NCBI RefSeq assembly: GCF_018502625.1
Contig: NZ_CP075566.1
Coordinates: 4,326,001 to 4,390,000, forward strand
DNA: 64,000 bases
Source of the DNA: Pseudomonas hormoni
Lineage (GTDB): Bacteria; Pseudomonadota; Gammaproteobacteria; Pseudomonadales; Pseudomonadaceae
Reading direction: 5' to 3'
Shown: one piece after another, positions 1 to 64,000 of the stretch
How the letters are laid out: every line of letters begins with the position of its first letter
Position numbering within the stretch: position 1 is the stretch's first letter
The notes under the pieces: model-generated
The model's input: only the letters and a program-made list of their open reading frames with translations
What the model was told of the DNA's origin: nothing
The model's database searches: none
Made by a program: the position numbers and the translations under genes

Positions 1-116
1 ATAATTATCAAGCCACTTGAACCTCTGCATAGATTCCATTGCCTCAAATCAATTTTTTTTGAGCAGAAATGCAGGTAGGGTAAGATGTGCGATTTATCGA
101 TCGAGACGCTTTAGTA

Positions 117-1064
117 ATGAAATTTTCTATCGTCGCCACGCTGTACCAGTCAGCACCTCACGTTGAGGAGTTTTACCAGCGCGCTAAGCGCGTCGCCGAA
201 AAGCACGCAGGTGATAATTACGAAATCATCCTGGTCAATGACGGATCACCCGATGCTAGCCTTGAAATAGCCGCCAATCTGTCAGCCAAAGACAAACACC
301 TCGTTGTGCTGGACCTCTCGCGCAATTTTGGGCACCACAAAGCCATGATGACCGGCTTGGCGTACGCGACGGGCGACCAAGTCTTCTTGATCGATAGCGA
401 CCTCGAAGAAGAGCCTGAGTGGCTTTCAAAATTTCAAGCAGTCTTGACTGACGAGGATTGCGATGTTGTCTATGGAGTCCAAGCCAAGCGTAAAGGCGGA
501 TTCTGCGAGCAGTTTTCGGGCTCACTTTTTTACCGGCTTTTCCGCGCACTAACTGGAATTGAACAACCAGACAACATTGTAACAGCCCGCCTGATGTCCA
601 GACGATATGTGAATGCCCTTCTCTTACATAAAGAAAGAGAACTGAACATCGGTGGCTTATGGGTTATTACTGGCTTTAAACAGACCCCACTGGAAATAAA
701 AAAACATTCAACCAGCCCTACCACTTATTCTCTCGGAAAAAAAATAAGCCACTTGGTCAACGCAGTAACCTCTTTCAGCAGTTTGCCACTGGTTTTTACG
801 TTTTACTCTGGACTCATTATATCCACAACCGCAATTGCATTTATTTCTTTACTAACCTTGAAATACCTAATAGTTTCCACAATACCCAGCGGATACACCT
901 CCATTGTGTGCTCCATCTGGCTGTTCTCCGGACTAATAATTTTCTTTATTGGCATTCAAGGAATTTACATATCAAAAATTTTTATCGAAATCAAACAAAG
1001 ACCCTATACAATCATTCGTCAAGTTTATAGCACAAAAGGCATTAACGATGACCACCAAAAATAA
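117..1064 (+). CDS. Membrane-anchored family 2 glycosyltransferase (GtrB/ArnC-like)
   Basis: Likely transfers a sugar from a nucleotide-sugar to undecaprenyl phosphate or a related lipid carrier at the inner membrane, for surface polysaccharide or LPS modification. The N-terminal ~220 residues are a GT-A fold of the dolichol-phosphate-mannose synthase type, with ILVNDGSPD near the start and a DSD metal-binding motif near residues 93-95. Two hydrophobic segments follow at about 222-250 and 262-284, then a basic tail with RPYTIIRQVY, as in GtrB/ArnC proteins. An ATG at 87 is also in frame, but the family normally begins with the MKFSIVATLY strand, so 117 is preferred. The gene overlaps the next one by 17 bp, so the two are probably co-translated. 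It is AT-rich compared with the core genes further right, which suggests transfer. The donor sugar cannot be read from sequence. Confidence 0.85.
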   Translation: MKFSIVATLYQSAPHVEEFYQRAKRVAEKHAGDNYEIILVNDGSPDASLEIAANLSAKDKHLVVLDLSRNFGHHKAMMTGLAYATGDQVFLIDSDLEEEPEWLSKFQAVLTDEDCDVVYGVQAKRKGGFCEQFSGSLFYRLFRALTGIEQPDNIVTARLMSRRYVNALLLHKERELNIGGLWVITGFKQTPLEIKKHSTSPTTYSLGKKISHLVNAVTSFSSLPLVFTFYSGLIISTTAIAFISLLTLKYLIVSTIPSGYTSIVCSIWLFSGLIIFFIGIQGIYISKIFIEIKQRPYTIIRQVYSTKGINDDHQK

Positions 1065-1860
1065 TCCTCCGCAGTCGGCCTATGGAATACTGGAGAGGGT
1101 CGTTACAACGACACACGCTGACGAGGTTGTAGAGCAAGTACAAAATGTCGGATATGCTATTTTTGAGGCAGGACTTTCAGAAGAGCAGTTGGACGGGCTA
1201 CGCGTCAGCTTCCAAAAAACACGCGAACTTTACATAGACACGTTTGGAGCTGAATTCCTTAAGAAGCTTGACGAATACCACACCATTCGAGCGCCAATGT
1301 TCTATGGTGATAGTGCCTTTCTTGGCCTTGCACTAAACAGAGATCTAATGACCATTGTAGGCCGACTCATCAAAGGTAAATTTATACTCAATCAACAGAA
1401 CTGCCTAATTAACCCCCCCAACAAAGACTACAATCAAGGAGCATGGCACCGGGACTTACCGTACCAACATTTTGTTTCGAGCTCGCCACTAGCTATCAAC
1501 GCACTGTTTTGCATCGACGATTTCACCACGAGCAATGGAGCCACCTACGTATTGCCTGCATCACACAAGTCAGAGGAATTTCCATCTCCAAGCTACATTA
1601 AAAATAATGCGATTCAGATATCAGCAAAAGCAGGATCATTCATCATACTGGACTGCATGACATTTCATTCCGGCGGCTTTAACTCCACGCCCATAGAGCG
1701 ACGCGCTATCAATCACGTATTTACAATTCCATATTTCAAACAACAAATTAACATCCCAGCAAACTTAAACCCAGAAAACCTTGACGACATAGAAAAGCAA
1801 ATATTAGGTTTCAACTATACCGAACCAAAATCTGTGACTGATTATTTTTCAACTCGATAG
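1048..1860 (+). CDS. Phytanoyl-CoA dioxygenase family protein
   Basis: Predicted Fe(II)/2-oxoglutarate-dependent oxygenase of the PhyH family, 270 residues. The iron ligands are visible: H134-x-D136 in WHRDLPYQ and the distal H207 in TFHSGG. Arg218/219 would bind the 2-oxoglutarate carboxylate. The start at 1048 (MTTKNNPP) lies inside the end of the glycosyltransferase gene. The longer in-frame start at 949 would run far into that gene and is unlikely. Its place in a polysaccharide cluster suggests hydroxylation or another oxidation of a sugar or lipid intermediate, but this is inference. Codon use is AT-rich like its neighbour. The next gene downstream is on the opposite strand, so the transcript ends here. 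Confidence 0.75.
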   Translation: MTTKNNPPQSAYGILERVVTTTHADEVVEQVQNVGYAIFEAGLSEEQLDGLRVSFQKTRELYIDTFGAEFLKKLDEYHTIRAPMFYGDSAFLGLALNRDLMTIVGRLIKGKFILNQQNCLINPPNKDYNQGAWHRDLPYQHFVSSSPLAINALFCIDDFTTSNGATYVLPASHKSEEFPSPSYIKNNAIQISAKAGSFIILDCMTFHSGGFNSTPIERRAINHVFTIPYFKQQINIPANLNPENLDDIEKQILGFNYTEPKSVTDYFSTR

Positions 1861-2053
1861 AACCAGCCAACTTACAAAAAAGAAACTACAAATGACCAAA
1901 ACATTAGAATCTCTTCAAAAACCCTAAAACAAAAATACTCCGCAGAAAGGATAGACCAAGACTCAATGTGAATACACCCGCTTAATCACACAACAGAGAA
2001 CGCTCGTTATTAGCAATCTCCAGAGACATGCCAGAGGGTAGCAATTTAAGAAT

Positions 2054-2830
2054 CTACCTACGGGATTCTGGTCGAGCTTCGCAGTAAAGCACCATAGCAC
2101 TGCTTGACCCGCTGAATATTTTCTGAAGTATATGGAGTGGATAAAGGACTCGCTGATTAAGTAGCAATCCAAGCGCTTTGGGAAAAGTTGTTTTCATTCC
2201 AACATTCCGTATTCCTGATTGCTTCGTTCGCTCGACCATAGACAACGACAGCTTCTTGGCCTCGCTGCGCCTCACTAAATAATTAGACAAAGGGTAAAGG
2301 ATATTGGAAACCGGAAACGTGAGACCAGCAGTATGAACTACGTTCATCCCCTCATCTGCGAGAGTCTTTGATACAGCTTCTTTCGTATACCGTCGATAAT
2401 GACCCGCTATCTCATCCTCTATCCCCCAGTGCTTCAAAGACCCAGGAACGATAGTTATCATTACTCCATTTTCATTTAGACTATCCTTGCCTCGCTGGAT
2501 AAATGCCCGCTCACCCTTGTCATCAAAATGCTCCATCACCATACACGAGATAACCAGATCGTAAGCTCCTACAGTATCAGAGCTGAGCCAGTCTTCGTTA
2601 ACAGCCTGGTACTGGCCGTTTTGAATTTCGACGGAGAACCTGCTTCTTAAGGCAGACACAGTACTTGACTCAAGATCATAAGCCTTGCCAGTCCAACCCA
2701 TGGACAAAAGCAATGCGGAGATATTCCCCGCCCCAGCACCGATTTCAACGAATGTCCCCGGCTCAAGCTGCCTGAGACGATCCTTCAAATACATGAGCTG
2801 CAAAATAGTACCGGGGGGAAGAACGTTCAT
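2054..2830 (-). CDS. Class I SAM-dependent methyltransferase
   Basis: A 258-residue Rossmann-fold methyltransferase. Motif I (VEIGAGAGN) is at residues 28-36, with an acidic residue after strand 2 (YDLESS), and the motif-IV-like segment YDLVISCMVMEHF follows at about residues 92-104. This is the layout of Methyltransf_11/23/25 proteins. Small-molecule methylation of a sugar residue or glycan terminus fits the neighbourhood, but the substrate is unknown. It is transcribed toward the convergent PhyH gene, leaving about 190 bp between their stops in which I see no gene. Its upstream side faces the IS66 remnant. The sequence is again relatively AT-rich. Confidence 0.75.
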   Translation of the reverse strand: MNVLPPGTILQLMYLKDRLRQLEPGTFVEIGAGAGNISALLLSMGWTGKAYDLESSTVSALRSRFSVEIQNGQYQAVNEDWLSSDTVGAYDLVISCMVMEHFDDKGERAFIQRGKDSLNENGVMITIVPGSLKHWGIEDEIAGHYRRYTKEAVSKTLADEGMNVVHTAGLTFPVSNILYPLSNYLVRRSEAKKLSLSMVERTKQSGIRNVGMKTTFPKALGLLLNQRVLYPLHILQKIFSGSSSAMVLYCEARPESRR

Positions 2831-2969
2831 TTTTGTCTCATTTTTTCCGTGTTCGTAATTCTGGCAGCTCCAGACCTCAATCGTCTATGCCCGATCAGCG
2901 TCGGGCACGAAAGTCATGCCCGGATTATACGTAAGCGCTCCATGAACTCCACATTCAAAGCGCTTAGCT

Positions 2970-3890
2970 GATCCCGGATGCTTTGCTCCCGATTCCCTCA
3001 GGAGCCAGCCCACCATGATGCGAGCCGATGCCAAAGTCGAAAAAGTCTATCTCTGCGAAGATGCAGTCCAGAGTCGGTTTTCTCGAAGAAGAAAACGCAC
3101 TGCTGCATCAACGCCTGTTTGGACGCAAGTCCGAGCAAACGGCTGATCCGGCAACGCCGCAGTCGGCCCTGTTCAATGAGGCGGAAAGCGTCGTAGAGCC
3201 CATCGATGACGCCTCTGAAGAAGAAGTTGTTGCGCCGCCCCAACGGCGTGGCAAGCGCGAGCCGCTGCCGGCCGATCTCCCTCGCATCGAAGTCATCACG
3301 AACTGCCCGAGCATGAACTGACCTGTGCCTGCGGCTGCCGCAAACACGCCATCGGCGAGGAGGTCAGCGAGCAACTTGAAATCGTGCCGATGCAAATCCG
3401 TGTGATCAAACACGCTCGTAAGATCTACAGTTGCCGTGCCTGTGAAACGGCACCGGTCACTGCGGACAAGCCCGCTCAGTTGATTGAAAAAAGAATGGCC
3501 AGCCCAAGCGTGCTGGCGATGCTGCTGACCACCAAATACGTGGACGGTTTACTGCTTCATCGTTTCGAAAAAGTACTGGGCCACCATGGCATCGATATCC
3601 CGCGTCAGACCTTGGCCCACTGGGTTATCCAGTGCGGCGAACACTCGCAGCCGCTGCTGAATTTAATGCGCGACCAGTTGCTGGAAAGCCGCATCATCCA
3701 CTGCGATGAAACCCGCGTGCAGGTGTTGAAAGAGCCTGATCGGGAGCCAAGCAGTCAGTCCTGGATGTGGGTGCAAACCGCCCCCCCCCCGAAAAACCTG
3801 TGATCCTTTTCGACTACTCCACCAGCCGGGCGCAGGAGGTGCCGACGCGCCTGCTTAATGGCTATCGCGGCCAAAATATTGCCTCACTGC
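2970..3890 (+). mobile_element. IS66-family insertion sequence remnant (internally deleted)
   Basis: The 3' end of tnpA (reading IPDALLPIPSGASPP then stop) overlaps the ATGATG start of tnpB at 3015, as in intact IS66 elements. The tnpB sequence (MMRADAKVEKVYL) runs only to about 3053, then jumps into the middle of tnpC. Most of tnpB and the tnpC N-terminus are therefore deleted. The tnpC part carries two further frameshifts and stops matching the family near 3880, losing the C-terminal catalytic half. No intact ends can be seen. The element is dead and lies between a methyltransferase gene and wecE, both transcribed on the other strand. Confidence 0.8.
3054..3885 (+). pseudogene. IS66 TnpC transposase, frameshifted and truncated
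   Basis: Three frames together rebuild part of an IS66 transposase. The first has the helical region FLEEENALLHQRLFGRKSEQ, ending at 3321. The second has the zinc-finger-like CxxC region (YSCRACETAP) and the start of the DDE domain with IHCDETRVQVL. The third continues KPVILFDYSTSRAQEVPTRLL. A one-base loss near 3297 accounts for the first shift (IHELPEHELT would be expected). The second shift falls in a run of ten C at 3781-3790. After GYRG the reading departs from the family, so the later acidic residues are missing. It cannot be functional. Confidence 0.85.
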
Positions 3891-3972
3891 ACCCTCATTA
3901 TTGGCATAAGCACCATGAACCGCCCCTTACACCAACAAACTACAGTGCAGTTTTTTCCGATAAAAACACCAA

Positions 3973-5112
3973 TCAACCAATAGCCCGAGCCAAAACATCC
4001 ACGACTTGATCTTGCTGTTCCGCCGTCAGACCGACCCAAAGAGGCAGCCGCAATAAGCACTCAGAAAGCGTATCGGTAACTTCCATCGAACCATGAACTC
4101 TTCCATAGCGTTGACCACCCGGCGACGAATGAAGAGGAACGTAATGAAATACCGCCGATATATTATTACGCTTCAATCCTTCCAGCACAGATTGGCGATC
4201 AACTCCTGGAGCCAGTAACACATAGTACATGTGCGCATTATGCTGACAATCATCAGGCACAAACGGCCGACGCAATAGCCCCTTTTCTTCCAAAGGGGCA
4301 AGAGCGGCATGGTAATAGTCCCAAATGGTCAAGCGTTTATCAGTGATGCTACTGGCCTCTTCCAGTTGCGCCCATAGAAATGCCGCGATCAACTCCCCAG
4401 GCAAAAATGAAGAACCGACTTCTTGCCAAGTGTACTTATCTACCTGGCCTCTAAAGAAACGACTTCGATCCGTACCTTTTTCACGGATGATTTCAGCGCG
4501 CAAAGAAAGTTGCGGATCATTTACTAGAAGCGCTCCCCCCTCGCCTGATATGACATTCTTAGTTTCATGAAAGCTGAATGCACCGATATCGCCAATACTC
4601 CCGAGCGCACGCCCCTTATAGCTGGACATCACCCCCTGAGCAGCATCTTCTACCACCTTTAAACCATGATTACGTGCGATATGCATAATCGTGTCCATCT
4701 CACAGGACACCCCAGCATAATGAACCGGAACAATGGCCTTGGTACGTGGAGTAATGGCAGCCTCAATCAGCTTTTCATCTAGGTTCAATGTATCTGTACG
4801 AATATCCACGAATACAGGAATAGCCCCACGCAACACAAAGGCATTGGCGGTTGAAACAAAGGTATATGAAGGCAGAATCACTTCATCGCCAGGCTGAATA
4901 TCCAGCAATAACGCGGCCATTTCAAGCGCGGCCGTGCAGGAGTGTGTAAGGAGCGCCGTATTACAACCTGTGCTTTGTTCAATCCATTGATGACAGCGTT
5001 TGGTGAAAGAACCATCTCCAGCCAGCATATTTCCAAACTTTGCCTCTGCGATGTAATACAGCTCTTTACCTGTCATGTATGGACGATTGAAATGTATTTT
5101 CTCAGTGCTCAT
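3973..5112 (-). CDS. wecE: dTDP-4-amino-4,6-dideoxygalactose transaminase (WecE/RffA-like)
   Basis: A PLP-dependent sugar aminotransferase of the DegT/DnrJ/EryC1 family, 379 residues, the usual length. K185 in SFHETKNVISGEGG is the expected Schiff-base lysine. Upstream are the nucleotide/PLP segment LLTHSCTAALEMA, the PSYTFVSTANAF motif and the VVEDAAQG aspartate. The FHETKN signature and overall composition match WecE, which converts dTDP-4-keto-6-deoxyglucose to dTDP-4-amino-4,6-dideoxygalactose (TDP-Fuc4N) for surface glycans. The start ATG at 5112 gives MSTEKIHFNRPY. Downstream it abuts the IS66 remnant, with about 85 bp between them. It is presumably the last gene of the local glycan cluster before the tRNA. 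Confidence 0.88.
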   Translation of the reverse strand: MSTEKIHFNRPYMTGKELYYIAEAKFGNMLAGDGSFTKRCHQWIEQSTGCNTALLTHSCTAALEMAALLLDIQPGDEVILPSYTFVSTANAFVLRGAIPVFVDIRTDTLNLDEKLIEAAITPRTKAIVPVHYAGVSCEMDTIMHIARNHGLKVVEDAAQGVMSSYKGRALGSIGDIGAFSFHETKNVISGEGGALLVNDPQLSLRAEIIREKGTDRSRFFRGQVDKYTWQEVGSSFLPGELIAAFLWAQLEEASSITDKRLTIWDYYHAALAPLEEKGLLRRPFVPDDCQHNAHMYYVLLAPGVDRQSVLEGLKRNNISAVFHYVPLHSSPGGQRYGRVHGSMEVTDTLSECLLRLPLWVGLTAEQQDQVVDVLARAIG

Positions 5113-5489
5113 GCATGCTCCGACTGGGTAAGTTATGGCGATGGCTCAGTAGGTTTTCGGAGTCGCACTGAAAACCATGGCTAAAAAATTGATACCTCTA
5201 TCGACTACACGACCGCTGGAGAGGCACCGATCCGAGTTTTCAACTTTTTATATCCTGTGCCACTTCCACTTTACGACAGTATGTCAGATGGGCATGAAAT
5301 ACTGAATATGCACATCGAAACCGGCCCTACCATGGCCAATCGCGTCCGAACGCGGAATTGAACAAATGCGATGCTGATTGCAAGCTACGTACCTACGCCT
5401 GGATCGCGCAGGATTTTTTCGCGGGCAAAAAAAAATCCGGAAATCCTCACTTGCGTGGGCCTTCCAGACTTTTAAAACTGCTACAAAAA
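5113..5489. other. Intergenic region between wecE and tRNA-Lys
   Basis: About 377 bp with no convincing gene. Short open frames here lack a ribosome site and family signature. It should hold the wecE promoter. I see no complete attachment-site repeat of the tRNA 3' end within it. Confidence 0.5.
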
Positions 5490-5565
5490 TGGTGGGTCGT
5501 GTGGGATTCGAACCTACGACCAATTGGTTAAAAGCCAACTGCTCTACCAACTGAGCTAACGACCC
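5490..5565 (-). tRNA. tRNA-Lys (anticodon TTT)
   Basis: Read on the minus strand, the sequence begins GGGTCGTTAGCTCAGTTGG and ends ACGACCCACCA. It has a 7-bp acceptor stem (GGGTCGT/ACGACCC), the D-arm AGCTCAGTTGGTAGAGC, anticodon loop CTTTTAA, the T-arm GTTCGAATC, and an encoded CCA. The length is 76 nt. It separates the AT-rich glycan cluster from core genes. Confidence 0.97.
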
Positions 5566-5628
5566 GCTGTGTGGTGGCGCGTATAATACTGATTTTTAAG
5601 GACTATTCAACACCTAATTTGAAATAAA

Positions 5629-6321
5629 TCAAAAATAAGGTGTTGGGTCGCCGATTCCGGCCGCTGCGAAGCCTTCAGCACGCAGTCTGCAGCTGTCGCA
5701 TTTGCCGCATGCACGGCCATTATCGTCGGCTTGATAGCAGGAAACGGTCAGCCCGTAATTGACACCCAGCTTCACGCCCGCCTGGACGATCTGCGCCTTG
5801 CTCATGTTTTGCAGCGGCGCCTGGATGCGGAAACCATTGCCTTCTACACCGGCCTTGGTCGCCAGGTTGGCCATGCGCTCGAAGGACTCGATGAACTCGG
5901 GACGACAATCCGGGTAACCGGAGTAATCGACGGCGTTCACGCCGATGAAGATGTCACGCGCGCCCAGCACTTCGGCCCAACCCAGCGCGAGGGACAGAAA
6001 CACCGTGTTGCGCGCCGGCACGTAAGTCACCGGAATACCTTCGCCTGCTTCCTCCGGCACGTCGATGCTGGCGTCGGTCAGTGCCGAGCCACCGATGCCG
6101 TTCAGGTTCAGACCGATCACCTTGTGTTCGACTACACCCAAATCCCGGGCAACACGCTCAGCGGCGTGCAATTCGGCATGTGACCGCTGACCGTAGTCGA
6201 AACTCATGGTGTAGCAGCTGTAGCCTTCAGCACGGGCCATGGCGACGACAGTGGCCGAATCCAGGCCGCCGGAAAGCAAAATGACCGCACGTTTTTCAGC
6301 AGTGTTCAGTTGTTCCGTCAT
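5629..6321 (-). CDS. queC: 7-cyano-7-deazaguanine synthase QueC
   Basis: Converts 7-carboxy-7-deazaguanine to preQ0 with ammonia and ATP, in queuosine tRNA modification. The 230-residue protein has the PP-loop motif SGGLDS at 17-22. A zinc site lies near the C-terminus: [17 protein letters not shown]. The start is [11 protein letters not shown] at 6321. A longer in-frame start would run into queE and adds a cysteine-rich stretch unlike the family. It begins one base after the queE stop, so queE-queC form a two-gene operon. The gene ends about 60 bp from tRNA-Lys. Confidence 0.96.
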
Positions 6322-6322
6322 A

Positions 6323-6979
6323 TCAGCGCCCCGGCTCGTCATTCCAAAGATATTTATGCAGCTGCAATTGCAGGCGCACTGGCAGGTTGTCCGCCACCAC
6401 CCAATCCGCCAGATCCCGAGCATTCAGGTCATGGTGGCTTGGCGAGAACAGTACTTCGCCGGCACGCTGGTCCAGACCGTACTGAATCAGCTTCGATACG
6501 GCCCAGTCATAGTCTTCCCGCGAACAGATGACAAATTTCACCTGATCGTTGGGCGTGAGCAGTTCGATGTTCTCGTAGCGGTTGCGATGCGCTTCCTTCG
6601 AACCCGGGGTTTTCAGATCGACAACGCGACTGACCCGTGAATCTACCGCCGAGATATCAAGCGCACCACTTGTTTCCAGTGACACTTCGTAACCGGCGTC
6701 GCACAACTGCTTGAGCAATGGGATGGCGTTGGGTTGTGCCAGCGGCTCGCCGCCGGTGACACACACATAACGCGGGCGGAAACCGGCCACTTGCTCGAGG
6801 ATATCGTCGAGCGTGCGGACGGTGCCGCCAGTGAACGCATAGGCGCTGTCGCAGTATTGGCAACGCAGTGGACAACCGGTCAGGCGCACAAAAACAGTGG
6901 GCAGCCCGGCAGTCCGCGTTTCACCCTGCAACGAGTAAAAAACTTCGGTGATTCTCAATGTGTCTTGCATAGTCGCCAC
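6323..6979 (-). CDS. queE: 7-carboxy-7-deazaguanine synthase QueE (radical SAM)
   Basis: Catalyses the ring contraction of 6-carboxytetrahydropterin to 7-carboxy-7-deazaguanine, upstream of QueC. The radical-SAM cluster motif is C36-x3-C40-x2-C43 in [11 protein letters not shown], the classical spacing. A GGEP motif ([10 protein letters not shown]) contacts SAM. The 218-residue length is normal. M4 ([11 protein letters not shown], 6970) is an alternative start. It is transcribed with queC on the minus strand, downstream of cpoB. A strong terminator hairpin lies between cpoB and queE, so the pair probably has its own promoter in 6980-7090. Confidence 0.95.
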
Positions 6980-7089
6980 GGGCGTAACAGCTAAACAGGC
7001 TGTCCGCCTCCGTCAGGCACTTCAAGGAACCCCCGCCAATGCGCAGATCCCAAAAAGCGTGTTTCATAAAAAGGGCGTGAATTCTAACG

Positions 7090-7116
7090 AAAAAACCCGC
7101 GACAAGCGCGGGTTTC
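7090..7116 (-). terminator. Rho-independent terminator after cpoB
   Basis: On the minus strand, AAACCCGCG, a 5-base loop and CGCGGGTTT are followed by a T-run. It closes the tol-pal operon just after the cpoB stop. Confidence 0.8.
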
Positions 7117-7137
7117 TTCGAAACGGGTCAAGCAGGC

Positions 7138-7977
7138 TTACATGCGCTGCAGATCGCGTTGGGCCAGCTGAGCGGCGGAAGTGCCCGGATATTGGGACAC
7201 TACCTGCTGCAGAATGCCTTTGACCTTGTCGGGATGACCGAGGCGGCGTTCTACATCAGCCAGCTTGTACAGCGAGTCAGGCACTTTGTTGTGCTTTGGA
7301 TACAGCTGCGACACCTTGGCAAATGCCTGACCTGCACCTTGCAGATCGCCTTTGGCCAGGTTCACTTCGCCCAACCAGTACTGGGCGTTGCCCGCGTACT
7401 GGCTGTTCGGGTACTTGCGCAGGAAAGCGGCAAAAGCCTGGCTGGCCTTGTCGAAATCCTTGGCCTTGATCAGGTCGAAGGCTGCATCGTAATACAGTTT
7501 TTCCTTCGCCGGATCCGCCGGTTCGCTACCCGCGGCCGGGGCTTGAGCGGCTGCCGCCCCTGCACCTGCGCCAGCTGCTGCACCGGGGGCGTTCAAATCG
7601 CCTCCGGTGGAAGAATTCTCAGGAGTCGCGGCTGGTGCAACGCCGGTTCCTATGCGCCGATCAAGATCCTGATATCGCTCCAGGTTTTCCTGTTTCATGC
7701 GCGCTACATCATTTTGCAGAACTTCGATGATGCCTTGTTGGCGCGAGATCTGCTCCTGCATCGATTGCAGTTGGTTGAACAGCTCGCCCTGTGCCGAGAC
7801 AGGGGCCGAAACCCCTCCCCCGGCATAGGCGCCGTTCGTACCGTAACCCGCAGGCGGATAAGTACTCCCGCTATTGTTATAGCCGGAGTCGTTATCGACC
7901 ACAGGAACCGCAGCCCACACCGCAAGCGGTGCGAGGCTGAGAGCCAAAACAGTTACAGCACGACGGCACGTTCGCAT
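7138..7977 (-). CDS. cpoB: Cell division coordinator CpoB (YbgF), Tol-Pal associated
   Basis: Periplasmic protein that links peptidoglycan synthesis to Tol-Pal-driven outer membrane constriction. The 279 residues comprise a signal peptide (to about residue 22), a central coiled coil (about 60-110, LQSMQEQISRQQGIIEVLQ), an Ala/Pro/Gly-rich linker, and a C-terminal TPR domain of about 120 residues with repeats such as FAAFLRKYPNSQYAGNAQYWLGE. It starts 6 bp after the pal stop and is the last gene of the tol operon, followed by a strong hairpin terminator. Confidence 0.95.
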   Translation of the reverse strand: MRTCRRAVTVLALSLAPLAVWAAVPVVDNDSGYNNSGSTYPPAGYGTNGAYAGGGVSAPVSAQGELFNQLQSMQEQISRQQGIIEVLQNDVARMKQENLERYQDLDRRIGTGVAPAATPENSSTGGDLNAPGAAAGAGAGAAAAQAPAAGSEPADPAKEKLYYDAAFDLIKAKDFDKASQAFAAFLRKYPNSQYAGNAQYWLGEVNLAKGDLQGAGQAFAKVSQLYPKHNKVPDSLYKLADVERRLGHPDKVKGILQQVVSQYPGTSAAQLAQRDLQRM

Positions 7978-7983
7978 GACGAA

Positions 7984-8481
7984 TTACTTACGCAGTTCGA
8001 CGCGACGGTTTTGAGCCCAGGACTGCTCGTCGTTGCCGGTAGCAACTGGACGCTCTTCGCCGTAGGAAACCAGTTCCAGCTGAGCTGGGGAAACACCTTG
8101 CAGTACCAGGTAGCGTTGAACGGCTTTCGCACGACGCTCGCCCAGTGCCATGTTGTACTCACGAGTACCACGTTCGTCGGTGTTGCCTTCCAGAACAACG
8201 CGAGCGCCGTTTGCTTTCAGGTCTTTGGCGTGAACGTCCAGAGCGCGCATGGCTTCTGGCTTCAGGTCCGAGCTGTCGTATTCGAAGTAGAAGGTGGTGA
8301 TTGCGCGCAGAGCAGCTTCTTCGCTCAGGGAGCCATCAACAGCACCAGTGTTAGCGCCGTAACCAGCGTTTGGATCAACAGCGCCTTCACCGGCGTTGTC
8401 GCCGCCTTTGGACGAGCAACCTACAGCTACAGCCATGGCCAGAGCCAGCGCAGCAAATTTACCAAACTTCAGCATTTCCAT
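7984..8481 (-). CDS. pal: Peptidoglycan-associated lipoprotein Pal (OprL)
   Basis: Outer-membrane lipoprotein that binds peptidoglycan and TolB. Its lipobox ends at C22 (AVAVGC). The OmpA-like C-terminal domain contains the diaminopimelate-binding segment [19 protein letters not shown]. The 165-residue length is typical of Pseudomonas OprL. AGGAG lies 7 nt before the ATG at 8481, so this start is favoured over the second Met. It lies between tolB and cpoB. Confidence 0.97.
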
Positions 8482-8533
8482 CGTGAAACTCCTAATGAAC
8501 CCCAGTGTGTTAAGTAAAACGTGTAGCGCCGCG

Positions 8534-9835
8534 TCAGTTCAGGTAAGGGGACCAGGAAGGTTCTCTGACTTCGCCTTGTGCGGTAGGAAGCGGGAGCCTT
8601 ACGCGTCCATTAATGGACACGAGCATCAAGACTCCCCGGCCCTGCTGGCGGGTGGCGTAGATTACCATGGTGCCGTTGGGCGCAACAGTAGGCGACTCGT
8701 CCAGAGTGCTATCAGTGAGGATTTTTACGCTTCCGCGCTGCAAATCCTGGGCCGCCACCTTGAAATTAGTGAAGCCATCCTGGCGGTGAATCATCACCAG
8801 GGTCTTTTCATCAGCCGAAAGTTTAGGGTTGGCGTTGTAGTTACCGATAAAGGTCACACGCTCCGCACCGCCGCCGCTAACGCTGGATTTGTAGATCTGT
8901 GGCTTGCCGCCACGGTCTGAAGTGAAGTAAAGGGTCGAACCATCCTTGCCCCAGAACGGTTCGGTGTTGATGCCGGGACCGTTGGTGACACGAGTGATCT
9001 GACGCGAACCCAGGTTCATCACGTAAATGTCCGGGTTACCGTCTTTCGACAGCACGAACGCCAGGCGATTGCCATCCGGCGACCAGGCTGGTGCGCCATT
9101 CAGGCCTTCGAAGTTGGTGATCTGCTCACGGCGACCGGTGTCGATGTTCTGCATGAAAATACGCGGACGCTTCTGCTCGAACGACACATAAGCGATGCGC
9201 TTGCCATCCGGTGCGAAACGCGGCGACAGGATCGGCTCGCGCGACTGCAGCAGGGTTACAGCGCGAGCACCGTCATAATCCGAACGTTGCAGCGTGTAGC
9301 GCGTGTTCTTCTCGGAGAAACGCTCTGCAGTCACGTACAGCAGACGAGTCGAGAACGCACCTTTGATACCGGTGAGTTTTTCGAACGACTGGTCCGCAAT
9401 GTAGTGCGACATGTCGCGCAGTTGATCAACGCTGCCCGACACGCTGCCGGTCAGCACTTGCTGTTCGGTGGCGACGTTGAACAAAGCGTATTGAACCTGC
9501 AGGCGGCCGCCCGCCGGAGCAATGCTGCCGACCATGACGTACTGGGCACCCAGCGCCTTGAAGTCACGGTAGATGATTTCGCTGGCCTGGCTCGGCTGGC
9601 TGATCATGTTCTGCTTTGGAATCGGCGAGTAGTAACCCGAGTTGCGCAGGTCGTTACCGATGATTTCGGCCATGTCGTCCGGCAGCACGCTACCGCCCTG
9701 GTTGCCGAACGGTACAACGGCGATCGGGGTAGCCCGATCGCTGCCGCTGGTAACCAGAATGTTTTTTTCATCTGCCGCCGCTATCCCTGCCATGCAGCAG
9801 ATAACGACAAGCATTCCTCGAAGAAGGTTTCTCAC
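8534..9835 (-). CDS. tolB: Tol-Pal system protein TolB
   Basis: Periplasmic beta-propeller protein that shuttles between Pal and TolA. It has a signal peptide ending near residue 21, an N-terminal alpha/beta domain, then repeated WD40-like PD40 blades with recurring motifs such as [14 protein letters not shown] and [10 protein letters not shown]. The length of 433 residues is standard. The start is a GTG at 9835 inside the tolA stop (4-bp GTGA overlap), which shows translational coupling to tolA. Confidence 0.97.
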
Positions 9836-10911
9836 TGGGCTAAATCCTCAGGTGTGAATGTCATCTTGAATGAACGATATGGAGCGAAATCACTCGACTT
9901 CATTCCCTGCATTTCTACCAAACGTCCAATATTCTTGACTGCCGCTACAGCCGAAGCGTCAAAAGGAGCATCGCCACTGGACTTGGACACGCTGACCGAA
10001 GTCACCGTACCGTCCGGCAACATGCCGATTTGCAGCACGACCGTCATGCCTTTACGTGCCGAAGGTGGACGAGTCCAGCCCTCTGCTGCACGCACACGAA
10101 TCAGGTCATCGAAACTGCCGGCGACTTCGTCACCCTGCTCATCCGCCAAGGCCTGCTGGCGCTGCGGCGTGTCGGAAAGCAAATCTGCCAAGGCCTGAGC
10201 CTTCTTCTCTTCGGCGGATTTACGTGCCGCTTCCTGCGATTTCTTCTTCGCAGCATCGGCAGCAGCTTTCTTCTTCGCATCTTCGGCGACTTTCTTTTTC
10301 GCCTCTTCAGCTTCAGATTTCTTCTTGGCGTCTTCCGCGGCTTTCTTCTTCGCGTCTTCGACGATCTTCTTCTTGGCTTCTTCCGCGGCCGCTTTCTTGG
10401 CCTCTTCTTCAGCCGCTTTCTTGGCTTCTTCTTCAGATTTCTTCTTGGCTATATCAGCCAATTGTTTCTCTTCGGCCTTTTTGGCTTCGGCGGTCTTTTT
10501 CGCTTCATCGGCTTTTTTGGCTTCATCAGCCTTTTTAGCCTCTTCCGCTTTCTTGGTCTCGTCGGCCTTCTTGGATTCTTCGGCTTTTTGAGCCGCGTCT
10601 TCCTTCTTTTGTTCCGCGGCTTTGATCGCTTCCTGCTCGATCAACTTCTGCTCCATCTGTTCGACTTCGGTCTGGCGCGCGGCGGATTTCTTCGCCTCAC
10701 CCGCAATCTTCTGATTGGTCTGGGTGGTCGCCTGACTTTTCGACTTCAGTTGGTACAGCGTTGCCTGGACAATCGGCTTGGCTGGCGGCAGTTCCGGTGT
10801 GAAGGCAAAACTGACGAACAGCATGCCGAAAACCAGCACGTGCAAGACAATCGCCCAGACACTAGGCCAGAAGTAGCTTTCCGAGGCTGTTGGCTCTCGC
10901 TGTTGCTGCAT
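9832..10911 (-). CDS. tolA: Cell envelope integrity protein TolA
   Basis: Inner-membrane protein spanning the periplasm. It couples TolQR proton-driven energy to TolB/Pal. One N-terminal membrane segment lies at about residues 14-37. A long helical domain of Lys/Ala/Glu repeats ([16 protein letters not shown] units, about residues 55-245) follows. The C-terminal ~100 residues form the TonB-like globular domain, with a [13 protein letters not shown] segment. Length is 359 residues. Its ATG overlaps the tolR stop (TGATG), and its own stop overlaps the tolB start. The repeat tract is low-complexity and may vary in length between strains. Confidence 0.96.
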
Positions 10912-11372
10912 CAGGGCGCCTCGGTAATCAAGCCAACGTTACCGACTCCGGCTTTCTGCAACCCGCCCATCGCGCCCATGACGGAACCGTAATCAACGGT
11001 CTTGTCGCCGCGGATGAACACCTGGGTACGCTTGCCGCCTTCAGTACCGGCGCGAATGATCTTGGTCACGGCGTCAGTCATTTGCGGCAAGGTCATTGCC
11101 TTGTCCTGCTGCTTTTGCGTGTCGACTTCGCTGCCAAGGTTCCAGTAGTAGGTCTTGTCAGCCTTGATCGAAATGGTCAGGACCTGGGTGTTGTTGTCCT
11201 GCGGCAAGGCTTCGCTGGAAACCTTGGGCAGATCAACTTTCACGCCCTGATTGAGCATCGGCGCGGTCACCATGAAGATGACCAGCAGTACCAGCATCAC
11301 GTCGATGTAAGGCACCACGTTCATCTCGGCGACCGGCTTGCGCTTTTTGCGAGCTCGAGCGATTAAAGCCAT
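10911..11372 (-). CDS. tolR: Proton channel subunit TolR (ExbD family)
   Basis: Inner-membrane protein forming the TolQR proton channel with TolQ. A single membrane segment begins after NVVPYIDVML. D24 is the expected proton-pathway aspartate. The periplasmic C-terminal domain carries the conserved VFIRGDKTVDYG stretch. Length is 153 residues. It begins about 14 bp after the tolQ stop, with AGGTAA upstream of the ATG. Confidence 0.96.
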   Translation of the reverse strand: MALIARARKKRKPVAEMNVVPYIDVMLVLLVIFMVTAPMLNQGVKVDLPKVSSEALPQDNNTQVLTISIKADKTYYWNLGSEVDTQKQQDKAMTLPQMTDAVTKIIRAGTEGGKRTQVFIRGDKTVDYGSVMGAMGGLQKAGVGNVGLITEAP

Positions 11373-11386
11373 TGGAAATTACCTGC

Positions 11387-12082
11387 TTATTCTTCGCTGG
11401 TGTGCACTTTGCGGTGCAGGATCGCCTGGAATTCATCGGCGAAGGTGTAGTAACGGCTGATCAGCGTTTCGCTGCGAGCGGCAAAACGGTTGTAAGCGAT
11501 AACGGCCGGGATGGCTGCGAACAGACCGATCGCGGTGGCAATCAGTGCCTCGGCGATACCTGGAGCCACAGTGGCGAGGGTCGCTTGCTGGGCAGTCGCC
11601 AGACCACGGAAGGAGTTCATGATGCCCCAGACCGTACCGAACAGACCGATGTAAGGGCTGACGGAACCGACGGTTGCGAGGAACGGCAGGCTCTGCTCGA
11701 GCTTTTCTTCTTCGCGGGAAATGGCTACGCGCATGGCACGGGCAACGCCTTCCATGACCGCTTCCGGGTCAACGCCTGGCTGCTGGCGCAGACGGGAGAA
11801 TTCCTTGAAACCGGCACGGAAGATCTGCTCTACGCCCGAATCCGGATCAGGGTTGCTGCCGGCCTGACGGTAGAGCTTGGACAGGTCGATGCCCGACCAG
11901 AAGCGCTCTTCAAAGCTCTCCAGGGCACGTCGACCGGCGCGCAGCAAGTTGCTGCGCTGAAAGATCATGATCCATGAGGTCACCGATGCGGCTACCAGGA
12001 TCAGCATTACCAGTTGCACCACGATACTGGCATTGCTGACCAGGCTCCACATGGAGGAATGGTCGACGACGTTAGCTTCCAC
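11387..12082 (-). CDS. tolQ: Proton channel subunit TolQ (MotA/TolQ/ExbB family)
   Basis: Three-TM inner-membrane protein that surrounds TolR and conducts protons to energise TolA. The MotA/TolQ/ExbB domain covers about residues 85-215, with the conserved [16 protein letters not shown] and [25 protein letters not shown] segments. Length is 231 residues. The start is a GTG at 12082 with AGGAGA just upstream, overlapping the end of ybgC by 11 bp. Confidence 0.97.
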
Positions 12083-12539
12083 GCTTTATCTCCTGCTTTG
12101 AGTGTGTACCCGCGCCGCTCACGTCGGCAAAGGCCGCACGTAGAGCTTCGGGAATGGCCCGGGGTTTTAAACTTTCAGTGCGCACACAGGCCACCAAAAA
12201 CTGCCCTTCGCAGAGCAGCGCATTATCCGTGGCTCGCCTGACCTGCTGTTTGAAGCGCAGGCTGACACGGTTCAATTCGATTACTTCAGCGCTTACCAGG
12301 AGTTCGTCGTCCAGTCGCGCCGGCGCGTGATAACGCGCTTCGCTGGAATGCACGACAAACAACAGGTCCTCTCCTGCCAGCTGGGATTGGGCAAAGCCCA
12401 GCTCCCGGAGCCGCTCGGTTCGAGCCCGTTCCATAAACTTGAGGTAATTAACGTAATACACGATGCCGCCCGCATCGGTGTCCTCGTAATAAACGCGACA
12501 ACGATGTGCGAACGGCTCAAGCCCGTTTTGCGCGCGCAT
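12072..12539 (-). CDS. ybgC: Acyl-CoA thioester hydrolase YbgC (tol-pal associated)
   Basis: Hot-dog-fold thioesterase of the 4-hydroxybenzoyl-CoA thioesterase family, cytoplasmic, the usual first gene of the tol-pal operon. The family signature [19 protein letters not shown] is at about residues 17-35, with D22 as the probable catalytic aspartate. Length is 155 residues. Its stop overlaps the tolQ GTG start. The physiological thioester is uncertain. Links to phospholipid metabolism have been proposed for the family. Confidence 0.93.
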
Positions 12540-12666
12540 ACTCTAGTGCTTACTCCTCAGGTTGCCAATCCGGCCAGGCAACTGTTTTTCATTGATTCAC
12601 GGCTTTCTCGCGAAAGTACGGTCCTAGGACAGCACAATGCCCGAAAATTCTGCCCGCAAATGTTAA

Positions 12667-13728
12667 TTAATCGTCCACGGCATCGAGGAACTCGTCTACC
12701 ACGGGCATCTCGCCCAATCGTGACGGAATATTTAAACCAAAATGCAGATAGGCATGCCGAGTGACCACTCGCCCCCGCGGTGTGCGCATGATGTAGCCCT
12801 GCTGGATCAGGTACGGCTCCAGCACGTCTTCGATGGTGTGTCGCTCCTCGCTGATCGCGGCGGCCAGACTGTCGACGCCGACCGGTCCACCGTCGAACTT
12901 CTCGATCATGGTCAACAGCAGACGTCGATCCTGGTGGTCGAAGCCACGCTCATCGACATCCAGCAGATTCAAGGCAAGATCGGCAATCGGCTTGGTGATG
13001 TGGCCCTTGGCGCGAACTTCAGCGAAATCACGCACCCGACGCAACAAACGGTTGGCAATTCGCGGCGTACCACGGGCACGGCGAGCGATTTCGAAGGCGC
13101 CTTCCGGGTCCAGTGGCAAGCCGAGAATGGTTGCCGAGCGGCTGACAATCGTTGCCAGATCAGCCGTGCTGTAAAACTCGAGACGCTGGACGATCCCGAA
13201 ACGGTCGCGCAACGGATTGGTCAGCATGCCGGCGCGGGTGGTCGCCCCCACCAGCGTGAACGGCGGCAAATCCAGTTTGATCGAACGCGCAGCCGGCCCT
13301 TCGCCAATCATGATGTCGAGCTGGAAATCTTCCATGGCCGGGTACAGCACTTCTTCGACAATCGGCGACAGCCGATGGATTTCGTCGATGAACAGCACGT
13401 CGTGAGGCTCAAGGTTGGTCAGCAGTGCAGCCAGGTCACCGGGACGCTCAAGGACCGGGCCGGAGGTGCTTTTGATCGACACGCCCATCTCCTGGGCGAT
13501 GATGTTGGCCAGGGTGGTTTTACCCAGGCCAGGCGGGCCGAAGATCAGCGTGTGGTCCAGGGATTCGTTACGCCCACGGGCAGCCTGGATGAACAGCTCC
13601 ATTTGCTCGCGAACGGTCGGCTGACCAATGTATTCGGCCAGACTGACAGGACGAATCGCCCGGTCCTGGACTTCCTCGCGGTCGCGAGGGCCAGGCGTGG
13701 CGGCTATCAGACGATCAGCTTCAATCAC
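12667..13728 (-). CDS. ruvB: Holliday junction branch migration ATPase RuvB
   Basis: Hexameric AAA+ motor that drives branch migration with RuvA. Walker A GPPGLGKT is at residues 64-71, Walker B is [10 protein letters not shown], and sensor 1 is in LVGATTRAG. The C-terminal winged helix contains [17 protein letters not shown]. Length is 353 residues. The start is a GTG at 13728, directly abutting the ruvA stop, so the two are translationally coupled. Confidence 0.97.
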
Positions 13729-14346
13729 TTAGATCATTCCCTTCAGGGCACGACGAATCATGTCTTCACTGCTCAAACCTTTCTCCTTGATCGCGGAAAT
13801 CGCCTTGCTGGCTTCCTGCGGCTTGTAGCCCAGGGAGATCAGCGCGCTGACCGCATCATTTTCGGCGGTCGCGACCGGATGCGGCGCATCTGGCCCACCC
13901 GGCTGGTTTGGCACCAGGGCAAACATCGCCGGCACGGTTTCCCAGGCCTTGAAGCGATCCTTGAGTTCCACCAGCAAACGCTCGGCCGTTTTCTTGCCCA
14001 CGCCAGGCACCTTGGTCAGCGCCGAGGTGTCCTGGGATTGCACGCAACGTACCAGCTCATCGACTTCCAGGCTCGACATCAAGGCCAGCGCCAGTTTCGG
14101 CCCCACACCATTGAGACGGATCAACTCACGAAAAAAGTCTCGCTCACGCTTGCTGGCGAAACCATAGAGTAACTGCGCGTCTTCGCGTACGACCAAATGG
14201 GTGTGCAGCGTCAGCGGTTCACCGACCGACGGCAAGCGATACAGCGTGGTCATGGGCACTTCCAGCTCATACCCCAGACCGTTTACATCCAGAATCAGGT
14301 GCGGCGGCTGTTTCTCAGCCAGTGTGCCGCGCAAGCGTCCAATCAC
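13729..14346 (-). CDS. ruvA: Holliday junction DNA-binding protein RuvA
   Basis: Tetrameric protein that holds the junction open and recruits RuvB. The 205-residue protein has the N-terminal OB fold (MIGRLRGTL), the central helix-hairpin-helix pair ([12 protein letters not shown] and [16 protein letters not shown]), and the C-terminal RuvB-binding domain ([16 protein letters not shown]). It is co-transcribed with ruvB. About 115 bp separate it from ruvC, including a long perfect hairpin. Confidence 0.97.
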
Positions 14347-14397
14347 GTTTCAGATCCTTGAGCGTTGGCCAGACCGGTGCTGGCGACTGACAGAACA

Positions 14398-14432
14398 AGG
14401 GTTTTGCGCCGACAACACAGGCGCAAAACCCT
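14398..14432. other. 13-bp perfect hairpin between ruvC and ruvA
   Basis: AGGGTTTTGCGCC and GGCGCAAAACCCT pair perfectly around a 9-base loop. No T-run follows on the minus strand, so it is not a classical intrinsic terminator. It may stabilise RNA or tune ruvAB expression. Confidence 0.7.
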
Positions 14433-14461
14433 CATTCCGTAAAAAATGACTGCTGATGCTA

Positions 14462-14986
14462 TCAGAGACGCAGGCGCCCGCCACGACTGCGTGCCGTGCC
14501 CAAGCCATGTGGCAGCAGGCTGGAACGGGTGTGAGCATGGCATATGGCAATCGCCAGGGCGTCCGAGGCATCGATTTGCGGCTTGCTGATCAGTTTCAGC
14601 ATGTGCATGACCATCATCTGCACCTGCTCTTTATTGGCTGCGCCGGTCCCGGTCACGGCCTGCTTGACCTGGGTGGCGGTGTATTCAGCGATTTCCAGGT
14701 TTTCTTCGGCACCGGCAACGATTGCCGCGCCGCGGGCCTGGCCGAGTTTCAACGCAGAGTCGGCGTTGCGTGCCATGAAGACCTTTTCGATACCCATGGT
14801 GACCGGGCCGTAGGTCTGGATGACTTCCCGCACGCCGCGATAAACGATTTGCAACCGCTCATGCAGTTCGCCGGAACCGGTGCGAATGCAGCCCGACGCC
14901 ACGTACACGCAGCCACGCCCGGTATCACGTACCACGCCGTAACCGGTGATGCGCGAACCGGGGTCGATGCCAAGAATTAAAGTCAT
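14462..14986 (-). CDS. ruvC: Holliday junction resolvase RuvC
   Basis: Endonuclease that cuts Holliday junctions held by RuvAB. The RNase H-like fold is seen from LGIDPGS (D8), the catalytic Glu in MGIEKVF (about residue 66), and the C-terminal acidic pair in [13 protein letters not shown]. Length of 174 residues is normal. It is the upstream member of the ruvC-ruvA-ruvB series. A REP pair separates it from yebC. Confidence 0.97.
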
Positions 14987-15035
14987 AACGCCTGCGGTTA
15001 AGGTAAGAGCACCATTTTCAATACAGCGAATAACA

Positions 15036-15129
15036 AATGTGGGAGCTGGCTTGCCTGCGATGGCGTAGGCACATCAAACAATGATGTAGCCTGACACGAC
15101 GCCATCGCAGGCAAGCCAGCTCCCACATT
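15036..15129. repeat. REP pair, family A (GTGGGAGCTGGCTTGCC)
   Basis: Two inverted copies of the core AATGTGGGAGCTGGCTTGCC(T)GCGATG flank a short spacer between ruvC and yebC. This is a typical Pseudomonas REP doublet (BIME). It can fold into one long hairpin in RNA and lies just upstream of ruvC. Confidence 0.9.
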
Positions 15130-15147
15130 AGATCTTAGTCGTGCCTG

Positions 15148-15891
15148 TCAAAGCTGTGCGGCGACTGACTCTGGGATGTCGGCGTTGGAATAGACGTTCT
15201 GCACATCATCCAGATCTTCAAGCATGTCGATCAGCTTGAGGACTTTCTCGGCACCTTCCAGGTCCAGTTCGGCGCTGGTGGTCGGCAGCATGACGATTTC
15301 CGCATCATCACCTTTGAAACCGGCCGCTTCCAGTGCGTTACGCACAGAGTAGAAACCGGCGAACGAGGTGAACACGTCGATGGAACCGTCTTCGTGGGTG
15401 ACCACGTCATCGGCGTCGGCTTCCATGGCCGCTTCGATCAAGGCGTCTTCATCAACGCCCGGCGCGAAGGAAATCTGCCCCTTGCGCTCGAACAGATAGG
15501 CCACCGAACCGTCGGTACCCAGGTTGCCCCCGCACTTGCTGAACGCATGGCGAACAGCTGCTGCGGTGCGGTTACGGTTGTCGGTCATGCACTCGACCAT
15601 CACCGCCACGCCACCCGGGCCGTAGCCTTCGTAGCTCAGTTCGACCATGTCGTCGGTGTCGGCGGCACCGGCACCGCGGGCCACCGCGCGATCGATGATG
15701 TCGCGGCTCATGTTCGCACCCAGCGCCTTGTCCAGGGCCAGACGCAGACGCGGGTTGGAGCCCGGATCACCGCCGCCCTGACGGGCCGCAACGGTCAGTT
15801 CACGAATCCACTTGGTGAAAATCTTGCCCTTCTTGGCATCCTGACGTTCTTTGCGGTGCTTGATGTTCGCCCACTTGGAATGACCCGCCAT
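15148..15891 (-). CDS. yebC: YebC/PmpR family (TACO1-like) protein
   Basis: A conserved cytoplasmic protein described as a transcriptional regulator in P. aeruginosa (PmpR) and, for YebC/TACO1 members, as a translation factor helping ribosomes at polyproline-type stalls. The signature [20 protein letters not shown] starts at 15891. An in-frame upstream Met at 15933 adds residues not seen in the family. The protein is 247 residues. It sits between aspS and ruvC, a common arrangement in gamma-proteobacteria. A terminator hairpin lies between aspS and this gene. Confidence 0.95.
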
Positions 15892-15972
15892 AACTCGCTC
15901 CGAATTCTCTTTGAAACGTTGCCCGCTGTGCACGATGCGCCAGCCAGCAATACAAAAATCTCGACCTAAAGA

Positions 15973-16001
15973 AAAGGCGCATCCGGGAAGGATGCGCCTT
16001 T
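15973..16001 (-). terminator. Terminator downstream of aspS
   Basis: A 12-bp stem AAAGGCGCATCC / GGATGCGCCTTT with a 5-base loop follows the aspS stop. On the minus strand it runs into T residues. Confidence 0.75.
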
Positions 16002-16011
16002 GCGGTCAGCC

Positions 16012-17787
16012 TTACTCAGCCTTTGGCGTTTCGCGCAGACGAATGTGCAGTTCGCGCAATGCCTTGGCATCTACAGCACCCGGAGCCTGAGTCATGACGT
16101 CAGCCGCGCTCTGGGTTTTCGGGAAAGCGATCACTTCACGGATCGACTGGGCGCCGGTCATCAGCATCACCAGACGGTCCAGACCGAAGGCCAGGCCACC
16201 GTGCGGCGGCGCGCCGTATTTCAGGGCGTCGAGCAGGAAGCCGAATTTCTCTTCCTGTTCCGCTTCATTGATACCCAACAGGCGGAATACGGTCTGCTGC
16301 ATTTCCTTGCGGTGGATACGGATCGAACCGCCACCCAGCTCGGTACCGTTCAGAACCATGTCGTAGGCACGGGACAGCGCGGTCGCCGGGTTGGCTTCCA
16401 GTTCTTCCGGGGTGCATTTCGGCGCGGTGAACGGGTGGTGCAAGGCAGTGAAGCTGCCGTCGTCGTTCTCTTCGAACATCGGGAAGTCGACGACCCACAT
16501 TGGCGCCCACTTGCAGGTCAGCAGGTCCAGGTCGTTGCCGACCTTGATCCGCAACGCGCCCAGGGCTTCGCTGACGATCTTGGCCTTGTCGGCGCCGAAG
16601 AACACGATGTCGCCATCGACCGCACCCACGCGATCGAGGATCACGTTGAGGTTGGCTTCAGGGATGTTCTTGACGATTGGCGACTGCAGACCTTCAACGC
16701 CTTTGGCGCGCTCGTTGACCTTGATGTACGCCAGGCCCTTCGCACCGTAGATGCCGACGAACTTGGTGTAGTCGTCGATCTGCTTGCGCGGCATGCTCGC
16801 CGCGCCAGGAACGCGCAAGGCGGCAACACGGCATTTCGGATCGTTGGCAGGACCGCTGAAGACCTTGAAGTCGACTTCTTTCAGCTGGTCGGCAACGTCC
16901 ACCAGTTCCAGCGGGTTACGCAGGTCCGGCTTGTCGGAACCGTAACGACGCATGGCTTCTTCGAAGGTCATGTGCGGGAAGTCGCCGAATTCCAGGTCCA
17001 GCACTTCCTTGAACAGGTTGCGGATCATGCCTTCGGTGAGGCCCATGATGTCTTTTTCATCGAGGAAGCTGGTTTCGATGTCGATCTGGGTGAATTCAGG
17101 CTGACGGTCGGCACGCAGGTCTTCGTCGCGGAAGCATTTGGCGATCTGGTAGTAACGGTCGAAGCCGGCCACCATCAGCAATTGCTTGAACAGCTGCGGC
17201 GATTGCGGCAGGGCGAAGAACGAACCGGCGTGAGTACGGCTCGGCACCAGGTAGTCACGTGCGCCTTCAGGCGTGGCACGGGTCAGGATCGGCGTCTCGA
17301 CGTCGAGGAAGCCGTTTTCGTCCAGGTAGCGGCGGATGCTGGTAGTCATGCGCGAACGCAGACGCAGCTTCTCGGCCATTTCCGGGCGACGCAGATCAAG
17401 GAAGCGATAACGCAGGCGGGTTTCTTCACCGACGTCGGAGAACTCGTTCAGTGGGAACGGCGGGGTTTCCGACTCGTTCAGCACTTCCAGCTCGTAGCCC
17501 AGGACTTCGATCATGCCCGAGGCCATGTTGGCGTTCGTGGCACCGGCCGGACGCAGGCGAACCTTGCCGGTGATCTTCACGACGTACTCGCTGCGCACGC
17601 GGTCGGCGGCGGCGAAGCTCTCGGCGCGGTCCGGGTCGAACACCACCTGGGCCAGACCGTCACGATCACGGATATCGAGGAAAATCACCCCACCGTGGTC
17701 ACGGCGACGGTGAACCCATCCGCAAAGGGTAATTTCCTGGCCTTCCAGGCTTTCGTTCAGTTGGCCGCAATAATGGCTGCGCATCAT
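16012..17787 (-). CDS. aspS: Aspartyl-tRNA synthetase
   Basis: Class IIb aminoacyl-tRNA synthetase, 591 residues. It has the N-terminal OB-fold anticodon-binding domain ([21 protein letters not shown]), motif 2 ([20 protein letters not shown]), the bacterial GAD insertion domain in the middle, and motif 3 near the C-terminus ([13 protein letters not shown]). In bacteria lacking asparaginyl-tRNA synthetase such enzymes are often non-discriminating and also charge tRNA-Asn. That cannot be decided here. The gene is followed by a strong hairpin and by yebC. The zinc-ribbon gene lies upstream. Confidence 0.97.
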
Positions 17788-17878
17788 GGTCGTGTTTTCA
17801 CTTCTCGTAATTCGAAATTCGGTTGGAGGCCTTGCACTGCAAGAGCTCGCACGTGTCGTTCAACTCAGGTTCCAGACC

Positions 17879-18100
17879 CTAGTCGGCTTTGTCGCCGCCG
17901 GCCAGATTCTTCTTGGAACCGGTCTTGAAATCGGTTTCGTACCAGCCGGTGCCGCTGAGGCGGAAGCCCGGCATGGACAGCATCTTCTTGAGCTCTGGCG
18001 CCTGGCAGGCAGGGCAGTCGACCAGCGGTGCTGCGCTGATCTTTTGAATGGCTTCCAACTGATGACCACAGGAAGCACATTGATAGTCGTACATCGGCAT
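17879..18100 (-). CDS. FmdB-family zinc-ribbon protein
   Basis: A 73-residue protein of the FmdB/CxxC_CxxC_SSSS family. Two CxxC pairs (CASCG and CPACQ) form a zinc ribbon, starting from MPMYDYQCASCGHQLEAIQK. The C-terminal part, including the GFRLSGTGWYETDFK stretch, is characteristic. The start is ATG at 18100. Longer frames lack a ribosome site. The function is unknown. It lies just upstream of aspS on the same strand, an arrangement often kept in Pseudomonas. Confidence 0.85.
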   Translation of the reverse strand: MPMYDYQCASCGHQLEAIQKISAAPLVDCPACQAPELKKMLSMPGFRLSGTGWYETDFKTGSKKNLAGGDKAD

Positions 18101-18236
18101 GGGGGTTGTCTCGGCGATCAGATTGCTACCGCACACGCTGGGTTTTGCGGCAAAGAGCGGGATTATATCCATTAAATGCAGCCTGTGCAGCCGTAAGACT
18201 GCACAGACCGACACTCGACGCATTCCGCCGCCACGG

Positions 18237-18596
18237 CTACGCCATGACGACGCAACTCCCCTCCTTCAAGCTGTGCACAACGCAGACAACCCGCACCAAC
18301 CCGCTGAAGTTCTTCACCCCGCCGTGCCGCAGATGCACTTCGCGATCCACATGGGACAGCAGGGCACTGACCGAGCAGCAATTGATCCTTGCCATTTCCC
18401 TCAAGATATCCCAATAAACCTGTTCAAGTCGCAAGCAGGTGGCAAAGCCATTCAAACGTACCGAGCGGGATAATGGCCGAGCCAGTCCCATGTCGAATTC
18501 ACTGACAAACGGATCGATCCTTACTTCCTTGAACGGACCCAGCCTCCCCTCGTTTAACCTGCTTTCATAAACCATCCGTTGACACTCCTTTGCCAT
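18237..18596 (-). CDS. Ribbon-helix-helix domain protein
   Basis: A small protein of up to 119 residues. The core RSVRLNGFATCLRLEQVYWDILREMA followed by SALLSHVDREV resembles RHH_4 (arylsulfotransferase-type ribbon-helix-helix) DNA-binding proteins, in which the strand RSVRL is followed by two helices. M8 (MVYESRLNEG, 18575) is a possible later start. A role as a small transcriptional regulator is inferred only from the fold. It lies upstream of the zinc-ribbon gene and aspS but is separated from them. Confidence 0.6.
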   Translation of the reverse strand: MAKECQRMVYESRLNEGRLGPFKEVRIDPFVSEFDMGLARPLSRSVRLNGFATCLRLEQVYWDILREMARINCCSVSALLSHVDREVHLRHGGVKNFSGLVRVVCVVHSLKEGSCVVMA

Positions 18597-18831
18597 CCCT
18601 GGTTTCTATAAGAGCCATGTTGCGGGTCTTATAAAAGCGCAGGCGCAAAGTTATATCCAGATGACTTTATGACCATCGACGTAGGATAAGCCAACAACTG
18701 AAGGCGGATCATGGAGACCGTCCTAGTCGGGACAATGTCCTACACGATCGGGTGCAAGATCATTCAACGAACAGGCTTCGAAAAACAGGGCGCGAACAAC
18801 ACCGGGTAGCGTCATCCGCGCACGGGCAGCG

Positions 18832-19302
18832 TTACTGGTCCAGCAATGAACGCAGCATCCACGCGGTTTTCTCGTGAACCTGCATGCGCTGGGTCAGCAA
18901 GTCCGCCGTTGGCTCGTCGCTGACTTTGTCGAGCAAGGGAAAGATCCCGCGTGCAGTCCGCGTGACAGCTTCCTGCCCTTCGACCAGTTGCTTGATCATG
19001 TCTTCCGCACTGGGCACACCCGCTTCTTCCTTGATGGAAGAAAGGCGCGCATAAATCGAATAGGCGCCCGGAGCAGGAAAGCCAAGTGCACGAATTCGTT
19101 CGGCAATCGAATCGACCGCCAGGGCCAACTCGTTATATTGCTCCTCGAACATCAGGTGCAAGGTCCGAAACATGGGACCGGTGACATTCCAGTGGAAGTT
19201 ATGGGTTTTCAAATAAAGTACATAAGTGTCCGACAGCAGACGCGAAAGTCCGTCGACGATGGACTTGCGGTCCTCTTCACTGATACCGATATCGATTGCC
19301 AT
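18832..19302 (-). CDS. dps: Dps-family DNA-protection/ferritin-like protein
   Basis: A 156-residue ferritin-like dodecamer subunit that binds iron and protects DNA under oxidative or starvation stress. The inter-subunit ferroxidase ligands lie in [13 protein letters not shown] and [19 protein letters not shown], which match the Dps consensus (His, Asp/Glu). It starts with ATG at 19302 and is divergent from the cold-shock-domain gene. Regulation by OxyR or RpoS is known for other members but no site is identified here. Confidence 0.9.
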
Positions 19303-19611
19303 GTTTTTCCCCTAAAGGTGATGAATTTCATCCGACAGGTGCAGGACCACTCTAGCAAGCCTGTCGCGCAACCGCAGCCCGGATTGCCCCCGAGACCTGC
19401 GACAAATCGCCCCCAATGCACCGCTGGACTCCCTGATTTGAGTAGCTGCAAGCTTTGCTGTTAAATAGACAGTGTGTCGCTGGCGCCTATTTTTTCGGGG
19501 CGCTGCGCATAGGCTGATACCGGGTGCGTGCCCAACGCCTCTTATAGTTCTGAAGCGAACCGCGCCCCATCAGCTCTTCCTTGCGATCCGTCTTAACGTG
19601 AGTTAATCAAA
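19303..19611. other. Divergent intergenic region, dps-like / cold-shock-domain gene
   Basis: About 309 bp between two divergent genes; it must contain both promoters. Short frames on the minus strand are not supported. I see no clear operator. Confidence 0.45.
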
Positions 19612-20214
19612 ATGTTGAAAATCGTCCACCTGCTAATGGGCGCAGCAGCCCTGCTGCTGTCCTTCATCCCTAGCCTGCGATCCGAAGCTGTTCCTTACCT
19701 GCAACAACCCGATGCGCTGTACCTGGCCTTCTTCGGCCTGCTCAACCTTACCCTCGCACCTGTCATTCCATACTGGAACAAAGGTCCGCGTCATCAACTG
19801 CAAAACCTGGTCAGCGCCCTGCTGGTTCTGACTGTCGTTCTGCAAACGCTGACGCTGCTCGCGCCGATGCCTGTCATCGCCGGTCAACCTGCCGTTCTGT
19901 TCAGCCTGGTGGCTGCCCTGATCGCCGTTCTTCTGCACCTGGCCATCAGTTTCTACAAATCCTCACCGGCCACCGCTTCGCCAAGCTACGACATGAGCAA
20001 CCGCGATACCGGCACCGTAAAGTGGTTCAACACCTCCAAAGGCTTCGGCTTCATTTCCCGAGATTCCGGCGATGATATTTTCGTGCATTTCCGGGCCATC
20101 CGTGGCGAAGGCCATCGCGTTCTGGTCGAAGGCCAGCGCGTGGAATTCTCCGTCATGAATCGTGACAAGGGCCTGCAAGCCGAAGACGTGATCGCCGCGC
20201 TGCCGCGGCGCTGA
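19612..20214 (+). CDS. Membrane protein with C-terminal cold-shock domain
   Basis: A 200-residue protein. Three hydrophobic segments in the first ~120 residues (starting [18 protein letters not shown], then [17 protein letters not shown], then the 85-118 region) are followed by a short linker and a full CspA-type domain from about residue 132. The nucleic-acid-binding motifs RNP1 (KGFGFI) and RNP2 (DIFVHF) are intact. Free Csp proteins bind single-stranded RNA/DNA as chaperones. Here the domain would be tethered to the inner membrane and face the cytoplasm. Biological role is inferred only. A strong bidirectional terminator follows. Confidence 0.85.
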
Positions 20215-20225
20215 TTCAAGGCTAA

Positions 20226-20262
20226 AAAAAACCGCGAGCAGCCTGGCTGTTCGCGGTTTTTT
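20226..20262. terminator. Bidirectional terminator between csp-like gene and slyX
   Basis: AAAAAACCGCGA and TCGCGGTTTTTT pair around a 13-base loop, with A/T runs on both sides. It can end both convergent transcripts. Confidence 0.85.
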
Positions 20263-20299
20263 ATTGCCTTTTGTCTAACAAAAGGCTTTGAAACAAAAG

Positions 20300-20506
20300 C
20301 TAGTAGTGCGGCGGTGGCGCTTCTTCTTCAAAGGTTTCGAACTGACCGGCCATTTCCTCCTGCCGCTTGAGCAGGGCAGCCATTTGCAGTTGCAGACGCT
20401 CCACTGCGCGCTGCTGCGTCGCCAGCACATCGCTCAATGCCTGGATGGTGTCATCCTGAAACGCCAGCTGGCTCTCCAGATCGGTAACGCGTTCTTCCAG
20501 GCTCAT
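20300..20506 (-). CDS. slyX: SlyX family protein
   Basis: A 68-residue, mostly helical protein matching Sly[22 protein letters not shown] begins a coiled coil, and the C-terminus ends in the typical PPPHY. The function is unknown. In E. coli slyX lies beside slyD. The ATG has GGAGGG upstream and starts 3 bp after the HIT gene stop, so the two are coupled. Confidence 0.92.
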
Positions 20507-20509
20507 GAT

Positions 20510-20935
20510 TCAACCCTCCAGAAACGTGAAGTCTTCGGTCAACACCAGACGCAGCCGCTCGCGAATGACCGCGATCTGCTCCGCCGTGTACGGTTTGGCC
20601 GGGTGCTTGCCCCACACCGGCGCGGGCCAGGCGGCATCCTCGTGTTTGCGCACAATCACATGCATATGCAACTGACTGACAACGTTACCCAGGGCCGCGA
20701 CATTCAACTTGTCCGCGTCGAACGAGTCCTTGAGCATTTCCGCCAGCGCGGTCGTTTCCTGCCACAGCTGCCGCTGATCGGCAACATCCAACTGAAATAT
20801 CTCGCTGATATCGTCGCGACGCGGTACCAGGATGAACCACGGGTAGTTCGAATCATTGGACAACAGCAACCGGCTGAGCGGGAAATCCCCGATCGGTAAC
20901 GTGTCTTGTTGAAGTCGTGGATCTAAAGCGAACAC
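20510..20935 (-). CDS. HIT-domain protein
   Basis: A histidine-triad nucleotide-binding protein of about 141 residues. The active-site triad is in LHMHVIVRKHED. The family hydrolyses nucleoside phosphoramidates, dinucleotides or related nucleotides. A GTG at 20935 has GGGAG 8 nt upstream and gives MFALDPRLQQDT. The longer GTG at 20944 would have almost no spacing to that site. It is followed at once by slyX. Confidence 0.88.
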   Translation of the reverse strand: MFALDPRLQQDTLPIGDFPLSRLLLSNDSNYPWFILVPRRDDISEIFQLDVADQRQLWQETTALAEMLKDSFDADKLNVAALGNVVSQLHMHVIVRKHEDAAWPAPVWGKHPAKPYTAEQIAVIRERLRLVLTEDFTFLEG

Positions 20936-21838
20936 TGCGCGCACTCCCGGCTACTCATCATTTTCAGCTTAGCCCCCATCCCGAGAGACGGCGCACCAAG
21001 CGACAGGAAGGCAGCATACCTGCGAACGTCGCTGGCTTCACGACGTACGACTGTCGAAGCGCAGCCATCACCCATCAGAGCGCTCCGACATGAGACATTT
21101 TTTGCGCGAGCGCACCATTACAGAACCGCCAGCCACGCAAAAAACACTGAAGTGACCAATAAACCAAGGCCTGTTCACGTTTCGCAACAGGCACCACTGT
21201 ATGAATTCAGTACAGTGATTAAGATTTTTTGCACCAAAACCGCACAGTGCGTCTACGCTCAGTGCGTCGGGCATCCGCCAAGTACTCACTGACGGGGTGA
21301 ACCGGTAACGTTTTTGGTTGTCACGCAGTCGGCCAGGGAGGTGCAACACGATGCAAACCATGGCGTCAAGCCCCATCAAAAGGTGCTTGTAACCCCCGGT
21401 TTTATGAGGTTTTTACGGTAACAGGCAGGCGTTCAGAAAAAAAAACAGCGAATTGCTGATTTGTGCACGCTTGTTGCATTCACACTCACATCGCCTTCAA
21501 AGCGTCCGCTGGAAGTGGAAGCCTTCAAGGCAATAAAAACAGTGGCAGGGTTGCCCGATGGAGATTCACACGTTTCACCAAGGACTCTTTTTACCGATGC
21601 TCAAGCCCTGGAAAACAGCGTTAAAGTTGTCATTCCTATTGCATTGGGGCTGTAAATTTGCGACATCTACCAAGCCAATTGCGACAGGGTCGTAAAGAAG
21701 CTGAAAGGTTAGATGCGCAAGTATCGCCAACATGGTCGGCGTGATATAAGTTTGCGCCGACACAAAAAGAAAGAGCCGCCCAGATAATAAATCAGGTGGG
21801 ACGGCAGTACTCTTCTAAAACCAAAGGAGCAAATCACG
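20936..21838. other. Long intergenic region upstream of the OprD-type porin
   Basis: About 900 bp without a convincing gene. Short frames at 21068-21379 (minus) and 21461-21655 (plus) lack ribosome sites and recognisable families. The region is less GC-rich than its surroundings. It should contain the porin promoter and perhaps a regulatory RNA. A ribosome site AAAGGAG precedes the porin start. Confidence 0.5.
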
Positions 21839-23185
21839 ATGCGCGTGATGAAGTGGAGCATGATCGCACTGGCAGTTGCAGCAGCAGCCAGTACTCAAGT
21901 GGCTATGGCCGCACCTTTCGTAAGTGACCAGGCTGAAGCCAAAGGTTTTGTTGAAGACAGCTCGCTGAACTTGCTGGTTCGCAACTACTACTTCAACCGT
22001 GACAACAAAGATGGCGCCCGCGACGTCAAAGACTGGACCCAAGGTCTTTGGGGCACCTACAACTCCGGTTACACCCAAGGTCTCATCGGTGTCGGCGTTG
22101 ATGCGTTCGGTTACCTGGCCATCAAACTGGATGGCGGCGATGGCACTTCCGGTTCGGGCAACATGAGCCGTAGCGACACCGTCAACGCCAACGGTGGCCG
22201 CGACGTCAACGACAGCCAGGGTAAAGCTGGCGCGGCGGTTAAATTCCGCATCTCCAAAACCGAGCTGAAATTCGGCGACATGTCGCCGAGCACTGCTCCA
22301 GTGTTTGCTGTTGGCGGTTCCCGTATCCTTCCTCAAGTTGCCAGCGGTTTCCAACTGCAGAGCAGCGAAGTCAAAGACCTTGACCTCGAAGCCGGTCACT
22401 TCTACTCGGGTTCCAGCCAGGACAAAAACGCCCGTGACGGCGACCTGTGGGCAAACTACGCCGGCGTGAAAGCCAACAGCATCGACTATTTCGGTGGCAA
22501 GTACGGCATTACCGATAACCTTTCCGCATCGCTGTATGGCGCCAAGCTGGAAGACATCTGGAACCAGTACTACGCCAACATTAACCTCACCACTCCGTTT
22601 GGTGGTGACACGTCGCTGAACACTGACTTCAACATCTACCGCACCACCGATACCGGTGATTCGAAAGCTGGTGACATCAGCAACACCGCGTACTCGCTGG
22701 CCACTGCTCTGTCGTTCCTGAAAGCACACACCATCACCCTGGCCTTCCAAAAGGTTAATGGCGATACCCCATTCGACTACGTCGGTATCGGCAAGAACAA
22801 CCGCGGCGGCGACTCGATCTTCCTCGCCAACTCCATCCAGTACTCTGACTTCAACGCCCCTGGCGAGAAGTCTGCCCAGATCCGTTACGATCTGAAAATG
22901 GCTGAGTACGGCGTTCCTGGTCTGAGCTTCATGACCCGTTACGTGAAAGGTTGGGACATCGACGGCACCAACACTCCAGCAGGCAGCGCTTACACCGGCC
23001 TGTACGGTGACAATGGCAAGCACAACGAAACCAACTTTGAAGCCAAGTACGTTGTTCAGTCTGGCCCGGCAAAAGATCTGTCCGTCCGCTTCCGTCAAGC
23101 TTGGCACTTTGCTAACGCCGACGAAGGTGAAGGCGACGTGAAAGAGTTCCGTGTGATCGTTGACTACCCGCTGTCGATCTTGTAA
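21839..23185 (+). CDS. OprD-family outer-membrane porin
   Basis: An 18-stranded beta-barrel for uptake of amino acids, peptides or small organic acids. Length is 448 residues. The signal peptide ends at about A24 (AMA/APFV). The N-terminal FVEDSSLNLLVRNYYFNRD motif and the constriction-loop segment with SRILPQVASGF are family hallmarks, and the C-terminus ends in an aromatic-alternating strand (VIVDYPLSIL). It resembles the OprE/OprQ branch more than OprD itself, but I cannot assign the substrate. It stands alone between a long leader region and a shared terminator. Confidence 0.9.
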   Translation: MRVMKWSMIALAVAAAASTQVAMAAPFVSDQAEAKGFVEDSSLNLLVRNYYFNRDNKDGARDVKDWTQGLWGTYNSGYTQGLIGVGVDAFGYLAIKLDGGDGTSGSGNMSRSDTVNANGGRDVNDSQGKAGAAVKFRISKTELKFGDMSPSTAPVFAVGGSRILPQVASGFQLQSSEVKDLDLEAGHFYSGSSQDKNARDGDLWANYAGVKANSIDYFGGKYGITDNLSASLYGAKLEDIWNQYYANINLTTPFGGDTSLNTDFNIYRTTDTGDSKAGDISNTAYSLATALSFLKAHTITLAFQKVNGDTPFDYVGIGKNNRGGDSIFLANSIQYSDFNAPGEKSAQIRYDLKMAEYGVPGLSFMTRYVKGWDIDGTNTPAGSAYTGLYGDNGKHNETNFEAKYVVQSGPAKDLSVRFRQAWHFANADEGEGDVKEFRVIVDYPLSIL

Positions 23186-23214
23186 TCGCATCCAGTTAGT
23201 TTGCGGTAACAAAA

Positions 23215-23246
23215 TAAAAGGCCCATCTTCGGATGGGCCTTTTTTG
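23215..23246. terminator. Bidirectional terminator between porin and mscS-type gene
   Basis: AAAAGGCCCATC TTC GGATGGGCCTTTT, a 12-bp stem with a tight loop and T-runs on both strands, between convergent genes. Confidence 0.9.
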
Positions 23247-23260
23247 TTGCCGTTTGTTGC

Positions 23261-24103
23261 TTACTGCACTGCAGATTCCTGAACCACTCGAATCACCCGC
23301 TGTGGAAACGGGATATCGATGCCGGCCGTTTTCAACCGGTCCCGGGACTGTTCGTTAAACATGAACATCACATCCCAGTAATCCGCCGTCTTCACCCACA
23401 CCCGCAGGGAAACAGTAATCGAACTGTCGCCCAGGGTAGAAATGACTGCTTGCGGAACGGGTTCAGCCAGGATGCGCTCATCCTTGGCCAGATCCAGCAA
23501 CACTTGACGAGCTTTCTGCAGGTCCGCCTCGTAATCAACACCCACATCAAACACAACCTTGCGGGTTGGCTGACGGTTAGTGTTGGTGATGATGCCGTTC
23601 GACAAATTGCCGTTAGGCACGATGATGGTTTTGTTATCGCCTGTACGCAGCACGGTGTGGAAGATCTGAATGCTGTCGACCGTACCGGCCACCCCTTGCG
23701 CTTCGATCCAGTCACCAATACGGAACGGACGGAACAGTAGAATCAGCACGCCACCGGCGAAGTTCGCCAGGCTGCCCTGCAATGCCAGACCTATGGCCAG
23801 ACCCGCCGCACCGATCGCTGCGACGAAGGAAGTCGTTTCCACGCCGATCATCGAGGCCACGCTGACGATCAGCAAAACCTTGAGAATAATGTTCGCCAGG
23901 CTGCTGATGAACCCTTGCAGCGCCAGGTCGGCGTTACGCAGCGCGATCAGACCGCCCAGTTTCTGCGTCACTTTGTTGATCAGCCACCAGCCGATGGCCA
24001 GGGTGATAATCGCCAGCAGCACGCGGCTGCCGTATTCCATGATCATCGGAATCCAGGCTTGGGATGCCTTGACCAGGTTGTCCACTTCAGCATTCAAGTC
24101 CAT
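23261..24103 (-). CDS. mscS: Small-conductance mechanosensitive channel MscS family
   Basis: A 280-residue channel that opens under hypo-osmotic stress. Three N-terminal membrane helices are present. The pore-lining helix is AAIGAAGLAIGLALQGSLANFAGG, with the Gly/Ala packing pattern. It is followed by the beta domain (RPFRIGDWIEAQG, VPNGNLSNGIITN) and a mixed C-terminal domain. ATG at 24103 follows an AGGAGA site. This is the minimal E. coli MscS size, without additional sensor domains. Confidence 0.93.
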   Translation of the reverse strand: MDLNAEVDNLVKASQAWIPMIMEYGSRVLLAIITLAIGWWLINKVTQKLGGLIALRNADLALQGFISSLANIILKVLLIVSVASMIGVETTSFVAAIGAAGLAIGLALQGSLANFAGGVLILLFRPFRIGDWIEAQGVAGTVDSIQIFHTVLRTGDNKTIIVPNGNLSNGIITNTNRQPTRKVVFDVGVDYEADLQKARQVLLDLAKDERILAEPVPQAVISTLGDSSITVSLRVWVKTADYWDVMFMFNEQSRDRLKTAGIDIPFPQRVIRVVQESAVQ

Positions 24104-24138
24104 CTACGTTCTCCTGATTTCCGGCTACCCGGCACGCG

Positions 24139-24194
24139 AAAAAATGAACGGCAGAAAGACTGGCCCTTGCGGGTCCAATCGTTTCTGCCGTTAC
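24139..24194 (-). terminator. Probable terminator after yajQ
   Basis: Arms ACGGCAGAAA and TTTCTGCCGT, with a long inner loop, lie downstream of yajQ; on the minus strand a T-rich stretch follows. Confidence 0.5.
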
Positions 24195-24240
24195 TGGGGC
24201 CTCGGACGCCGAAAACGCCGAGAGGTTCCCGCCTGACCAG

Positions 24241-25784
<1,544 letters not shown>

Positions 25785-25829
25785 GCAGCGGCTACGCTGG
25801 CCACTTGTTCCTTTTCAGCGATAAAACTG

Positions 25830-27866
25830 ATGCCATTGCGCCAGCGCCTTGAAAACCTTCCGGTCGGCCAGAAACTGCTGGCCGCCCTGCTGGTGCTGTT
25901 GACCACCGTTCTGCTGGTCGCCAACCTGACCTTCATCAGCGCCGCGTACTACATTTCCCAGGAAAGCATGGCGCCCCAAGCCTTGCAGACCATCGGCCGG
26001 CTGGTGTCCAACCCGAGCCTGGTGTCCGAAGCACTGGCATCGCCACAAAGCGCGCAACGCCTGCTCGATGAACTCAACAGTTATTCACCGTTACGCGCAG
26101 CGGCCTTGTACGACGGCAAGGGTGAACGGCTGGCGCAGCTGCAACATGGCGATCATCTGAACCTGCCGGAGCGCTTCCGCCACATCGAATCCTGGCAAGC
26201 CACCGAATTTCGCAGCAATCAGGTGATCACCCTGCCCCGCCCCGGCACCGCGCCCGGCCACTTGTTACTGGTCGCCAGCAGCGAATTGCCGATGGCCTTC
26301 TACACCGGGACGTTGACCGCCAGCCTCGGCATCCTGATCTTCAGTGTGCTGTTGTGGCTGGTGATCGCCCGGCAGATCAAACGCCTGATTACCCGGCCGA
26401 TCCATCAGCTGGAAGAGCTGTCCCGGCAAGTGACCCGGGAAGAGAACTACGCCCTGCGCGCTTCCCGCGGCAATCACGACGAAATCGGCAGTCTGGCCGA
26501 GGCCTTCAACACCATGCTCTCGCGGATCGAGGCGCGGGAGCAGCAACTCAAACGCGCGCGGGACGACTCCCAGGCGGCTTACGATCAGGCTCAGGGGCTG
26601 GCCGAAGAAACCCGTCACACCAATCGCAAACTGGAACTCGAAGTCCAGGTGCGCAGCAAGATCGAGAAGAAACTCACCGGGTTCCAGAACTACCTCAACA
26701 GCATCATCGACTCCATGCCCTCGGCGCTGATCGCCCTCGACGAGCAGCTCTACGTGACGCAATGGAATCAGGAGGCCAGCGCCCTTTCCGGCACGCGGCT
26801 GGACGAAGCGCTGAATCAGCCGATCTTCCTCGCCTTCGAACCACTCAAGCCGTTTCTGCCGCAGCTCAAACAGACCGTCGAGCAACACACAGTGGCGAAG
26901 ATTGAGCGCGTGACCTGGTTTAAGGATGACGAACCCAAGCACTACGCCCTGACCTTTTACCCGCTGATGGGCGGCGCCGGGCGCGGTGTGGTCATCCGGA
27001 TCGACGACATCACCCAGCGCCTGTCCCTGGAAGAAATGATGGTGCAGTCGGAAAAAATGCTCTCGGTCGGTGGCCTCGCCGCCGGCATGGCCCATGAGAT
27101 CAACAACCCGCTGGGCGCGATCCTGCACAACGTGCAGAACATTCGCCGGCGCTTGTCCCCCGATCTGCCGAAGAACCTCGAGCAAGCCGAGCAAATCGGC
27201 ATTGAACTGGACACGGTCAACGAGTACCTGAAAGCACGGGAAGTGCCGCAGTTGCTCGACGGCATCCAGCAGGCCGGCGCCCGGGCAGCGAAGATCGTTA
27301 CGCACATGCTCAGTTTCAGCCGCCGCAGTACCCGGCAAATGGCCCCGTGCGATCTGCCGGCGCTGATCGATCAGGCCGTGGAAATCGCCGGCAACGATTT
27401 CGACCTGGCGATCGGCTTCGACTTCAAGGGCCAGGCGATCATTCGCCAGTTCGATCCGGCGCTAGGCCCAGTGCCCGGCACCGCCAACGAACTCGAACAA
27501 GTGCTGCTCAACCTGCTGAAAAACGCCGCGCAAGCCATTCACCAGCGCGAAGATGACCGTGAGCCCGGGCGGATCATCCTGCGTACCAAACTCAATCCGC
27601 CGTGGGCGGAAATCCAGGTCGAGGACAACGGCATCGGCATGAGCGAGAGCGTGCGCAAACGCACCTTCGAGCCGTTCTTTACGACCAAGGAAATCGGTCA
27701 GGGCACCGGGCTTGGCCTGTCGGTGTCGTATTTCATCATCACCAACAACCACAAGGGTCAGATGGAAGTGCAATCGACGCTGGGCCAGGGCACGTGTTTC
27801 ACCTTGCGCCTGCCATTGGCGAGCACCCCGCTTGTCTCTCAAGAACTCAATCAGCTATCGAGGTAA
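25830..27866 (+). CDS. Membrane sensor histidine kinase (HAMP-PAS-HisKA-HATPase)
   Basis: A 678-residue two-component sensor. One membrane helix lies near residues 18-40, a periplasmic region extends to about 160, and a second helix is followed by HAMP (about 185-240). A coiled coil and a PAS-like domain (about 285-395) follow, then the H-box GMAHEINNPLGA with phospho-accepting H422. The ATPase domain has the N-box NELEQVLLNLLKNAAQAI, the G1 box VEDNGIGM and the G2 box GTGLGLSVSY. No receiver domain or regulator gene is adjacent, so its partner is unknown. The cobalamin adenosyltransferase gene starts 2 bp after the stop, which suggests co-transcription. Confidence 0.9.
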   Translation: MPLRQRLENLPVGQKLLAALLVLLTTVLLVANLTFISAAYYISQESMAPQALQTIGRLVSNPSLVSEALASPQSAQRLLDELNSYSPLRAAALYDGKGERLAQLQHGDHLNLPERFRHIESWQATEFRSNQVITLPRPGTAPGHLLLVASSELPMAFYTGTLTASLGILIFSVLLWLVIARQIKRLITRPIHQLEELSRQVTREENYALRASRGNHDEIGSLAEAFNTMLSRIEAREQQLKRARDDSQAAYDQAQGLAEETRHTNRKLELEVQVRSKIEKKLTGFQNYLNSIIDSMPSALIALDEQLYVTQWNQEASALSGTRLDEALNQPIFLAFEPLKPFLPQLKQTVEQHTVAKIERVTWFKDDEPKHYALTFYPLMGGAGRGVVIRIDDITQRLSLEEMMVQSEKMLSVGGLAAGMAHEINNPLGAILHNVQNIRRRLSPDLPKNLEQAEQIGIELDTVNEYLKAREVPQLLDGIQQAGARAAKIVTHMLSFSRRSTRQMAPCDLPALIDQAVEIAGNDFDLAIGFDFKGQAIIRQFDPALGPVPGTANELEQVLLNLLKNAAQAIHQREDDREPGRIILRTKLNPPWAEIQVEDNGIGMSESVRKRTFEPFFTTKEIGQGTGLGLSVSYFIITNNHKGQMEVQSTLGQGTCFTLRLPLASTPLVSQELNQLSR

Positions 27867-27868
27867 CC

Positions 27869-28450
27869 ATGGGCTTTCGCTTGTCGAAGATTTACACCCG
27901 CACCGGCGACAAAGGCGAAACCGGACTGGGCGACGGCCGCCGCGTGCCCAAGGACCATCCTCGGATCGAGGCCATTGGTGAAGTCGATACGCTGAACAGT
28001 CAGGTCGGTGTGTTGCTGGCCGGGCTGGAAGCGGAAGTTGGCCAATTTCCAGGGTTGAACGAAGTGATCGAGGTGTTGGCGCCTTGTCAGCATCGGCTGT
28101 TCGATCTGGGCGGTGAGTTGGCGATGCCGGTGTATCAGGCGCTGAACGCGGCAGAAATTGAACGCCTGGAAGCGGCGATCGATGTGTGGAATGAAGAGCT
28201 GGGGCCGCTGGAGAACTTCATTCTGCCGGGGGGTTCCGCGCTGATTGCCCAGGCTCATGTGTGCAGAAGTCTGGCGCGCAGTGCCGAGCGGCGGTGTCAG
28301 CAGTTGAATGCGATTGAGCCGTTGGCCGGGGTTGGGTTGGCGTATATCAATCGGTTGTCGGATTTGTTGTTTGTGGTGGCGCGGTTGATTGCGAAGCGGC
28401 AGGGGATTGCGGAGATTCTTTGGCAGCCGGCGGCGAAGCCTGAGGTTTAG
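27869..28450 (+). CDS. Cob(I)yrinic acid a,c-diamide adenosyltransferase, PduO type
   Basis: Transfers the adenosyl group of ATP to cob(I)alamin to make adenosylcobalamin. The N-terminal signature KIYTRTGDKGETGLGDGRRVPK is the ATP-binding segment, and the later SLARSAERRCQQL and NRLSDLLFVVAR segments match the PduO/MMAB family. Length is 193 residues. The ATG at 27869 has AGG upstream and follows the histidine kinase stop by 2 bp. A larger frame beginning at 27602 is only overlap with the kinase gene. Confidence 0.93.
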   Translation: MGFRLSKIYTRTGDKGETGLGDGRRVPKDHPRIEAIGEVDTLNSQVGVLLAGLEAEVGQFPGLNEVIEVLAPCQHRLFDLGGELAMPVYQALNAAEIERLEAAIDVWNEELGPLENFILPGGSALIAQAHVCRSLARSAERRCQQLNAIEPLAGVGLAYINRLSDLLFVVARLIAKRQGIAEILWQPAAKPEV

Positions 28451-28468
28451 CTGATTTCCACAAGGACG

Positions 28469-28540
28469 CCTTCGCGGGCAAGCCTTGCTCCTACAGGTTC
28501 ACCTGAATCCTGTAGGAGCGAGGCTTGCCCGCGAAGAGGC
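28469..28540. repeat. REP pair, family B (GTAGGAGCGAGGCTTGCCCGCGAA)
   Basis: Inverted copies of GCCTTCGCGGGCAAGCCTTGCTCCTAC surround a short spacer between convergent genes. It belongs to the same family as the pairs at 30182, 35145, 38808 and 62557. Confidence 0.9.
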
Positions 28541-28546
28541 CAGTAG

Positions 28547-29497
28547 CTACACCAAAGAATCAGGCCAGAACGCTCGAATCCCCGCCACACCCTGAGCGCC
28601 CGCCGCCCAAGCCTTTTGCTGCTCCGCCGGCCCAACACCACCGAGCAAAAACACCGGTTTGCTGAACCCCTCGATCAACGCCGAAGCCTGTTCCCAACCC
28701 AACGGCTGAGCCCCCGGGTGCGTCAAGGTCGGCTGCACCGGCGACAGGGTCACAAAGTCCACGCCCATCTGCTCCGCCAACGCCAGTTCTTCAGCGTTAT
28801 GGCAGGACGCCGCCAACCAGCGCGACGCCGGCAGCGGACGGCCGGCAGCCGCGTGTTTGCGCAGTTGTGCCGAGGTGATGTGCCAACCGGCCGACGGGAA
28901 ATCGCCCAGCCACTCGAACGGCCCCTTGATCATCAACTGCGCCTTGCCGGCACACAGCCCCGCCGCATCCACCGCCAGATCGCGGTACTTCGGGTCGTAG
29001 CCGTTGGGCGCCCGCAGCTGGATCAACTTGATCCCGCCGGCGATAGCTTTCTGGATACCGCGCAGCAGTGCCGGCGTTTCCAGATCTTCAGGAGTGATCA
29101 GATACTGCGCAGGCAACCGTGCGGCGGCAACGATCGGCTGGTTGGCTGCCGGAAATTCGTAGCCCGGCAGATCACGCGGCGCTACCCACTCCAAAGGCTG
29201 GCCTTCGGCGCCGTGAGGTTCGCCGGTGAAATTCGAGACTTCCCAGACATCCAGCAACACTTGCTTGTCCGGATAGTCATGGCGGACCTTGATCAACGGA
29301 CGTGCCGCGCTGACCACAATCCCCAACTCTTCGTGAAGTTCGCGAGCCAGCGCGGTTTCGACTGACTCATCAGCCTCGACCTTGCCACCGGGAAACTCCC
29401 ACAAACCGCCTTGATGCTGAGTATCGGCACGGCGTGCGATGAGAATTTTGCCGCTGCTATCACGGATAACGGCGGCGGCTACGTGTACTCGTTTCAC
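28547..29497 (-). CDS. mutT: Nudix hydrolase fused to thiamine-phosphate-synthase-like domain (MutT)
   Basis: A two-domain protein of 316 residues. The N-terminal MutT-type Nudix domain has the box GGKVEADESVETALARELHEELGI and should sanitise 8-oxo-dGTP. The C-terminal ~170 residues resemble ThiE (GIQKAIAGGIKLIQLRAPN, then PVFLLGGVGP). The start is a GTG at 29497 inside the GST stop (GTGA overlap), giving VKRVHVAAAVIRD. The fusion is widespread in gamma-proteobacteria. Whether the ThiE-like part is catalytic is uncertain. It is coupled to the GST gene upstream. Confidence 0.92.
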   Translation of the reverse strand: MKRVHVAAAVIRDSSGKILIARRADTQHQGGLWEFPGGKVEADESVETALARELHEELGIVVSAARPLIKVRHDYPDKQVLLDVWEVSNFTGEPHGAEGQPLEWVAPRDLPGYEFPAANQPIVAAARLPAQYLITPEDLETPALLRGIQKAIAGGIKLIQLRAPNGYDPKYRDLAVDAAGLCAGKAQLMIKGPFEWLGDFPSAGWHITSAQLRKHAAAGRPLPASRWLAASCHNAEELALAEQMGVDFVTLSPVQPTLTHPGAQPLGWEQASALIEGFSKPVFLLGGVGPAEQQKAWAAGAQGVAGIRAFWPDSLV

Positions 29498-30126
29498 TGC
29501 CCGATCTCCTCCAGACCCGCCTTTTGCCACGCCTTGAAGGCTGGCCATTGGTAGATCGTTTCGACGTAGGCCTCATCCGCCGCCGGCAATTTCACCTGAT
29601 AGGTGCGCAGGCGTACGGCAATGGGTGCAAAGAAGGCATCGGCGAGGGTCGCGCTGCCAAACAGGAACGGACCGGTTTCGGTCGCGACTGCGCGGCACTC
29701 GGCCCACAACGCCAGCATGCGCTCGATGTCCGCCTGGACGTCAGCCGGGGCCGGTGACAGCGGTGCGTCGCGGCTCAGGTCGAACGGCATGTTGCCACGC
29801 ATGGCGAAGAACCCGGCATGCATCTGCGCGCACGCCGAACGTGCCTGGGCGCGGGCGGCGACGTCTTTGGGCCAGAGGCCGGCGTCAGGGAATTGTTCGG
29901 CCAGGTACTCGGCAATCGCCAGGGAATCGGCGATGGTGCCGTGTGCGGTTTTCAACAGCGGGACTTTACCGGTCGGCGAATGCTTGAGCAGACGTTCACG
30001 GGTGTCCGGCTGGTTCAGCTTGATGAGCTCTTCGGTGTAAGGGGCGCCGGCCAGATCGAGGGCCAGTGCGCCGCGCAGGGACCAGGAGGAAAGCAGTTTG
30101 TCGCCGATGATCAGGTGGAGGCTCAT
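29494..30126 (-). CDS. Glutathione S-transferase family protein
   Basis: A 210-residue GST. The N-terminal thioredoxin-like domain is recognised from DKLLSSWSLRGALAL, with a Ser in the catalytic position. The TGKVPLLKTAHGTIADSLAIAEYL stretch contains the cis-proline and the SNAIL/TRATL-like glutathione-binding residues. The all-helical C-terminal domain follows. The substrate is unknown. The stop overlaps the start of the Nudix-ThiE gene. A REP pair lies upstream. Confidence 0.88.
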   Translation of the reverse strand: MSLHLIIGDKLLSSWSLRGALALDLAGAPYTEELIKLNQPDTRERLLKHSPTGKVPLLKTAHGTIADSLAIAEYLAEQFPDAGLWPKDVAARAQARSACAQMHAGFFAMRGNMPFDLSRDAPLSPAPADVQADIERMLALWAECRAVATETGPFLFGSATLADAFFAPIAVRLRTYQVKLPAADEAYVETIYQWPAFKAWQKAGLEEIGQ

Positions 30127-30181
30127 GTTCGGGCGCCTTTTGGTAAGTGGAACAGGCCAGAAGCTTTAGTGTCTGGTCGGC

Positions 30182-30278
30182 CGCCTTCGCGGGCAAGCCT
30201 CGCTCCTACAAGGAACAAGTCGTTCGCGAATTTTCTGAACGACATCGATCCTGTAGGAGCGAGGCTTGCCCGCGAATG
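30182..30278. repeat. REP pair, family B
   Basis: Inverted GCCTTCGCGGGCAAGCCTCGCTCCTAC copies separated by about 40 bp, between the GST and argJ genes (same strand). Confidence 0.9.
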
Positions 30279-30287
30279 CGATCTAAC

Positions 30288-31505
30288 TTAAGTGCGGTAC
30301 TCGGCGTTGATCTTCACGTATTCGTGGGACAGGTCGGTGGTCCAGATGGTTTCGCTGCAGTCACCGCGACCCAGTTCGATACGGATGGTGATCTCTTCCT
30401 GCTGCATCACCGCCGCACCCTGGGCTTCGGTGTAGGTCGATGCGCGGGCGCCACGGCTGGCGATGCACACATCGCCGAGGAACACGTCAATCTTGCTCAC
30501 GTCCAGGTCCGGCACACCGGCACGGCCGACGGCGGCGAGGATGCGGCCCCAGTTAGGGTCGGACGCGAACAATGCAGTCTTGATCAACGGCGAGTGCGCC
30601 ACGGTGTAACCGACGTCCAGGCATTCCTGGTGATTGCCGCCGCCGTTGACTTCAACGGTGACGAACTTGGTCGCGCCTTCGCCGTCGCGAACGATGGCCT
30701 GGGCCACGTCCATGCACACTTCGAACACGGCCTGCTTCAACTTGGCGAACAACTCACCGCTCGCGGAAGTGATTTCCGGCAGTGCCGCCTGACCGGTGGC
30801 GATCAGCATGCAGCAGTCGTTGGTCGAGGTGTCGCCGTCGATGGTGATGCGGTTGAACGACTTGTTGGCGCCGTCCAGCAACAGGTTCTGCAATACATCG
30901 CGGGAGACTTTGGCGTCGGTGGCGATGTAGCCGAGCATGGTGGCCATGTTCGGACGGATCATGCCCGCGCCTTTGCTGATACCGGTGACAGTGATGGTCA
31001 CGCCGTCATGCTGGAACTGGCGGCTCGCGCCCTTCGGCAGCGTGTCGGTGGTCATGATGCCGGTGGCGGCCGCTTCCCAATTGTTCACCGACAGGTCGTC
31101 GAGGGCGGCTTGCAGCGCGCCTTCGATCTTCTCGACCGGCAGCGGCTCGCCGATCACACCGGTGGAGTACGGCAGCACCAGGCTGGCATCGACGCCGGTC
31201 AATTCAGCCAGTTTGGCGCAGGTGCGCTCGGCGGCGGCCAGGCCGGGTTCGCCGGTGCCGGCGTTGGCATTGCCGGTGTTGGTCAGCAGGTAACGCACCG
31301 GACCTTGCACGCGCTGCTTGGCCAGAATCACCGGAGCTGCGCAAAAGGCGTTCAGGGTAAACACGCCAGCCACCGTGGAACCTTCGGCGCAGCGCATGAC
31401 CACGACATCCTTGCGCCCAGGGCGCTTGATGCCGGCCGAGGCGATACCGAGTTCAAAACCGGCAACCGGGTGCAACGTTGGCAAAGGACCAAGACCAACA
31501 GCCAT
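30288..31505 (-). CDS. argJ: Bifunctional ornithine acetyltransferase / N-acetylglutamate synthase ArgJ
   Basis: Moves the acetyl group from N-acetylornithine to glutamate in the cyclic arginine pathway, and may also use acetyl-CoA. The self-cleaving site is [12 protein letters not shown], where Thr becomes the N-terminal nucleophile of the beta chain. Length of 405 residues is typical. ATG at 31505 has AAGGAG upstream. It follows secA on the same strand, but a hairpin lies between them. A REP pair is at its 3' end. Confidence 0.96.
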
Positions 31506-31565
31506 GAATGCGCTCCTTAATAAATGATGTCAGCACCGCTTTCAGGAAGAACGGTGGTGTAAATG

Positions 31566-31600
31566 GCAAAACGCCGCGACGGCTGATGCCGGTCGCGGCG
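31566..31600 (-). terminator. Probable terminator after secA
   Basis: A 9-bp GC-rich stem (CGCCGCGAC / GTCGCGGCG) lies between secA and argJ. On the minus strand it is followed by TTTTG. Confidence 0.6.
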
Positions 31601-31627
31601 CGGGTATTTCAGCGTATGAAACGGGTT

Positions 31628-34363
<2,736 letters not shown>

Positions 34364-34392
34364 ATCGGCAGGATCTTCCACACTAAAGGGAT

Positions 34393-34427
34393 GGAGGGCG
34401 GCCCCGTGAGTCGCCCGTGCAGCCCTC
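34393..34427 (-). promoter_or_regulatory. GC-rich imperfect hairpin in the secA leader
   Basis: GAGGGC and GCCCTC arms with partly complementary interior lie about 30-65 bp upstream of the secA ATG on the minus strand. Position would allow control of secA translation, but no SecM-like arrest peptide gene is present. Evidence is structural only. Confidence 0.35.
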
Positions 34428-34670
34428 ATGGCCGCATGCGAACGAGCATTCTACCCGGAAACGATGGTGAGGAAAGTGGCGTTATTCCACGATGCATGCA
34501 CTGCGTTGTAACGGGGCTCACTTAAAATAAGGGCTTTTTGCTGAACTTCAAGCCAGTTACGGCAGAAGTTACTTGTTGATTTAATGGGTAAAGCGCGCGC
34601 AAAGCAATGGGTCGGGTGCATCCAGTGCTTTCTGCTACCATGGCGGCTCTGTTACTTCAGGTGTCTGATC

Positions 34671-35126
34671 ATGGCATTTCGCCCTCTTACGGCCAGAGCA
34701 CCCGCCGTTCTGCTTCGCGAAGCCAAACCGCTGAAAGCCATTTTTGGCCATGCTCAACGCCTGGGTCATTTACAACGTCTGCTGGAAAGCCAATTGCAGC
34801 CCGCTGCCCGCGAGCATTGCCATGTGGCCTCGTGGCGCGAAGGCAGTTTGTTGCTGATTGTCACCGATGGTCACTGGGCAACTCGTCTGCGTTATCAACA
34901 GAAGCGTCTGCAACGGCAGTTACAGATGTTCGATGAATTCGCCAGCCTGACCCGGATTCTGTTCAAGGTGCAACCACCGACCGTTCAGCAAGGGGCGGCC
35001 GGGCATACCATCAGTTTGTCCAGCGATGCGGGCGCGACCATTCAGGCGACGGCTGAGGGGATCAGTGATCCGAATCTGCGGGCGGCGCTGGAGCGACTGG
35101 CGGCTCACGCCAAACCCAAAGACTGA
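34671..35126 (+). CDS. DUF721 / DciA-like protein
   Basis: A 151-residue protein with an N-terminal DUF721 (DciA) domain (LREAKPLKAIFGHAQRLGHLQRLLESQL, HCHVASWREGSLLLIVTDGHWATRLRY) and a variable tail. DciA proteins help load the replicative helicase in bacteria without DnaC. The Pseudomonas genome structure fits that role. ATG at 34671 lies after GGTGTCTGATC, and longer in-frame starts are not family-like. It is divergent from secA. A REP pair follows the stop. Confidence 0.8.
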   Translation: MAFRPLTARAPAVLLREAKPLKAIFGHAQRLGHLQRLLESQLQPAAREHCHVASWREGSLLLIVTDGHWATRLRYQQKRLQRQLQMFDEFASLTRILFKVQPPTVQQGAAGHTISLSSDAGATIQATAEGISDPNLRAALERLAAHAKPKD

Positions 35127-35144
35127 AGAATTCACAAACGCCCC

Positions 35145-35220
35145 TTGTAGGAGCGAGGCTTGCCCTCGAAGCTTTTAGCGGCCTCAAGGGCCTCTTCGCG
35201 GGCAAGCCTCGCTCCTACAG
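35145..35220. repeat. REP pair, family B
   Basis: Inverted GTAGGAGCGAGGCTTGCC(C) copies between the DUF721 gene and the convergent DUF853 ATPase gene. One arm has CTCGAA instead of CGCGAA. Confidence 0.9.
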
Positions 35221-35243
35221 GGATTGTGCATATTCAATGACTT

Positions 35244-36731
35244 TCAGCGACGTTTGCTACCGCCGAGCAACGAACCCATCAACCCGCGCACCAACTGCCG
35301 CCCCAACTGATTGGCCGCCTGTCGCATCGCCGATTTCAGTGCCTGCCCTGCCGCCGTGCCGAGGAACTCCCCGGCCTTGTCAGTGAAGCTCGGTTCCTCC
35401 GCTGCAGGTTTGCCCGGCGCCGCTTCGGGCTCTGGCGCCAACCCTTTACGTCCCATCAACACTTCATAGGCCGATTCACGATCAACCGGTTTGTCGTACC
35501 GCCCCTTGAACGGCGAGCCGGCGATCAGCACCGTGCGTTCAGTCTCGGTTAGCGGCCCGATCCGCGATTGCGGCGGTGCGACCAGGACGCGCTGGACCAT
35601 TTCCGGCGTGCCTTTGTCCTGCAACGTGCCGACCAACGCTTCGCCAATCCCCAGTTCAGTCAACACCGACAAGGCGTCGAATGCGGGGTTCGGGCGAAAG
35701 CCTTCGGCCACGGCCCGAAGGGATTTCTGCTCCTTGGCCGTGAACGCGCGCAAGCCATGCTGGACGCGCAGGCCAAGTTGAGCCAGCACGTCATCCGGCA
35801 AGTCGCCCGGCGACTGGGTGACGAAATACACGCCCACGCCTTTCGAGCGAATCAGCCGCACCACTTGCTCCAGACGTTCCTGCAACGCCTTGGGTGTATC
35901 GGCAAACAATAGATGTGCTTCGTCGAAAAACAGCGCCAGCAGCGGTTTGTCGGCATCGCCGCGTTCCGGCAGTTGCTCGAACAGTTCGGCCAGTAGCCAC
36001 AAGAGGAACGTCGCGTAGACCTTGGGCGCCTCGTGCACCAGACGACTGGCATCCAGTAAATGGATACGCCCGCGACCCTCGGCGGTTGGCTGCAAAATGT
36101 CTTCAAGTTGCAGCGCCGGCTCGCCGAACAGCGCTTCGGCGCCCTGTTGTTCCAGAATCGCCAGACGTCGCAACAGCGCCTGACTCGACCCCGTGGTCAT
36201 CAGCGCGGCGTCGTCCCCCAGCAATTCGGGGTGGTCACGCAGGTGATTGAGCAGTGCCTTGAGGTCTTTCAAATCCAGCAGCAGCAAGCCTTCGCGGTCC
36301 GCGACCTTGAACGCCGCGTACAACGCCGACTGTTGACTGTCGGTCAGCTCCAGCAAGGCGCCAATCAATAACGGTCCCATTTCGCTCAAGGTGGTGCGCA
36401 ATGGATGACCGGACTGACCGTGAATGTCCCACAAGGTGACCGGATAGGCCTGTGGCGTGTGGTTCAGCCAGGGCATCCCGGCGATGCGCTCGGCAATTTT
36501 GCCTTGAGGGTTGCCGGCCGCGCCGAGACCGCACAGGTCACCTTTGATATCCGCGGCAAACACGGCCACGCCGGCATCACTGAACGCTTCGGCCAGCCGT
36601 TGCAAAGTGACGGTCTTGCCGGTCCCGGTAGCGCCCGCGACCAGACCGTGACGGTTCGCCAGGCGCATGGCCTGGGCGATCGGTTGCCCCGTGAGATCGG
36701 CACCGATAACGAGTTGCGATGAATCAGGCAT
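35244..36731 (-). CDS. HerA-like ATPase, DUF853 (YjgR) family
   Basis: A 495-residue P-loop ATPase. Walker A GATGTGKT is at residues 33-40. Walker B is LALFFDEAHLLF, and the ring-forming domain contains VYFVTQSPGDLPDDVLAQLG. The YjgR/DUF853 family is close to HerA/FtsK helicases, but its role is not known. The C-terminal ~70 residues are low-complexity and glycine/arginine-rich at the end (GSLLGGSKRR). ATG at 36731 follows AAAGGTG. Divergent from the chemoreceptor gene. Confidence 0.85.
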   Translation of the reverse strand: MPDSSQLVIGADLTGQPIAQAMRLANRHGLVAGATGTGKTVTLQRLAEAFSDAGVAVFAADIKGDLCGLGAAGNPQGKIAERIAGMPWLNHTPQAYPVTLWDIHGQSGHPLRTTLSEMGPLLIGALLELTDSQQSALYAAFKVADREGLLLLDLKDLKALLNHLRDHPELLGDDAALMTTGSSQALLRRLAILEQQGAEALFGEPALQLEDILQPTAEGRGRIHLLDASRLVHEAPKVYATFLLWLLAELFEQLPERGDADKPLLALFFDEAHLLFADTPKALQERLEQVVRLIRSKGVGVYFVTQSPGDLPDDVLAQLGLRVQHGLRAFTAKEQKSLRAVAEGFRPNPAFDALSVLTELGIGEALVGTLQDKGTPEMVQRVLVAPPQSRIGPLTETERTVLIAGSPFKGRYDKPVDRESAYEVLMGRKGLAPEPEAAPGKPAAEEPSFTDKAGEFLGTAAGQALKSAMRQAANQLGRQLVRGLMGSLLGGSKRR

Positions 36732-36904
36732 TTGGTCACCTTTGGTTAATCTTTGATCCTGCGCGGTCGATACAAAAGACTGAAAAGCATCGGTTATCCC
36801 CCTAAGGAGAGGACGGAAATATCAGCTTGTTTTCATGACCGCCCACTGTGCGTTTCTTTATAAAAGCACGCCTTGGGCATTAAGACCTTAGCGGAACCCA
36901 AGCC

Positions 36905-38794
36905 ATGAACAAAAACCTGCGCTTCAGCCATAAAATCCTGCTTGCCGCCGCCCTCATCGTCATTGCCGCGTTCGCCTCGTTCACGCTGTACAACGACTAT
37001 CTACAGCGCAACGCCATTAGCAAGGACCTGGACAACTATCTGCAAGAAATGGGCAGTGTGACTGCCAACAATATCCAGACCTGGCTGACCGGCCGCAGTC
37101 TGCTGATCGAAAACCTTTCACAAAACGTCGCGCTGAACGCTGACACCGGCAACGTCTCCAAGTTGCTGGAGCAGAAGGCGGTGACGTCGACCTTCATGGG
37201 CGCCTATCTGGGCAACAAGGATGGCACCTTCCTCATTCGCCCGGACAGCAAAATGCCGGATGGCTATGACCCTCGCGCCCGTCCCTGGTACAAAAGTGCC
37301 CAAAGCACCAGCGGCTCGGCACTGACCGAACCCTACATCGATCTGGCCTCCGGCCAACTGGTCATCTCCATCGTCAATAGCGTCCTCAAGGACGGTCAGA
37401 ACATCGGCGTGGTCGGCGGCGACCTGAGCCTGCAAGTGATCGCTGACAGCCTGAATGCGCTGGACTTCGGCGGTATGGGTTATGCGTTCCTGGTCAGCGC
37501 CGACGGCAAGATTCTGGTGCACCCGGACAAAGCGCTGGTGATGAAACCCCTGACCGAGGCGTATCCGAAAAATACACCGCGCATCAGCAGCGATTTCAGT
37601 GAAATAGAAGCCGATGGCAAAACCCGCATCGTCACCTTCACCCCGATCAAAGGCCTGTCTTCCGTCAACTGGTACATCGGTCTGTCGGTGGATAAGGACA
37701 AAGCCTTCGCGAAGCTCAGCGAATTCCGCGCCTCGGCGGTCGTTGCGACCGTCATCGCGGTCGCGATCATCATCGCCCTGCTGGGTATGTTGATCCGCAT
37801 CCTGATCCAGCCGCTGCACGTCATGACCCGCGCCATGGCCGACATCGCCGACGGCGAAGGCGACCTGACCAAACGCCTGACTATCCAGAACAACGACGAA
37901 TTCGGCAGCCTCGGCACCGCGTTCAACCGTTTCGTGGAGCGCATTCACGGTTCGATCCGCGAAGTGTCCTCGGCCACCGGCCAGGTCAACGAAGTGGCAC
38001 TGCGTGTGGTCGCGGCTTCCAACTCGTCGATGTACAACTCCGACCAGCAAGCTTCGCGTACCAGCAGCGTCGCCGCCGCCATCAACCAGCTCGGTGCCGC
38101 AGCCCAGGAAATTGCGCGCAACGCCGCACAGGCCTCGAGTCAGGCCAGCGATGCCCGCAGCCTGGCCGAAGACGGCCAGCAAGTGGTGGATCGCAGCATT
38201 GTCGCGATGAACCAACTGTCGAGCATGCTCAGCGCCTCCAGCACCAACATCGAATCGCTGAACAGCAAAACCGTGAACATCGGTCAGATTCTCGAAGTGA
38301 TCACCAGCATTTCCCAGCAAACCAACCTGCTGGCGCTCAACGCCGCTATCGAGGCCGCCCGTGCCGGTGAAGCCGGGCGTGGTTTTGCCGTGGTGGCCGA
38401 TGAGGTACGCAACCTGGCGCACCGCACACAGGAATCGGCGCAGCAGGTGCAGACCATGATCGAGGAGCTGCAAGTCGGCGCCCGCGAATCCGTCAGCACC
38501 ATGAGCGACAGTCAGCGTCACAGCCAGGACAGCGTGGAAATCGCCAACCTGGCGGGCGAGCGTCTGAACAGCGTGACCCTGCGCATTGGCGAGATTGACG
38601 GGATGAACCAGTCGGTGGCCACGGCGACCGAGGAACAGACGGCGGTGGTCGAGTCGATCAATGTCGACATCACCGAGATCAACACGCTGAACCAGGAAGG
38701 CGTGGAAAACCTGCAATCGACATTGCGGGCGTGTTCGGACCTGGAGCAGCAGGCGGCGCGTCTTAAGCAGTTGGTAGGCAGTTTCCGTATCTAG
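36905..38794 (+). CDS. Methyl-accepting chemotaxis protein with amino-acid-binding dCache domain
   Basis: A 629-residue chemoreceptor. Two membrane segments lie at about 12-30 and 277-300, with a periplasmic double-Cache domain between. A HAMP domain follows, then the methyl-accepting domain, whose hairpin tip is [25 protein letters not shown]. The dCache_1AA ligand motif is complete: Y121, R126, W128, Y129, Y144, D146 and D173, in [16 protein letters not shown] and VVGGDLS. This motif, known from PctA-type receptors, predicts L-amino acid binding. The ligand spectrum cannot be read. It has its own promoter region, divergent from the DUF853 gene. A REP pair follows the stop. Confidence 0.93.
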
Positions 38795-38807
38795 TGCCTG
38801 AACCGGC

Positions 38808-38879
38808 CCCTTCGCGGGCAAGCCTCGCTCCTACAAGGACTGCGTAAACCTGTAGGAGCGAGGCTTGCCCGCGAAGGCG
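38808..38879. repeat. REP pair, family B
   Basis: Inverted CCTTCGCGGGCAAGCCTCGC copies just after the chemoreceptor gene. Confidence 0.9.
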
Positions 38880-38994
38880 GTCTGTAACAAACCGCATAAA
38901 CCTCGCCAACATCCCCGCCACAAAACCCCAACCGAACATCTATCCTTCATAAAGGTCAACCAAGGGAGAACAACGGACCGGAGGAATGCTAATC

Positions 38995-40107
38995 GTGCAT
39001 ATCGCTGACATCACCATGTTCTACGCCCCTGCCAGCGGTGGCGTGCGCACGTATCTGGATGCTAAACACCGTCGCCTGGGGAGTAAGCCGGGCATTCGCC
39101 ACAGTCTGCTGATCCCTGGGTCACACCTGAGTGAACAGGATGGCGTTTACACGGTTCCGGCCCCCGCCCTGCCCTTCGGCAAGGGCTACCGTTTCCCTCT
39201 CCGTCTCGCGCCCTGGCGCAATGTCCTGCAGGATTTGCAGCCCGATCTGATTGAAGTCGGCGATCCGTACCTCACGGCCTGGGCGGCGCTCGACGCCCGG
39301 CGGCAACTCGATGTGCCGGTGATCGGCTTTTATCACTCGGACCTGCCGCTGCTGGTCAGCAACCGCATGGGCAACTGGGTCACCACCAATGTCGAGGCCT
39401 ATGTCAGCAAGCTCTACGGTAATTTCGACCGGGTGCTGGCGCCGAGCCGGATCATGGCCGACAAACTGATCAGCCTCGACGTGAAGAACGTTTTCGTACA
39501 ACCGCTGGGTGTCGACCTGCACACCTTCCATCCCGATGCCCGAGACCCGGGCCTGCGCGCAGAACTGGGTATCGATGAAAATACCCATCTGCTGATTTTT
39601 GCCGGACGCGGCTCCAAGGAAAAAAACCTGCCGGTGCTGCTCGACTGCATGAAACGCCTGGGCCGCCGCTATCACCTGCTATTGGTGGGTTCGTCGATGC
39701 CGGCGGCGGTGCCGGATAACGTGACAGTGGTCGATGAGTTCTGCCCGTCGACACAAGTCGCAAGACTGATGGCCAGTGCCGACGCGCTGGTACACGCCGG
39801 CGATCAGGAAACCTTCGGCCTGGTGATTCTCGAAGCCATGGCCTGCGGCATTCCGGTGGTGGCCGTTGCAGCCGGGGCCTTTCAGGAAATCATCAACGCA
39901 GACTGCGGCCTGCTTTGCGCGCCGAACAACTCGATGGCGATGGCCAACGCCGTACGGGAACTGTTCGGTTCGGGCAGTGCCGTTTTAGGTCAACAGGCCC
40001 GCAGTCATGTCGAGCAACGTTATTCCTGGGACACGGTGGTCAACAGCCTGCTGGGCCATTATCACGCCGTCCTCGGCAGCCAATGGCCGCGGATCGCCAA
40101 TGGCTGA
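38995..40107 (+). CDS. Family 4 glycosyltransferase
   Basis: A GT-B fold glycosyltransferase of about 370 residues. The N-terminal acceptor domain contains the glycine-rich SGGVRTY loop. The C-terminal domain has AGRGSKEKNLPVLLD and the donor-binding E-x7-E type motif in HAGDQETFGLVILEAMACGIPVV. GTG at 38995 has GGAGG about 9 nt upstream. ATG at 38986 lies too close to that site but cannot be excluded. The next gene overlaps by 8 bp, and a third follows with ATGA overlap, giving a three-gene operon probably acting on a membrane glycolipid. Donor and acceptor are unknown. Confidence 0.87.
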   Translation: MHIADITMFYAPASGGVRTYLDAKHRRLGSKPGIRHSLLIPGSHLSEQDGVYTVPAPALPFGKGYRFPLRLAPWRNVLQDLQPDLIEVGDPYLTAWAALDARRQLDVPVIGFYHSDLPLLVSNRMGNWVTTNVEAYVSKLYGNFDRVLAPSRIMADKLISLDVKNVFVQPLGVDLHTFHPDARDPGLRAELGIDENTHLLIFAGRGSKEKNLPVLLDCMKRLGRRYHLLLVGSSMPAAVPDNVTVVDEFCPSTQVARLMASADALVHAGDQETFGLVILEAMACGIPVVAVAAGAFQEIINADCGLLCAPNNSMAMANAVRELFGSGSAVLGQQARSHVEQRYSWDTVVNSLLGHYHAVLGSQWPRIANG

Positions 40108-40876
40108 ACCCATGAACGCGCCCGGCCTGCTATTGGTGTTGCACGACGTCGCGCCACAAACCTGGGCCGATTACCAACCCTTTGTCGAAGCCATCGACGC
40201 CTTGGGCGAGGTGCCGATGACCTGGCTGGTGGTGCCGGATTTCCATAGGCACAACGATCTGGAGGCCCATCCGGGATTTCGGCGGATGCTCACCAGCCGT
40301 GTCGCCCGAGGTGACGAACTGGCGCTGCACGGCTATTTTCATTGCGATGAAAGCCCGCCGCCTCACACACCGCGAGACTGGTTTATGCGCCGCATCTACA
40401 CCCACGAAGGCGAGTTTTACAGCCTGTCTCAGGACGCCGCCCTCGCACGCCTGCGTGCCGGCATTGACATGTTCCGTCGCTACCATTGGCCGCTGGAGGG
40501 TTTCGTCGCCCCGGCCTGGCTGATGAGCGAAGGGACACGCCAGGCGTTGCGCCAGCTACCCCTGAGTTACACCAGCGATCCGCAGCATCTCTATCGCCTG
40601 CCCGATTTCACCCCGGTCGATGCGCCGGGTCTGGTCTGGAGTGCACGCAGTGCCTGGCGTCGGGGCGTGTCGAAGCTGGTCAGCGATCAGCGTGAACACC
40701 GCTGGCGTCAAGCGCCGGTGATTCGCCTGGGCTTGCACCCGGTGGACATGCGTCATCCCTTCTCACGCAATTATTGGCTGCAAACCCTCAAGCGCCTGCT
40801 CGCCGAGGGCCGCGTGCCGTTGACCAAGGCGCGGTGGCTGGCGCAGTACAACGACCGTGCCGGTCGCGCCGCATGA
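40100..40876 (+). CDS. DUF2334 polysaccharide-deacetylase-like protein
   Basis: About 258 residues (MAEPMNAPGLLLVLHDVAP). The fold is the carbohydrate esterase 4-like barrel: LLVLHDVAPQTWADY near the N-terminus, a metal-binding ELALHGYFH segment, and VIRLGLHPVDMRHPF at the C-terminus. It has no signal peptide. DUF2334 members are predicted deacetylases of sugars or lipids. ATG at 40112 is an alternative start. It overlaps the GT4 gene, and its stop overlaps the start of the membrane-protein gene. Confidence 0.82.
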   Translation: MAEPMNAPGLLLVLHDVAPQTWADYQPFVEAIDALGEVPMTWLVVPDFHRHNDLEAHPGFRRMLTSRVARGDELALHGYFHCDESPPPHTPRDWFMRRIYTHEGEFYSLSQDAALARLRAGIDMFRRYHWPLEGFVAPAWLMSEGTRQALRQLPLSYTSDPQHLYRLPDFTPVDAPGLVWSARSAWRRGVSKLVSDQREHRWRQAPVIRLGLHPVDMRHPFSRNYWLQTLKRLLAEGRVPLTKARWLAQYNDRAGRAA

Positions 40877-41868
40877 GCCGTGCAATTCTGTTGTTTGTCG
40901 CGCTGCTCGCTGCGGTGCTGATTCCTCTGTTACTGGGCGGTAACCAGACCTGGTCGCGACTGCAGAGCTTTCCATTGAACTGGCTGTTGATCATGTTCGG
41001 CATGATCCTGCTGTGCTGGGTGGTGAACACGATGCGTTTGCGTCTGTTGCTGGGTGATCAGCGCGACAAGGTCAGCCCGGTCAAAAGCCTTGGTGTGGTG
41101 ATGGCGGCCGAGTTCGCCTACTGCGCTACACCGGGCGGCAGCGGCGGACCGCTGACGATCATGGCGCTGCTGGCACGCAACGGCGTGCGCCCGGCACGGG
41201 GTAGCGCGGTTTTCGCCATGGATCAACTGAGCGATCTGCTGTTCTTTCTCTGCGCGTTAAGCGGGATTCTGATTTATGCGTTGTTCCAGCACCTCAGCGA
41301 ACGCATGGAGTGGCTGCTGACGGTCAGCGCCATTTCGATGTTCGGCGGGTTGCTCAGTTGCGTGGTGATCGCGCGCTACCATCGGCTGCTGATTCGGCTG
41401 AGTGGGCGTTTGCTCGTGCGCTTGAATGTCAAAGGCAGCACGCGAATACGTTGGGCGCGAAAACTCCTGCATTTTCTGGCGGCGTTTACTGACACGCTGA
41501 AGTTGCCCGTTCAGACGTTGATCAAGGTGTTTGTCCTGACCTGTGTGCATTGGGTACTGCGCTATAGCGTGTTGTATCTGGCGCTGCGAGGGCTCGGTGC
41601 GGATTTGCAGTGGGCCTGGAGTTTTCTGATTCAGATGCTTTCGCTGAGCGCGGGGCAATTCAGTCTGTTGCCGGGTGGCGCAGGGGCGGCGGAATTGACC
41701 TCGGCCGCGCTGCTGGCGCCCATGGTGGGAAAATCCACTGCGGCGGCAGCGATTCTGATTTGGCGGGCGGTGACTTATTACTTTTATCTGGTGGTTGGGG
41801 GACCGGTGTTTTTGTTGATGCTTGGGCGGCCGTTGTTGAAGAAGTTGATGAGGTTTAGGCAGGCCTAG
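40873..41868 (+). CDS. Lysylphosphatidylglycerol synthase TM-region / UPF0104 family protein
   Basis: A 331-residue integral membrane protein with about 8 predicted helices. It resembles the membrane (flippase-like) half of MprF (UPF0104/AglD), with the internal motif CATPGGSGGPLTIMALL and the C-terminal LSAGQFSLLPGGAGAAELTSAAL. It lacks the soluble aminoacyl-transferase domain of MprF, so it may translocate a glycolipid rather than synthesise one. The ATG at 40873 overlaps the previous stop (ATGA). It is the last gene of the GT4 operon. The repeat-rich mobile patch begins just after it. Confidence 0.85.
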   Translation: MSRAILLFVALLAAVLIPLLLGGNQTWSRLQSFPLNWLLIMFGMILLCWVVNTMRLRLLLGDQRDKVSPVKSLGVVMAAEFAYCATPGGSGGPLTIMALLARNGVRPARGSAVFAMDQLSDLLFFLCALSGILIYALFQHLSERMEWLLTVSAISMFGGLLSCVVIARYHRLLIRLSGRLLVRLNVKGSTRIRWARKLLHFLAAFTDTLKLPVQTLIKVFVLTCVHWVLRYSVLYLALRGLGADLQWAWSFLIQMLSLSAGQFSLLPGGAGAAELTSAALLAPMVGKSTAAAAILIWRAVTYYFYLVVGGPVFLLMLGRPLLKKLMRFRQA

Positions 41869-41881
41869 GGGGTGTTTTTTG

Positions 41882-42127
41882 TTGTGTACATATCCATTTC
41901 TGCGGTAACGGCGGCTATTGGTTCCGCCCTTACGGCGGGTTACTTGGAAAAACGGAACGCCGCCCGGCGCCAAGTAACCAAGCGCCTGCGCCCCTGACGT
42001 ACGGTGGCTCGCTTAGGCTCGCCATGCCCTCGCTCCGGTCCTGCTCCGTGGGCCCGCCGCCATCGGCCATCCATGGCCGGGGGCGGCTAACCCGGCATCC
42101 CTGCCGGGTTGCCCACTGCGCAGAACC
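41882..42127 (+). repeat. Left copy of ~240-bp inverted repeat
   Basis: Begins TTGTGTACATATCC and ends near CGCAGAACC. It is repeated in inverted orientation at 43999-44229 with scattered mismatches and one block of about 20 bp not shared. Both copies contain GGCCATCCATGGCC and the CTGCTCCGTGGGCCCGCCGCC stretch. It does not encode a convincing protein. Confidence 0.9.
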
Positions 42128-42260
42128 TGCGCTCGGCCTTCCGACGGGGCAGATCAAGATCAAAAGCCAGATCAACAGCCAAAGCGAGGCGGCCTGATAG
42201 CCGACCTGAAGTCCGTCAGGATCATCGGGGTGAACACCCATGTCATGCCCGCCAACACTC

Positions 42261-42364
42261 CCTGTGGGAGCTGGCTTGCCAGCGATGAACGTCCAGACAC
42301 CGCATTCATTCAGACAGCACGCATCATCGTTAACGACCATCGCTGGCAAGCCAGCTCCCACAGG
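42261..42364. repeat. REP pair, family A
   Basis: Inverted CCTGTGGGAGCTGGCTTGCCAGCGATG copies, about 100 bp overall. The core is the same as in the pair at 15036. It lies about 90 bp from the IS110 transposase stop, in the region where the insertion took place. Confidence 0.9.
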
Positions 42365-42454
42365 GGAACGCGAACGCTTCAAACGACAGGCCGGCCGGTA
42401 GGCCGCCTCGGTTGCATTGGCGGTGGTCGCCCCCTCACGCCCTGAGCCTGTCCG

Positions 42455-43723
42455 TCAACCTGTGACTACCTCCATCGGCGCCTCTACCAACGTTGATCTG
42501 CGCCGCGTTAAAGCCTGCAAGTAAGCCATCTCGTCATAGACAGTGCTGGTTTTCCAGCACTGATAGACGATTCTGATCCACTTAAAAGCAAGTGCTCTCA
42601 GCGCCGCTTGGTATGAGCATCCTTTTGCCCGCTGCTGCCGATAGTAAGCCTCGGCCCACGTTGATTGAGTGATGCTGTGAGCGGCCCATTCGACAAAAGT
42701 CTGGCGCAAGAACGTTGAGCATTGGTAGCGCCAATGCACCACTTTTTTCTTCCCACTGCGCTGTGTAACCGGTGCGATCCCGGCATATCGCTGCATCGCA
42801 TTGGCGTCGCTAAATCGATCACGTTGTTCACCAAAAGCCACCATCAGGCGCGGCGCAAGATGCTGGCCGGCGCCAGGGAGCGCCTTAAAGATCGGGTAAT
42901 CGGCCAAGGTGTTGGCCGTTTCTTCGATCTCGCGATCAAAATCCTTGATGGTGGAAATGAGCCCTTTGAGTTGCGACGCCAAGGCTGTCGCGTACAGCTG
43001 CGAAGGACGTATCACCCCCGGATCCTGCGTCAAAGGCATCGCTTTGGTGATGATTTCCCAGCGCGTTTGATTGAGTTGAGCATGACGAGCGTTGTGCTCA
43101 TTAAAGAACTTGAGAAAAGTACTCTGGCGAGAACGCTTGATGTGCTCAAGCGTGGGCCAGCGCATTAGAAAGTCACAGAACACCACGGTGTCATGATTGC
43201 CAAACAGCTCCAGGGCCAATGGATAATACTGTTTGAGCGTGCAGATCAAGCGGTTGCTGACCTTCACTCGCTCATCAACCAGTGCACGTCGATGTTCTGT
43301 CAGGCTGGCCAAAATACGCATGGCTGGACTTTGCGGCATCAACTGGGGAAATCGTAGGGGATGAGTGAGCAACAGCTCAAGCGCCCATTGAGCATCGCTC
43401 GGATCATCCTTGGCACCGCTGCCGACAAAGGTTTTACGGTGTCTGGCCAAGGTGCTCGGATTAATCGGAAACAGGCAGAAGAACTCGTATTTTTGCAGGG
43501 CTGCCACCAACGGACCCTTGTTGAGTTCAAGAGCAATCGCAATCGGAGCGCCGTAGCGCTCAAACATCGATTTTGCCCAACGATCAATCGATTGGGGCGT
43601 GTGATCGATGACAGAGAAGTGCCGCTGGGTTTCCCCACCGACCTGCAAACACACGTCGTGCTTGGTATCTGCCCAATCTATTCCGATATAAGCAGTAAAT
43701 TTCTGAGACAGGAGCGTTTCCAT
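42455..43723 (-). CDS. IS110-family DEDD transposase
   Basis: A 422-residue recombinase. The RuvC-like N-terminal domain carries the DEDD residues in YIGIDWADTKHDV, IALELNKG and AKDDPSDAQWA. The C-terminal Transposase_20 domain has ALPGAGQHLAPRLMVAFGE and the AGIAPVTQRSGKK motif with the catalytic serine. The reading frame is intact. ATG at 43723 has GGAGG 6 nt upstream, better spaced than the TTG codons at 43729 and 43726. Known relatives use a bridge RNA made from the non-coding end, and the 5' region here would be its source. Confidence 0.93.
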   Translation of the reverse strand: METLLSQKFTAYIGIDWADTKHDVCLQVGGETQRHFSVIDHTPQSIDRWAKSMFERYGAPIAIALELNKGPLVAALQKYEFFCLFPINPSTLARHRKTFVGSGAKDDPSDAQWALELLLTHPLRFPQLMPQSPAMRILASLTEHRRALVDERVKVSNRLICTLKQYYPLALELFGNHDTVVFCDFLMRWPTLEHIKRSRQSTFLKFFNEHNARHAQLNQTRWEIITKAMPLTQDPGVIRPSQLYATALASQLKGLISTIKDFDREIEETANTLADYPIFKALPGAGQHLAPRLMVAFGEQRDRFSDANAMQRYAGIAPVTQRSGKKKVVHWRYQCSTFLRQTFVEWAAHSITQSTWAEAYYRQQRAKGCSYQAALRALAFKWIRIVYQCWKTSTVYDEMAYLQALTRRRSTLVEAPMEVVTG

Positions 43724-43990
43724 CAACAACCTCCACAGGCGCTAAAGTACATGCAGGGACATGCATGCTTACGTCCAGCGAAAGCGATATAGAGAGCCGT
43801 GTCGGGCTTTCCCTGAGGATTCGTTAGAGGGCGCAAGCACACCTGTGGGCTCGAAGGTGAGGAGGTAATCATCGCGTGCTTGAGAGGCATATTCGTAGCC
43901 CACAGGTGCATGTTCCTTCCTTGATTAAAACTGACTTCCAGACACCGAAGGATGGAAGAGGAAAGGAACGGACAACCTATATCGAGAGGC
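43724..43990 (-). ncRNA. Candidate IS110 bridge-RNA region
   Basis: The non-coding 5' part of the IS110 element. It contains a perfect 12-bp inverted repeat, CACCTGTGGGCT (43840-43851) and AGCCCACAGGTG (43897-43908), around a 45-nt internal part, plus shorter self-complementary segments. Bridge RNAs of IS110-group elements come from this position and fold into stems with guide loops. The assignment is from location and structure only; boundaries and loops are not resolved. Confidence 0.4.
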
Positions 43991-43998
43991 TTAGTTCC

Positions 43999-44229
43999 GG
44001 TTCTGCGTAGTGGGCACCGCGGCAGGGATGCCGCGGTAGCCGCCCCCGGCCATGGATGGCCGATGGCGGCGGGCCCACGGAGCAGGGCCGGAGCGAGGGC
44101 ACCCTGAGCCTAAGCGAAGGGCCGAACGAAAGGGGCAAAAGCGCTTGGTTACTTGGCGCTTCTCCAAGTAACCCGCTGTAAGAGCGGAACCAATAGCAGC
44201 CGTTACCGCAAAAACGGATATGTACACAA
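43999..44229 (-). repeat. Right copy of ~240-bp inverted repeat
   Basis: Inverted copy of 41882-42127, ending TGTACACAA at 44229. It is shorter by about 20 bp where the left copy has AACGGAACGCCGCCCGG. The two copies face each other across the IS110 element. Confidence 0.9.
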
Positions 44230-44252
44230 TCAAAGCGGCCCCGCGCCAAACC

Positions 44253-44444
44253 TCAAGGCCGCTTCACCGGCAATCCAGTTCCTTCAGGGTCAGAATCCGG
44301 ATGCAACTCCTCCCACAACTCCACCGCCCCCGGAAACTCCGTCCCATCTTCAGGGCTCAAGTCATCCGGATCGTAGCGGCTCAAACACCCCTCCCCCAAT
44401 GTGGCGGGGGCTTTGGAGGTGGCTTTGTCCAGTGGATCAGCCAT
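44253..44444 (-). CDS. Small acidic conserved hypothetical protein
   Basis: 63 residues beginning MADPLDKATSKAPATLGEGC and containing the acidic block YDPDDLSPEDGTE, then ELHPDSDPEG. No domain or motif is recognised. ATG at 44444 has GAGGA about 7 nt upstream, whereas the longer frame to 44513 lacks such a site. It lies beside the right repeat, about 85 bp downstream of the purU stop on the same strand. Function unknown. Confidence 0.6.
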   Translation of the reverse strand: MADPLDKATSKAPATLGEGCLSRYDPDDLSPEDGTEFPGAVELWEELHPDSDPEGTGLPVKRP

Positions 44445-44529
44445 GGTCAAATCCTCAGTGCAGAAACGGCGAAGGGCCTGAGCGATTGAACGCCCAGGCC
44501 CTTCGAATTTCAACCGTGCCGTGCGGGTA

Positions 44530-45378
44530 TCAGAACACTACAGTCTTGTTGCCATGCACCAGCACCCGATCTTCCAGGTGATAACGCAGACCACGAGCCA
44601 GCACCATCTTCTCGACATCACGCCCGAAACGCACCATGTCTTCGATGCTGTCACTGTGGCTGACACGCACCACGTCCTGCTCGATGATCGGGCCGGCGTC
44701 CAGCTCTTCAGTGACGTAGTGGCACGTCGCACCGATCAGCTTCACCCCACGCAGGGAAGCCTGGTGATAGGGCTTGGCGCCGACGAACGACGGCAGGAAG
44801 CTGTGGTGAATGTTGATGACCTTGTGCGCATATTCACTGCACAACTCGGGTGGCAGGATCTGCATGTAACGGGCAAGTACCACCACTTCGGCTTCGTGCT
44901 GTTTGACCAGGCGCGAGACTTCGGCGAACGCCGGTTCTTTATCCTGTGGATTGACCGGCACGTGGTAGTAAGGAATACCGTGCCACTCGACCATGCTACG
45001 CAAATCGTCATGGTTGGAAATCACGCAGGAGATTTCGCAGTCCAGTTCATCGCTGTGCCAGCGGTGCAGCAAGTCGGCCAGGCAATGAGACTCGCGGCTG
45101 GCCATCAATACCACGCGTTTTTTCTGCGCGGTATCGGTAATGCGCCAGTTCATCGAGAACTCTTCGGCAATCGGCGCGAACGCTTCGCGGAAGGCCTCGA
45201 TACCAAAAGGCAGCGAATCGGCTCGAATTTCGTGACGCATGAAGAACCAGCCACTGAGATTATCCGAGTGATGGCTCGCTTCAGTGATCCAGCCGTTATG
45301 TGACGCCAGAAAGTTACTGACTTTAGCAACGATGCCGACGCGGTCCGGGCAAGCAATCACCAGCCGAAAAGTGCGCAT
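44530..45378 (-). CDS. purU: Formyltetrahydrofolate deformylase PurU
   Basis: Hydrolyses 10-formyl-tetrahydrofolate to formate and tetrahydrofolate, balancing one-carbon pools for purine synthesis. The N-terminal ACT domain starts MRTFRLVIACPDRVGIVAKV. The C-terminal formyltransferase-like domain carries KVINIHHSFLPSFVGAKPY (with the catalytic Asn/His) and EELDAGPIIEQD (catalytic Asp). Length 282 residues. ATG at 45378 is chosen because the ACT strand begins there. The longer frame to 45480 is not family-like. Confidence 0.95.
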   Translation of the reverse strand: MRTFRLVIACPDRVGIVAKVSNFLASHNGWITEASHHSDNLSGWFFMRHEIRADSLPFGIEAFREAFAPIAEEFSMNWRITDTAQKKRVVLMASRESHCLADLLHRWHSDELDCEISCVISNHDDLRSMVEWHGIPYYHVPVNPQDKEPAFAEVSRLVKQHEAEVVVLARYMQILPPELCSEYAHKVINIHHSFLPSFVGAKPYHQASLRGVKLIGATCHYVTEELDAGPIIEQDVVRVSHSDSIEDMVRFGRDVEKMVLARGLRYHLEDRVLVHGNKTVVF

Positions 45379-45718
45379 GGGGGGGAAACTCCAGAACTTC
45401 GCAAAGGCCGCCATTCTAGCGACTGCGCGGAAAAACTGCAGTATAGATGACACCTTGCATTGCACGAGGGCGGCTGACACAAGCGTTGAAAGCGCCCCCT
45501 CACCCGCGCAATGGTGCTCTTGTTGCCAATCTTCAAGTACTCAATTGTGAATATCTGTGATACCTGCGTCACACTATTTAACTGCACATCCCGCATGTGC
45601 CCTATTCACGACAACTAATTTAAATAAACTCCGGTTTAATGTTTACTTGATGAAACACCATGACTATTATTGCCGCACTGTCCCCTGCCATCCAGCGCCC
45701 TAACATAAGGTAGTCCCC
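45379..45718. other. Intergenic region, purU / mvaT
   Basis: About 340 bp between divergent purU and mvaT. The part near mvaT is AT-rich (many A/T tracts before 45719), as expected for a promoter that H-NS-like proteins bind. No gene is seen. MvaT autoregulation is possible but not shown. Confidence 0.5.
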
Positions 45719-46096
45719 ATGTCCTTGATCAACGAATATCGTGCCACCGAAGAAGCTATCAAAGAGCTGCAAGCCCGTTTGAAGAACCTGTCCCAAGACG
45801 ACAAACTGCAAACCGAGCTGGAATTCGAAGGCAAACTGCGCACCCTGATGGGCGAATACTCCAAGTCCCTGCGTGACATCATCGCGTTGCTGGATCCAGA
45901 ATCCAAAACCAAGGCACCACGTGGCGGCGCAGTAAAAACTACTGGCACCAAGCGTGCTCGCAAAGTTAAACAATACAAAAACCCGCACAACGGCGAAGTC
46001 ATCGAAACCAAAGGTGGCAACCACAAAACTCTGAAAGAGTGGAAAGCCAAGTGGGGCGGTGACGTGGTTGAAGGCTGGGCTACCCTGCTGGGCTAA
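45719..46096 (+). CDS. mvaT: H-NS-family transcriptional regulator MvaT
   Basis: Nucleoid-associated xenogeneic silencer that binds AT-rich DNA. 125 residues. The N-terminal coiled-coil oligomerisation region (MSLINEYRATEEAIKELQAR) is joined by a flexible linker to the C-terminal DNA-binding domain, with KQYKNPHNGEVIETKGGNH and KWGGDVVEGWATLLG. It is expected to silence horizontally acquired AT-rich loci such as the glycan cluster at the left of this window. A bidirectional terminator follows. Confidence 0.96.
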   Translation: MSLINEYRATEEAIKELQARLKNLSQDDKLQTELEFEGKLRTLMGEYSKSLRDIIALLDPESKTKAPRGGAVKTTGTKRARKVKQYKNPHNGEVIETKGGNHKTLKEWKAKWGGDVVEGWATLLG

Positions 46097-46124
46097 GCCG
46101 CAACGCTTTTCGCTGCAAAAAAAG

Positions 46125-46151
46125 AACGCCAGCAAACGCTGGCGTTTTTTT
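46125..46151. terminator. Bidirectional terminator between mvaT and sbcB
   Basis: AACGCCAGC AAAC GCTGGCGTT, a 9-bp stem and short loop with A/T runs on both sides, between convergent genes. Confidence 0.9.
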
Positions 46152-46185
46152 ATGCCTGGCATTCAGTGCCGGGTATTTATCATTT

Positions 46186-47616
46186 TCAAAGATTCAAACG
46201 TTTGCGCAATACCTGGACATAATTGTTCCACTCGTTGAGCACCCCTTGCTGGAACGATGTCGCCGTAATGTTCAATTGGGCTGCGGCCTCTGCAAAAGTC
46301 TCCAGCGTATTGGGCGCTCCCCACTCGGGATCTGACAAACGTTGCTGACAGAATATTCGCCAACGCTCTTGCTCTTCGAAATTCAACGTATCGGGAAAGT
46401 TACGCGCTCGATATCGAAACAATAATTCGGGTAAACGTTCATCATCGAAAGGCCATTGTTCCTTTGCTAATTGCGCCGGATCAGCCGCTCGGACTTGCTC
46501 ACAAAGACGCCGGTCCCGATCACCAAAAAAACCATCGTATAACTGTTGCTCGGGGTCCTGGCTCTGGGTGAAATCCTCGCTGGCATAAATGGCCTGAACT
46601 TTATTTCGCCAAACTTGCTGTGCGTCACTTAGCCGCAGCGTGCGCTCCTGATATAACGCCATGTCCAGCCCCAGGCGTTGCTGATCAACGGGACGAAGTA
46701 CCGACAGGGGCGCGACCACTGGGCATTTGTTGATGTGGATAAGCTTGAGCGGCACCGGCAATTCGCCCTCGGCCAGATCATCGCGTCGGGTATACAAGCG
46801 TTGGCGCAAGGCGTCGGCGTCCAGATCAAGCAAGCCCTGGGGATCCAGGTGCAGGTCGCAGACAATCAATGCATTCTTGTTGCGCGGGTGCCAGGCCAGC
46901 GGCAGCACCACGCCGACATAACTGCGTGCCGCCGAAAAGCGCCCGGAAATGTGCACCATCGGCTGCAACAGCCGAATCTGATCCATCACCTTTTGTTTAC
47001 CGCGCAACTGAAACAGCCAGTCGTACAGCTTTGGCTGTTTTTCCCGAATCAGACGGGCCAGCGCGATGGTTGCGCGAACGTCCGACAGCGCTTCGTGAGC
47101 ATTGCCGTGATCGATGCCGTTGGCGGCGGTCAGGCGTTCGAGTTTGAGCGTTACCCGCCCCTCGTCATCCTTGGGCCAGACGAGGCCATCCGGACGCAAG
47201 GCATACGCCGCACGCACCACATCGATCAGGTCCCAACGGCTGTTGCCGCCCTGCCATTCGCGGGCATAGGGGTCGAAAAAATTGCGATACAGGCTGTAAC
47301 GAGTCATCTCGTCATCGAAACGCAAGGTGTTGTACCCCGCGCCACAGGTGCCCGGTGCCGCCAGTTGGGCGTGCACTCGGGTCATGAAATCGGCTTCGCT
47401 CAAACCGTGCCCGCTCAATTGGCCTGGTGTGATGCCAGTGATCGCGCAGGCCGCCGGATGCGGCAGGATGTCCTCACTGGGCTGGCAGTAAAGATTGACC
47501 GGCTCGTCTATGACATTGAGATCGAAATCCGTGCGAAGGCCCGCCACTTGCAGCGGACGGTCGCATCGGGGGTTGATGCCGGTGGTTTCATAGTCGTACC
47601 AGAAGATCGAGGTCAC
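46186..47616 (-). CDS. sbcB: Exodeoxyribonuclease I (SbcB)
   Basis: 3'-5' exonuclease on single-stranded DNA, DnaQ (DEDDh) superfamily, involved in recombination and mismatch repair. The first acidic residues are in IFWYDYETTG, and further ones in AHEALSDVRATIALARLI. The SH3-like and C-terminal helical domains complete the standard 476 residues. The start is a GTG at 47616 with AGGA upstream. Convergent with mvaT. Confidence 0.95.
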   Translation of the reverse strand: MTSIFWYDYETTGINPRCDRPLQVAGLRTDFDLNVIDEPVNLYCQPSEDILPHPAACAITGITPGQLSGHGLSEADFMTRVHAQLAAPGTCGAGYNTLRFDDEMTRYSLYRNFFDPYAREWQGGNSRWDLIDVVRAAYALRPDGLVWPKDDEGRVTLKLERLTAANGIDHGNAHEALSDVRATIALARLIREKQPKLYDWLFQLRGKQKVMDQIRLLQPMVHISGRFSAARSYVGVVLPLAWHPRNKNALIVCDLHLDPQGLLDLDADALRQRLYTRRDDLAEGELPVPLKLIHINKCPVVAPLSVLRPVDQQRLGLDMALYQERTLRLSDAQQVWRNKVQAIYASEDFTQSQDPEQQLYDGFFGDRDRRLCEQVRAADPAQLAKEQWPFDDERLPELLFRYRARNFPDTLNFEEQERWRIFCQQRLSDPEWGAPNTLETFAEAAAQLNITATSFQQGVLNEWNNYVQVLRKRLNL

Positions 47617-47800
47617 GGGCTATTCCTGAACTGAAGATCGGCGAAGTCTAGGCGTTTGCATCCCGCCCCGGCCAGCAATCTTGCATTCAACCACCTCTGG
47701 CCACGCACCGTGCAATACATAGTTATGTCGTTTCCCCCCAAGAGGCTGCTAGCATCGGCCGCACAGAGAATCCCGATCAGGCCACATCATCAGGTTGCCC

Positions 47801-48526
47801 ATGCTCGAGACCACAGCACTGCCAAGGAAAGCGACGCTGTCCCCGCCACTGGATACGCGGTATCAGGTTGAAACGCCGGAAGGCATCGACTTGCCACTGC
47901 GCCCGGCGGGGCTGATGGTGCGTGCGCTGGCGTTCTCCATCGACCTCGGACTGCGCGGGTTGATTCTGGGTCTGCTGTTTATTGTCCTCGCGTTTCTGGG
48001 AAAACTCGGCGCCGGGCTGGGCTCGATCCTGCTGTTCGTAGTGAGCTGGTGGTACATGGTGCTGTTCGAGGTGCTCAATCAGGGGCGCTCGCCGGGCAAG
48101 CAATGGATGGGCCTGCGTGTGGTGCAGGACGACGGTACGCCAATCGGCTGGTCCGCTTCGTTGTTGCGCAACCTGCTGCGCTTTGTCGACCTGTTGCCGT
48201 TCGGCTATTTCCTCGGCGTCATCAGTTGCCTGCAACACCCCAGCTTCAAACGCCTCGGCGACCTGGCCGCCGGCACGCTGGTGATCTACCGCGAACAACC
48301 GATCACCCGGCCGCAACTGCCTGACGCCGAGCCACGGCGTCCGTCGTTTGCCCTGACGCTGCCCGAGCAACGCGCCATCCTCGGGTTTGCCGAACGCCAG
48401 GGCGAACTCTCCGAAGCGCGGGTCACGGAACTCGCGTCCATCCTCGCGCAACCGTTGAAGGTTTCAGCGCCACGCGCCGTGGCGGAACTCAACGGCATCG
48501 CCCGCGGCTTGTTGGGCCCCGCATGA
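47801..48526 (+). CDS. RDD-family membrane protein
   Basis: A 241-residue protein with an RDD domain: after an N-terminal cytoplasmic stretch come LRPAGLMVRALAFSIDLGLRGLI (membrane helix with Arg/Asp), further hydrophobic segments, and the GRSPGKQWMGLRVV signature near residue 100. ATG at 47801 lies after CAGG. It is the first gene of a six-gene, tightly coupled operon; its stop overlaps the SpoIIM gene start (ATGA). Biochemical function is unknown. Confidence 0.85.
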   Translation: MLETTALPRKATLSPPLDTRYQVETPEGIDLPLRPAGLMVRALAFSIDLGLRGLILGLLFIVLAFLGKLGAGLGSILLFVVSWWYMVLFEVLNQGRSPGKQWMGLRVVQDDGTPIGWSASLLRNLLRFVDLLPFGYFLGVISCLQHPSFKRLGDLAAGTLVIYREQPITRPQLPDAEPRRPSFALTLPEQRAILGFAERQGELSEARVTELASILAQPLKVSAPRAVAELNGIARGLLGPA

Positions 48527-49500
48527 AGCAAAGTCTTTTCGAGAATCGCCACAAGGCTGAATGGGCGCAATTTTCCCTTTTGCTCGACAGGCTGGAACGG
48601 AACAAGGACACCTCACGGATCGCCAGTTTCCCGAAAGATTATCGAAGGCTCTGCCAGCATTTGGCGCTTGCCCAGGAACGCGGCTACAGCAGTTTTCTGA
48701 TCGACTCGTTGCAGCAACAGGTCCTGCGCGGGCACCAACAGCTTTATCAGCATCGCAGCCGACTGGGTGCCAACGCGCTGGGTTTCATCCTGGCGGATTT
48801 CCCGCGACTGGTACGTGAGCAGTGGCGTTTCGTGCTTGCCGCCAGCCTGATGTTTTTTGGCAGCCTGATCGGCTTTGCATTGTTGGTGTATCTGTTCCCG
48901 GACCTGGTCTACAACCTGATCCCGGCCGAACAGGTCAGCGAAATGCAAGGTATGTACGACCCTGTCGCCGGCCACCTTGGGCGCTCGGCGGAACGGGCGG
49001 CCAGTGAAGACTGGGTGATGTTCGGTTTCTACATCATGCACAACATCGGCATTGCCTTTCAGACCTTTGCCAGCGGTTTGCTGTTTGGCCTGGGCAGCGC
49101 GTTTTTCCTGTTCTTCAACGGTTTGATGATCGGCGCGGTGGCCGGGCACCTGACTCAGATCGGCTACGGACAAACCTTCTGGTCGTTCGTGATCGGCCAC
49201 GGCGCCTTCGAACTCAGCGCCATTGCCCTGGCGGGTGCCGCTGGCCTGCAACTGGGCTGGGCCTTGATTGCACCGGGACGACTGCCCCGCGCCGAAGCCT
49301 TGCGTGTGGCGGCGCGCAAAAGTGTGCTGCTGATTTGCGGGGTCATGCTGTTTCTGTTGATCGCGGCGTTTATCGAAGCCTACTGGTCGTCCTTGACCGG
49401 CCCTGCACCGATGACCAAGTATCTGGTCGGCGCGACGCTGTGGTTTTTGGTAGCGATGTATCTGCTGTTTGCCGGACGGACCCGCCATGCGCCTGAGTGA
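48523..49500 (+). CDS. Stage II sporulation protein M-like (SpoIIM/DUF95) membrane protein
   Basis: A 325-residue integral membrane protein. The N-terminal ~90 residues are hydrophilic and helical, and the DUF95/SpoIIM membrane domain follows with several helices, including FGFYIMHNIGIAFQTFASGLLFGLGSAFFLFFNGLMIGAVAG. The organism does not sporulate. In Pseudomonas and other bacteria such proteins occur next to RDD and MoxR genes. It overlaps the RDD gene (ATGA) and the next gene by 14 bp, indicating coupled translation. Confidence 0.87.
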   Translation: MKQSLFENRHKAEWAQFSLLLDRLERNKDTSRIASFPKDYRRLCQHLALAQERGYSSFLIDSLQQQVLRGHQQLYQHRSRLGANALGFILADFPRLVREQWRFVLAASLMFFGSLIGFALLVYLFPDLVYNLIPAEQVSEMQGMYDPVAGHLGRSAERAASEDWVMFGFYIMHNIGIAFQTFASGLLFGLGSAFFLFFNGLMIGAVAGHLTQIGYGQTFWSFVIGHGAFELSAIALAGAAGLQLGWALIAPGRLPRAEALRVAARKSVLLICGVMLFLLIAAFIEAYWSSLTGPAPMTKYLVGATLWFLVAMYLLFAGRTRHAPE

Positions 49501-51031
49501 CGCGACCGTGGTGATCCGCCCTCGAACCACCTGGGAAGCCATGGACCTGGGCGTGCTGCTGAGCCAGCGGCACCGACGCCTGCTGATGACCAGTTGGGCC
49601 ATCGTGACCTTGCCGGTTTTCGCCCTGCTCACCTTGCTGTTGTGGGATTCCCCCTCCCTCGCCGCGTTTATCTTCTGGTGGCTGAAACCGGCGTTCGAGC
49701 GCCTGCCGCTGTACATCCTGTCCAAAGCGATGTTCGGTGAAACGCCCACACTGAAACAGGCGCTGCGCCAATGGCCACGCCTGCTCAAGCCACAATTGCT
49801 GGCCAGCCTGACCTGGCGCCGCTTGAGCCTGAGTCGCAGTTTCCTGTTGCCGGTGGTGCAACTCGAAGGCTTGAGTGGTCTGGCACGACAACAGCGTTTG
49901 CAGGTGTTGTTGCAACGCGACGGAGGGGCGGCGCGTTGGCTGACCATCATCGGCGTGCATCTGGAAAGTGCGCTGTGGATCGGCCTGATGGTGCTGTTCT
50001 ACCTGCTTCTGCCGCCACAAGTCGAACTCGACTGGAGCTGGCAGACATTGCTGTCCGCCGCCACACAGGACTGGCGCTGGCTGGAGCACCTGACCAACGG
50101 GTTTTACGTGTTGGTGCTGGTGGTGTGGGAACCGATCTACGTGGCCTGCGGCTTCAGCCTCTATCTGAACCGGCGCACGGTGCTGGAAGCCTGGGACATC
50201 GAACTGGTGTTCCGCCGCCTGCGCCAACACTTGAGCGGAGCAGCCCTCACCCTGCTGCTGGCGGCTTTTCTACTGGCGCCAACCGGGCAAAACGTCTGGG
50301 CCGCCGAGCCGGCCATTTCCCCTGACAGTCCGCGTCTGCTGGACCAGCCACTGACCAGTCAGGCGTCCCGTGACAGCATCAAGGCGATCCTCGATCAGCC
50401 CCCGTTCAAGAACAAGGAAACGGTCACGCGCTATCGCTTTGGAGAGGACAAACCCGCCGCCAAGACCCCGGACGATGACGAAGAACCCGAATGGCTGAAG
50501 GCCCTGCTCAAGTTGCTTGATAACCAGCGCTTCGGCGCATTGGCGACCTTGATTGAAGTGGTGCTGTGGGGCGCAGTCATCGGCGCGATCGGTGTGTTGA
50601 TCTGGCGTTACCGGGAGTGGTTGCAGGCTTTCGTCAGTCGTCGACCGGCGTTGAAGGGTAAAGTCGCGCGGCCGTTACCGCAGCAAGCTTTCGGCCTGGA
50701 ACTGAGCCGCGAAACCCTGCCCCACGACATTGCCGCCAGCGCCGAAAGTCTCTGGCAATCCAACCCTCGCGAGGCGCTCGGGTTGCTCTATCGCGCCTTG
50801 CTCAGCCACTTACTGCACGATTACAACATGGCGCTGAAACCCGCCGACACCGAAGGCCAGGTGCTGCAGCGCGTCGAACAACTGCAACAACCCGCCCTGT
50901 TGGCCTTCAGCAAAAACCTGACCGGGCACTGGCAGAACATGGCCTACGGGCATCGCCTGCCAGCGGCGCATTTGCAACAGGAACTGTGTGACGGCTGGCG
51001 GACCTTGTTCGGTCCGGGGGCTACGCCTTGA
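49487..51031 (+). CDS. DUF4129-domain membrane protein
   Basis: A 514-residue protein. Several N-terminal membrane helices (about 35-290) are followed by a periplasmic or cytoplasmic linker, another helix near 360, and a C-terminal DUF4129 domain around 415-510 (ESLWQSNPREALGLLYRALLSHLL, QPALLAFSKNLTGHWQNMAYG). DUF4129 is also found at the C-terminus of the TgpA transglutaminase, itself encoded with moxR and DUF58 genes. The transglutaminase part is absent here. Start 49487 overlaps the SpoIIM gene by 14 bp. Next gene starts with TTGA overlap. Confidence 0.82.
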   Translation: MRLSDATVVIRPRTTWEAMDLGVLLSQRHRRLLMTSWAIVTLPVFALLTLLLWDSPSLAAFIFWWLKPAFERLPLYILSKAMFGETPTLKQALRQWPRLLKPQLLASLTWRRLSLSRSFLLPVVQLEGLSGLARQQRLQVLLQRDGGAARWLTIIGVHLESALWIGLMVLFYLLLPPQVELDWSWQTLLSAATQDWRWLEHLTNGFYVLVLVVWEPIYVACGFSLYLNRRTVLEAWDIELVFRRLRQHLSGAALTLLLAAFLLAPTGQNVWAAEPAISPDSPRLLDQPLTSQASRDSIKAILDQPPFKNKETVTRYRFGEDKPAAKTPDDDEEPEWLKALLKLLDNQRFGALATLIEVVLWGAVIGAIGVLIWRYREWLQAFVSRRPALKGKVARPLPQQAFGLELSRETLPHDIAASAESLWQSNPREALGLLYRALLSHLLHDYNMALKPADTEGQVLQRVEQLQQPALLAFSKNLTGHWQNMAYGHRLPAAHLQQELCDGWRTLFGPGATP

Positions 51032-52191
51032 ACCGGCGATTGTGGCTGGTCGCCGGGGTGCTTATCGCCGTGCTGTTGGGCGCGTTGAGTCTTTATCTCT
51101 ACGCCAGGGCGACGCCCTATCAGGCAGACATCGATCACGGCCCGTCGCCCGAAGCCCAGGCCAACCCTTATCTGGCCGCTGAACATTTCCTGCGCAAACA
51201 GGGCCTGACCGTTAGCCATGCCAACAGCCTGGACATCCTGCCCACGCTGGAGCCTCGGCAACGCAGCCTGTTGTTGCTCGGCGACCGCTCCGGCATGACC
51301 CCGCGCCAGATCGATCAAGTGCTGAACTGGACACGCGCCGGAGGACGTCTTTTATTCATCGCCGAGTCGTTGTGGAATGAAAAACTGGGCCAGAGCAATG
51401 ACCTGTTGCTCGACCGGGTCCAGGTGCACCAGTCATTGAGCAAAGACCTCAAGGACCCGCCGCCCGACATCGGCAAGGATCCCTACCCCAAACTGACCAA
51501 GCTGTACCTTGAGGACGAAGACGCGCCGGCCTATGCCACCTTCGATACCGCGTTCCATCTCGAAGACCCGAAAAATCTCGCGCAAGCCTGGGCCAACAGC
51601 GGCAAGGCCACGCACATGATGCAACTGAACCACGGGCTCGGTTCGATCATCGTCGTCACCGACGCCGACCTGTGGAAAACCCCGGCCATCGACCAGTACG
51701 ACAACGCCTGGCTGCTGTGGTACCTGACCGCGGACACGAACGTGACCCTGCTGTTCAACACCGACCACGACAGCGTGCTGACCTTGTTACTGCGCTATTT
51801 CCCACAGGCGCTGGTTGCCCTCATCGCCCTGATCGGCCTGGGTCTCTGGCATGTCGGCGTGCGCCATGGCCCGTTGATCGAACCCGCCCCTAAAGCCCGT
51901 CGGCAACTCCACGAGCACCTGCGCGCCAGCGCCGATTTCATGTGGCGCCGCACCGGTCAAGCCAGCCTGTTGCAAGCCTTGCAGCACGACATCCTGCGCC
52001 GGGTGCGGCGCCGTCATCCCGGTTTCGAACAACTCGGCGTCGCCGAACAATGGCTGGTGCTCGCACGCCTGACCGGCCAACCCACACGCGCTATCAGCCA
52101 GGCCATGAGCCCGCGACCGAAGCAACGGCTGTCCAGCGTTGAATTCAGTCGTCAGGTCGCCCACCTGCAAACCTTGAGGAACGCCTTATGA
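51028..52191 (+). CDS. DUF4350-domain membrane protein
   Basis: 387 residues starting with a TTG inside the preceding stop (TTGA). One N-terminal membrane helix (LVAGVLIAVLLGALSLYLYA) precedes the DUF4350 domain, which resembles glutamine-amidotransferase-like or GldG-type folds (LLLLGDRSGMTPRQIDQVLNW, GGRLLFIAESLW). A second helix lies near residue 260 (ALVALIALIGLGLWHVG), followed by a cytoplasmic helical tail. It overlaps the moxR gene (ATGA). Confidence 0.8.
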   Translation: MNRRLWLVAGVLIAVLLGALSLYLYARATPYQADIDHGPSPEAQANPYLAAEHFLRKQGLTVSHANSLDILPTLEPRQRSLLLLGDRSGMTPRQIDQVLNWTRAGGRLLFIAESLWNEKLGQSNDLLLDRVQVHQSLSKDLKDPPPDIGKDPYPKLTKLYLEDEDAPAYATFDTAFHLEDPKNLAQAWANSGKATHMMQLNHGLGSIIVVTDADLWKTPAIDQYDNAWLLWYLTADTNVTLLFNTDHDSVLTLLLRYFPQALVALIALIGLGLWHVGVRHGPLIEPAPKARRQLHEHLRASADFMWRRTGQASLLQALQHDILRRVRRRHPGFEQLGVAEQWLVLARLTGQPTRAISQAMSPRPKQRLSSVEFSRQVAHLQTLRNAL

Positions 52192-53189
52192 GTGAACAGA
52201 TCGAGCCCAGCGCACCGAGCCACGCCGCGCAGCAACGCCAGCGCGCCAGTCAGTTGGCCCAAGCGGTAAGAGCTGAATTGCAAAAAGCCGTCATCGGCCA
52301 GAACACGGTGATCGACGATGTACTCACCGCGCTGATTGCCGGCGGCCATGTGCTGCTCGAAGGCGTGCCGGGGCTGGGCAAAACCTTGTTGGTCCGCGCC
52401 CTCGCCCGCTGCTTCGGCGGCGAATTCGCGCGCATCCAGTTCACCCCGGACCTGATGCCCAGCGATGTCACCGGGCACGCGGTGTACGACCTGCAGACCG
52501 AGCAATTCAAACTGCGCAAAGGTCCGTTGTTCACCAACTTGCTGCTCGCCGACGAAATCAACCGCGCCCCCGCGAAAACCCAGGCCGCGTTGCTTGAGGC
52601 GATGCAGGAACGCCAGGTCACTCTCGAAGGCCGTGCCCTGCCCATCGCGCAGCCGTTCATGGTGCTCGCCACACAAAACCCCATCGAACAGGAAGGCACG
52701 TATCCCCTGCCGGAAGCCGAGCTGGACCGCTTCATGCTCAAGGTGCGCATGGACTACCCCGACGCCGATCAGGAGTTGGACATGGTGCGCCAGGTCAGCC
52801 GCTCGACCCGGGCCGACATGCTCGACGTGCAACCGCTGCGCACCGTGTTGCAAGCCAAGGACGTGCTGGCCTTGCAACGCATCGCCAGCGATTTGCCGCT
52901 GGACGACCAGGTCCTCGATTACGCCGTACGCCTGGCGCGCACCACCCGTAGCTGGCCCGGCCTGACCCTCGGCGCCGGGCCTCGGGCCTCCATTGCACTG
53001 GTGCGCTGCGCTCGGGCGCGCGCCTTGCTGCGCGGCGGCGAATTCGTGATTCCGGATGACATAAAGGGCTGCGCGCTGGCGGTGTTGCGCCATCGTGTAC
53101 GCATCGCGCCGGAGCTGGATATCGAAGGGCTGGAGGTCGATCACGTGCTGCAGCAATTGCTCGATCAAGTACCGGCGCCGCGCTTGTGA
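52188..53189 (+). CDS. moxR: MoxR-family AAA+ ATPase
   Basis: A 333-residue AAA+ ATPase of the MoxR group. Walker A GVPGLGKT is at 59-66, Walker B is LLADEINRAPAKTQAALLEAM, sensor 1 is in VLATQNPIEQEGTYPLPEA, and the lid domain follows. MoxR ATPases often act with VWA or DUF58 proteins as chaperone-like machines that mature membrane or periplasmic complexes. It overlaps the DUF4350 gene by 4 bp and is separated from the DUF58 gene by a REP pair of about 150 bp. Confidence 0.92.
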   Translation: MSEQIEPSAPSHAAQQRQRASQLAQAVRAELQKAVIGQNTVIDDVLTALIAGGHVLLEGVPGLGKTLLVRALARCFGGEFARIQFTPDLMPSDVTGHAVYDLQTEQFKLRKGPLFTNLLLADEINRAPAKTQAALLEAMQERQVTLEGRALPIAQPFMVLATQNPIEQEGTYPLPEAELDRFMLKVRMDYPDADQELDMVRQVSRSTRADMLDVQPLRTVLQAKDVLALQRIASDLPLDDQVLDYAVRLARTTRSWPGLTLGAGPRASIALVRCARARALLRGGEFVIPDDIKGCALAVLRHRVRIAPELDIEGLEVDHVLQQLLDQVPAPRL

Positions 53190-53212
53190 TCACATCCCTG
53201 TTCAACGCAAAC

Positions 53213-53360
53213 CCTGTGGCGAGGGAGCTTGCTCCCGCCGGGTTGCGCAGCAGCCCCAAAACCGGGCGACGCGCAATGTCAGGCGAACCGCGCCCACCTG
53301 TTTTACGACTGCTACGCCCGGGCGCGGATCGGCCGACGGGAGCAAGCTCCCTCGCCACAA
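53213..53360. repeat. REP pair, family C (TGTGGCGAGGGAGCTTGCTCCC), inside the moxR operon
   Basis: Inverted copies of TGTGGCGAGGGAGCTTGCTCCCG lie about 100 bp apart between moxR and the DUF58 gene. It is the only REP between two genes of an otherwise overlapping operon. In RNA it forms a long hairpin that could slow 3' decay or lower downstream expression. Confidence 0.9.
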
Positions 53361-53391
53361 AAAGCACTTTGGCCACAAAAGGTGTGCGCAG

Positions 53392-54723
53392 ATGAAACCC
53401 TCGCGCCTGCTCCTGATCTGGTTGGCACTGCTGCTGGCCATTGGCATCGTGCTCGGTGCATTGCGGGCGCTGGATATCGCCGTTCCATCAACGCTGTTGT
53501 CGATCAACTGGGGGTTGCTGCTGGCGCTACTGGCCCTGGCAATACTCGATGCGGTCCGCCTTAAACGCTTGCCCTCGCCCCGAATAACAAGACAAATGCC
53601 CGGCAGCCTGGCGCTCGGCCGTTGGAGCGAAGTGCAACTGGAGGTTGAACACGACTTTCCCCAGCCACTGACTATCCGGATTTTCGACCACGTGCCCGAC
53701 GGCCTGACCTTCGAAAACCTCCCCTTGTCAGTCGAGCTTCAGCCGGACAGGCACACCCGGACCGGCTATCGCCTGCGTCCACTCAAGCGCGGCCACTTCA
53801 CCTTTGAACACTGCGAAATCAACCTGCCGAGCCCGTTGGGCCTGTGGTCCGACAAACGCCTGCCAAACGTGCCCGACCACACCCGCGTGTACCCTGACTT
53901 CGCCCGCCTCTACGGCGGCCAACTGCTGGCCGTGGACAATTGGCTCAGCCAGCTCGGCGTGCGCCAGCGGCAACGACGCGGCCTGGGCCTGGAGTTTCAC
54001 CAGCTACGGGAATTTCGCGAAGGCGACAGCTTGCGCCAGATCGACTGGAAAGCCACCGCCCGCCAGCGCACACCGATTGCCCGGGAGTACCAGGACGAAC
54101 GCGACCAGCAAATCATTTTCATGCTCGACTGCGGTCGACGCATGCGCAGCCAGGATGGGGAACTGGCGCATTTCGATCACGCGCTCAATGCCTGTCTGTT
54201 ACTGAGCTACATTGCTCTGCGCCAAGGTGATGCGGTGGGGCTCAGCACCTTTGCCGTCGAGCAACCGCGCTATCTCGCACCCGTGAAAGGTGCCGGGCAA
54301 CTCAACGTATTGCTCAACACGGTCTACGACCTGAACAGCACCCAACGCAGCGCCGACTATCAAGCGGCGGCGACTCAACTGCTGGTCCGGCAAAAACGCC
54401 GCTCGCTGGTGGTGCTGGTGACCAACCTGCGGGACGAAGACGATGAAGAATTGCTCACAGCCGTCAAACGCCTGAGCAAGCAGCATCGGGTGCTGGTCGC
54501 GAGCCTGCGTGAGAACGTACTCGACAGCCTGCGTCAGACAACCGTGCAAACCTTGTCCGAAGCGCTGGTCTATTGCGGGACGGTGGACTTCTTGAACGCA
54601 CGGGCCGAACTTCATGAACGGCTGAATGCCCATGGCGTGCCGGTACTGGATGCAAGTACTCATGAACTGGGCGCCGCGCTGGTGACGCGGTACCTGGAAT
54701 GGAAGAAGGCCGGGGTGTTTTAG
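53392..54723 (+). CDS. DUF58 domain protein
   Basis: 443 residues. Two N-terminal helices (about 6-55) anchor it. A beta-rich middle region precedes the DUF58 core, with the signature EFREGDSLRQIDWKATARQ. A VWA-like C-terminal half contains IIFMLDCGRRMR and AVGLSTFAVEQPR. DUF58 proteins pair with MoxR ATPases. ATG at 53392 has no close GGAGG, and translation may rely on the upstream region. It ends the operon begun at 47801. Confidence 0.88.
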   Translation: MKPSRLLLIWLALLLAIGIVLGALRALDIAVPSTLLSINWGLLLALLALAILDAVRLKRLPSPRITRQMPGSLALGRWSEVQLEVEHDFPQPLTIRIFDHVPDGLTFENLPLSVELQPDRHTRTGYRLRPLKRGHFTFEHCEINLPSPLGLWSDKRLPNVPDHTRVYPDFARLYGGQLLAVDNWLSQLGVRQRQRRGLGLEFHQLREFREGDSLRQIDWKATARQRTPIAREYQDERDQQIIFMLDCGRRMRSQDGELAHFDHALNACLLLSYIALRQGDAVGLSTFAVEQPRYLAPVKGAGQLNVLLNTVYDLNSTQRSADYQAAATQLLVRQKRRSLVVLVTNLRDEDDEELLTAVKRLSKQHRVLVASLRENVLDSLRQTTVQTLSEALVYCGTVDFLNARAELHERLNAHGVPVLDASTHELGAALVTRYLEWKKAGVF

Positions 54724-54780
54724 TGGCGGTGACGCAGGTTTGAACTGCTCGCGTAGGCGTCAGATCAAACAACGCTGTCG

Positions 54781-55140
54781 TCAAGCAGACGCCGGCAACG
54801 GCTGAAAGCTGAAGTACTGCTTCAGCGCCTCCACCAATTGCCCATACTCCGGCGGTACCCGTTGCAGGCTGAACCCGGCGTCGTAATGGTGGGGGGTGGC
54901 GTCTTCATGGCACCACAGGCAGCAGCCGTTGAGGTCGATCACCTGCTGGCAGCCGTCGGCCATGGGGATTTTCAGGCGCAAATCGAAATCGGCGCCGATC
55001 ATGATTGGCAACTGACTGATGAGCATCAGCCCGTCTTCAGAGACATTGCCCAGGAAGCCAATCGGTTTATCGGTGACGCTGTTGAACACTTTCAGAAAAT
55101 ACGGCAGTTGATGCCGCTCGATCCGGCGGTCAGTGAACAT
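54781..55140 (-). CDS. PilZ-domain protein
   Basis: A 119-residue single-domain protein. The c-di-GMP-binding PilZ motif is complete: RxxxR in DRRIERHQLPYFL and the NxSxxG motif in GNVSEDGLML. Such proteins bind cyclic di-GMP and relay it to motility or surface functions. ATG at 55140 (MFTDRRIERHQ) gives the usual N-terminus, whereas 55179 adds a short cysteine-containing extension without support. It is convergent with the DUF58 gene. Confidence 0.9.
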   Translation of the reverse strand: MFTDRRIERHQLPYFLKVFNSVTDKPIGFLGNVSEDGLMLISQLPIMIGADFDLRLKIPMADGCQQVIDLNGCCLWCHEDATPHHYDAGFSLQRVPPEYGQLVEALKQYFSFQPLPASA

Positions 55141-55380
55141 GCGCAATTCGCCCAGCAAGGCCCTTAAGCAGGACCGCACTAATGCTTCGGAACGGGCCTG
55201 CCTTTATCAAGTAAGACCTAGGCAATGGGCGCGCTCTCCCCGATCCCGGTGCGACAGTCCGTGGAACCGCTGTCGCTTACTCCTGCCGGTCACAGGTGTT
55301 ACGTCGGTTTAACAGCAAGGCTCTAAACCGGTTTATCGACTATAGCTCACCACCGTCAGTGAGCCAGCCGTTGAGTGCAA

Positions 55381-55758
55381 TCAGAACCGGGTCGGGCGAA
55401 CCACGGCGGCGGTGCTGCGCAGCGGGTAATGACCCAGCGACTGCAAGGTTTCCAACCGGGCGCGGGCGCGGTAGGCGTACTCGCTTTGCGGGTAGGAGGC
55501 GATAATGAACTGGTAGGTTTGCGCCGCATCGACAAACAGTTTCTGCCGCTCCAGACACAACCCGCGCAGCATCGACACTTCCGGCCACACATAAGACCGC
55601 GCGCGGCTGGCGCGTTCGACTTTGGACAGTTCGAGCGTCACCTGCTCGCAATTGCCACGGTCATAGGCGCTGTAGGCATTATTCAAATGATGGTTCATCG
55701 AAAAACGGGTGCAGCCCACAACACTGAGGGCAAGAATGGCTATGAGCACGAATCGCAT
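55381..55758 (-). CDS. Small TPR-containing lipoprotein
   Basis: A 125-residue protein with a signal peptide and lipobox ending at C16 (LSVVGC). The mature part is helical with TPR-like alternation (HHLNNAYSAYDRGNCEQVTLEL, AAQTYQFIIASYPQSEYAYRARARLETL). Probably a periplasmic or outer-membrane-anchored lipoprotein; partner unknown. It is divergent from pyk. Confidence 0.8.
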   Translation of the reverse strand: MRFVLIAILALSVVGCTRFSMNHHLNNAYSAYDRGNCEQVTLELSKVERASRARSYVWPEVSMLRGLCLERQKLFVDAAQTYQFIIASYPQSEYAYRARARLETLQSLGHYPLRSTAAVVRPTRF

Positions 55759-55915
55759 GGGGGTTCTCCTGTCTTGAGCTATGTATCGACCCGTGGCGCA
55801 AAATCTTCAAGATTGTTCGTTTAAAGATATAAACGAATAAGTAGTGCACATGAACAATGACTACACCCGAAGACCATAGTAGCCTCACTCAGCGCTTGAA
55901 CTCAGGAGTCTATGC

Positions 55916-57367
55916 ATGTCCGTCCGTCGCACCAAAATCGTCGCTACCCTTGGCCCGGCCAGTAACTCGCCGGAAGTTCTCGAACAGCTGATTCTGGCTG
56001 GCCTGGACGTCGCCCGCCTGAACTTCTCCCACGGTACCCCCGACGAGCACAAGGCTCGCGCGAAGCTGGTGCGTGACCTCGCTGCCAAGCACGGCCGCTT
56101 CGTTGCCCTGCTGGGTGACCTGCAAGGCCCGAAAATCCGTATCGCCAAATTCGCCAACAAGAAGATCGAGCTGAAGATCGGTGATCAATTCACCTTCTCC
56201 ACCAGCCATCCTCTGACCGAAGGCAACCAGCAAGTGGTCGGCATCGACTACCCGGACCTGGTAAAAGATTGCGGCGTGGGCGACGAGTTGCTGCTCGACG
56301 ACGGCCGCGTGGTGATGCGCGTCGATACCGCCACCGCCACCGAACTGAATTGCACCGTGATCATCGGCGGCCCGCTGTCCGACCACAAAGGCATCAACCG
56401 TCGCGGCGGTGGCCTGACCGCTCCAGCCCTGACCGAGAAAGACAAGGCCGACATCAAGCTCGCTGCCGAGATGGAAGTCGACTACCTCGCCGTGTCCTTC
56501 CCGCGCGATGCCGCCGACATGAACTACGCCCGTCAACTGCGCGACGAAGCCGGCGGCACTGCCTGGCTGGTGGCGAAGATCGAACGCGCCGAAGCCGTGG
56601 CTGACGACGACACCCTCGATGCGCTGATCGAGGCTTCCGACGCTGTCATGGTTGCCCGTGGCGACCTCGGTGTGGAAATCGGCGATGCCGAGCTGGTGGG
56701 CATCCAGAAGAAAATCATTCTGCACGCACGCCGCCACAACAAGGCAGTGATCGTCGCGACCCAGATGATGGAGTCGATGATCCAGAACCCGATGCCGACC
56801 CGCGCCGAAGTGTCCGACGTAGCCAACGCCGTGCTCGACTACACTGACGCCGTGATGCTCTCGGCCGAAAGTGCTGCCGGTCTGTATCCGCTGGAAGCCG
56901 TCCAGGCCATGGCGCGTATCTGCGTAGGCGCTGAAAAGCACCCGACCAGCAAGACCTCCAGCCACCGCATCGGCAAGGTCTTCGAAAGCTGCGACCAGAG
57001 CATCGCCCTGGCGGCCATGTACACCGCCAACCACTTCCCGGGCGTGAAGGCGATCATTGCCTTGACCGAAAGTGGCTACACGCCGTTGATCATGTCGCGC
57101 ATCCGATCTTCGGTGCCGATCTACGCGTTCACACCACACCGCGAAGCCCAGGCCCGCGCGGCGATGTTCCGCGGCGTGTACACCATTCCGTTCGACCCGG
57201 CCTCGCTGGAGCCACACGAAGTCAGCCAGAAGGCGATCGACGAACTGGTCAAGCGCGGCGTCGTGGAGAAAGGCGACTGGGTCATCCTGACCAAGGGCGA
57301 CAGCTACCACACCACCGGCGGCACCAACGGGATGAAAATCCTGCACGTTGGCGATCCGCAGGTCTGA
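55916..57367 (+). CDS. pyk: Pyruvate kinase
   Basis: Converts phosphoenolpyruvate and ADP to pyruvate and ATP. 483 residues. MSVRRTKIVATLGPASNSPE opens the barrel. The RLNFSHGTPDEH motif binds substrate. KIERAEAVADDDTLDALIEASDAVMVARGDLGVEI contains the catalytic Lys and the metal-binding Glu/Asp. The C-terminal allosteric domain is present. ATG at 55916 has CAGGAG upstream; ATG at 55912 is out of frame. Terminator follows. Confidence 0.97.
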   Translation: MSVRRTKIVATLGPASNSPEVLEQLILAGLDVARLNFSHGTPDEHKARAKLVRDLAAKHGRFVALLGDLQGPKIRIAKFANKKIELKIGDQFTFSTSHPLTEGNQQVVGIDYPDLVKDCGVGDELLLDDGRVVMRVDTATATELNCTVIIGGPLSDHKGINRRGGGLTAPALTEKDKADIKLAAEMEVDYLAVSFPRDAADMNYARQLRDEAGGTAWLVAKIERAEAVADDDTLDALIEASDAVMVARGDLGVEIGDAELVGIQKKIILHARRHNKAVIVATQMMESMIQNPMPTRAEVSDVANAVLDYTDAVMLSAESAAGLYPLEAVQAMARICVGAEKHPTSKTSSHRIGKVFESCDQSIALAAMYTANHFPGVKAIIALTESGYTPLIMSRIRSSVPIYAFTPHREAQARAAMFRGVYTIPFDPASLEPHEVSQKAIDELVKRGVVEKGDWVILTKGDSYHTTGGTNGMKILHVGDPQV

Positions 57368-57388
57368 GTGACCGGTTGCTGAAAAAAG

Positions 57389-57420
57389 AAAGCCCTGCCA
57401 TGTGAATGGCGGGGCTTTTT
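57389..57420. terminator. Terminator between pyk and enoyl-CoA hydratase gene
   Basis: AAAGCCCTGCCA / TGGCGGGGCTTTTT, a stem with one T/G pair and a T-run on the plus strand. Confidence 0.8.
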
Positions 57421-57454
57421 GGTTTCTGATCCGGAAGATGTGTTGCCTGGACTG

Positions 57455-57550
57455 ACGCCTTCGCGGGCAAGCCCGCTCCCACAGGTTTTTGTGGTGGTCA
57501 CATGATTTGTGAACAACACCGGTCCATGTGGGGCTTGCCCGCGAAGAGGC
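57455..57550. repeat. REP pair, family B variant
   Basis: ACGCCTTCGCGGGCAAGCCC and GGGCTTGCCCGCGAAGAGG in inverted orientation. One arm has CCCGCTCCCAC where other family B copies have CTCGCTCCTAC, so it looks like a hybrid of families A and B. Confidence 0.85.
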
Positions 57551-57569
57551 CCGTCCATCCAGCGAAAAC

Positions 57570-58319
57570 TCAATGTCGGTTGATAAACCCCGACAACGCC
57601 GCCACCGCTTCCGGCGAACGCAGCCGTTGGGTGAACAACGCGCCCTCCTCTTCGATCACTTTGCGCAGCAGTTCCCGGTCCGGCGCTTTCATCAATTGCT
57701 TGCTGATGCGAACCGCTTCCGGTGGCAGCGACTCAAACCGCAGCGCCATCTCCCGCGCCTTGGCCAACGCCGCTTCGCCACTGCCCAAGGCCTCGGTCGC
57801 AATGCCCCACTCGGCGGCTTGTTCACCGCTAAAACCTTCGCCGAGCAGCAACAATTCCGCCGCTTTGGCATGCCCGAGCAATCGAGGCAGGAGCAGGCTG
57901 GAACCGAACTCCGGGCATAAGCCGAGATTGACGAAGGGCATGCGCAACCGGGCATCACGGCTGACATACACCAGGTCGCAATGCAGCAGCATCGTCGTGC
58001 CGATGCCCACCGCCGCACCCGCCACCGCGGCGATCACCGGTTTGCGGCATTCAAGCAAGGTCAGCATGAACTGAAACACCGGGCTATCCAGGTTGCTCGG
58101 TGGTTGCTGCAGGAAGTCGGCGATATCGTTGCCGGCGGTGAAGCACTCGGCAGAACCGGTGATCAGCACGGCATTGATTTCGGGATCGGTGTCAGCCTGT
58201 TTCAGCGCTTCGGCCAGATGGCTGTACATGGCGCGGGTCAGGGCGTTTTTCTTGTCGGGGCGGTTCAGGCGCAGGGTCAGCAGGCCGCGTTCGCGTTCAA
58301 TCTGGATGGCATCGGTCAT
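57570..58319 (-). CDS. Enoyl-CoA hydratase/isomerase family protein
   Basis: A 249-residue crotonase-fold enzyme. The oxyanion-hole segments are NALTRAMY and AECFTAGNDIADF, and the GAAVGIGTTMLLHCDLVYVSRDARLRMPFVNLGLCPEFGSS segment covers the catalytic glutamate region. ATG at 58319 begins MTDAIQIERERGLL. The longer frame to 58625 runs through the REP. The reaction may be enoyl-CoA hydration or isomerisation; the sequence alone does not decide. Convergent with pyk. Confidence 0.88.
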   Translation of the reverse strand: MTDAIQIERERGLLTLRLNRPDKKNALTRAMYSHLAEALKQADTDPEINAVLITGSAECFTAGNDIADFLQQPPSNLDSPVFQFMLTLLECRKPVIAAVAGAAVGIGTTMLLHCDLVYVSRDARLRMPFVNLGLCPEFGSSLLLPRLLGHAKAAELLLLGEGFSGEQAAEWGIATEALGSGEAALAKAREMALRFESLPPEAVRISKQLMKAPDRELLRKVIEEEGALFTQRLRSPEAVAALSGFINRH

Positions 58320-58345
58320 GGCGTGTCCTGATCTGAGGGTATCAA

Positions 58346-58441
58346 CTGTGGCGAGGGTGCTTGCTCCCACTTGAGTGCGCAGCGTCCACAAAATTTTGGG
58401 GCCACTGCGCAGCCCTGCGCGAGCAAGCTCGCTCGCCACAA
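58346..58441. repeat. REP pair, family C
   Basis: Inverted copies of CTGTGGCGAGGGTGCTTGCTCCCAC-type sequence and its partner, between the enoyl-CoA hydratase and the reductase gene. Confidence 0.85.
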
Positions 58442-58450
58442 AATCAGCGC

Positions 58451-59386
58451 TCAACCGCGAGGCAGGAAGACGTCGGCCAGCAGTTGATTGCGCGGCAGTC
58501 CCGCCAGGTACAGCCGCCGGGCAAAGGCATCGACGCTGTCGGGGGATCCGCAGAGTAAGGCCTGGGTTTGTCGCGAAACAAGCCGCAGTTGCGCCAAAGC
58601 CGCGGGCAACTCGGTCGGTGTCCACAGTTCGATGCTGAGGTTCGGGCGGCTGGCGGCCATGGCCTGCAAAGGTTTGGCCAGATAATGCTCATCGGCGTCA
58701 TGGGCGAGGTGAATCACGCGGATGGCGCCCTGGTGATCCTGACGCAGGGCTTCGCGCAAGACGCCAAACAACGGGCCCAGCCCGGTGCCGGCGGCCATCA
58801 GCCAGAGTGGCCGGGTGTGCCAGTCCGGATCGTAATGCAGGGCCCCGCCGCGCAATTCGCCGAGACGCAGCGGATCGCCGATTTTCAACTGACGCGCGGC
58901 ATCACTGAATTCGCCGGGTTGGCGACAGTCGAGATGGAACTCCAGAAAGCGGTCTTCTTCCGGCAGGCTGGCCAAGGAATAAGGCCGCGCCACGTTCCCG
59001 GCCCACAACACCAGATGCTGTCCGGCGCTGTAACGCAACGGGCGTTGTGGCGTCAGGCGCAGACGCAAAACACTGCTGCTCAACCAATCGACGGCGGCGA
59101 CCTCGGCCGGACGCCCGTCCTCTTGCGGGTCGAAGGCATGCACCTGCAAATCCTCGACCACCTGGCACTGGCACGCCAGGCGCCAGCCTTGCTGACGCTG
59201 CTCTGCGCTCAGGGCATCGGGCCGGCTGTCGCTCGGCAATCCTTGCGTACATTGCACCAGACACGCATGACAACTGCCGGCGCGACAGCTGTAAGGAACG
59301 GACACACCGTTTTGATTCAACGCATCAAGCAGGTTGCTGCCAGGCGCCACCGACCATTGACGATCGCCGACACGCAACTCAGGCAT
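58451..59386 (-). CDS. 2Fe-2S ferredoxin-type flavin reductase (CDP-6-deoxy-delta-3,4-glucoseen reductase-like)
   Basis: A 311-residue electron-transfer protein. The N-terminal plant-type ferredoxin domain carries the cluster cysteines in CRAGSCHACLVQC, with the fourth in RLACQC. It is followed by the FAD-binding domain (ARPYSLASLPEE, with RxYS) and the NAD-binding domain (GTGLGPLFGVL). This domain order (Fd-FAD-NAD) is seen in oxygenase reductases. The partner oxygenase is not in this window. ATG at 59386 lies 8 bp inside the diguanylate cyclase 3' end. Confidence 0.88.
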   Translation of the reverse strand: MPELRVGDRQWSVAPGSNLLDALNQNGVSVPYSCRAGSCHACLVQCTQGLPSDSRPDALSAEQRQQGWRLACQCQVVEDLQVHAFDPQEDGRPAEVAAVDWLSSSVLRLRLTPQRPLRYSAGQHLVLWAGNVARPYSLASLPEEDRFLEFHLDCRQPGEFSDAARQLKIGDPLRLGELRGGALHYDPDWHTRPLWLMAAGTGLGPLFGVLREALRQDHQGAIRVIHLAHDADEHYLAKPLQAMAASRPNLSIELWTPTELPAALAQLRLVSRQTQALLCGSPDSVDAFARRLYLAGLPRNQLLADVFLPRG

Positions 59387-60497
59387 CGACGTTCTCCCAC
59401 GCCGCCGCGCAACGATTGCGGCCGTCGCGTTTGGCGCGATAGAGCGCCTGATCGGCACGCTGCAAGGCATCGTCGAGATCGTCACCCAGCTCCAGCAGGG
59501 TCATGCCCGCCGACAGACTGAGGTTGCCCACTTTCAGGCCGATCAACTCGACGTCGGTGAAGGCAATGCGCAACCGCTCACAGCAGGACGTCAGGCGTTC
59601 AGGGCCGCAATCGGGCAGCAGCACCACGAACTCTTCGCCGCCATAACGGGCCAGCACGTCCCCCTCACGCAGACAGGCGCTGGCCACACCGGCAAACGCT
59701 TGCAGCACCTGATCGCCGGCAGCGTGGCCGTGCACATCGTTGATGCGTTTGAAATGGTCGAGGTCGATCAGCGCCAGGCCATGCACCACGCCGAGCTCCA
59801 TGGCGTTGAGTTCGCGTGAGGCCAGGCGCAGGAAATGCCGACGGTTGAACAGCCCGGTCAACTCGTCGGTGGCGACCAGGTCTTCGAGCTGGCGCATCAT
59901 TCCGCGCAGGGTGTCCTGATGCGCCTGCAAGGCGAAACGGCGCTGGCGCATCCGCAGGCGTGAGGCCTGGACGTAGCGGGCGTAAAGCTCCAGCCAGACC
60001 AGCACAATAAACAGCACGCACACCTGCAACGCGGCCAGCGCCGGGTCGGCCAACTGGAAGTGGTAGCCCTCCCACAGCGTAATCGCGCTGAAACTGAAAA
60101 ACACCAGCAACGCGCACCGCACAAAGGCCCGGCGCGACAGATGAAACAGCCCGAACAGCAGAATCAGCACGTAGAACACCAGAAACGCGCCACGGGCCTC
60201 ATCCAGATTGGCGACCAGCCAGGTTTGCCAACCCAGCCCCAGCAATACTTGCGCTTCGGTCAGGCTGGGGTCGGAAAACCGCAGGTTCCAGCCGCTGTAA
60301 AACACCGCAAACAACGTCGCCTGGCTGATGACCACCAGCGCGCTGCCGACGGCGACATTGGCCAGGGGTTCATCGTAATGGCCGGTGAAAAACGCCAGCC
60401 ACAGCAGCAGTAAAGCCAGGGCGTAGGTGCCGGCTGCGAGGGCAAAACGTTTGAGCAAAAGGCGCTGGATGGCGTTATGGGTCAATCGTTGACTCAC
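59379..60497 (-). CDS. Membrane diguanylate cyclase with I-site
   Basis: A 372-residue protein. Six hydrophobic segments in the first ~185 residues are followed by a short coiled coil and a GGDEF domain. The active site is GGEEF at 286-290. The inhibitory I-site RxxD is R277-E-G-D280, five residues before it, so product feedback is likely. It makes cyclic di-GMP from GTP. The start is a GTG at 60497 without an obvious Shine-Dalgarno, so the N-terminus is uncertain. It overlaps the flavin reductase by 8 bp, although no functional link between the two is obvious. Confidence 0.9.
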   Translation of the reverse strand: MSQRLTHNAIQRLLLKRFALAAGTYALALLLLWLAFFTGHYDEPLANVAVGSALVVISQATLFAVFYSGWNLRFSDPSLTEAQVLLGLGWQTWLVANLDEARGAFLVFYVLILLFGLFHLSRRAFVRCALLVFFSFSAITLWEGYHFQLADPALAALQVCVLFIVLVWLELYARYVQASRLRMRQRRFALQAHQDTLRGMMRQLEDLVATDELTGLFNRRHFLRLASRELNAMELGVVHGLALIDLDHFKRINDVHGHAAGDQVLQAFAGVASACLREGDVLARYGGEEFVVLLPDCGPERLTSCCERLRIAFTDVELIGLKVGNLSLSAGMTLLELGDDLDDALQRADQALYRAKRDGRNRCAAAWENVDA

Positions 60498-60960
60498 CGT
60501 GCGAAAGGAGGCTGACCGAGTGTCCTACTCTACAGACCGAATGCCACTTTAGTGGCGTGTCTGACAAATGACCATTCAATTTTCAAAGCATAAAACTGGC
60601 GTCAATGCCATGACCCAATCTTGCAAGAATCCTGTGGCGAGGGAGCTTGCTCCCGCTGGGCAGCGAAGCGGCCCCTTGCACTCTTTCAGTTGAATCTATT
60701 GCGACTGTTACGCAGCCGAACGGGAGCAGGCTCCCTCGCCACAAAAGACCTTCACCTCCAAATGTTCGGATGTGGGCGGTATGCGACCAACGATTGACTG
60801 CCGGCGCGTGTGCCCGCCTGCGAGGCGCGTTATACTGCCGCGCCTTTTTAGCGTCGCGCCAGCATGCCCGGCGTGCCTTGAAAGGTGCTTGCAACCGACC
60901 GATGCACCCAAGCTGCAAGCACCTTATTGAATGTTCCCGTCTTTTAGAGGAGCGCGACTC
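60498..60960. other. Intergenic region upstream of fumA
   Basis: 463 bp without a gene between divergent cyclase and fumA. It contains the REP pair at 60631-60745 and a TATACT hexamer at 60831-60836 that could be a -10 element; no matching -35 was found at 16-18 bp. Confidence 0.5.
60631..60745. repeat. REP pair, family C
   Basis: Inverted TGTGGCGAGGGAGCTTGCTCCCG copies, the second with CAGGCTCCCTCGCCACA, upstream of fumA. Confidence 0.9.
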
Positions 60961-62484
60961 ATGACCGTGATCAAGCAAGACGACCTGATTCAGAGCGTTG
61001 CCGACGCCCTGCAGTTCATTTCCTATTACCACCCCGTTGATTTCATCCAGGCGATGCACGAAGCCTACCTGCGCGAAGAATCGCCAGCGGCCCGTGACTC
61101 GATGGCGCAAATCCTGATCAACTCGCGCATGTGCGCCACCGGCCACCGCCCGATCTGCCAGGACACCGGCATCGTCACCGTGTTTGTCCGCGTGGGTATG
61201 GACGTACGTTGGGATGGTGCCACCATGGGCCTGGACGACATGATCAACGAAGGCGTGCGCCAGGCTTACAACCTGCCGGAAAACGTCCTGCGTGCCTCGA
61301 TCCTCGCCGACCCGGCGGGCGCTCGTAAAAACACCAAGGACAACACCCCGGCCGTTATCCACTACTCCATCGTTCCGGGTAACACCGTGGAAGTGGACGT
61401 GGCGGCCAAGGGCGGCGGTTCCGAGAACAAGTCGAAAATGGCCATGCTCAACCCGTCCGACTCGATCGTCGACTGGGTGTTGAAGACCGTTCCGACCATG
61501 GGCGCCGGCTGGTGCCCACCGGGCATGCTTGGCATCGGCATCGGCGGCACCGCCGAGAAAGCCGCGGTCATGGCCAAGGAAGTGTTGATGGAGTCCATCG
61601 ACATTCACGAGCTGAAAAAGCGCGGCCCGTCCAACCGTATCGAAGAGATGCGCCTGGAGCTGTTCGAAAAGGTCAACCAACTGGGCATCGGCGCCCAGGG
61701 CCTCGGTGGCCTGACCACCGTGCTCGACGTGAAGATCATGGATTACCCGACCCACGCCGCTTCGTTGCCGGTGTGCATGATCCCGAACTGCGCCGCCACC
61801 CGTCACGCACACTTCGTGCTCGACGGTTCCGGCCCGGCTTCGCTGGAAGCGCCACCGCTGGACGCCTACCCGGAAATCGTCTGGGAAGCCGGTCCGTCGG
61901 CCCGTCGCGTCAACCTCGACACCCTGACCCCGGAAGACGTGCAGAGCTGGAAGCCGGGCGAAACCGTCCTGCTCAACGGCAAGATGCTCACCGGCCGCGA
62001 CGCCGCGCACAAGCGCATGGTCGAGATGCTGAACAAGGGTGAAACCCTGCCGGTAGACCTCAAAGGTCGCTTCATCTACTACGTCGGCCCGGTTGATCCG
62101 GTGCGCGAAGAAGTGGTGGGCCCTGCCGGTCCGACCACCGCCACGCGGATGGACAAGTTCACCCGTCAGATCCTCGAGCAAACCGGCCTGCTGGGCATGA
62201 TCGGCAAATCCGAGCGCGGCCCGACCGCAATCGACGCGATCAAGGACCACAAGGCCGTTTACCTGATGGCCGTCGGCGGCGCGGCTTACCTGGTGGCGCA
62301 AGCGATCAAGAAATCCCGTGTGGTGGCATTCGCCGAACTGGGCATGGAAGCGATCTACGAGTTCGACGTGAAAGACATGCCGGTCACCGTTGCCGTTGAT
62401 AGCAAGGGTGAATCGGTACACATCACCGGTCCTGCCATCTGGCAGAAAAAGATCAGTGAAAGCCTGGCGGTAGAAGTGCAGTAA
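60961..62484 (+). CDS. fumA: Fumarate hydratase class I (iron-sulfur)
   Basis: A 507-residue [4Fe-4S] fumarase in the citric acid cycle. Conserved cysteine segments include the PICQDTG motif and SLPVCMIPNCAATRHAH, which carry iron-sulfur ligands. The N-terminal catalytic and C-terminal swivel domains are joined in one chain, as in the FumA/FumB type. ATG at 60961 follows a GAGGAGCG ribosome site. The longer in-frame start at 60931 is not family-like. A terminator follows. Confidence 0.95.
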   Translation: MTVIKQDDLIQSVADALQFISYYHPVDFIQAMHEAYLREESPAARDSMAQILINSRMCATGHRPICQDTGIVTVFVRVGMDVRWDGATMGLDDMINEGVRQAYNLPENVLRASILADPAGARKNTKDNTPAVIHYSIVPGNTVEVDVAAKGGGSENKSKMAMLNPSDSIVDWVLKTVPTMGAGWCPPGMLGIGIGGTAEKAAVMAKEVLMESIDIHELKKRGPSNRIEEMRLELFEKVNQLGIGAQGLGGLTTVLDVKIMDYPTHAASLPVCMIPNCAATRHAHFVLDGSGPASLEAPPLDAYPEIVWEAGPSARRVNLDTLTPEDVQSWKPGETVLLNGKMLTGRDAAHKRMVEMLNKGETLPVDLKGRFIYYVGPVDPVREEVVGPAGPTTATRMDKFTRQILEQTGLLGMIGKSERGPTAIDAIKDHKAVYLMAVGGAAYLVAQAIKKSRVVAFAELGMEAIYEFDVKDMPVTVAVDSKGESVHITGPAIWQKKISESLAVEVQ

Positions 62485-62502
62485 GCGCTTCGGCTGACAA
62501 AG

Positions 62503-62539
62503 AAAAGGCGACAGTGGTCATGCTCCTGTCGCCTTTTTT
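62503..62539 (+). terminator. Terminator after fumA
   Basis: AAAAGGCGACAG and CTGTCGCCTTTTTT pair around a 12-base loop with a T-run. Confidence 0.85.
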
Positions 62540-62556
62540 ATTGCCACGCATCCCTC

Positions 62557-62674
62557 CCGTAGGAGCGAAGCTTGCTCCGGGCGGCGTTCCGACGAAGGAC
62601 GTGAACGATTACGCGTTTATCCTGATTAAACGCGTCGGTCTCGAGTCCTTCGCGGGCAAGCCTCGCTCCTACAA
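62557..62674. repeat. REP pair, family B (divergent arm)
   Basis: CGTAGGAGCGAAGCTTGCTCC and CCTTCGCGGGCAAGCCTCGCTCCTAC in inverted orientation. The first arm reads CGAAGCTTGCTCCGG, so pairing is imperfect compared with the other family B copies. Confidence 0.8.
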
Positions 62675-62733
62675 GGAATGGGGAAGCCCATGTTATGGTG
62701 CGGCCCCTCCGTAAACATTGTGTAATGCCCGGC

Positions 62734-64000
62734 ATGTCTGAGTCTTCTCGCACCCTGCGCCTGACGCTGTACACCTTTCTTATCCTCGCCGGTGCAGCCC
62801 TCGCCGCCACCTGGGCCATCCGCCACGCAGAGCGTCAGGCCCTGGTGGAGGACGCGGCCCGCGCCAATCAGCAACTGGGCTTGTACGCCACGTCCCTGCA
62901 CACCCTGATCGAACGTTACCGCGCCCTGCCTGCCGTGCTGGCGCTGGACCCGGAGTTGCGTTCGGCGCTTAACGGTCCGGTGACGCCTGAGCAACAGGAC
63001 GTGCTGAATCGCAAACTGGAAAAGATCAACGGTGCCGCGCAATCCTCGACCCTGGAACTGCTCGATCACACCGGCCTCGCCGTGGCGGCGAGCAACTGGC
63101 GTTTGCCCAGCAGTTACGTTGGCCACAACTACGGTTTTCGTCCCTACTTCAGCCAGACCCGAACCCACGGCACCGGGCGCTTTTATGCGGTGGGAGTGAC
63201 CAGCGGGATTCCCGGTTACTTCCTGTCCAGCGCCGTCACGGGTGACGACGGGCAGTTTCTCGGCGCGATGGTGGTGAAACTCGAGTTTCCGGAACTGGAA
63301 CGCGAATGGCGTCAGGGCAGCGATACGCTGCTGGTCAGCGATGCACGCGGAATCATCTTCATCGCCAATCAGCCGGGCTGGCGCTATCGCCAATTGAAAC
63401 CACTGAGCGACAGCGATCACGTCGAGCTCAAGGCCACCCGCCAATACGACAAGCAACCGCTGACGCTGCTGGACTATCAATCGCTGCGCCGCTTCGACGA
63501 CAACAGTGAGCTCGCGCGGGTCGATGGCCCGGATGGCAAAACGGATTACCTGTGGGAATCCCTGCCGCTGACCACCGAAGACTGGACACTGCACCTGCTG
63601 CGCCGCCCGCAGGTGGCGTTCGAAGACAGTCGCAACGCCGCACTCGCCGCTGCCGGCCTGTGGCTGACGCTGGTGTTTCTGCTGCTGTTTCTCAACCAGC
63701 GCTGGCGTCTGGCGAAAATGCGCCAGCGCAGTCGCGAAGAACTTGAACAACTGGTGGAGGAACGCACTCGCGATTTACGCACGGCGCAGGACGGTCTGGT
63801 GCAATCGGCCAAACTCGCGGCCCTCGGCCAGATGTCGGCGGCGCTGGCCCATGAAATCAATCAACCGTTGACCGCCCAGCGCATGCAGCTTGCGACGCTG
63901 CGGCTGTTGCTCGATCACGGCCGGGTCGACGACGCCTACAAGGCACTGAAACCGGTGGACGACATGCTGACGCGCATGGCCGCCCTCACCGGCCACCTGA
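62734..64000 (+). CDS. dctB: DctB-like C4-dicarboxylate sensor histidine kinase (partial, cut by window end)
   Basis: Open to the window end, with 422 codons visible. Two membrane helices (about 11-29 and near 308-328) flank a periplasmic double-PAS (PDC) sensor domain, including GFRPYFSQTRTHGTGRFYAVG, the dicarboxylate-sensing type. A coiled coil leads to the H-box ALAHEINQPLTAQRMQ with H373. DctB phosphorylates DctD to activate sigma-54-dependent dctA transport genes; dctD would lie just beyond the window. ATG codons at 62695 and 62725 are in frame, so the start is uncertain. Confidence 0.85.
   Translation, partial: MSESSRTLRLTLYTFLILAGAALAATWAIRHAERQALVEDAARANQQLGLYATSLHTLIERYRALPAVLALDPELRSALNGPVTPEQQDVLNRKLEKINGAAQSSTLELLDHTGLAVAASNWRLPSSYVGHNYGFRPYFSQTRTHGTGRFYAVGVTSGIPGYFLSSAVTGDDGQFLGAMVVKLEFPELEREWRQGSDTLLVSDARGIIFIANQPGWRYRQLKPLSDSDHVELKATRQYDKQPLTLLDYQSLRRFDDNSELARVDGPDGKTDYLWESLPLTTEDWTLHLLRRPQVAFEDSRNAALAAAGLWLTLVFLLLFLNQRWRLAKMRQRSREELEQLVEERTRDLRTAQDGLVQSAKLAALGQMSAALAHEINQPLTAQRMQLATLRLLLDHGRVDDAYKALKPVDDMLTRMAALTGHL

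Follow-up and report, generated by a model that had tools for sequence, protein, structure and literature searches.

The closest described system to the locus studied here is arc2 (antagonism resistance cluster 2, PA4317-23) of Pseudomonas aeruginosa, reported in 2022 to protect this species from the type VI secretion of a rival, with a degree of specificity for ColA, a predicted inner-membrane pore-forming toxin (PMC8926400). Expression of arc2 is regulated by Gac/Rsm, which is confined to gammaproteobacteria; arc2 mutants show no sensitivity to salt, heat, peroxide or detergent, and the survival of the rival is unaffected by arc2 inactivation (PMC8926400). In the open-access literature searched, a function for the locus is given by this study alone. 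Other described systems, such as NorQ/NorD and RavA/ViaA, share with the present locus a MoxR AAA+ ATPase and a VWA-type partner, and NorQ/NorD serves as a model for the application of force by a MoxR/VWA pair (PMC13036017). In archaea, arCOG01314 (DUF4350) operons bring DUF4350, MoxR and a vWA protein together, and Makarova and others predicted for them a role in secretion or surface assembly (PMC5898192).

The window, a stretch of 64,000 nucleotides of Pseudomonas hormoni DNA, holds six co-directional genes on the forward strand, spanning positions 47801-54723 as judged from open reading frames and starts. They encode an RDD protein (47801..48526, 241 aa; PF06271, E 2.7e-19), a SpoIIM/DUF95 protein (48523..49500, 325 aa; PF01944, E 5.8e-37), a DUF4129 membrane protein (49487..51031, 514 aa; PF13559, E 1.4e-7, residues 434-505), a DUF4350 protein (51028..52191, 387 aa, TTG start; PF14258, E 5.5e-26), a MoxR AAA+ ATPase (52188..53189, 333 aa; PF07726, E 1.4e-64, and PF17863) and a DUF58 protein with a degenerate VWA domain (53392..54723, 443 aa; PF01882, E 2.2e-28); all six families scored above their gathering thresholds in a profile scan of the window proteins. 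Successive genes from RDD through MoxR overlap by 4, 14, 4 and 4 bp, and a 202-bp gap separates MoxR from the DUF58 gene. Inside the gap lies an inverted repeat (53215..53359) with 27-nt arms (53215-53241 and 53333-53359) that are 96% complementary, which we take to be a REP element; its GGGAGCAAGCTCCC core was also found 3' of moxR in three other Pseudomonadaceae loci. Both the coupled six-gene operon, with the families as named, and the REP ahead of its sixth gene had been described in a sequence-only reading, with which these data agree. The operon is flanked by sbcB, a PilZ gene and a small TPR-type gene.

The locus of P. aeruginosa PA7 (L275) reads sbcB'-arc2A-RDD-SpoIIM-DUF4129-DUF4350-MoxR-DUF58-PilZ'-pyk, which is the window order plus arc2A, and its RDD orthologue occupies the same position. 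Eight published PA primers or primer parts were tried against this locus; four were placed at the expected sites (PA4323_F1 and PA4323_R2 exactly, PA4323_R1 with one mismatch, PA4320_F1 with two), and the other four had no match in the locus within three mismatches. The PA4323 primers flank the DUF58 orthologue, and the gene-specific part of PA4320_F1 matches within the SpoIIM gene, shortly before the DUF4129 orthologue. Accordingly, PA4320 (arc2D, DUF4129) and PA4323 (arc2G, DUF58) were assigned by primers, PA4322 (arc2F, MoxR) by its AAA annotation, and arc2B (PA4318, RDD), arc2C (PA4319, SpoIIM) and arc2E (PA4321, DUF4350) by position. With six orthologues in identical order between sbcB and PilZ/pyk, the operon is almost certainly the orthologue of arc2, and the locus is not one of unknown function, PA4317-23 being an antagonism resistance cluster (PMC8926400). 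The window holds the six-gene variant arc2B-G and not the full arc2: P. aeruginosa has arc2A, which is PA4317 by position, and an ANGGA leader over its ribosome-binding site, whereas the window has neither, and the window has a REP between moxR and the DUF58 gene. The operon probably has a defence role in the window's species as well.

Among 184 distinct Pseudomonadaceae loci, the set left after removal of 17 duplicates and every one of them chosen for DUF4350, 168 carry all six genes in exact order, so that the check on relatives proposed beforehand came out in favour of a conserved arrangement. The overlap between RDD and SpoIIM occurs in 195 of 199 loci and that between SpoIIM and DUF4129 in 196 of 199, counts in which some genomes obtained by two routes appear twice. 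Given this conservation, which and not shuffling is the basis of the argument, we consider the gene coupling to be beyond chance. The 16 loci off the exact pattern were read by tblastn: L152 proved complete, L160 is interrupted by a contig end, in L123 DUF4129 is split in two and RDD is partial, L187 and L188 are degenerate, and in seven MoxR lies on the same strand of the same contig but displaced 3-56 kb downstream. For L241, L271, L290 and L303, MoxR was not found by tblastn within ~10 kb downstream. The RDD-SpoIIM-DUF4129-DUF4350 block is intact in the 11 loci in which moxR does not adjoin DUF4350.

In the genus, the six-gene set is a patchy, all-or-none module. DUF4350 is missing from 32 of 149 genomes; SpoIIM was present in the four DUF4350-positive genomes checked and was not found in any of the 20 DUF4350-negative ones checked. 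A DUF58 gene, seen as a strong match distinct from the arc2 copy, was kept in all 24 genomes checked, with or without DUF4350. The six-gene set also occurs outside gammaproteobacteria, the group to which Gac/Rsm is restricted (PMC8926400), with the core in permuted order in another proteobacterial class; there it may serve some purpose other than toxin defence.

arc2A was not found between sbcB and RDD in the window; a weak homologue is present elsewhere in the genome (33% identity, E 6e-9). The median sbcB-RDD distance is 196 nt in 100 loci without arc2A and 1068 nt in 45 loci with it, which leaves no room for arc2A where none was called, and the arc2A state has changed at least 10 times across these 145 loci. 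ANGGA, which we take to be an RsmA-type motif, covers the first ribosome-binding site in 61 of 63 leaders with arc2A versus 23 of 114 without (p ~0.002 over 10 independent pairs), while the same test at ordinary ribosome-binding sites gave 25/69 for Pyk, 37/177 for SbcB and 67/176 for DUF4129. No GGA occurs within 240 nt ahead of the window RDD start, and a single ANGGA lies at +23 inside the RDD coding region. Since the window has neither arc2A nor a leader ANGGA, we predict that Gac/Rsm control has likely been lost or weakened in its species; RsmA could still bind, as ANGGA is found at +23, at ordinary sites and in the leaders of one group of loci without arc2A. The six-gene form without arc2A, and the leader ANGGA going together with arc2A, are new.

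Within 230 nt upstream of the RDD ETPE codon, CTAG[CG]AT was found in all 45 loci with arc2A and in 94 of the 100 that lack it, against a background of 31 in 1450 random segments. In the window, the GCTAGCATC box (47748..47756, forward strand) lies 5' of the RDD gene and, from this conservation, is a candidate promoter -10-like element; a sigma-70 consensus scan found none.

The MoxR protein has an AAA_3 core with conserved Walker A/B, sensor 1, Arg finger and sensor 2 motifs, followed by AAA_lid_2. Its presumed partner, the DUF58 protein, has two N-terminal TM helices and a VWA_2 match below the cut-off. The DxSxS site is altered, D246 being kept in 57/57 sequences, the first S replaced by G248 in 55/57 and the second by R250 in 43/57, so that the protein appears to lack the DxSxS-T-D metal site of a MIDAS-type VWA domain. 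Unlike NorQ/NorD and RavA/ViaA, the window thus combines a membrane-anchored DUF58 protein with degenerate DxSxS and four extra membrane proteins. The SpoIIM protein has five TM helices by hydropathy, and N174, N199, H226, E230 and E285, polar residues in the membrane region, are invariant in 52/52 nr sequences. Its structure model gave no confident fold match, and SpoIID/SpoIIP, its partners in the sporulation DMP complex, were not found among the nine window proteins scanned. LcyD, a SpoIIM/DUF95 protein, is required for export of a mature circular bacteriocin (PMC6131525). Na+(Li+,K+)/H+ antiport is known for one RDD protein, from Halobacillus (PMC5996927), and the window protein belongs to the same family. 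In DUF4350, two TM helices flank a domain like those of IFT52 and of beta-galactosidase trimerisation. The profile match to IFT52 has E 0.005, and the AlphaFold2 model (pLDDT 79) matches the IFT52 N-domain and glycoside-hydrolase domains; with Foldseek, mmIFT52 ranked fifth, below glycoside-hydrolase domains and STM1381, in a loose superposition (E 2.6e-4, TMt 0.46, rmsd 6.9). Sequence and modelled fold thus point to an IFT52/GldG-like domain, the likeness to GldG coming from PMC5898192.

Two further comparisons concern clusters with the same pair of genes. The mycobacterial Rv3689-Rv3695 cluster, compared by its description in PMC8191103, has DUF4350, MoxR, DUF58, SpoIIM and RDD neighbours and a further membrane gene; unlike the window, it follows the permuted proteobacterial order, DUF4129 is not named there, and Rv3694c, judging from its name, lies on the opposite strand. 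The window's own genome contains, at C1:2208941-2211939, an operon with MoxR (47% identical) and DUF58 that also holds DUF4381 and a weak DUF58/VWA match; we presume it to be of bat type, and own-genome profile searches gave no SpoIIM, DUF4350 or DUF4129 match in it. A parallel drawn earlier between DUF4129 and TgpA of another moxR/DUF58 operon gained little in this genome, because PF13559 matches this DUF4129 gene only and just two MoxR genes reach E 1e-40, the operon's own and one beside other DUF58 genes.

A MoxR-driven membrane machine, as the sequence-only reading had proposed, is still the best reading, and the order is conserved, although the function of the locus had already been reported at the level of phenotype. 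We see about an even chance that, in this six-gene arc2 orthologue, MoxR/DUF58 remodels an inner-membrane complex that counters a pore-forming toxin. A cytosolic MoxR hexamer would engage the membrane-anchored DUF58 protein and use ATP to remodel a putative complex of SpoIIM, RDD, DUF4129 and DUF4350, which would remove, close or compensate for the toxin; SpoIIM might be the translocating part, RDD might rebalance cations, and the outer domain of DUF4350 might sense or bind on the outside. That the operon products extract or close pores is, taken by itself, unlikely. Leads for the mechanism are the export role of LcyD, the RDD antiporter, NorQ/NorD and the invariant polar residues of SpoIIM; counting against it, DUF58 has a degenerate form of the VWA metal site on which NorD depends.

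As a rather unlikely alternative, MoxR and DUF58 might be assembly chaperones that mature or activate an RDD-SpoIIM-DUF4129-DUF4350 transporter, which would restore ion gradients or envelope balance and leave the toxin untouched. Such a role is consistent with the client enzymes matured by MoxR/VWA pairs (NorQ/NorD), with the RDD antiporter precedent (PMC5996927) and with the membrane genes staying together in the 11 loci without adjacent moxR, in the seven of which that were checked moxR lies downstream; however, a general transporter defect would be expected to sensitise cells to salt, heat, peroxide or detergent, and arc2 mutants are insensitive (PMC8926400). It is improbable that the operon serves general stress or envelope housekeeping, as may hold for the mycobacterial version, and that ColA protection is one of many weak effects. 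Genes of five of the six families, with Rv3689-Rv3695 homologues, are listed with negative fold changes in M. chelonae double lysogens (PMC8191103), and a DUF58 and a MoxR gene, together with neighbouring genes, are listed as lower in an M. smegmatis sigF mutant (PMC4694148), but the patchy, all-or-none presence of DUF4350 and SpoIIM in the genus and the lack of a general-stress phenotype in P. aeruginosa (PMC8926400) argue against it. Most improbable is a system for secretion or surface assembly that defends the cell as a by-product, which the likeness of DUF4350 to GldG (PMC5898192) and IFT52 and the need of bacteriocin export for the SpoIIM-family LcyD would suit, but Ig-like and S-layer proteins accompany the archaeal systems (PMC5898192) where the window has SpoIIM, RDD and DUF4129, with sbcB, PilZ and TPR-type genes as flanks, and arc2 inactivation left the rival's survival unchanged (PMC8926400).

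Returning to the toxin-countering machine, we tentatively propose that it is old, separable and made of two blocks, a membrane block (RDD-SpoIIM-DUF4129-DUF4350) and a motor (MoxR-DUF58), directed against inner-membrane pore-forming proteins or peptides; arc2A and the RsmA-type leader would be a detachable control cassette by which some lineages couple it to danger sensing and which was lost repeatedly, the window included. The range claimed for such a machine covers Pseudomonas and another class of proteobacteria, and published annotation extends it to mycobacteria.

These results connect an operon of supposedly unknown function with a defence against rivals that has been demonstrated by experiment, and show its core in permuted order in another proteobacterial class. 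We predict that species with the six-gene form express Arc2 independently of the Gac/Rsm danger signal, or more so. If the core handles pore-forming toxins, the AAA+ ATPase would be the motor in arc2, and SpoIIM/DUF95 proteins of arc2 and of circular-bacteriocin clusters may share one job, the moving of membrane-active peptides.

The six genes at 47801-54723 on the forward strand, encoding RDD, SpoIIM, DUF4129, DUF4350, MoxR and DUF58 proteins, were re-examined by ORF reading and Pfam, which bore out the starts, overlaps and families assigned in the sequence-only reading; the DUF58 frame starts with an ATG at 53392, within a longer open frame. They correspond to arc2B-G of antagonism resistance cluster 2, PA4317-23 of P. 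aeruginosa being named arc2A-G in PMC8926400. The excerpts of that paper report that arc2 mutants have reduced fitness under B. thailandensis T6SS attack, that their survival is significantly restored against an attacker devoid of ColA, which is predicted to form pores in the inner membrane, and that deleting PA4320 on top of PA4323 has no added effect. In the same excerpts the mutants behave normally when exposed to heat, peroxide, salt and detergent, arc2 has a very low basal expression that can be induced through Gac/Rsm, and no Arc2 mechanism is given. When the published primers or primer parts were compared with the P. aeruginosa PA7 locus, four of eight lay at the expected places and four were not found there within three mismatches, three of the latter carrying, as we read them, deletion-junction or non-gene sequence by design. 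The window genome also encodes a DUF2339 protein (G000:C1:6074045-6077065, a 1214-aa frame), DUF2339 (Pfam 10101) being the family that defines Arc3A in the excerpted PMC8926400. As excerpted, PMC12817961 describes PA4321 (DUF4350) loss-of-function mutations in more than half of 66 P. aeruginosa airway isolates, so that chronically infecting strains may lose the operon.

Conservation of gene order across relatives, proposed earlier as a check, was found: the set is complete and ordered in 168 of 184 distinct Pseudomonadaceae loci, counted after removal of 17 duplicates. The 16 exceptional loci were read by tblastn, nine of them also by a genome-wide MoxR search. In seven (L091, L094, L100, L110, L124, L158, L183) a MoxR gene with 84-94% identity to that of the window lies 3-56 kb downstream on the same contig and strand, indicating that the operon was opened at the DUF4350|MoxR junction; in L241, L271, L290 and L303 MoxR was not found within 10 kb downstream, and in the genus members L187 and L188 what is left of the operon is degenerate and strongly diverged. 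The junction is a repeated insertion point, with 3-56 kb inserted in seven genomes; the first inserted gene in L100 and L124 is tyrosine-recombinase-like, below family cut-offs, and is followed by two genes similar in length and start, while the L094 insertion carries a flavohaemoprotein and a FabK-like gene. DUF4350 was found in 117 of 149 genus genomes; SpoIIM was present in none of 20 DUF4350-negative genomes tested (of 32 negatives) but in all four positives tested, the presence of the two being all-or-none. Across the GTDB order, PF14258 (DUF4350) matches 58 of 194 genomes at E 0.001 (41 above cut-off), and 36 of 40 fetched stretches hold all six genes in a single order and orientation, the remainder being one cut by its contig and three with none or part of the set.

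In a sample from the phylum, PF14258 matches 118 of 398 genomes (76 above cut-off). The window's order recurs in eight of 27 stretches from other orders or classes, six are permuted (MoxR-DUF58-SpoIIM-RDD), 12 hold none or part of the set, and one, L204, yielded neither SpoIIM nor RDD. In L217, a permuted locus from another class, adjoining or overlapping genes run DUF4129, DUF4350, MoxR, DUF58, SpoIIM, RDD, with DUF4129 matching at 22.8 bits, below the 24.8 cut-off. Five of the six families appear among Rv3689-Rv3695 homologues in an M. chelonae table (PMC8191103, in part), and, in the excerpted PMC5898192, Makarova and others noted that SpoIIM accompanies a vWA protein and a COG0714 ATPase in bacteria and that DUF4350 accompanies such an ATPase and vWA in archaea.

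In PA7 and many relatives a further membrane gene, arc2A, separates sbcB from RDD; the window lacks it, as does every one of the 64 rows in its starred clade. The median sbcB-RDD distance is 196 nt without arc2A (100 loci, none above 433 nt except L085 at 860 nt and L089 at 543 nt) versus 1068 nt with it (45). Its state changes 12 times on the tree of 145 loci (FastTree, with long-branch warnings), 10 changes being forced by starred branches, counts that do not separate gain from loss. Three further families of the order also have arc2A in front of RDD (L021, L039, L040, L043, L044, L046), so the two genes have long been linked and arc2A has probably been lost repeatedly. L018 has a tandem pair of arc2A-type genes ahead of RDD.

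The RsmA-type motif ANGGA overlaps the ribosome-binding site of arc2A in 61 of 63 distinct leaders where this gene is first, one of the two others (L017) being a start-finder error, and that of RDD in 23 of 114 leaders where RDD is first. The same test gave 0/63 for RDD in arc2A loci, 0/168 for MoxR, 3/177 for SpoIIM, 5/67 for PilZ, 9/165 for DUF58, 18/176 for DUF4350, 37/177 for SbcB, 25/69 for Pyk and 67/176 for DUF4129. Across 10 independent pairs, with the L017 state assigned by hand, ANGGA tracks arc2A in 9.8 on average and the opposite never occurs (sign test, p ~0.002); the tie has exceptions, as the motif is also present in one clade of 17 rows (around L134-L193) that lacks arc2A. A CTAG[CG]AT box upstream of RDD in 139 of 145 loci, with and without arc2A alike, suggests that RDD-DUF58 probably has its own promoter; a promoter consensus scan found none. 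Two TwoAYGGAY RNA matches, both barely above the gathering score, lie on opposite strands of the window some 2 kb from each other (42050-42114, minus strand; 44012-44076, plus strand).

As to mechanism, MoxR retains its ATPase motifs. Of the metal-site residues DUF58 retains the first Asp but neither of the two Ser, which makes metal-linked client binding of the NorD type unlikely; DUF58 may dock into the MoxR pore. By hydropathy, DUF58 is predicted to begin with two TM segments, after which positive charges follow, so that its VWA-like part is probably cytosolic, next to MoxR; DUF4129 and SpoIIM are predicted to have five TM segments each, and DUF4350 two, an N-terminal one and another at 253-271, which enclose a domain and leave a C-terminal part beyond. 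The DUF4350 middle domain resembles IFT52 in sequence, and its predicted structure (pLDDT 79, pTM 0.52) shows a loose IFT52 likeness, ranked behind glycoside-hydrolase domains. SpoIIM has invariant N199, H226, E230 and E285. According to the excerpted PMC6131525, a SpoIIM/DUF95 gene is always present in circular-bacteriocin clusters, and knockout of one, lcyD, leaves mature peptide inside the cell; together with the predicted pore-forming nature of ColA, this suggests that the operon would act on a membrane-inserted or membrane-active toxin.

The operon noticed in the sequence-only reading is real and was described well, and a defence role has been published for its locus. The present analysis adds the orthology test, the all-or-none module, the two separable blocks, the occurrence in permuted order, and the finding that arc2A and the switch motif are missing together.
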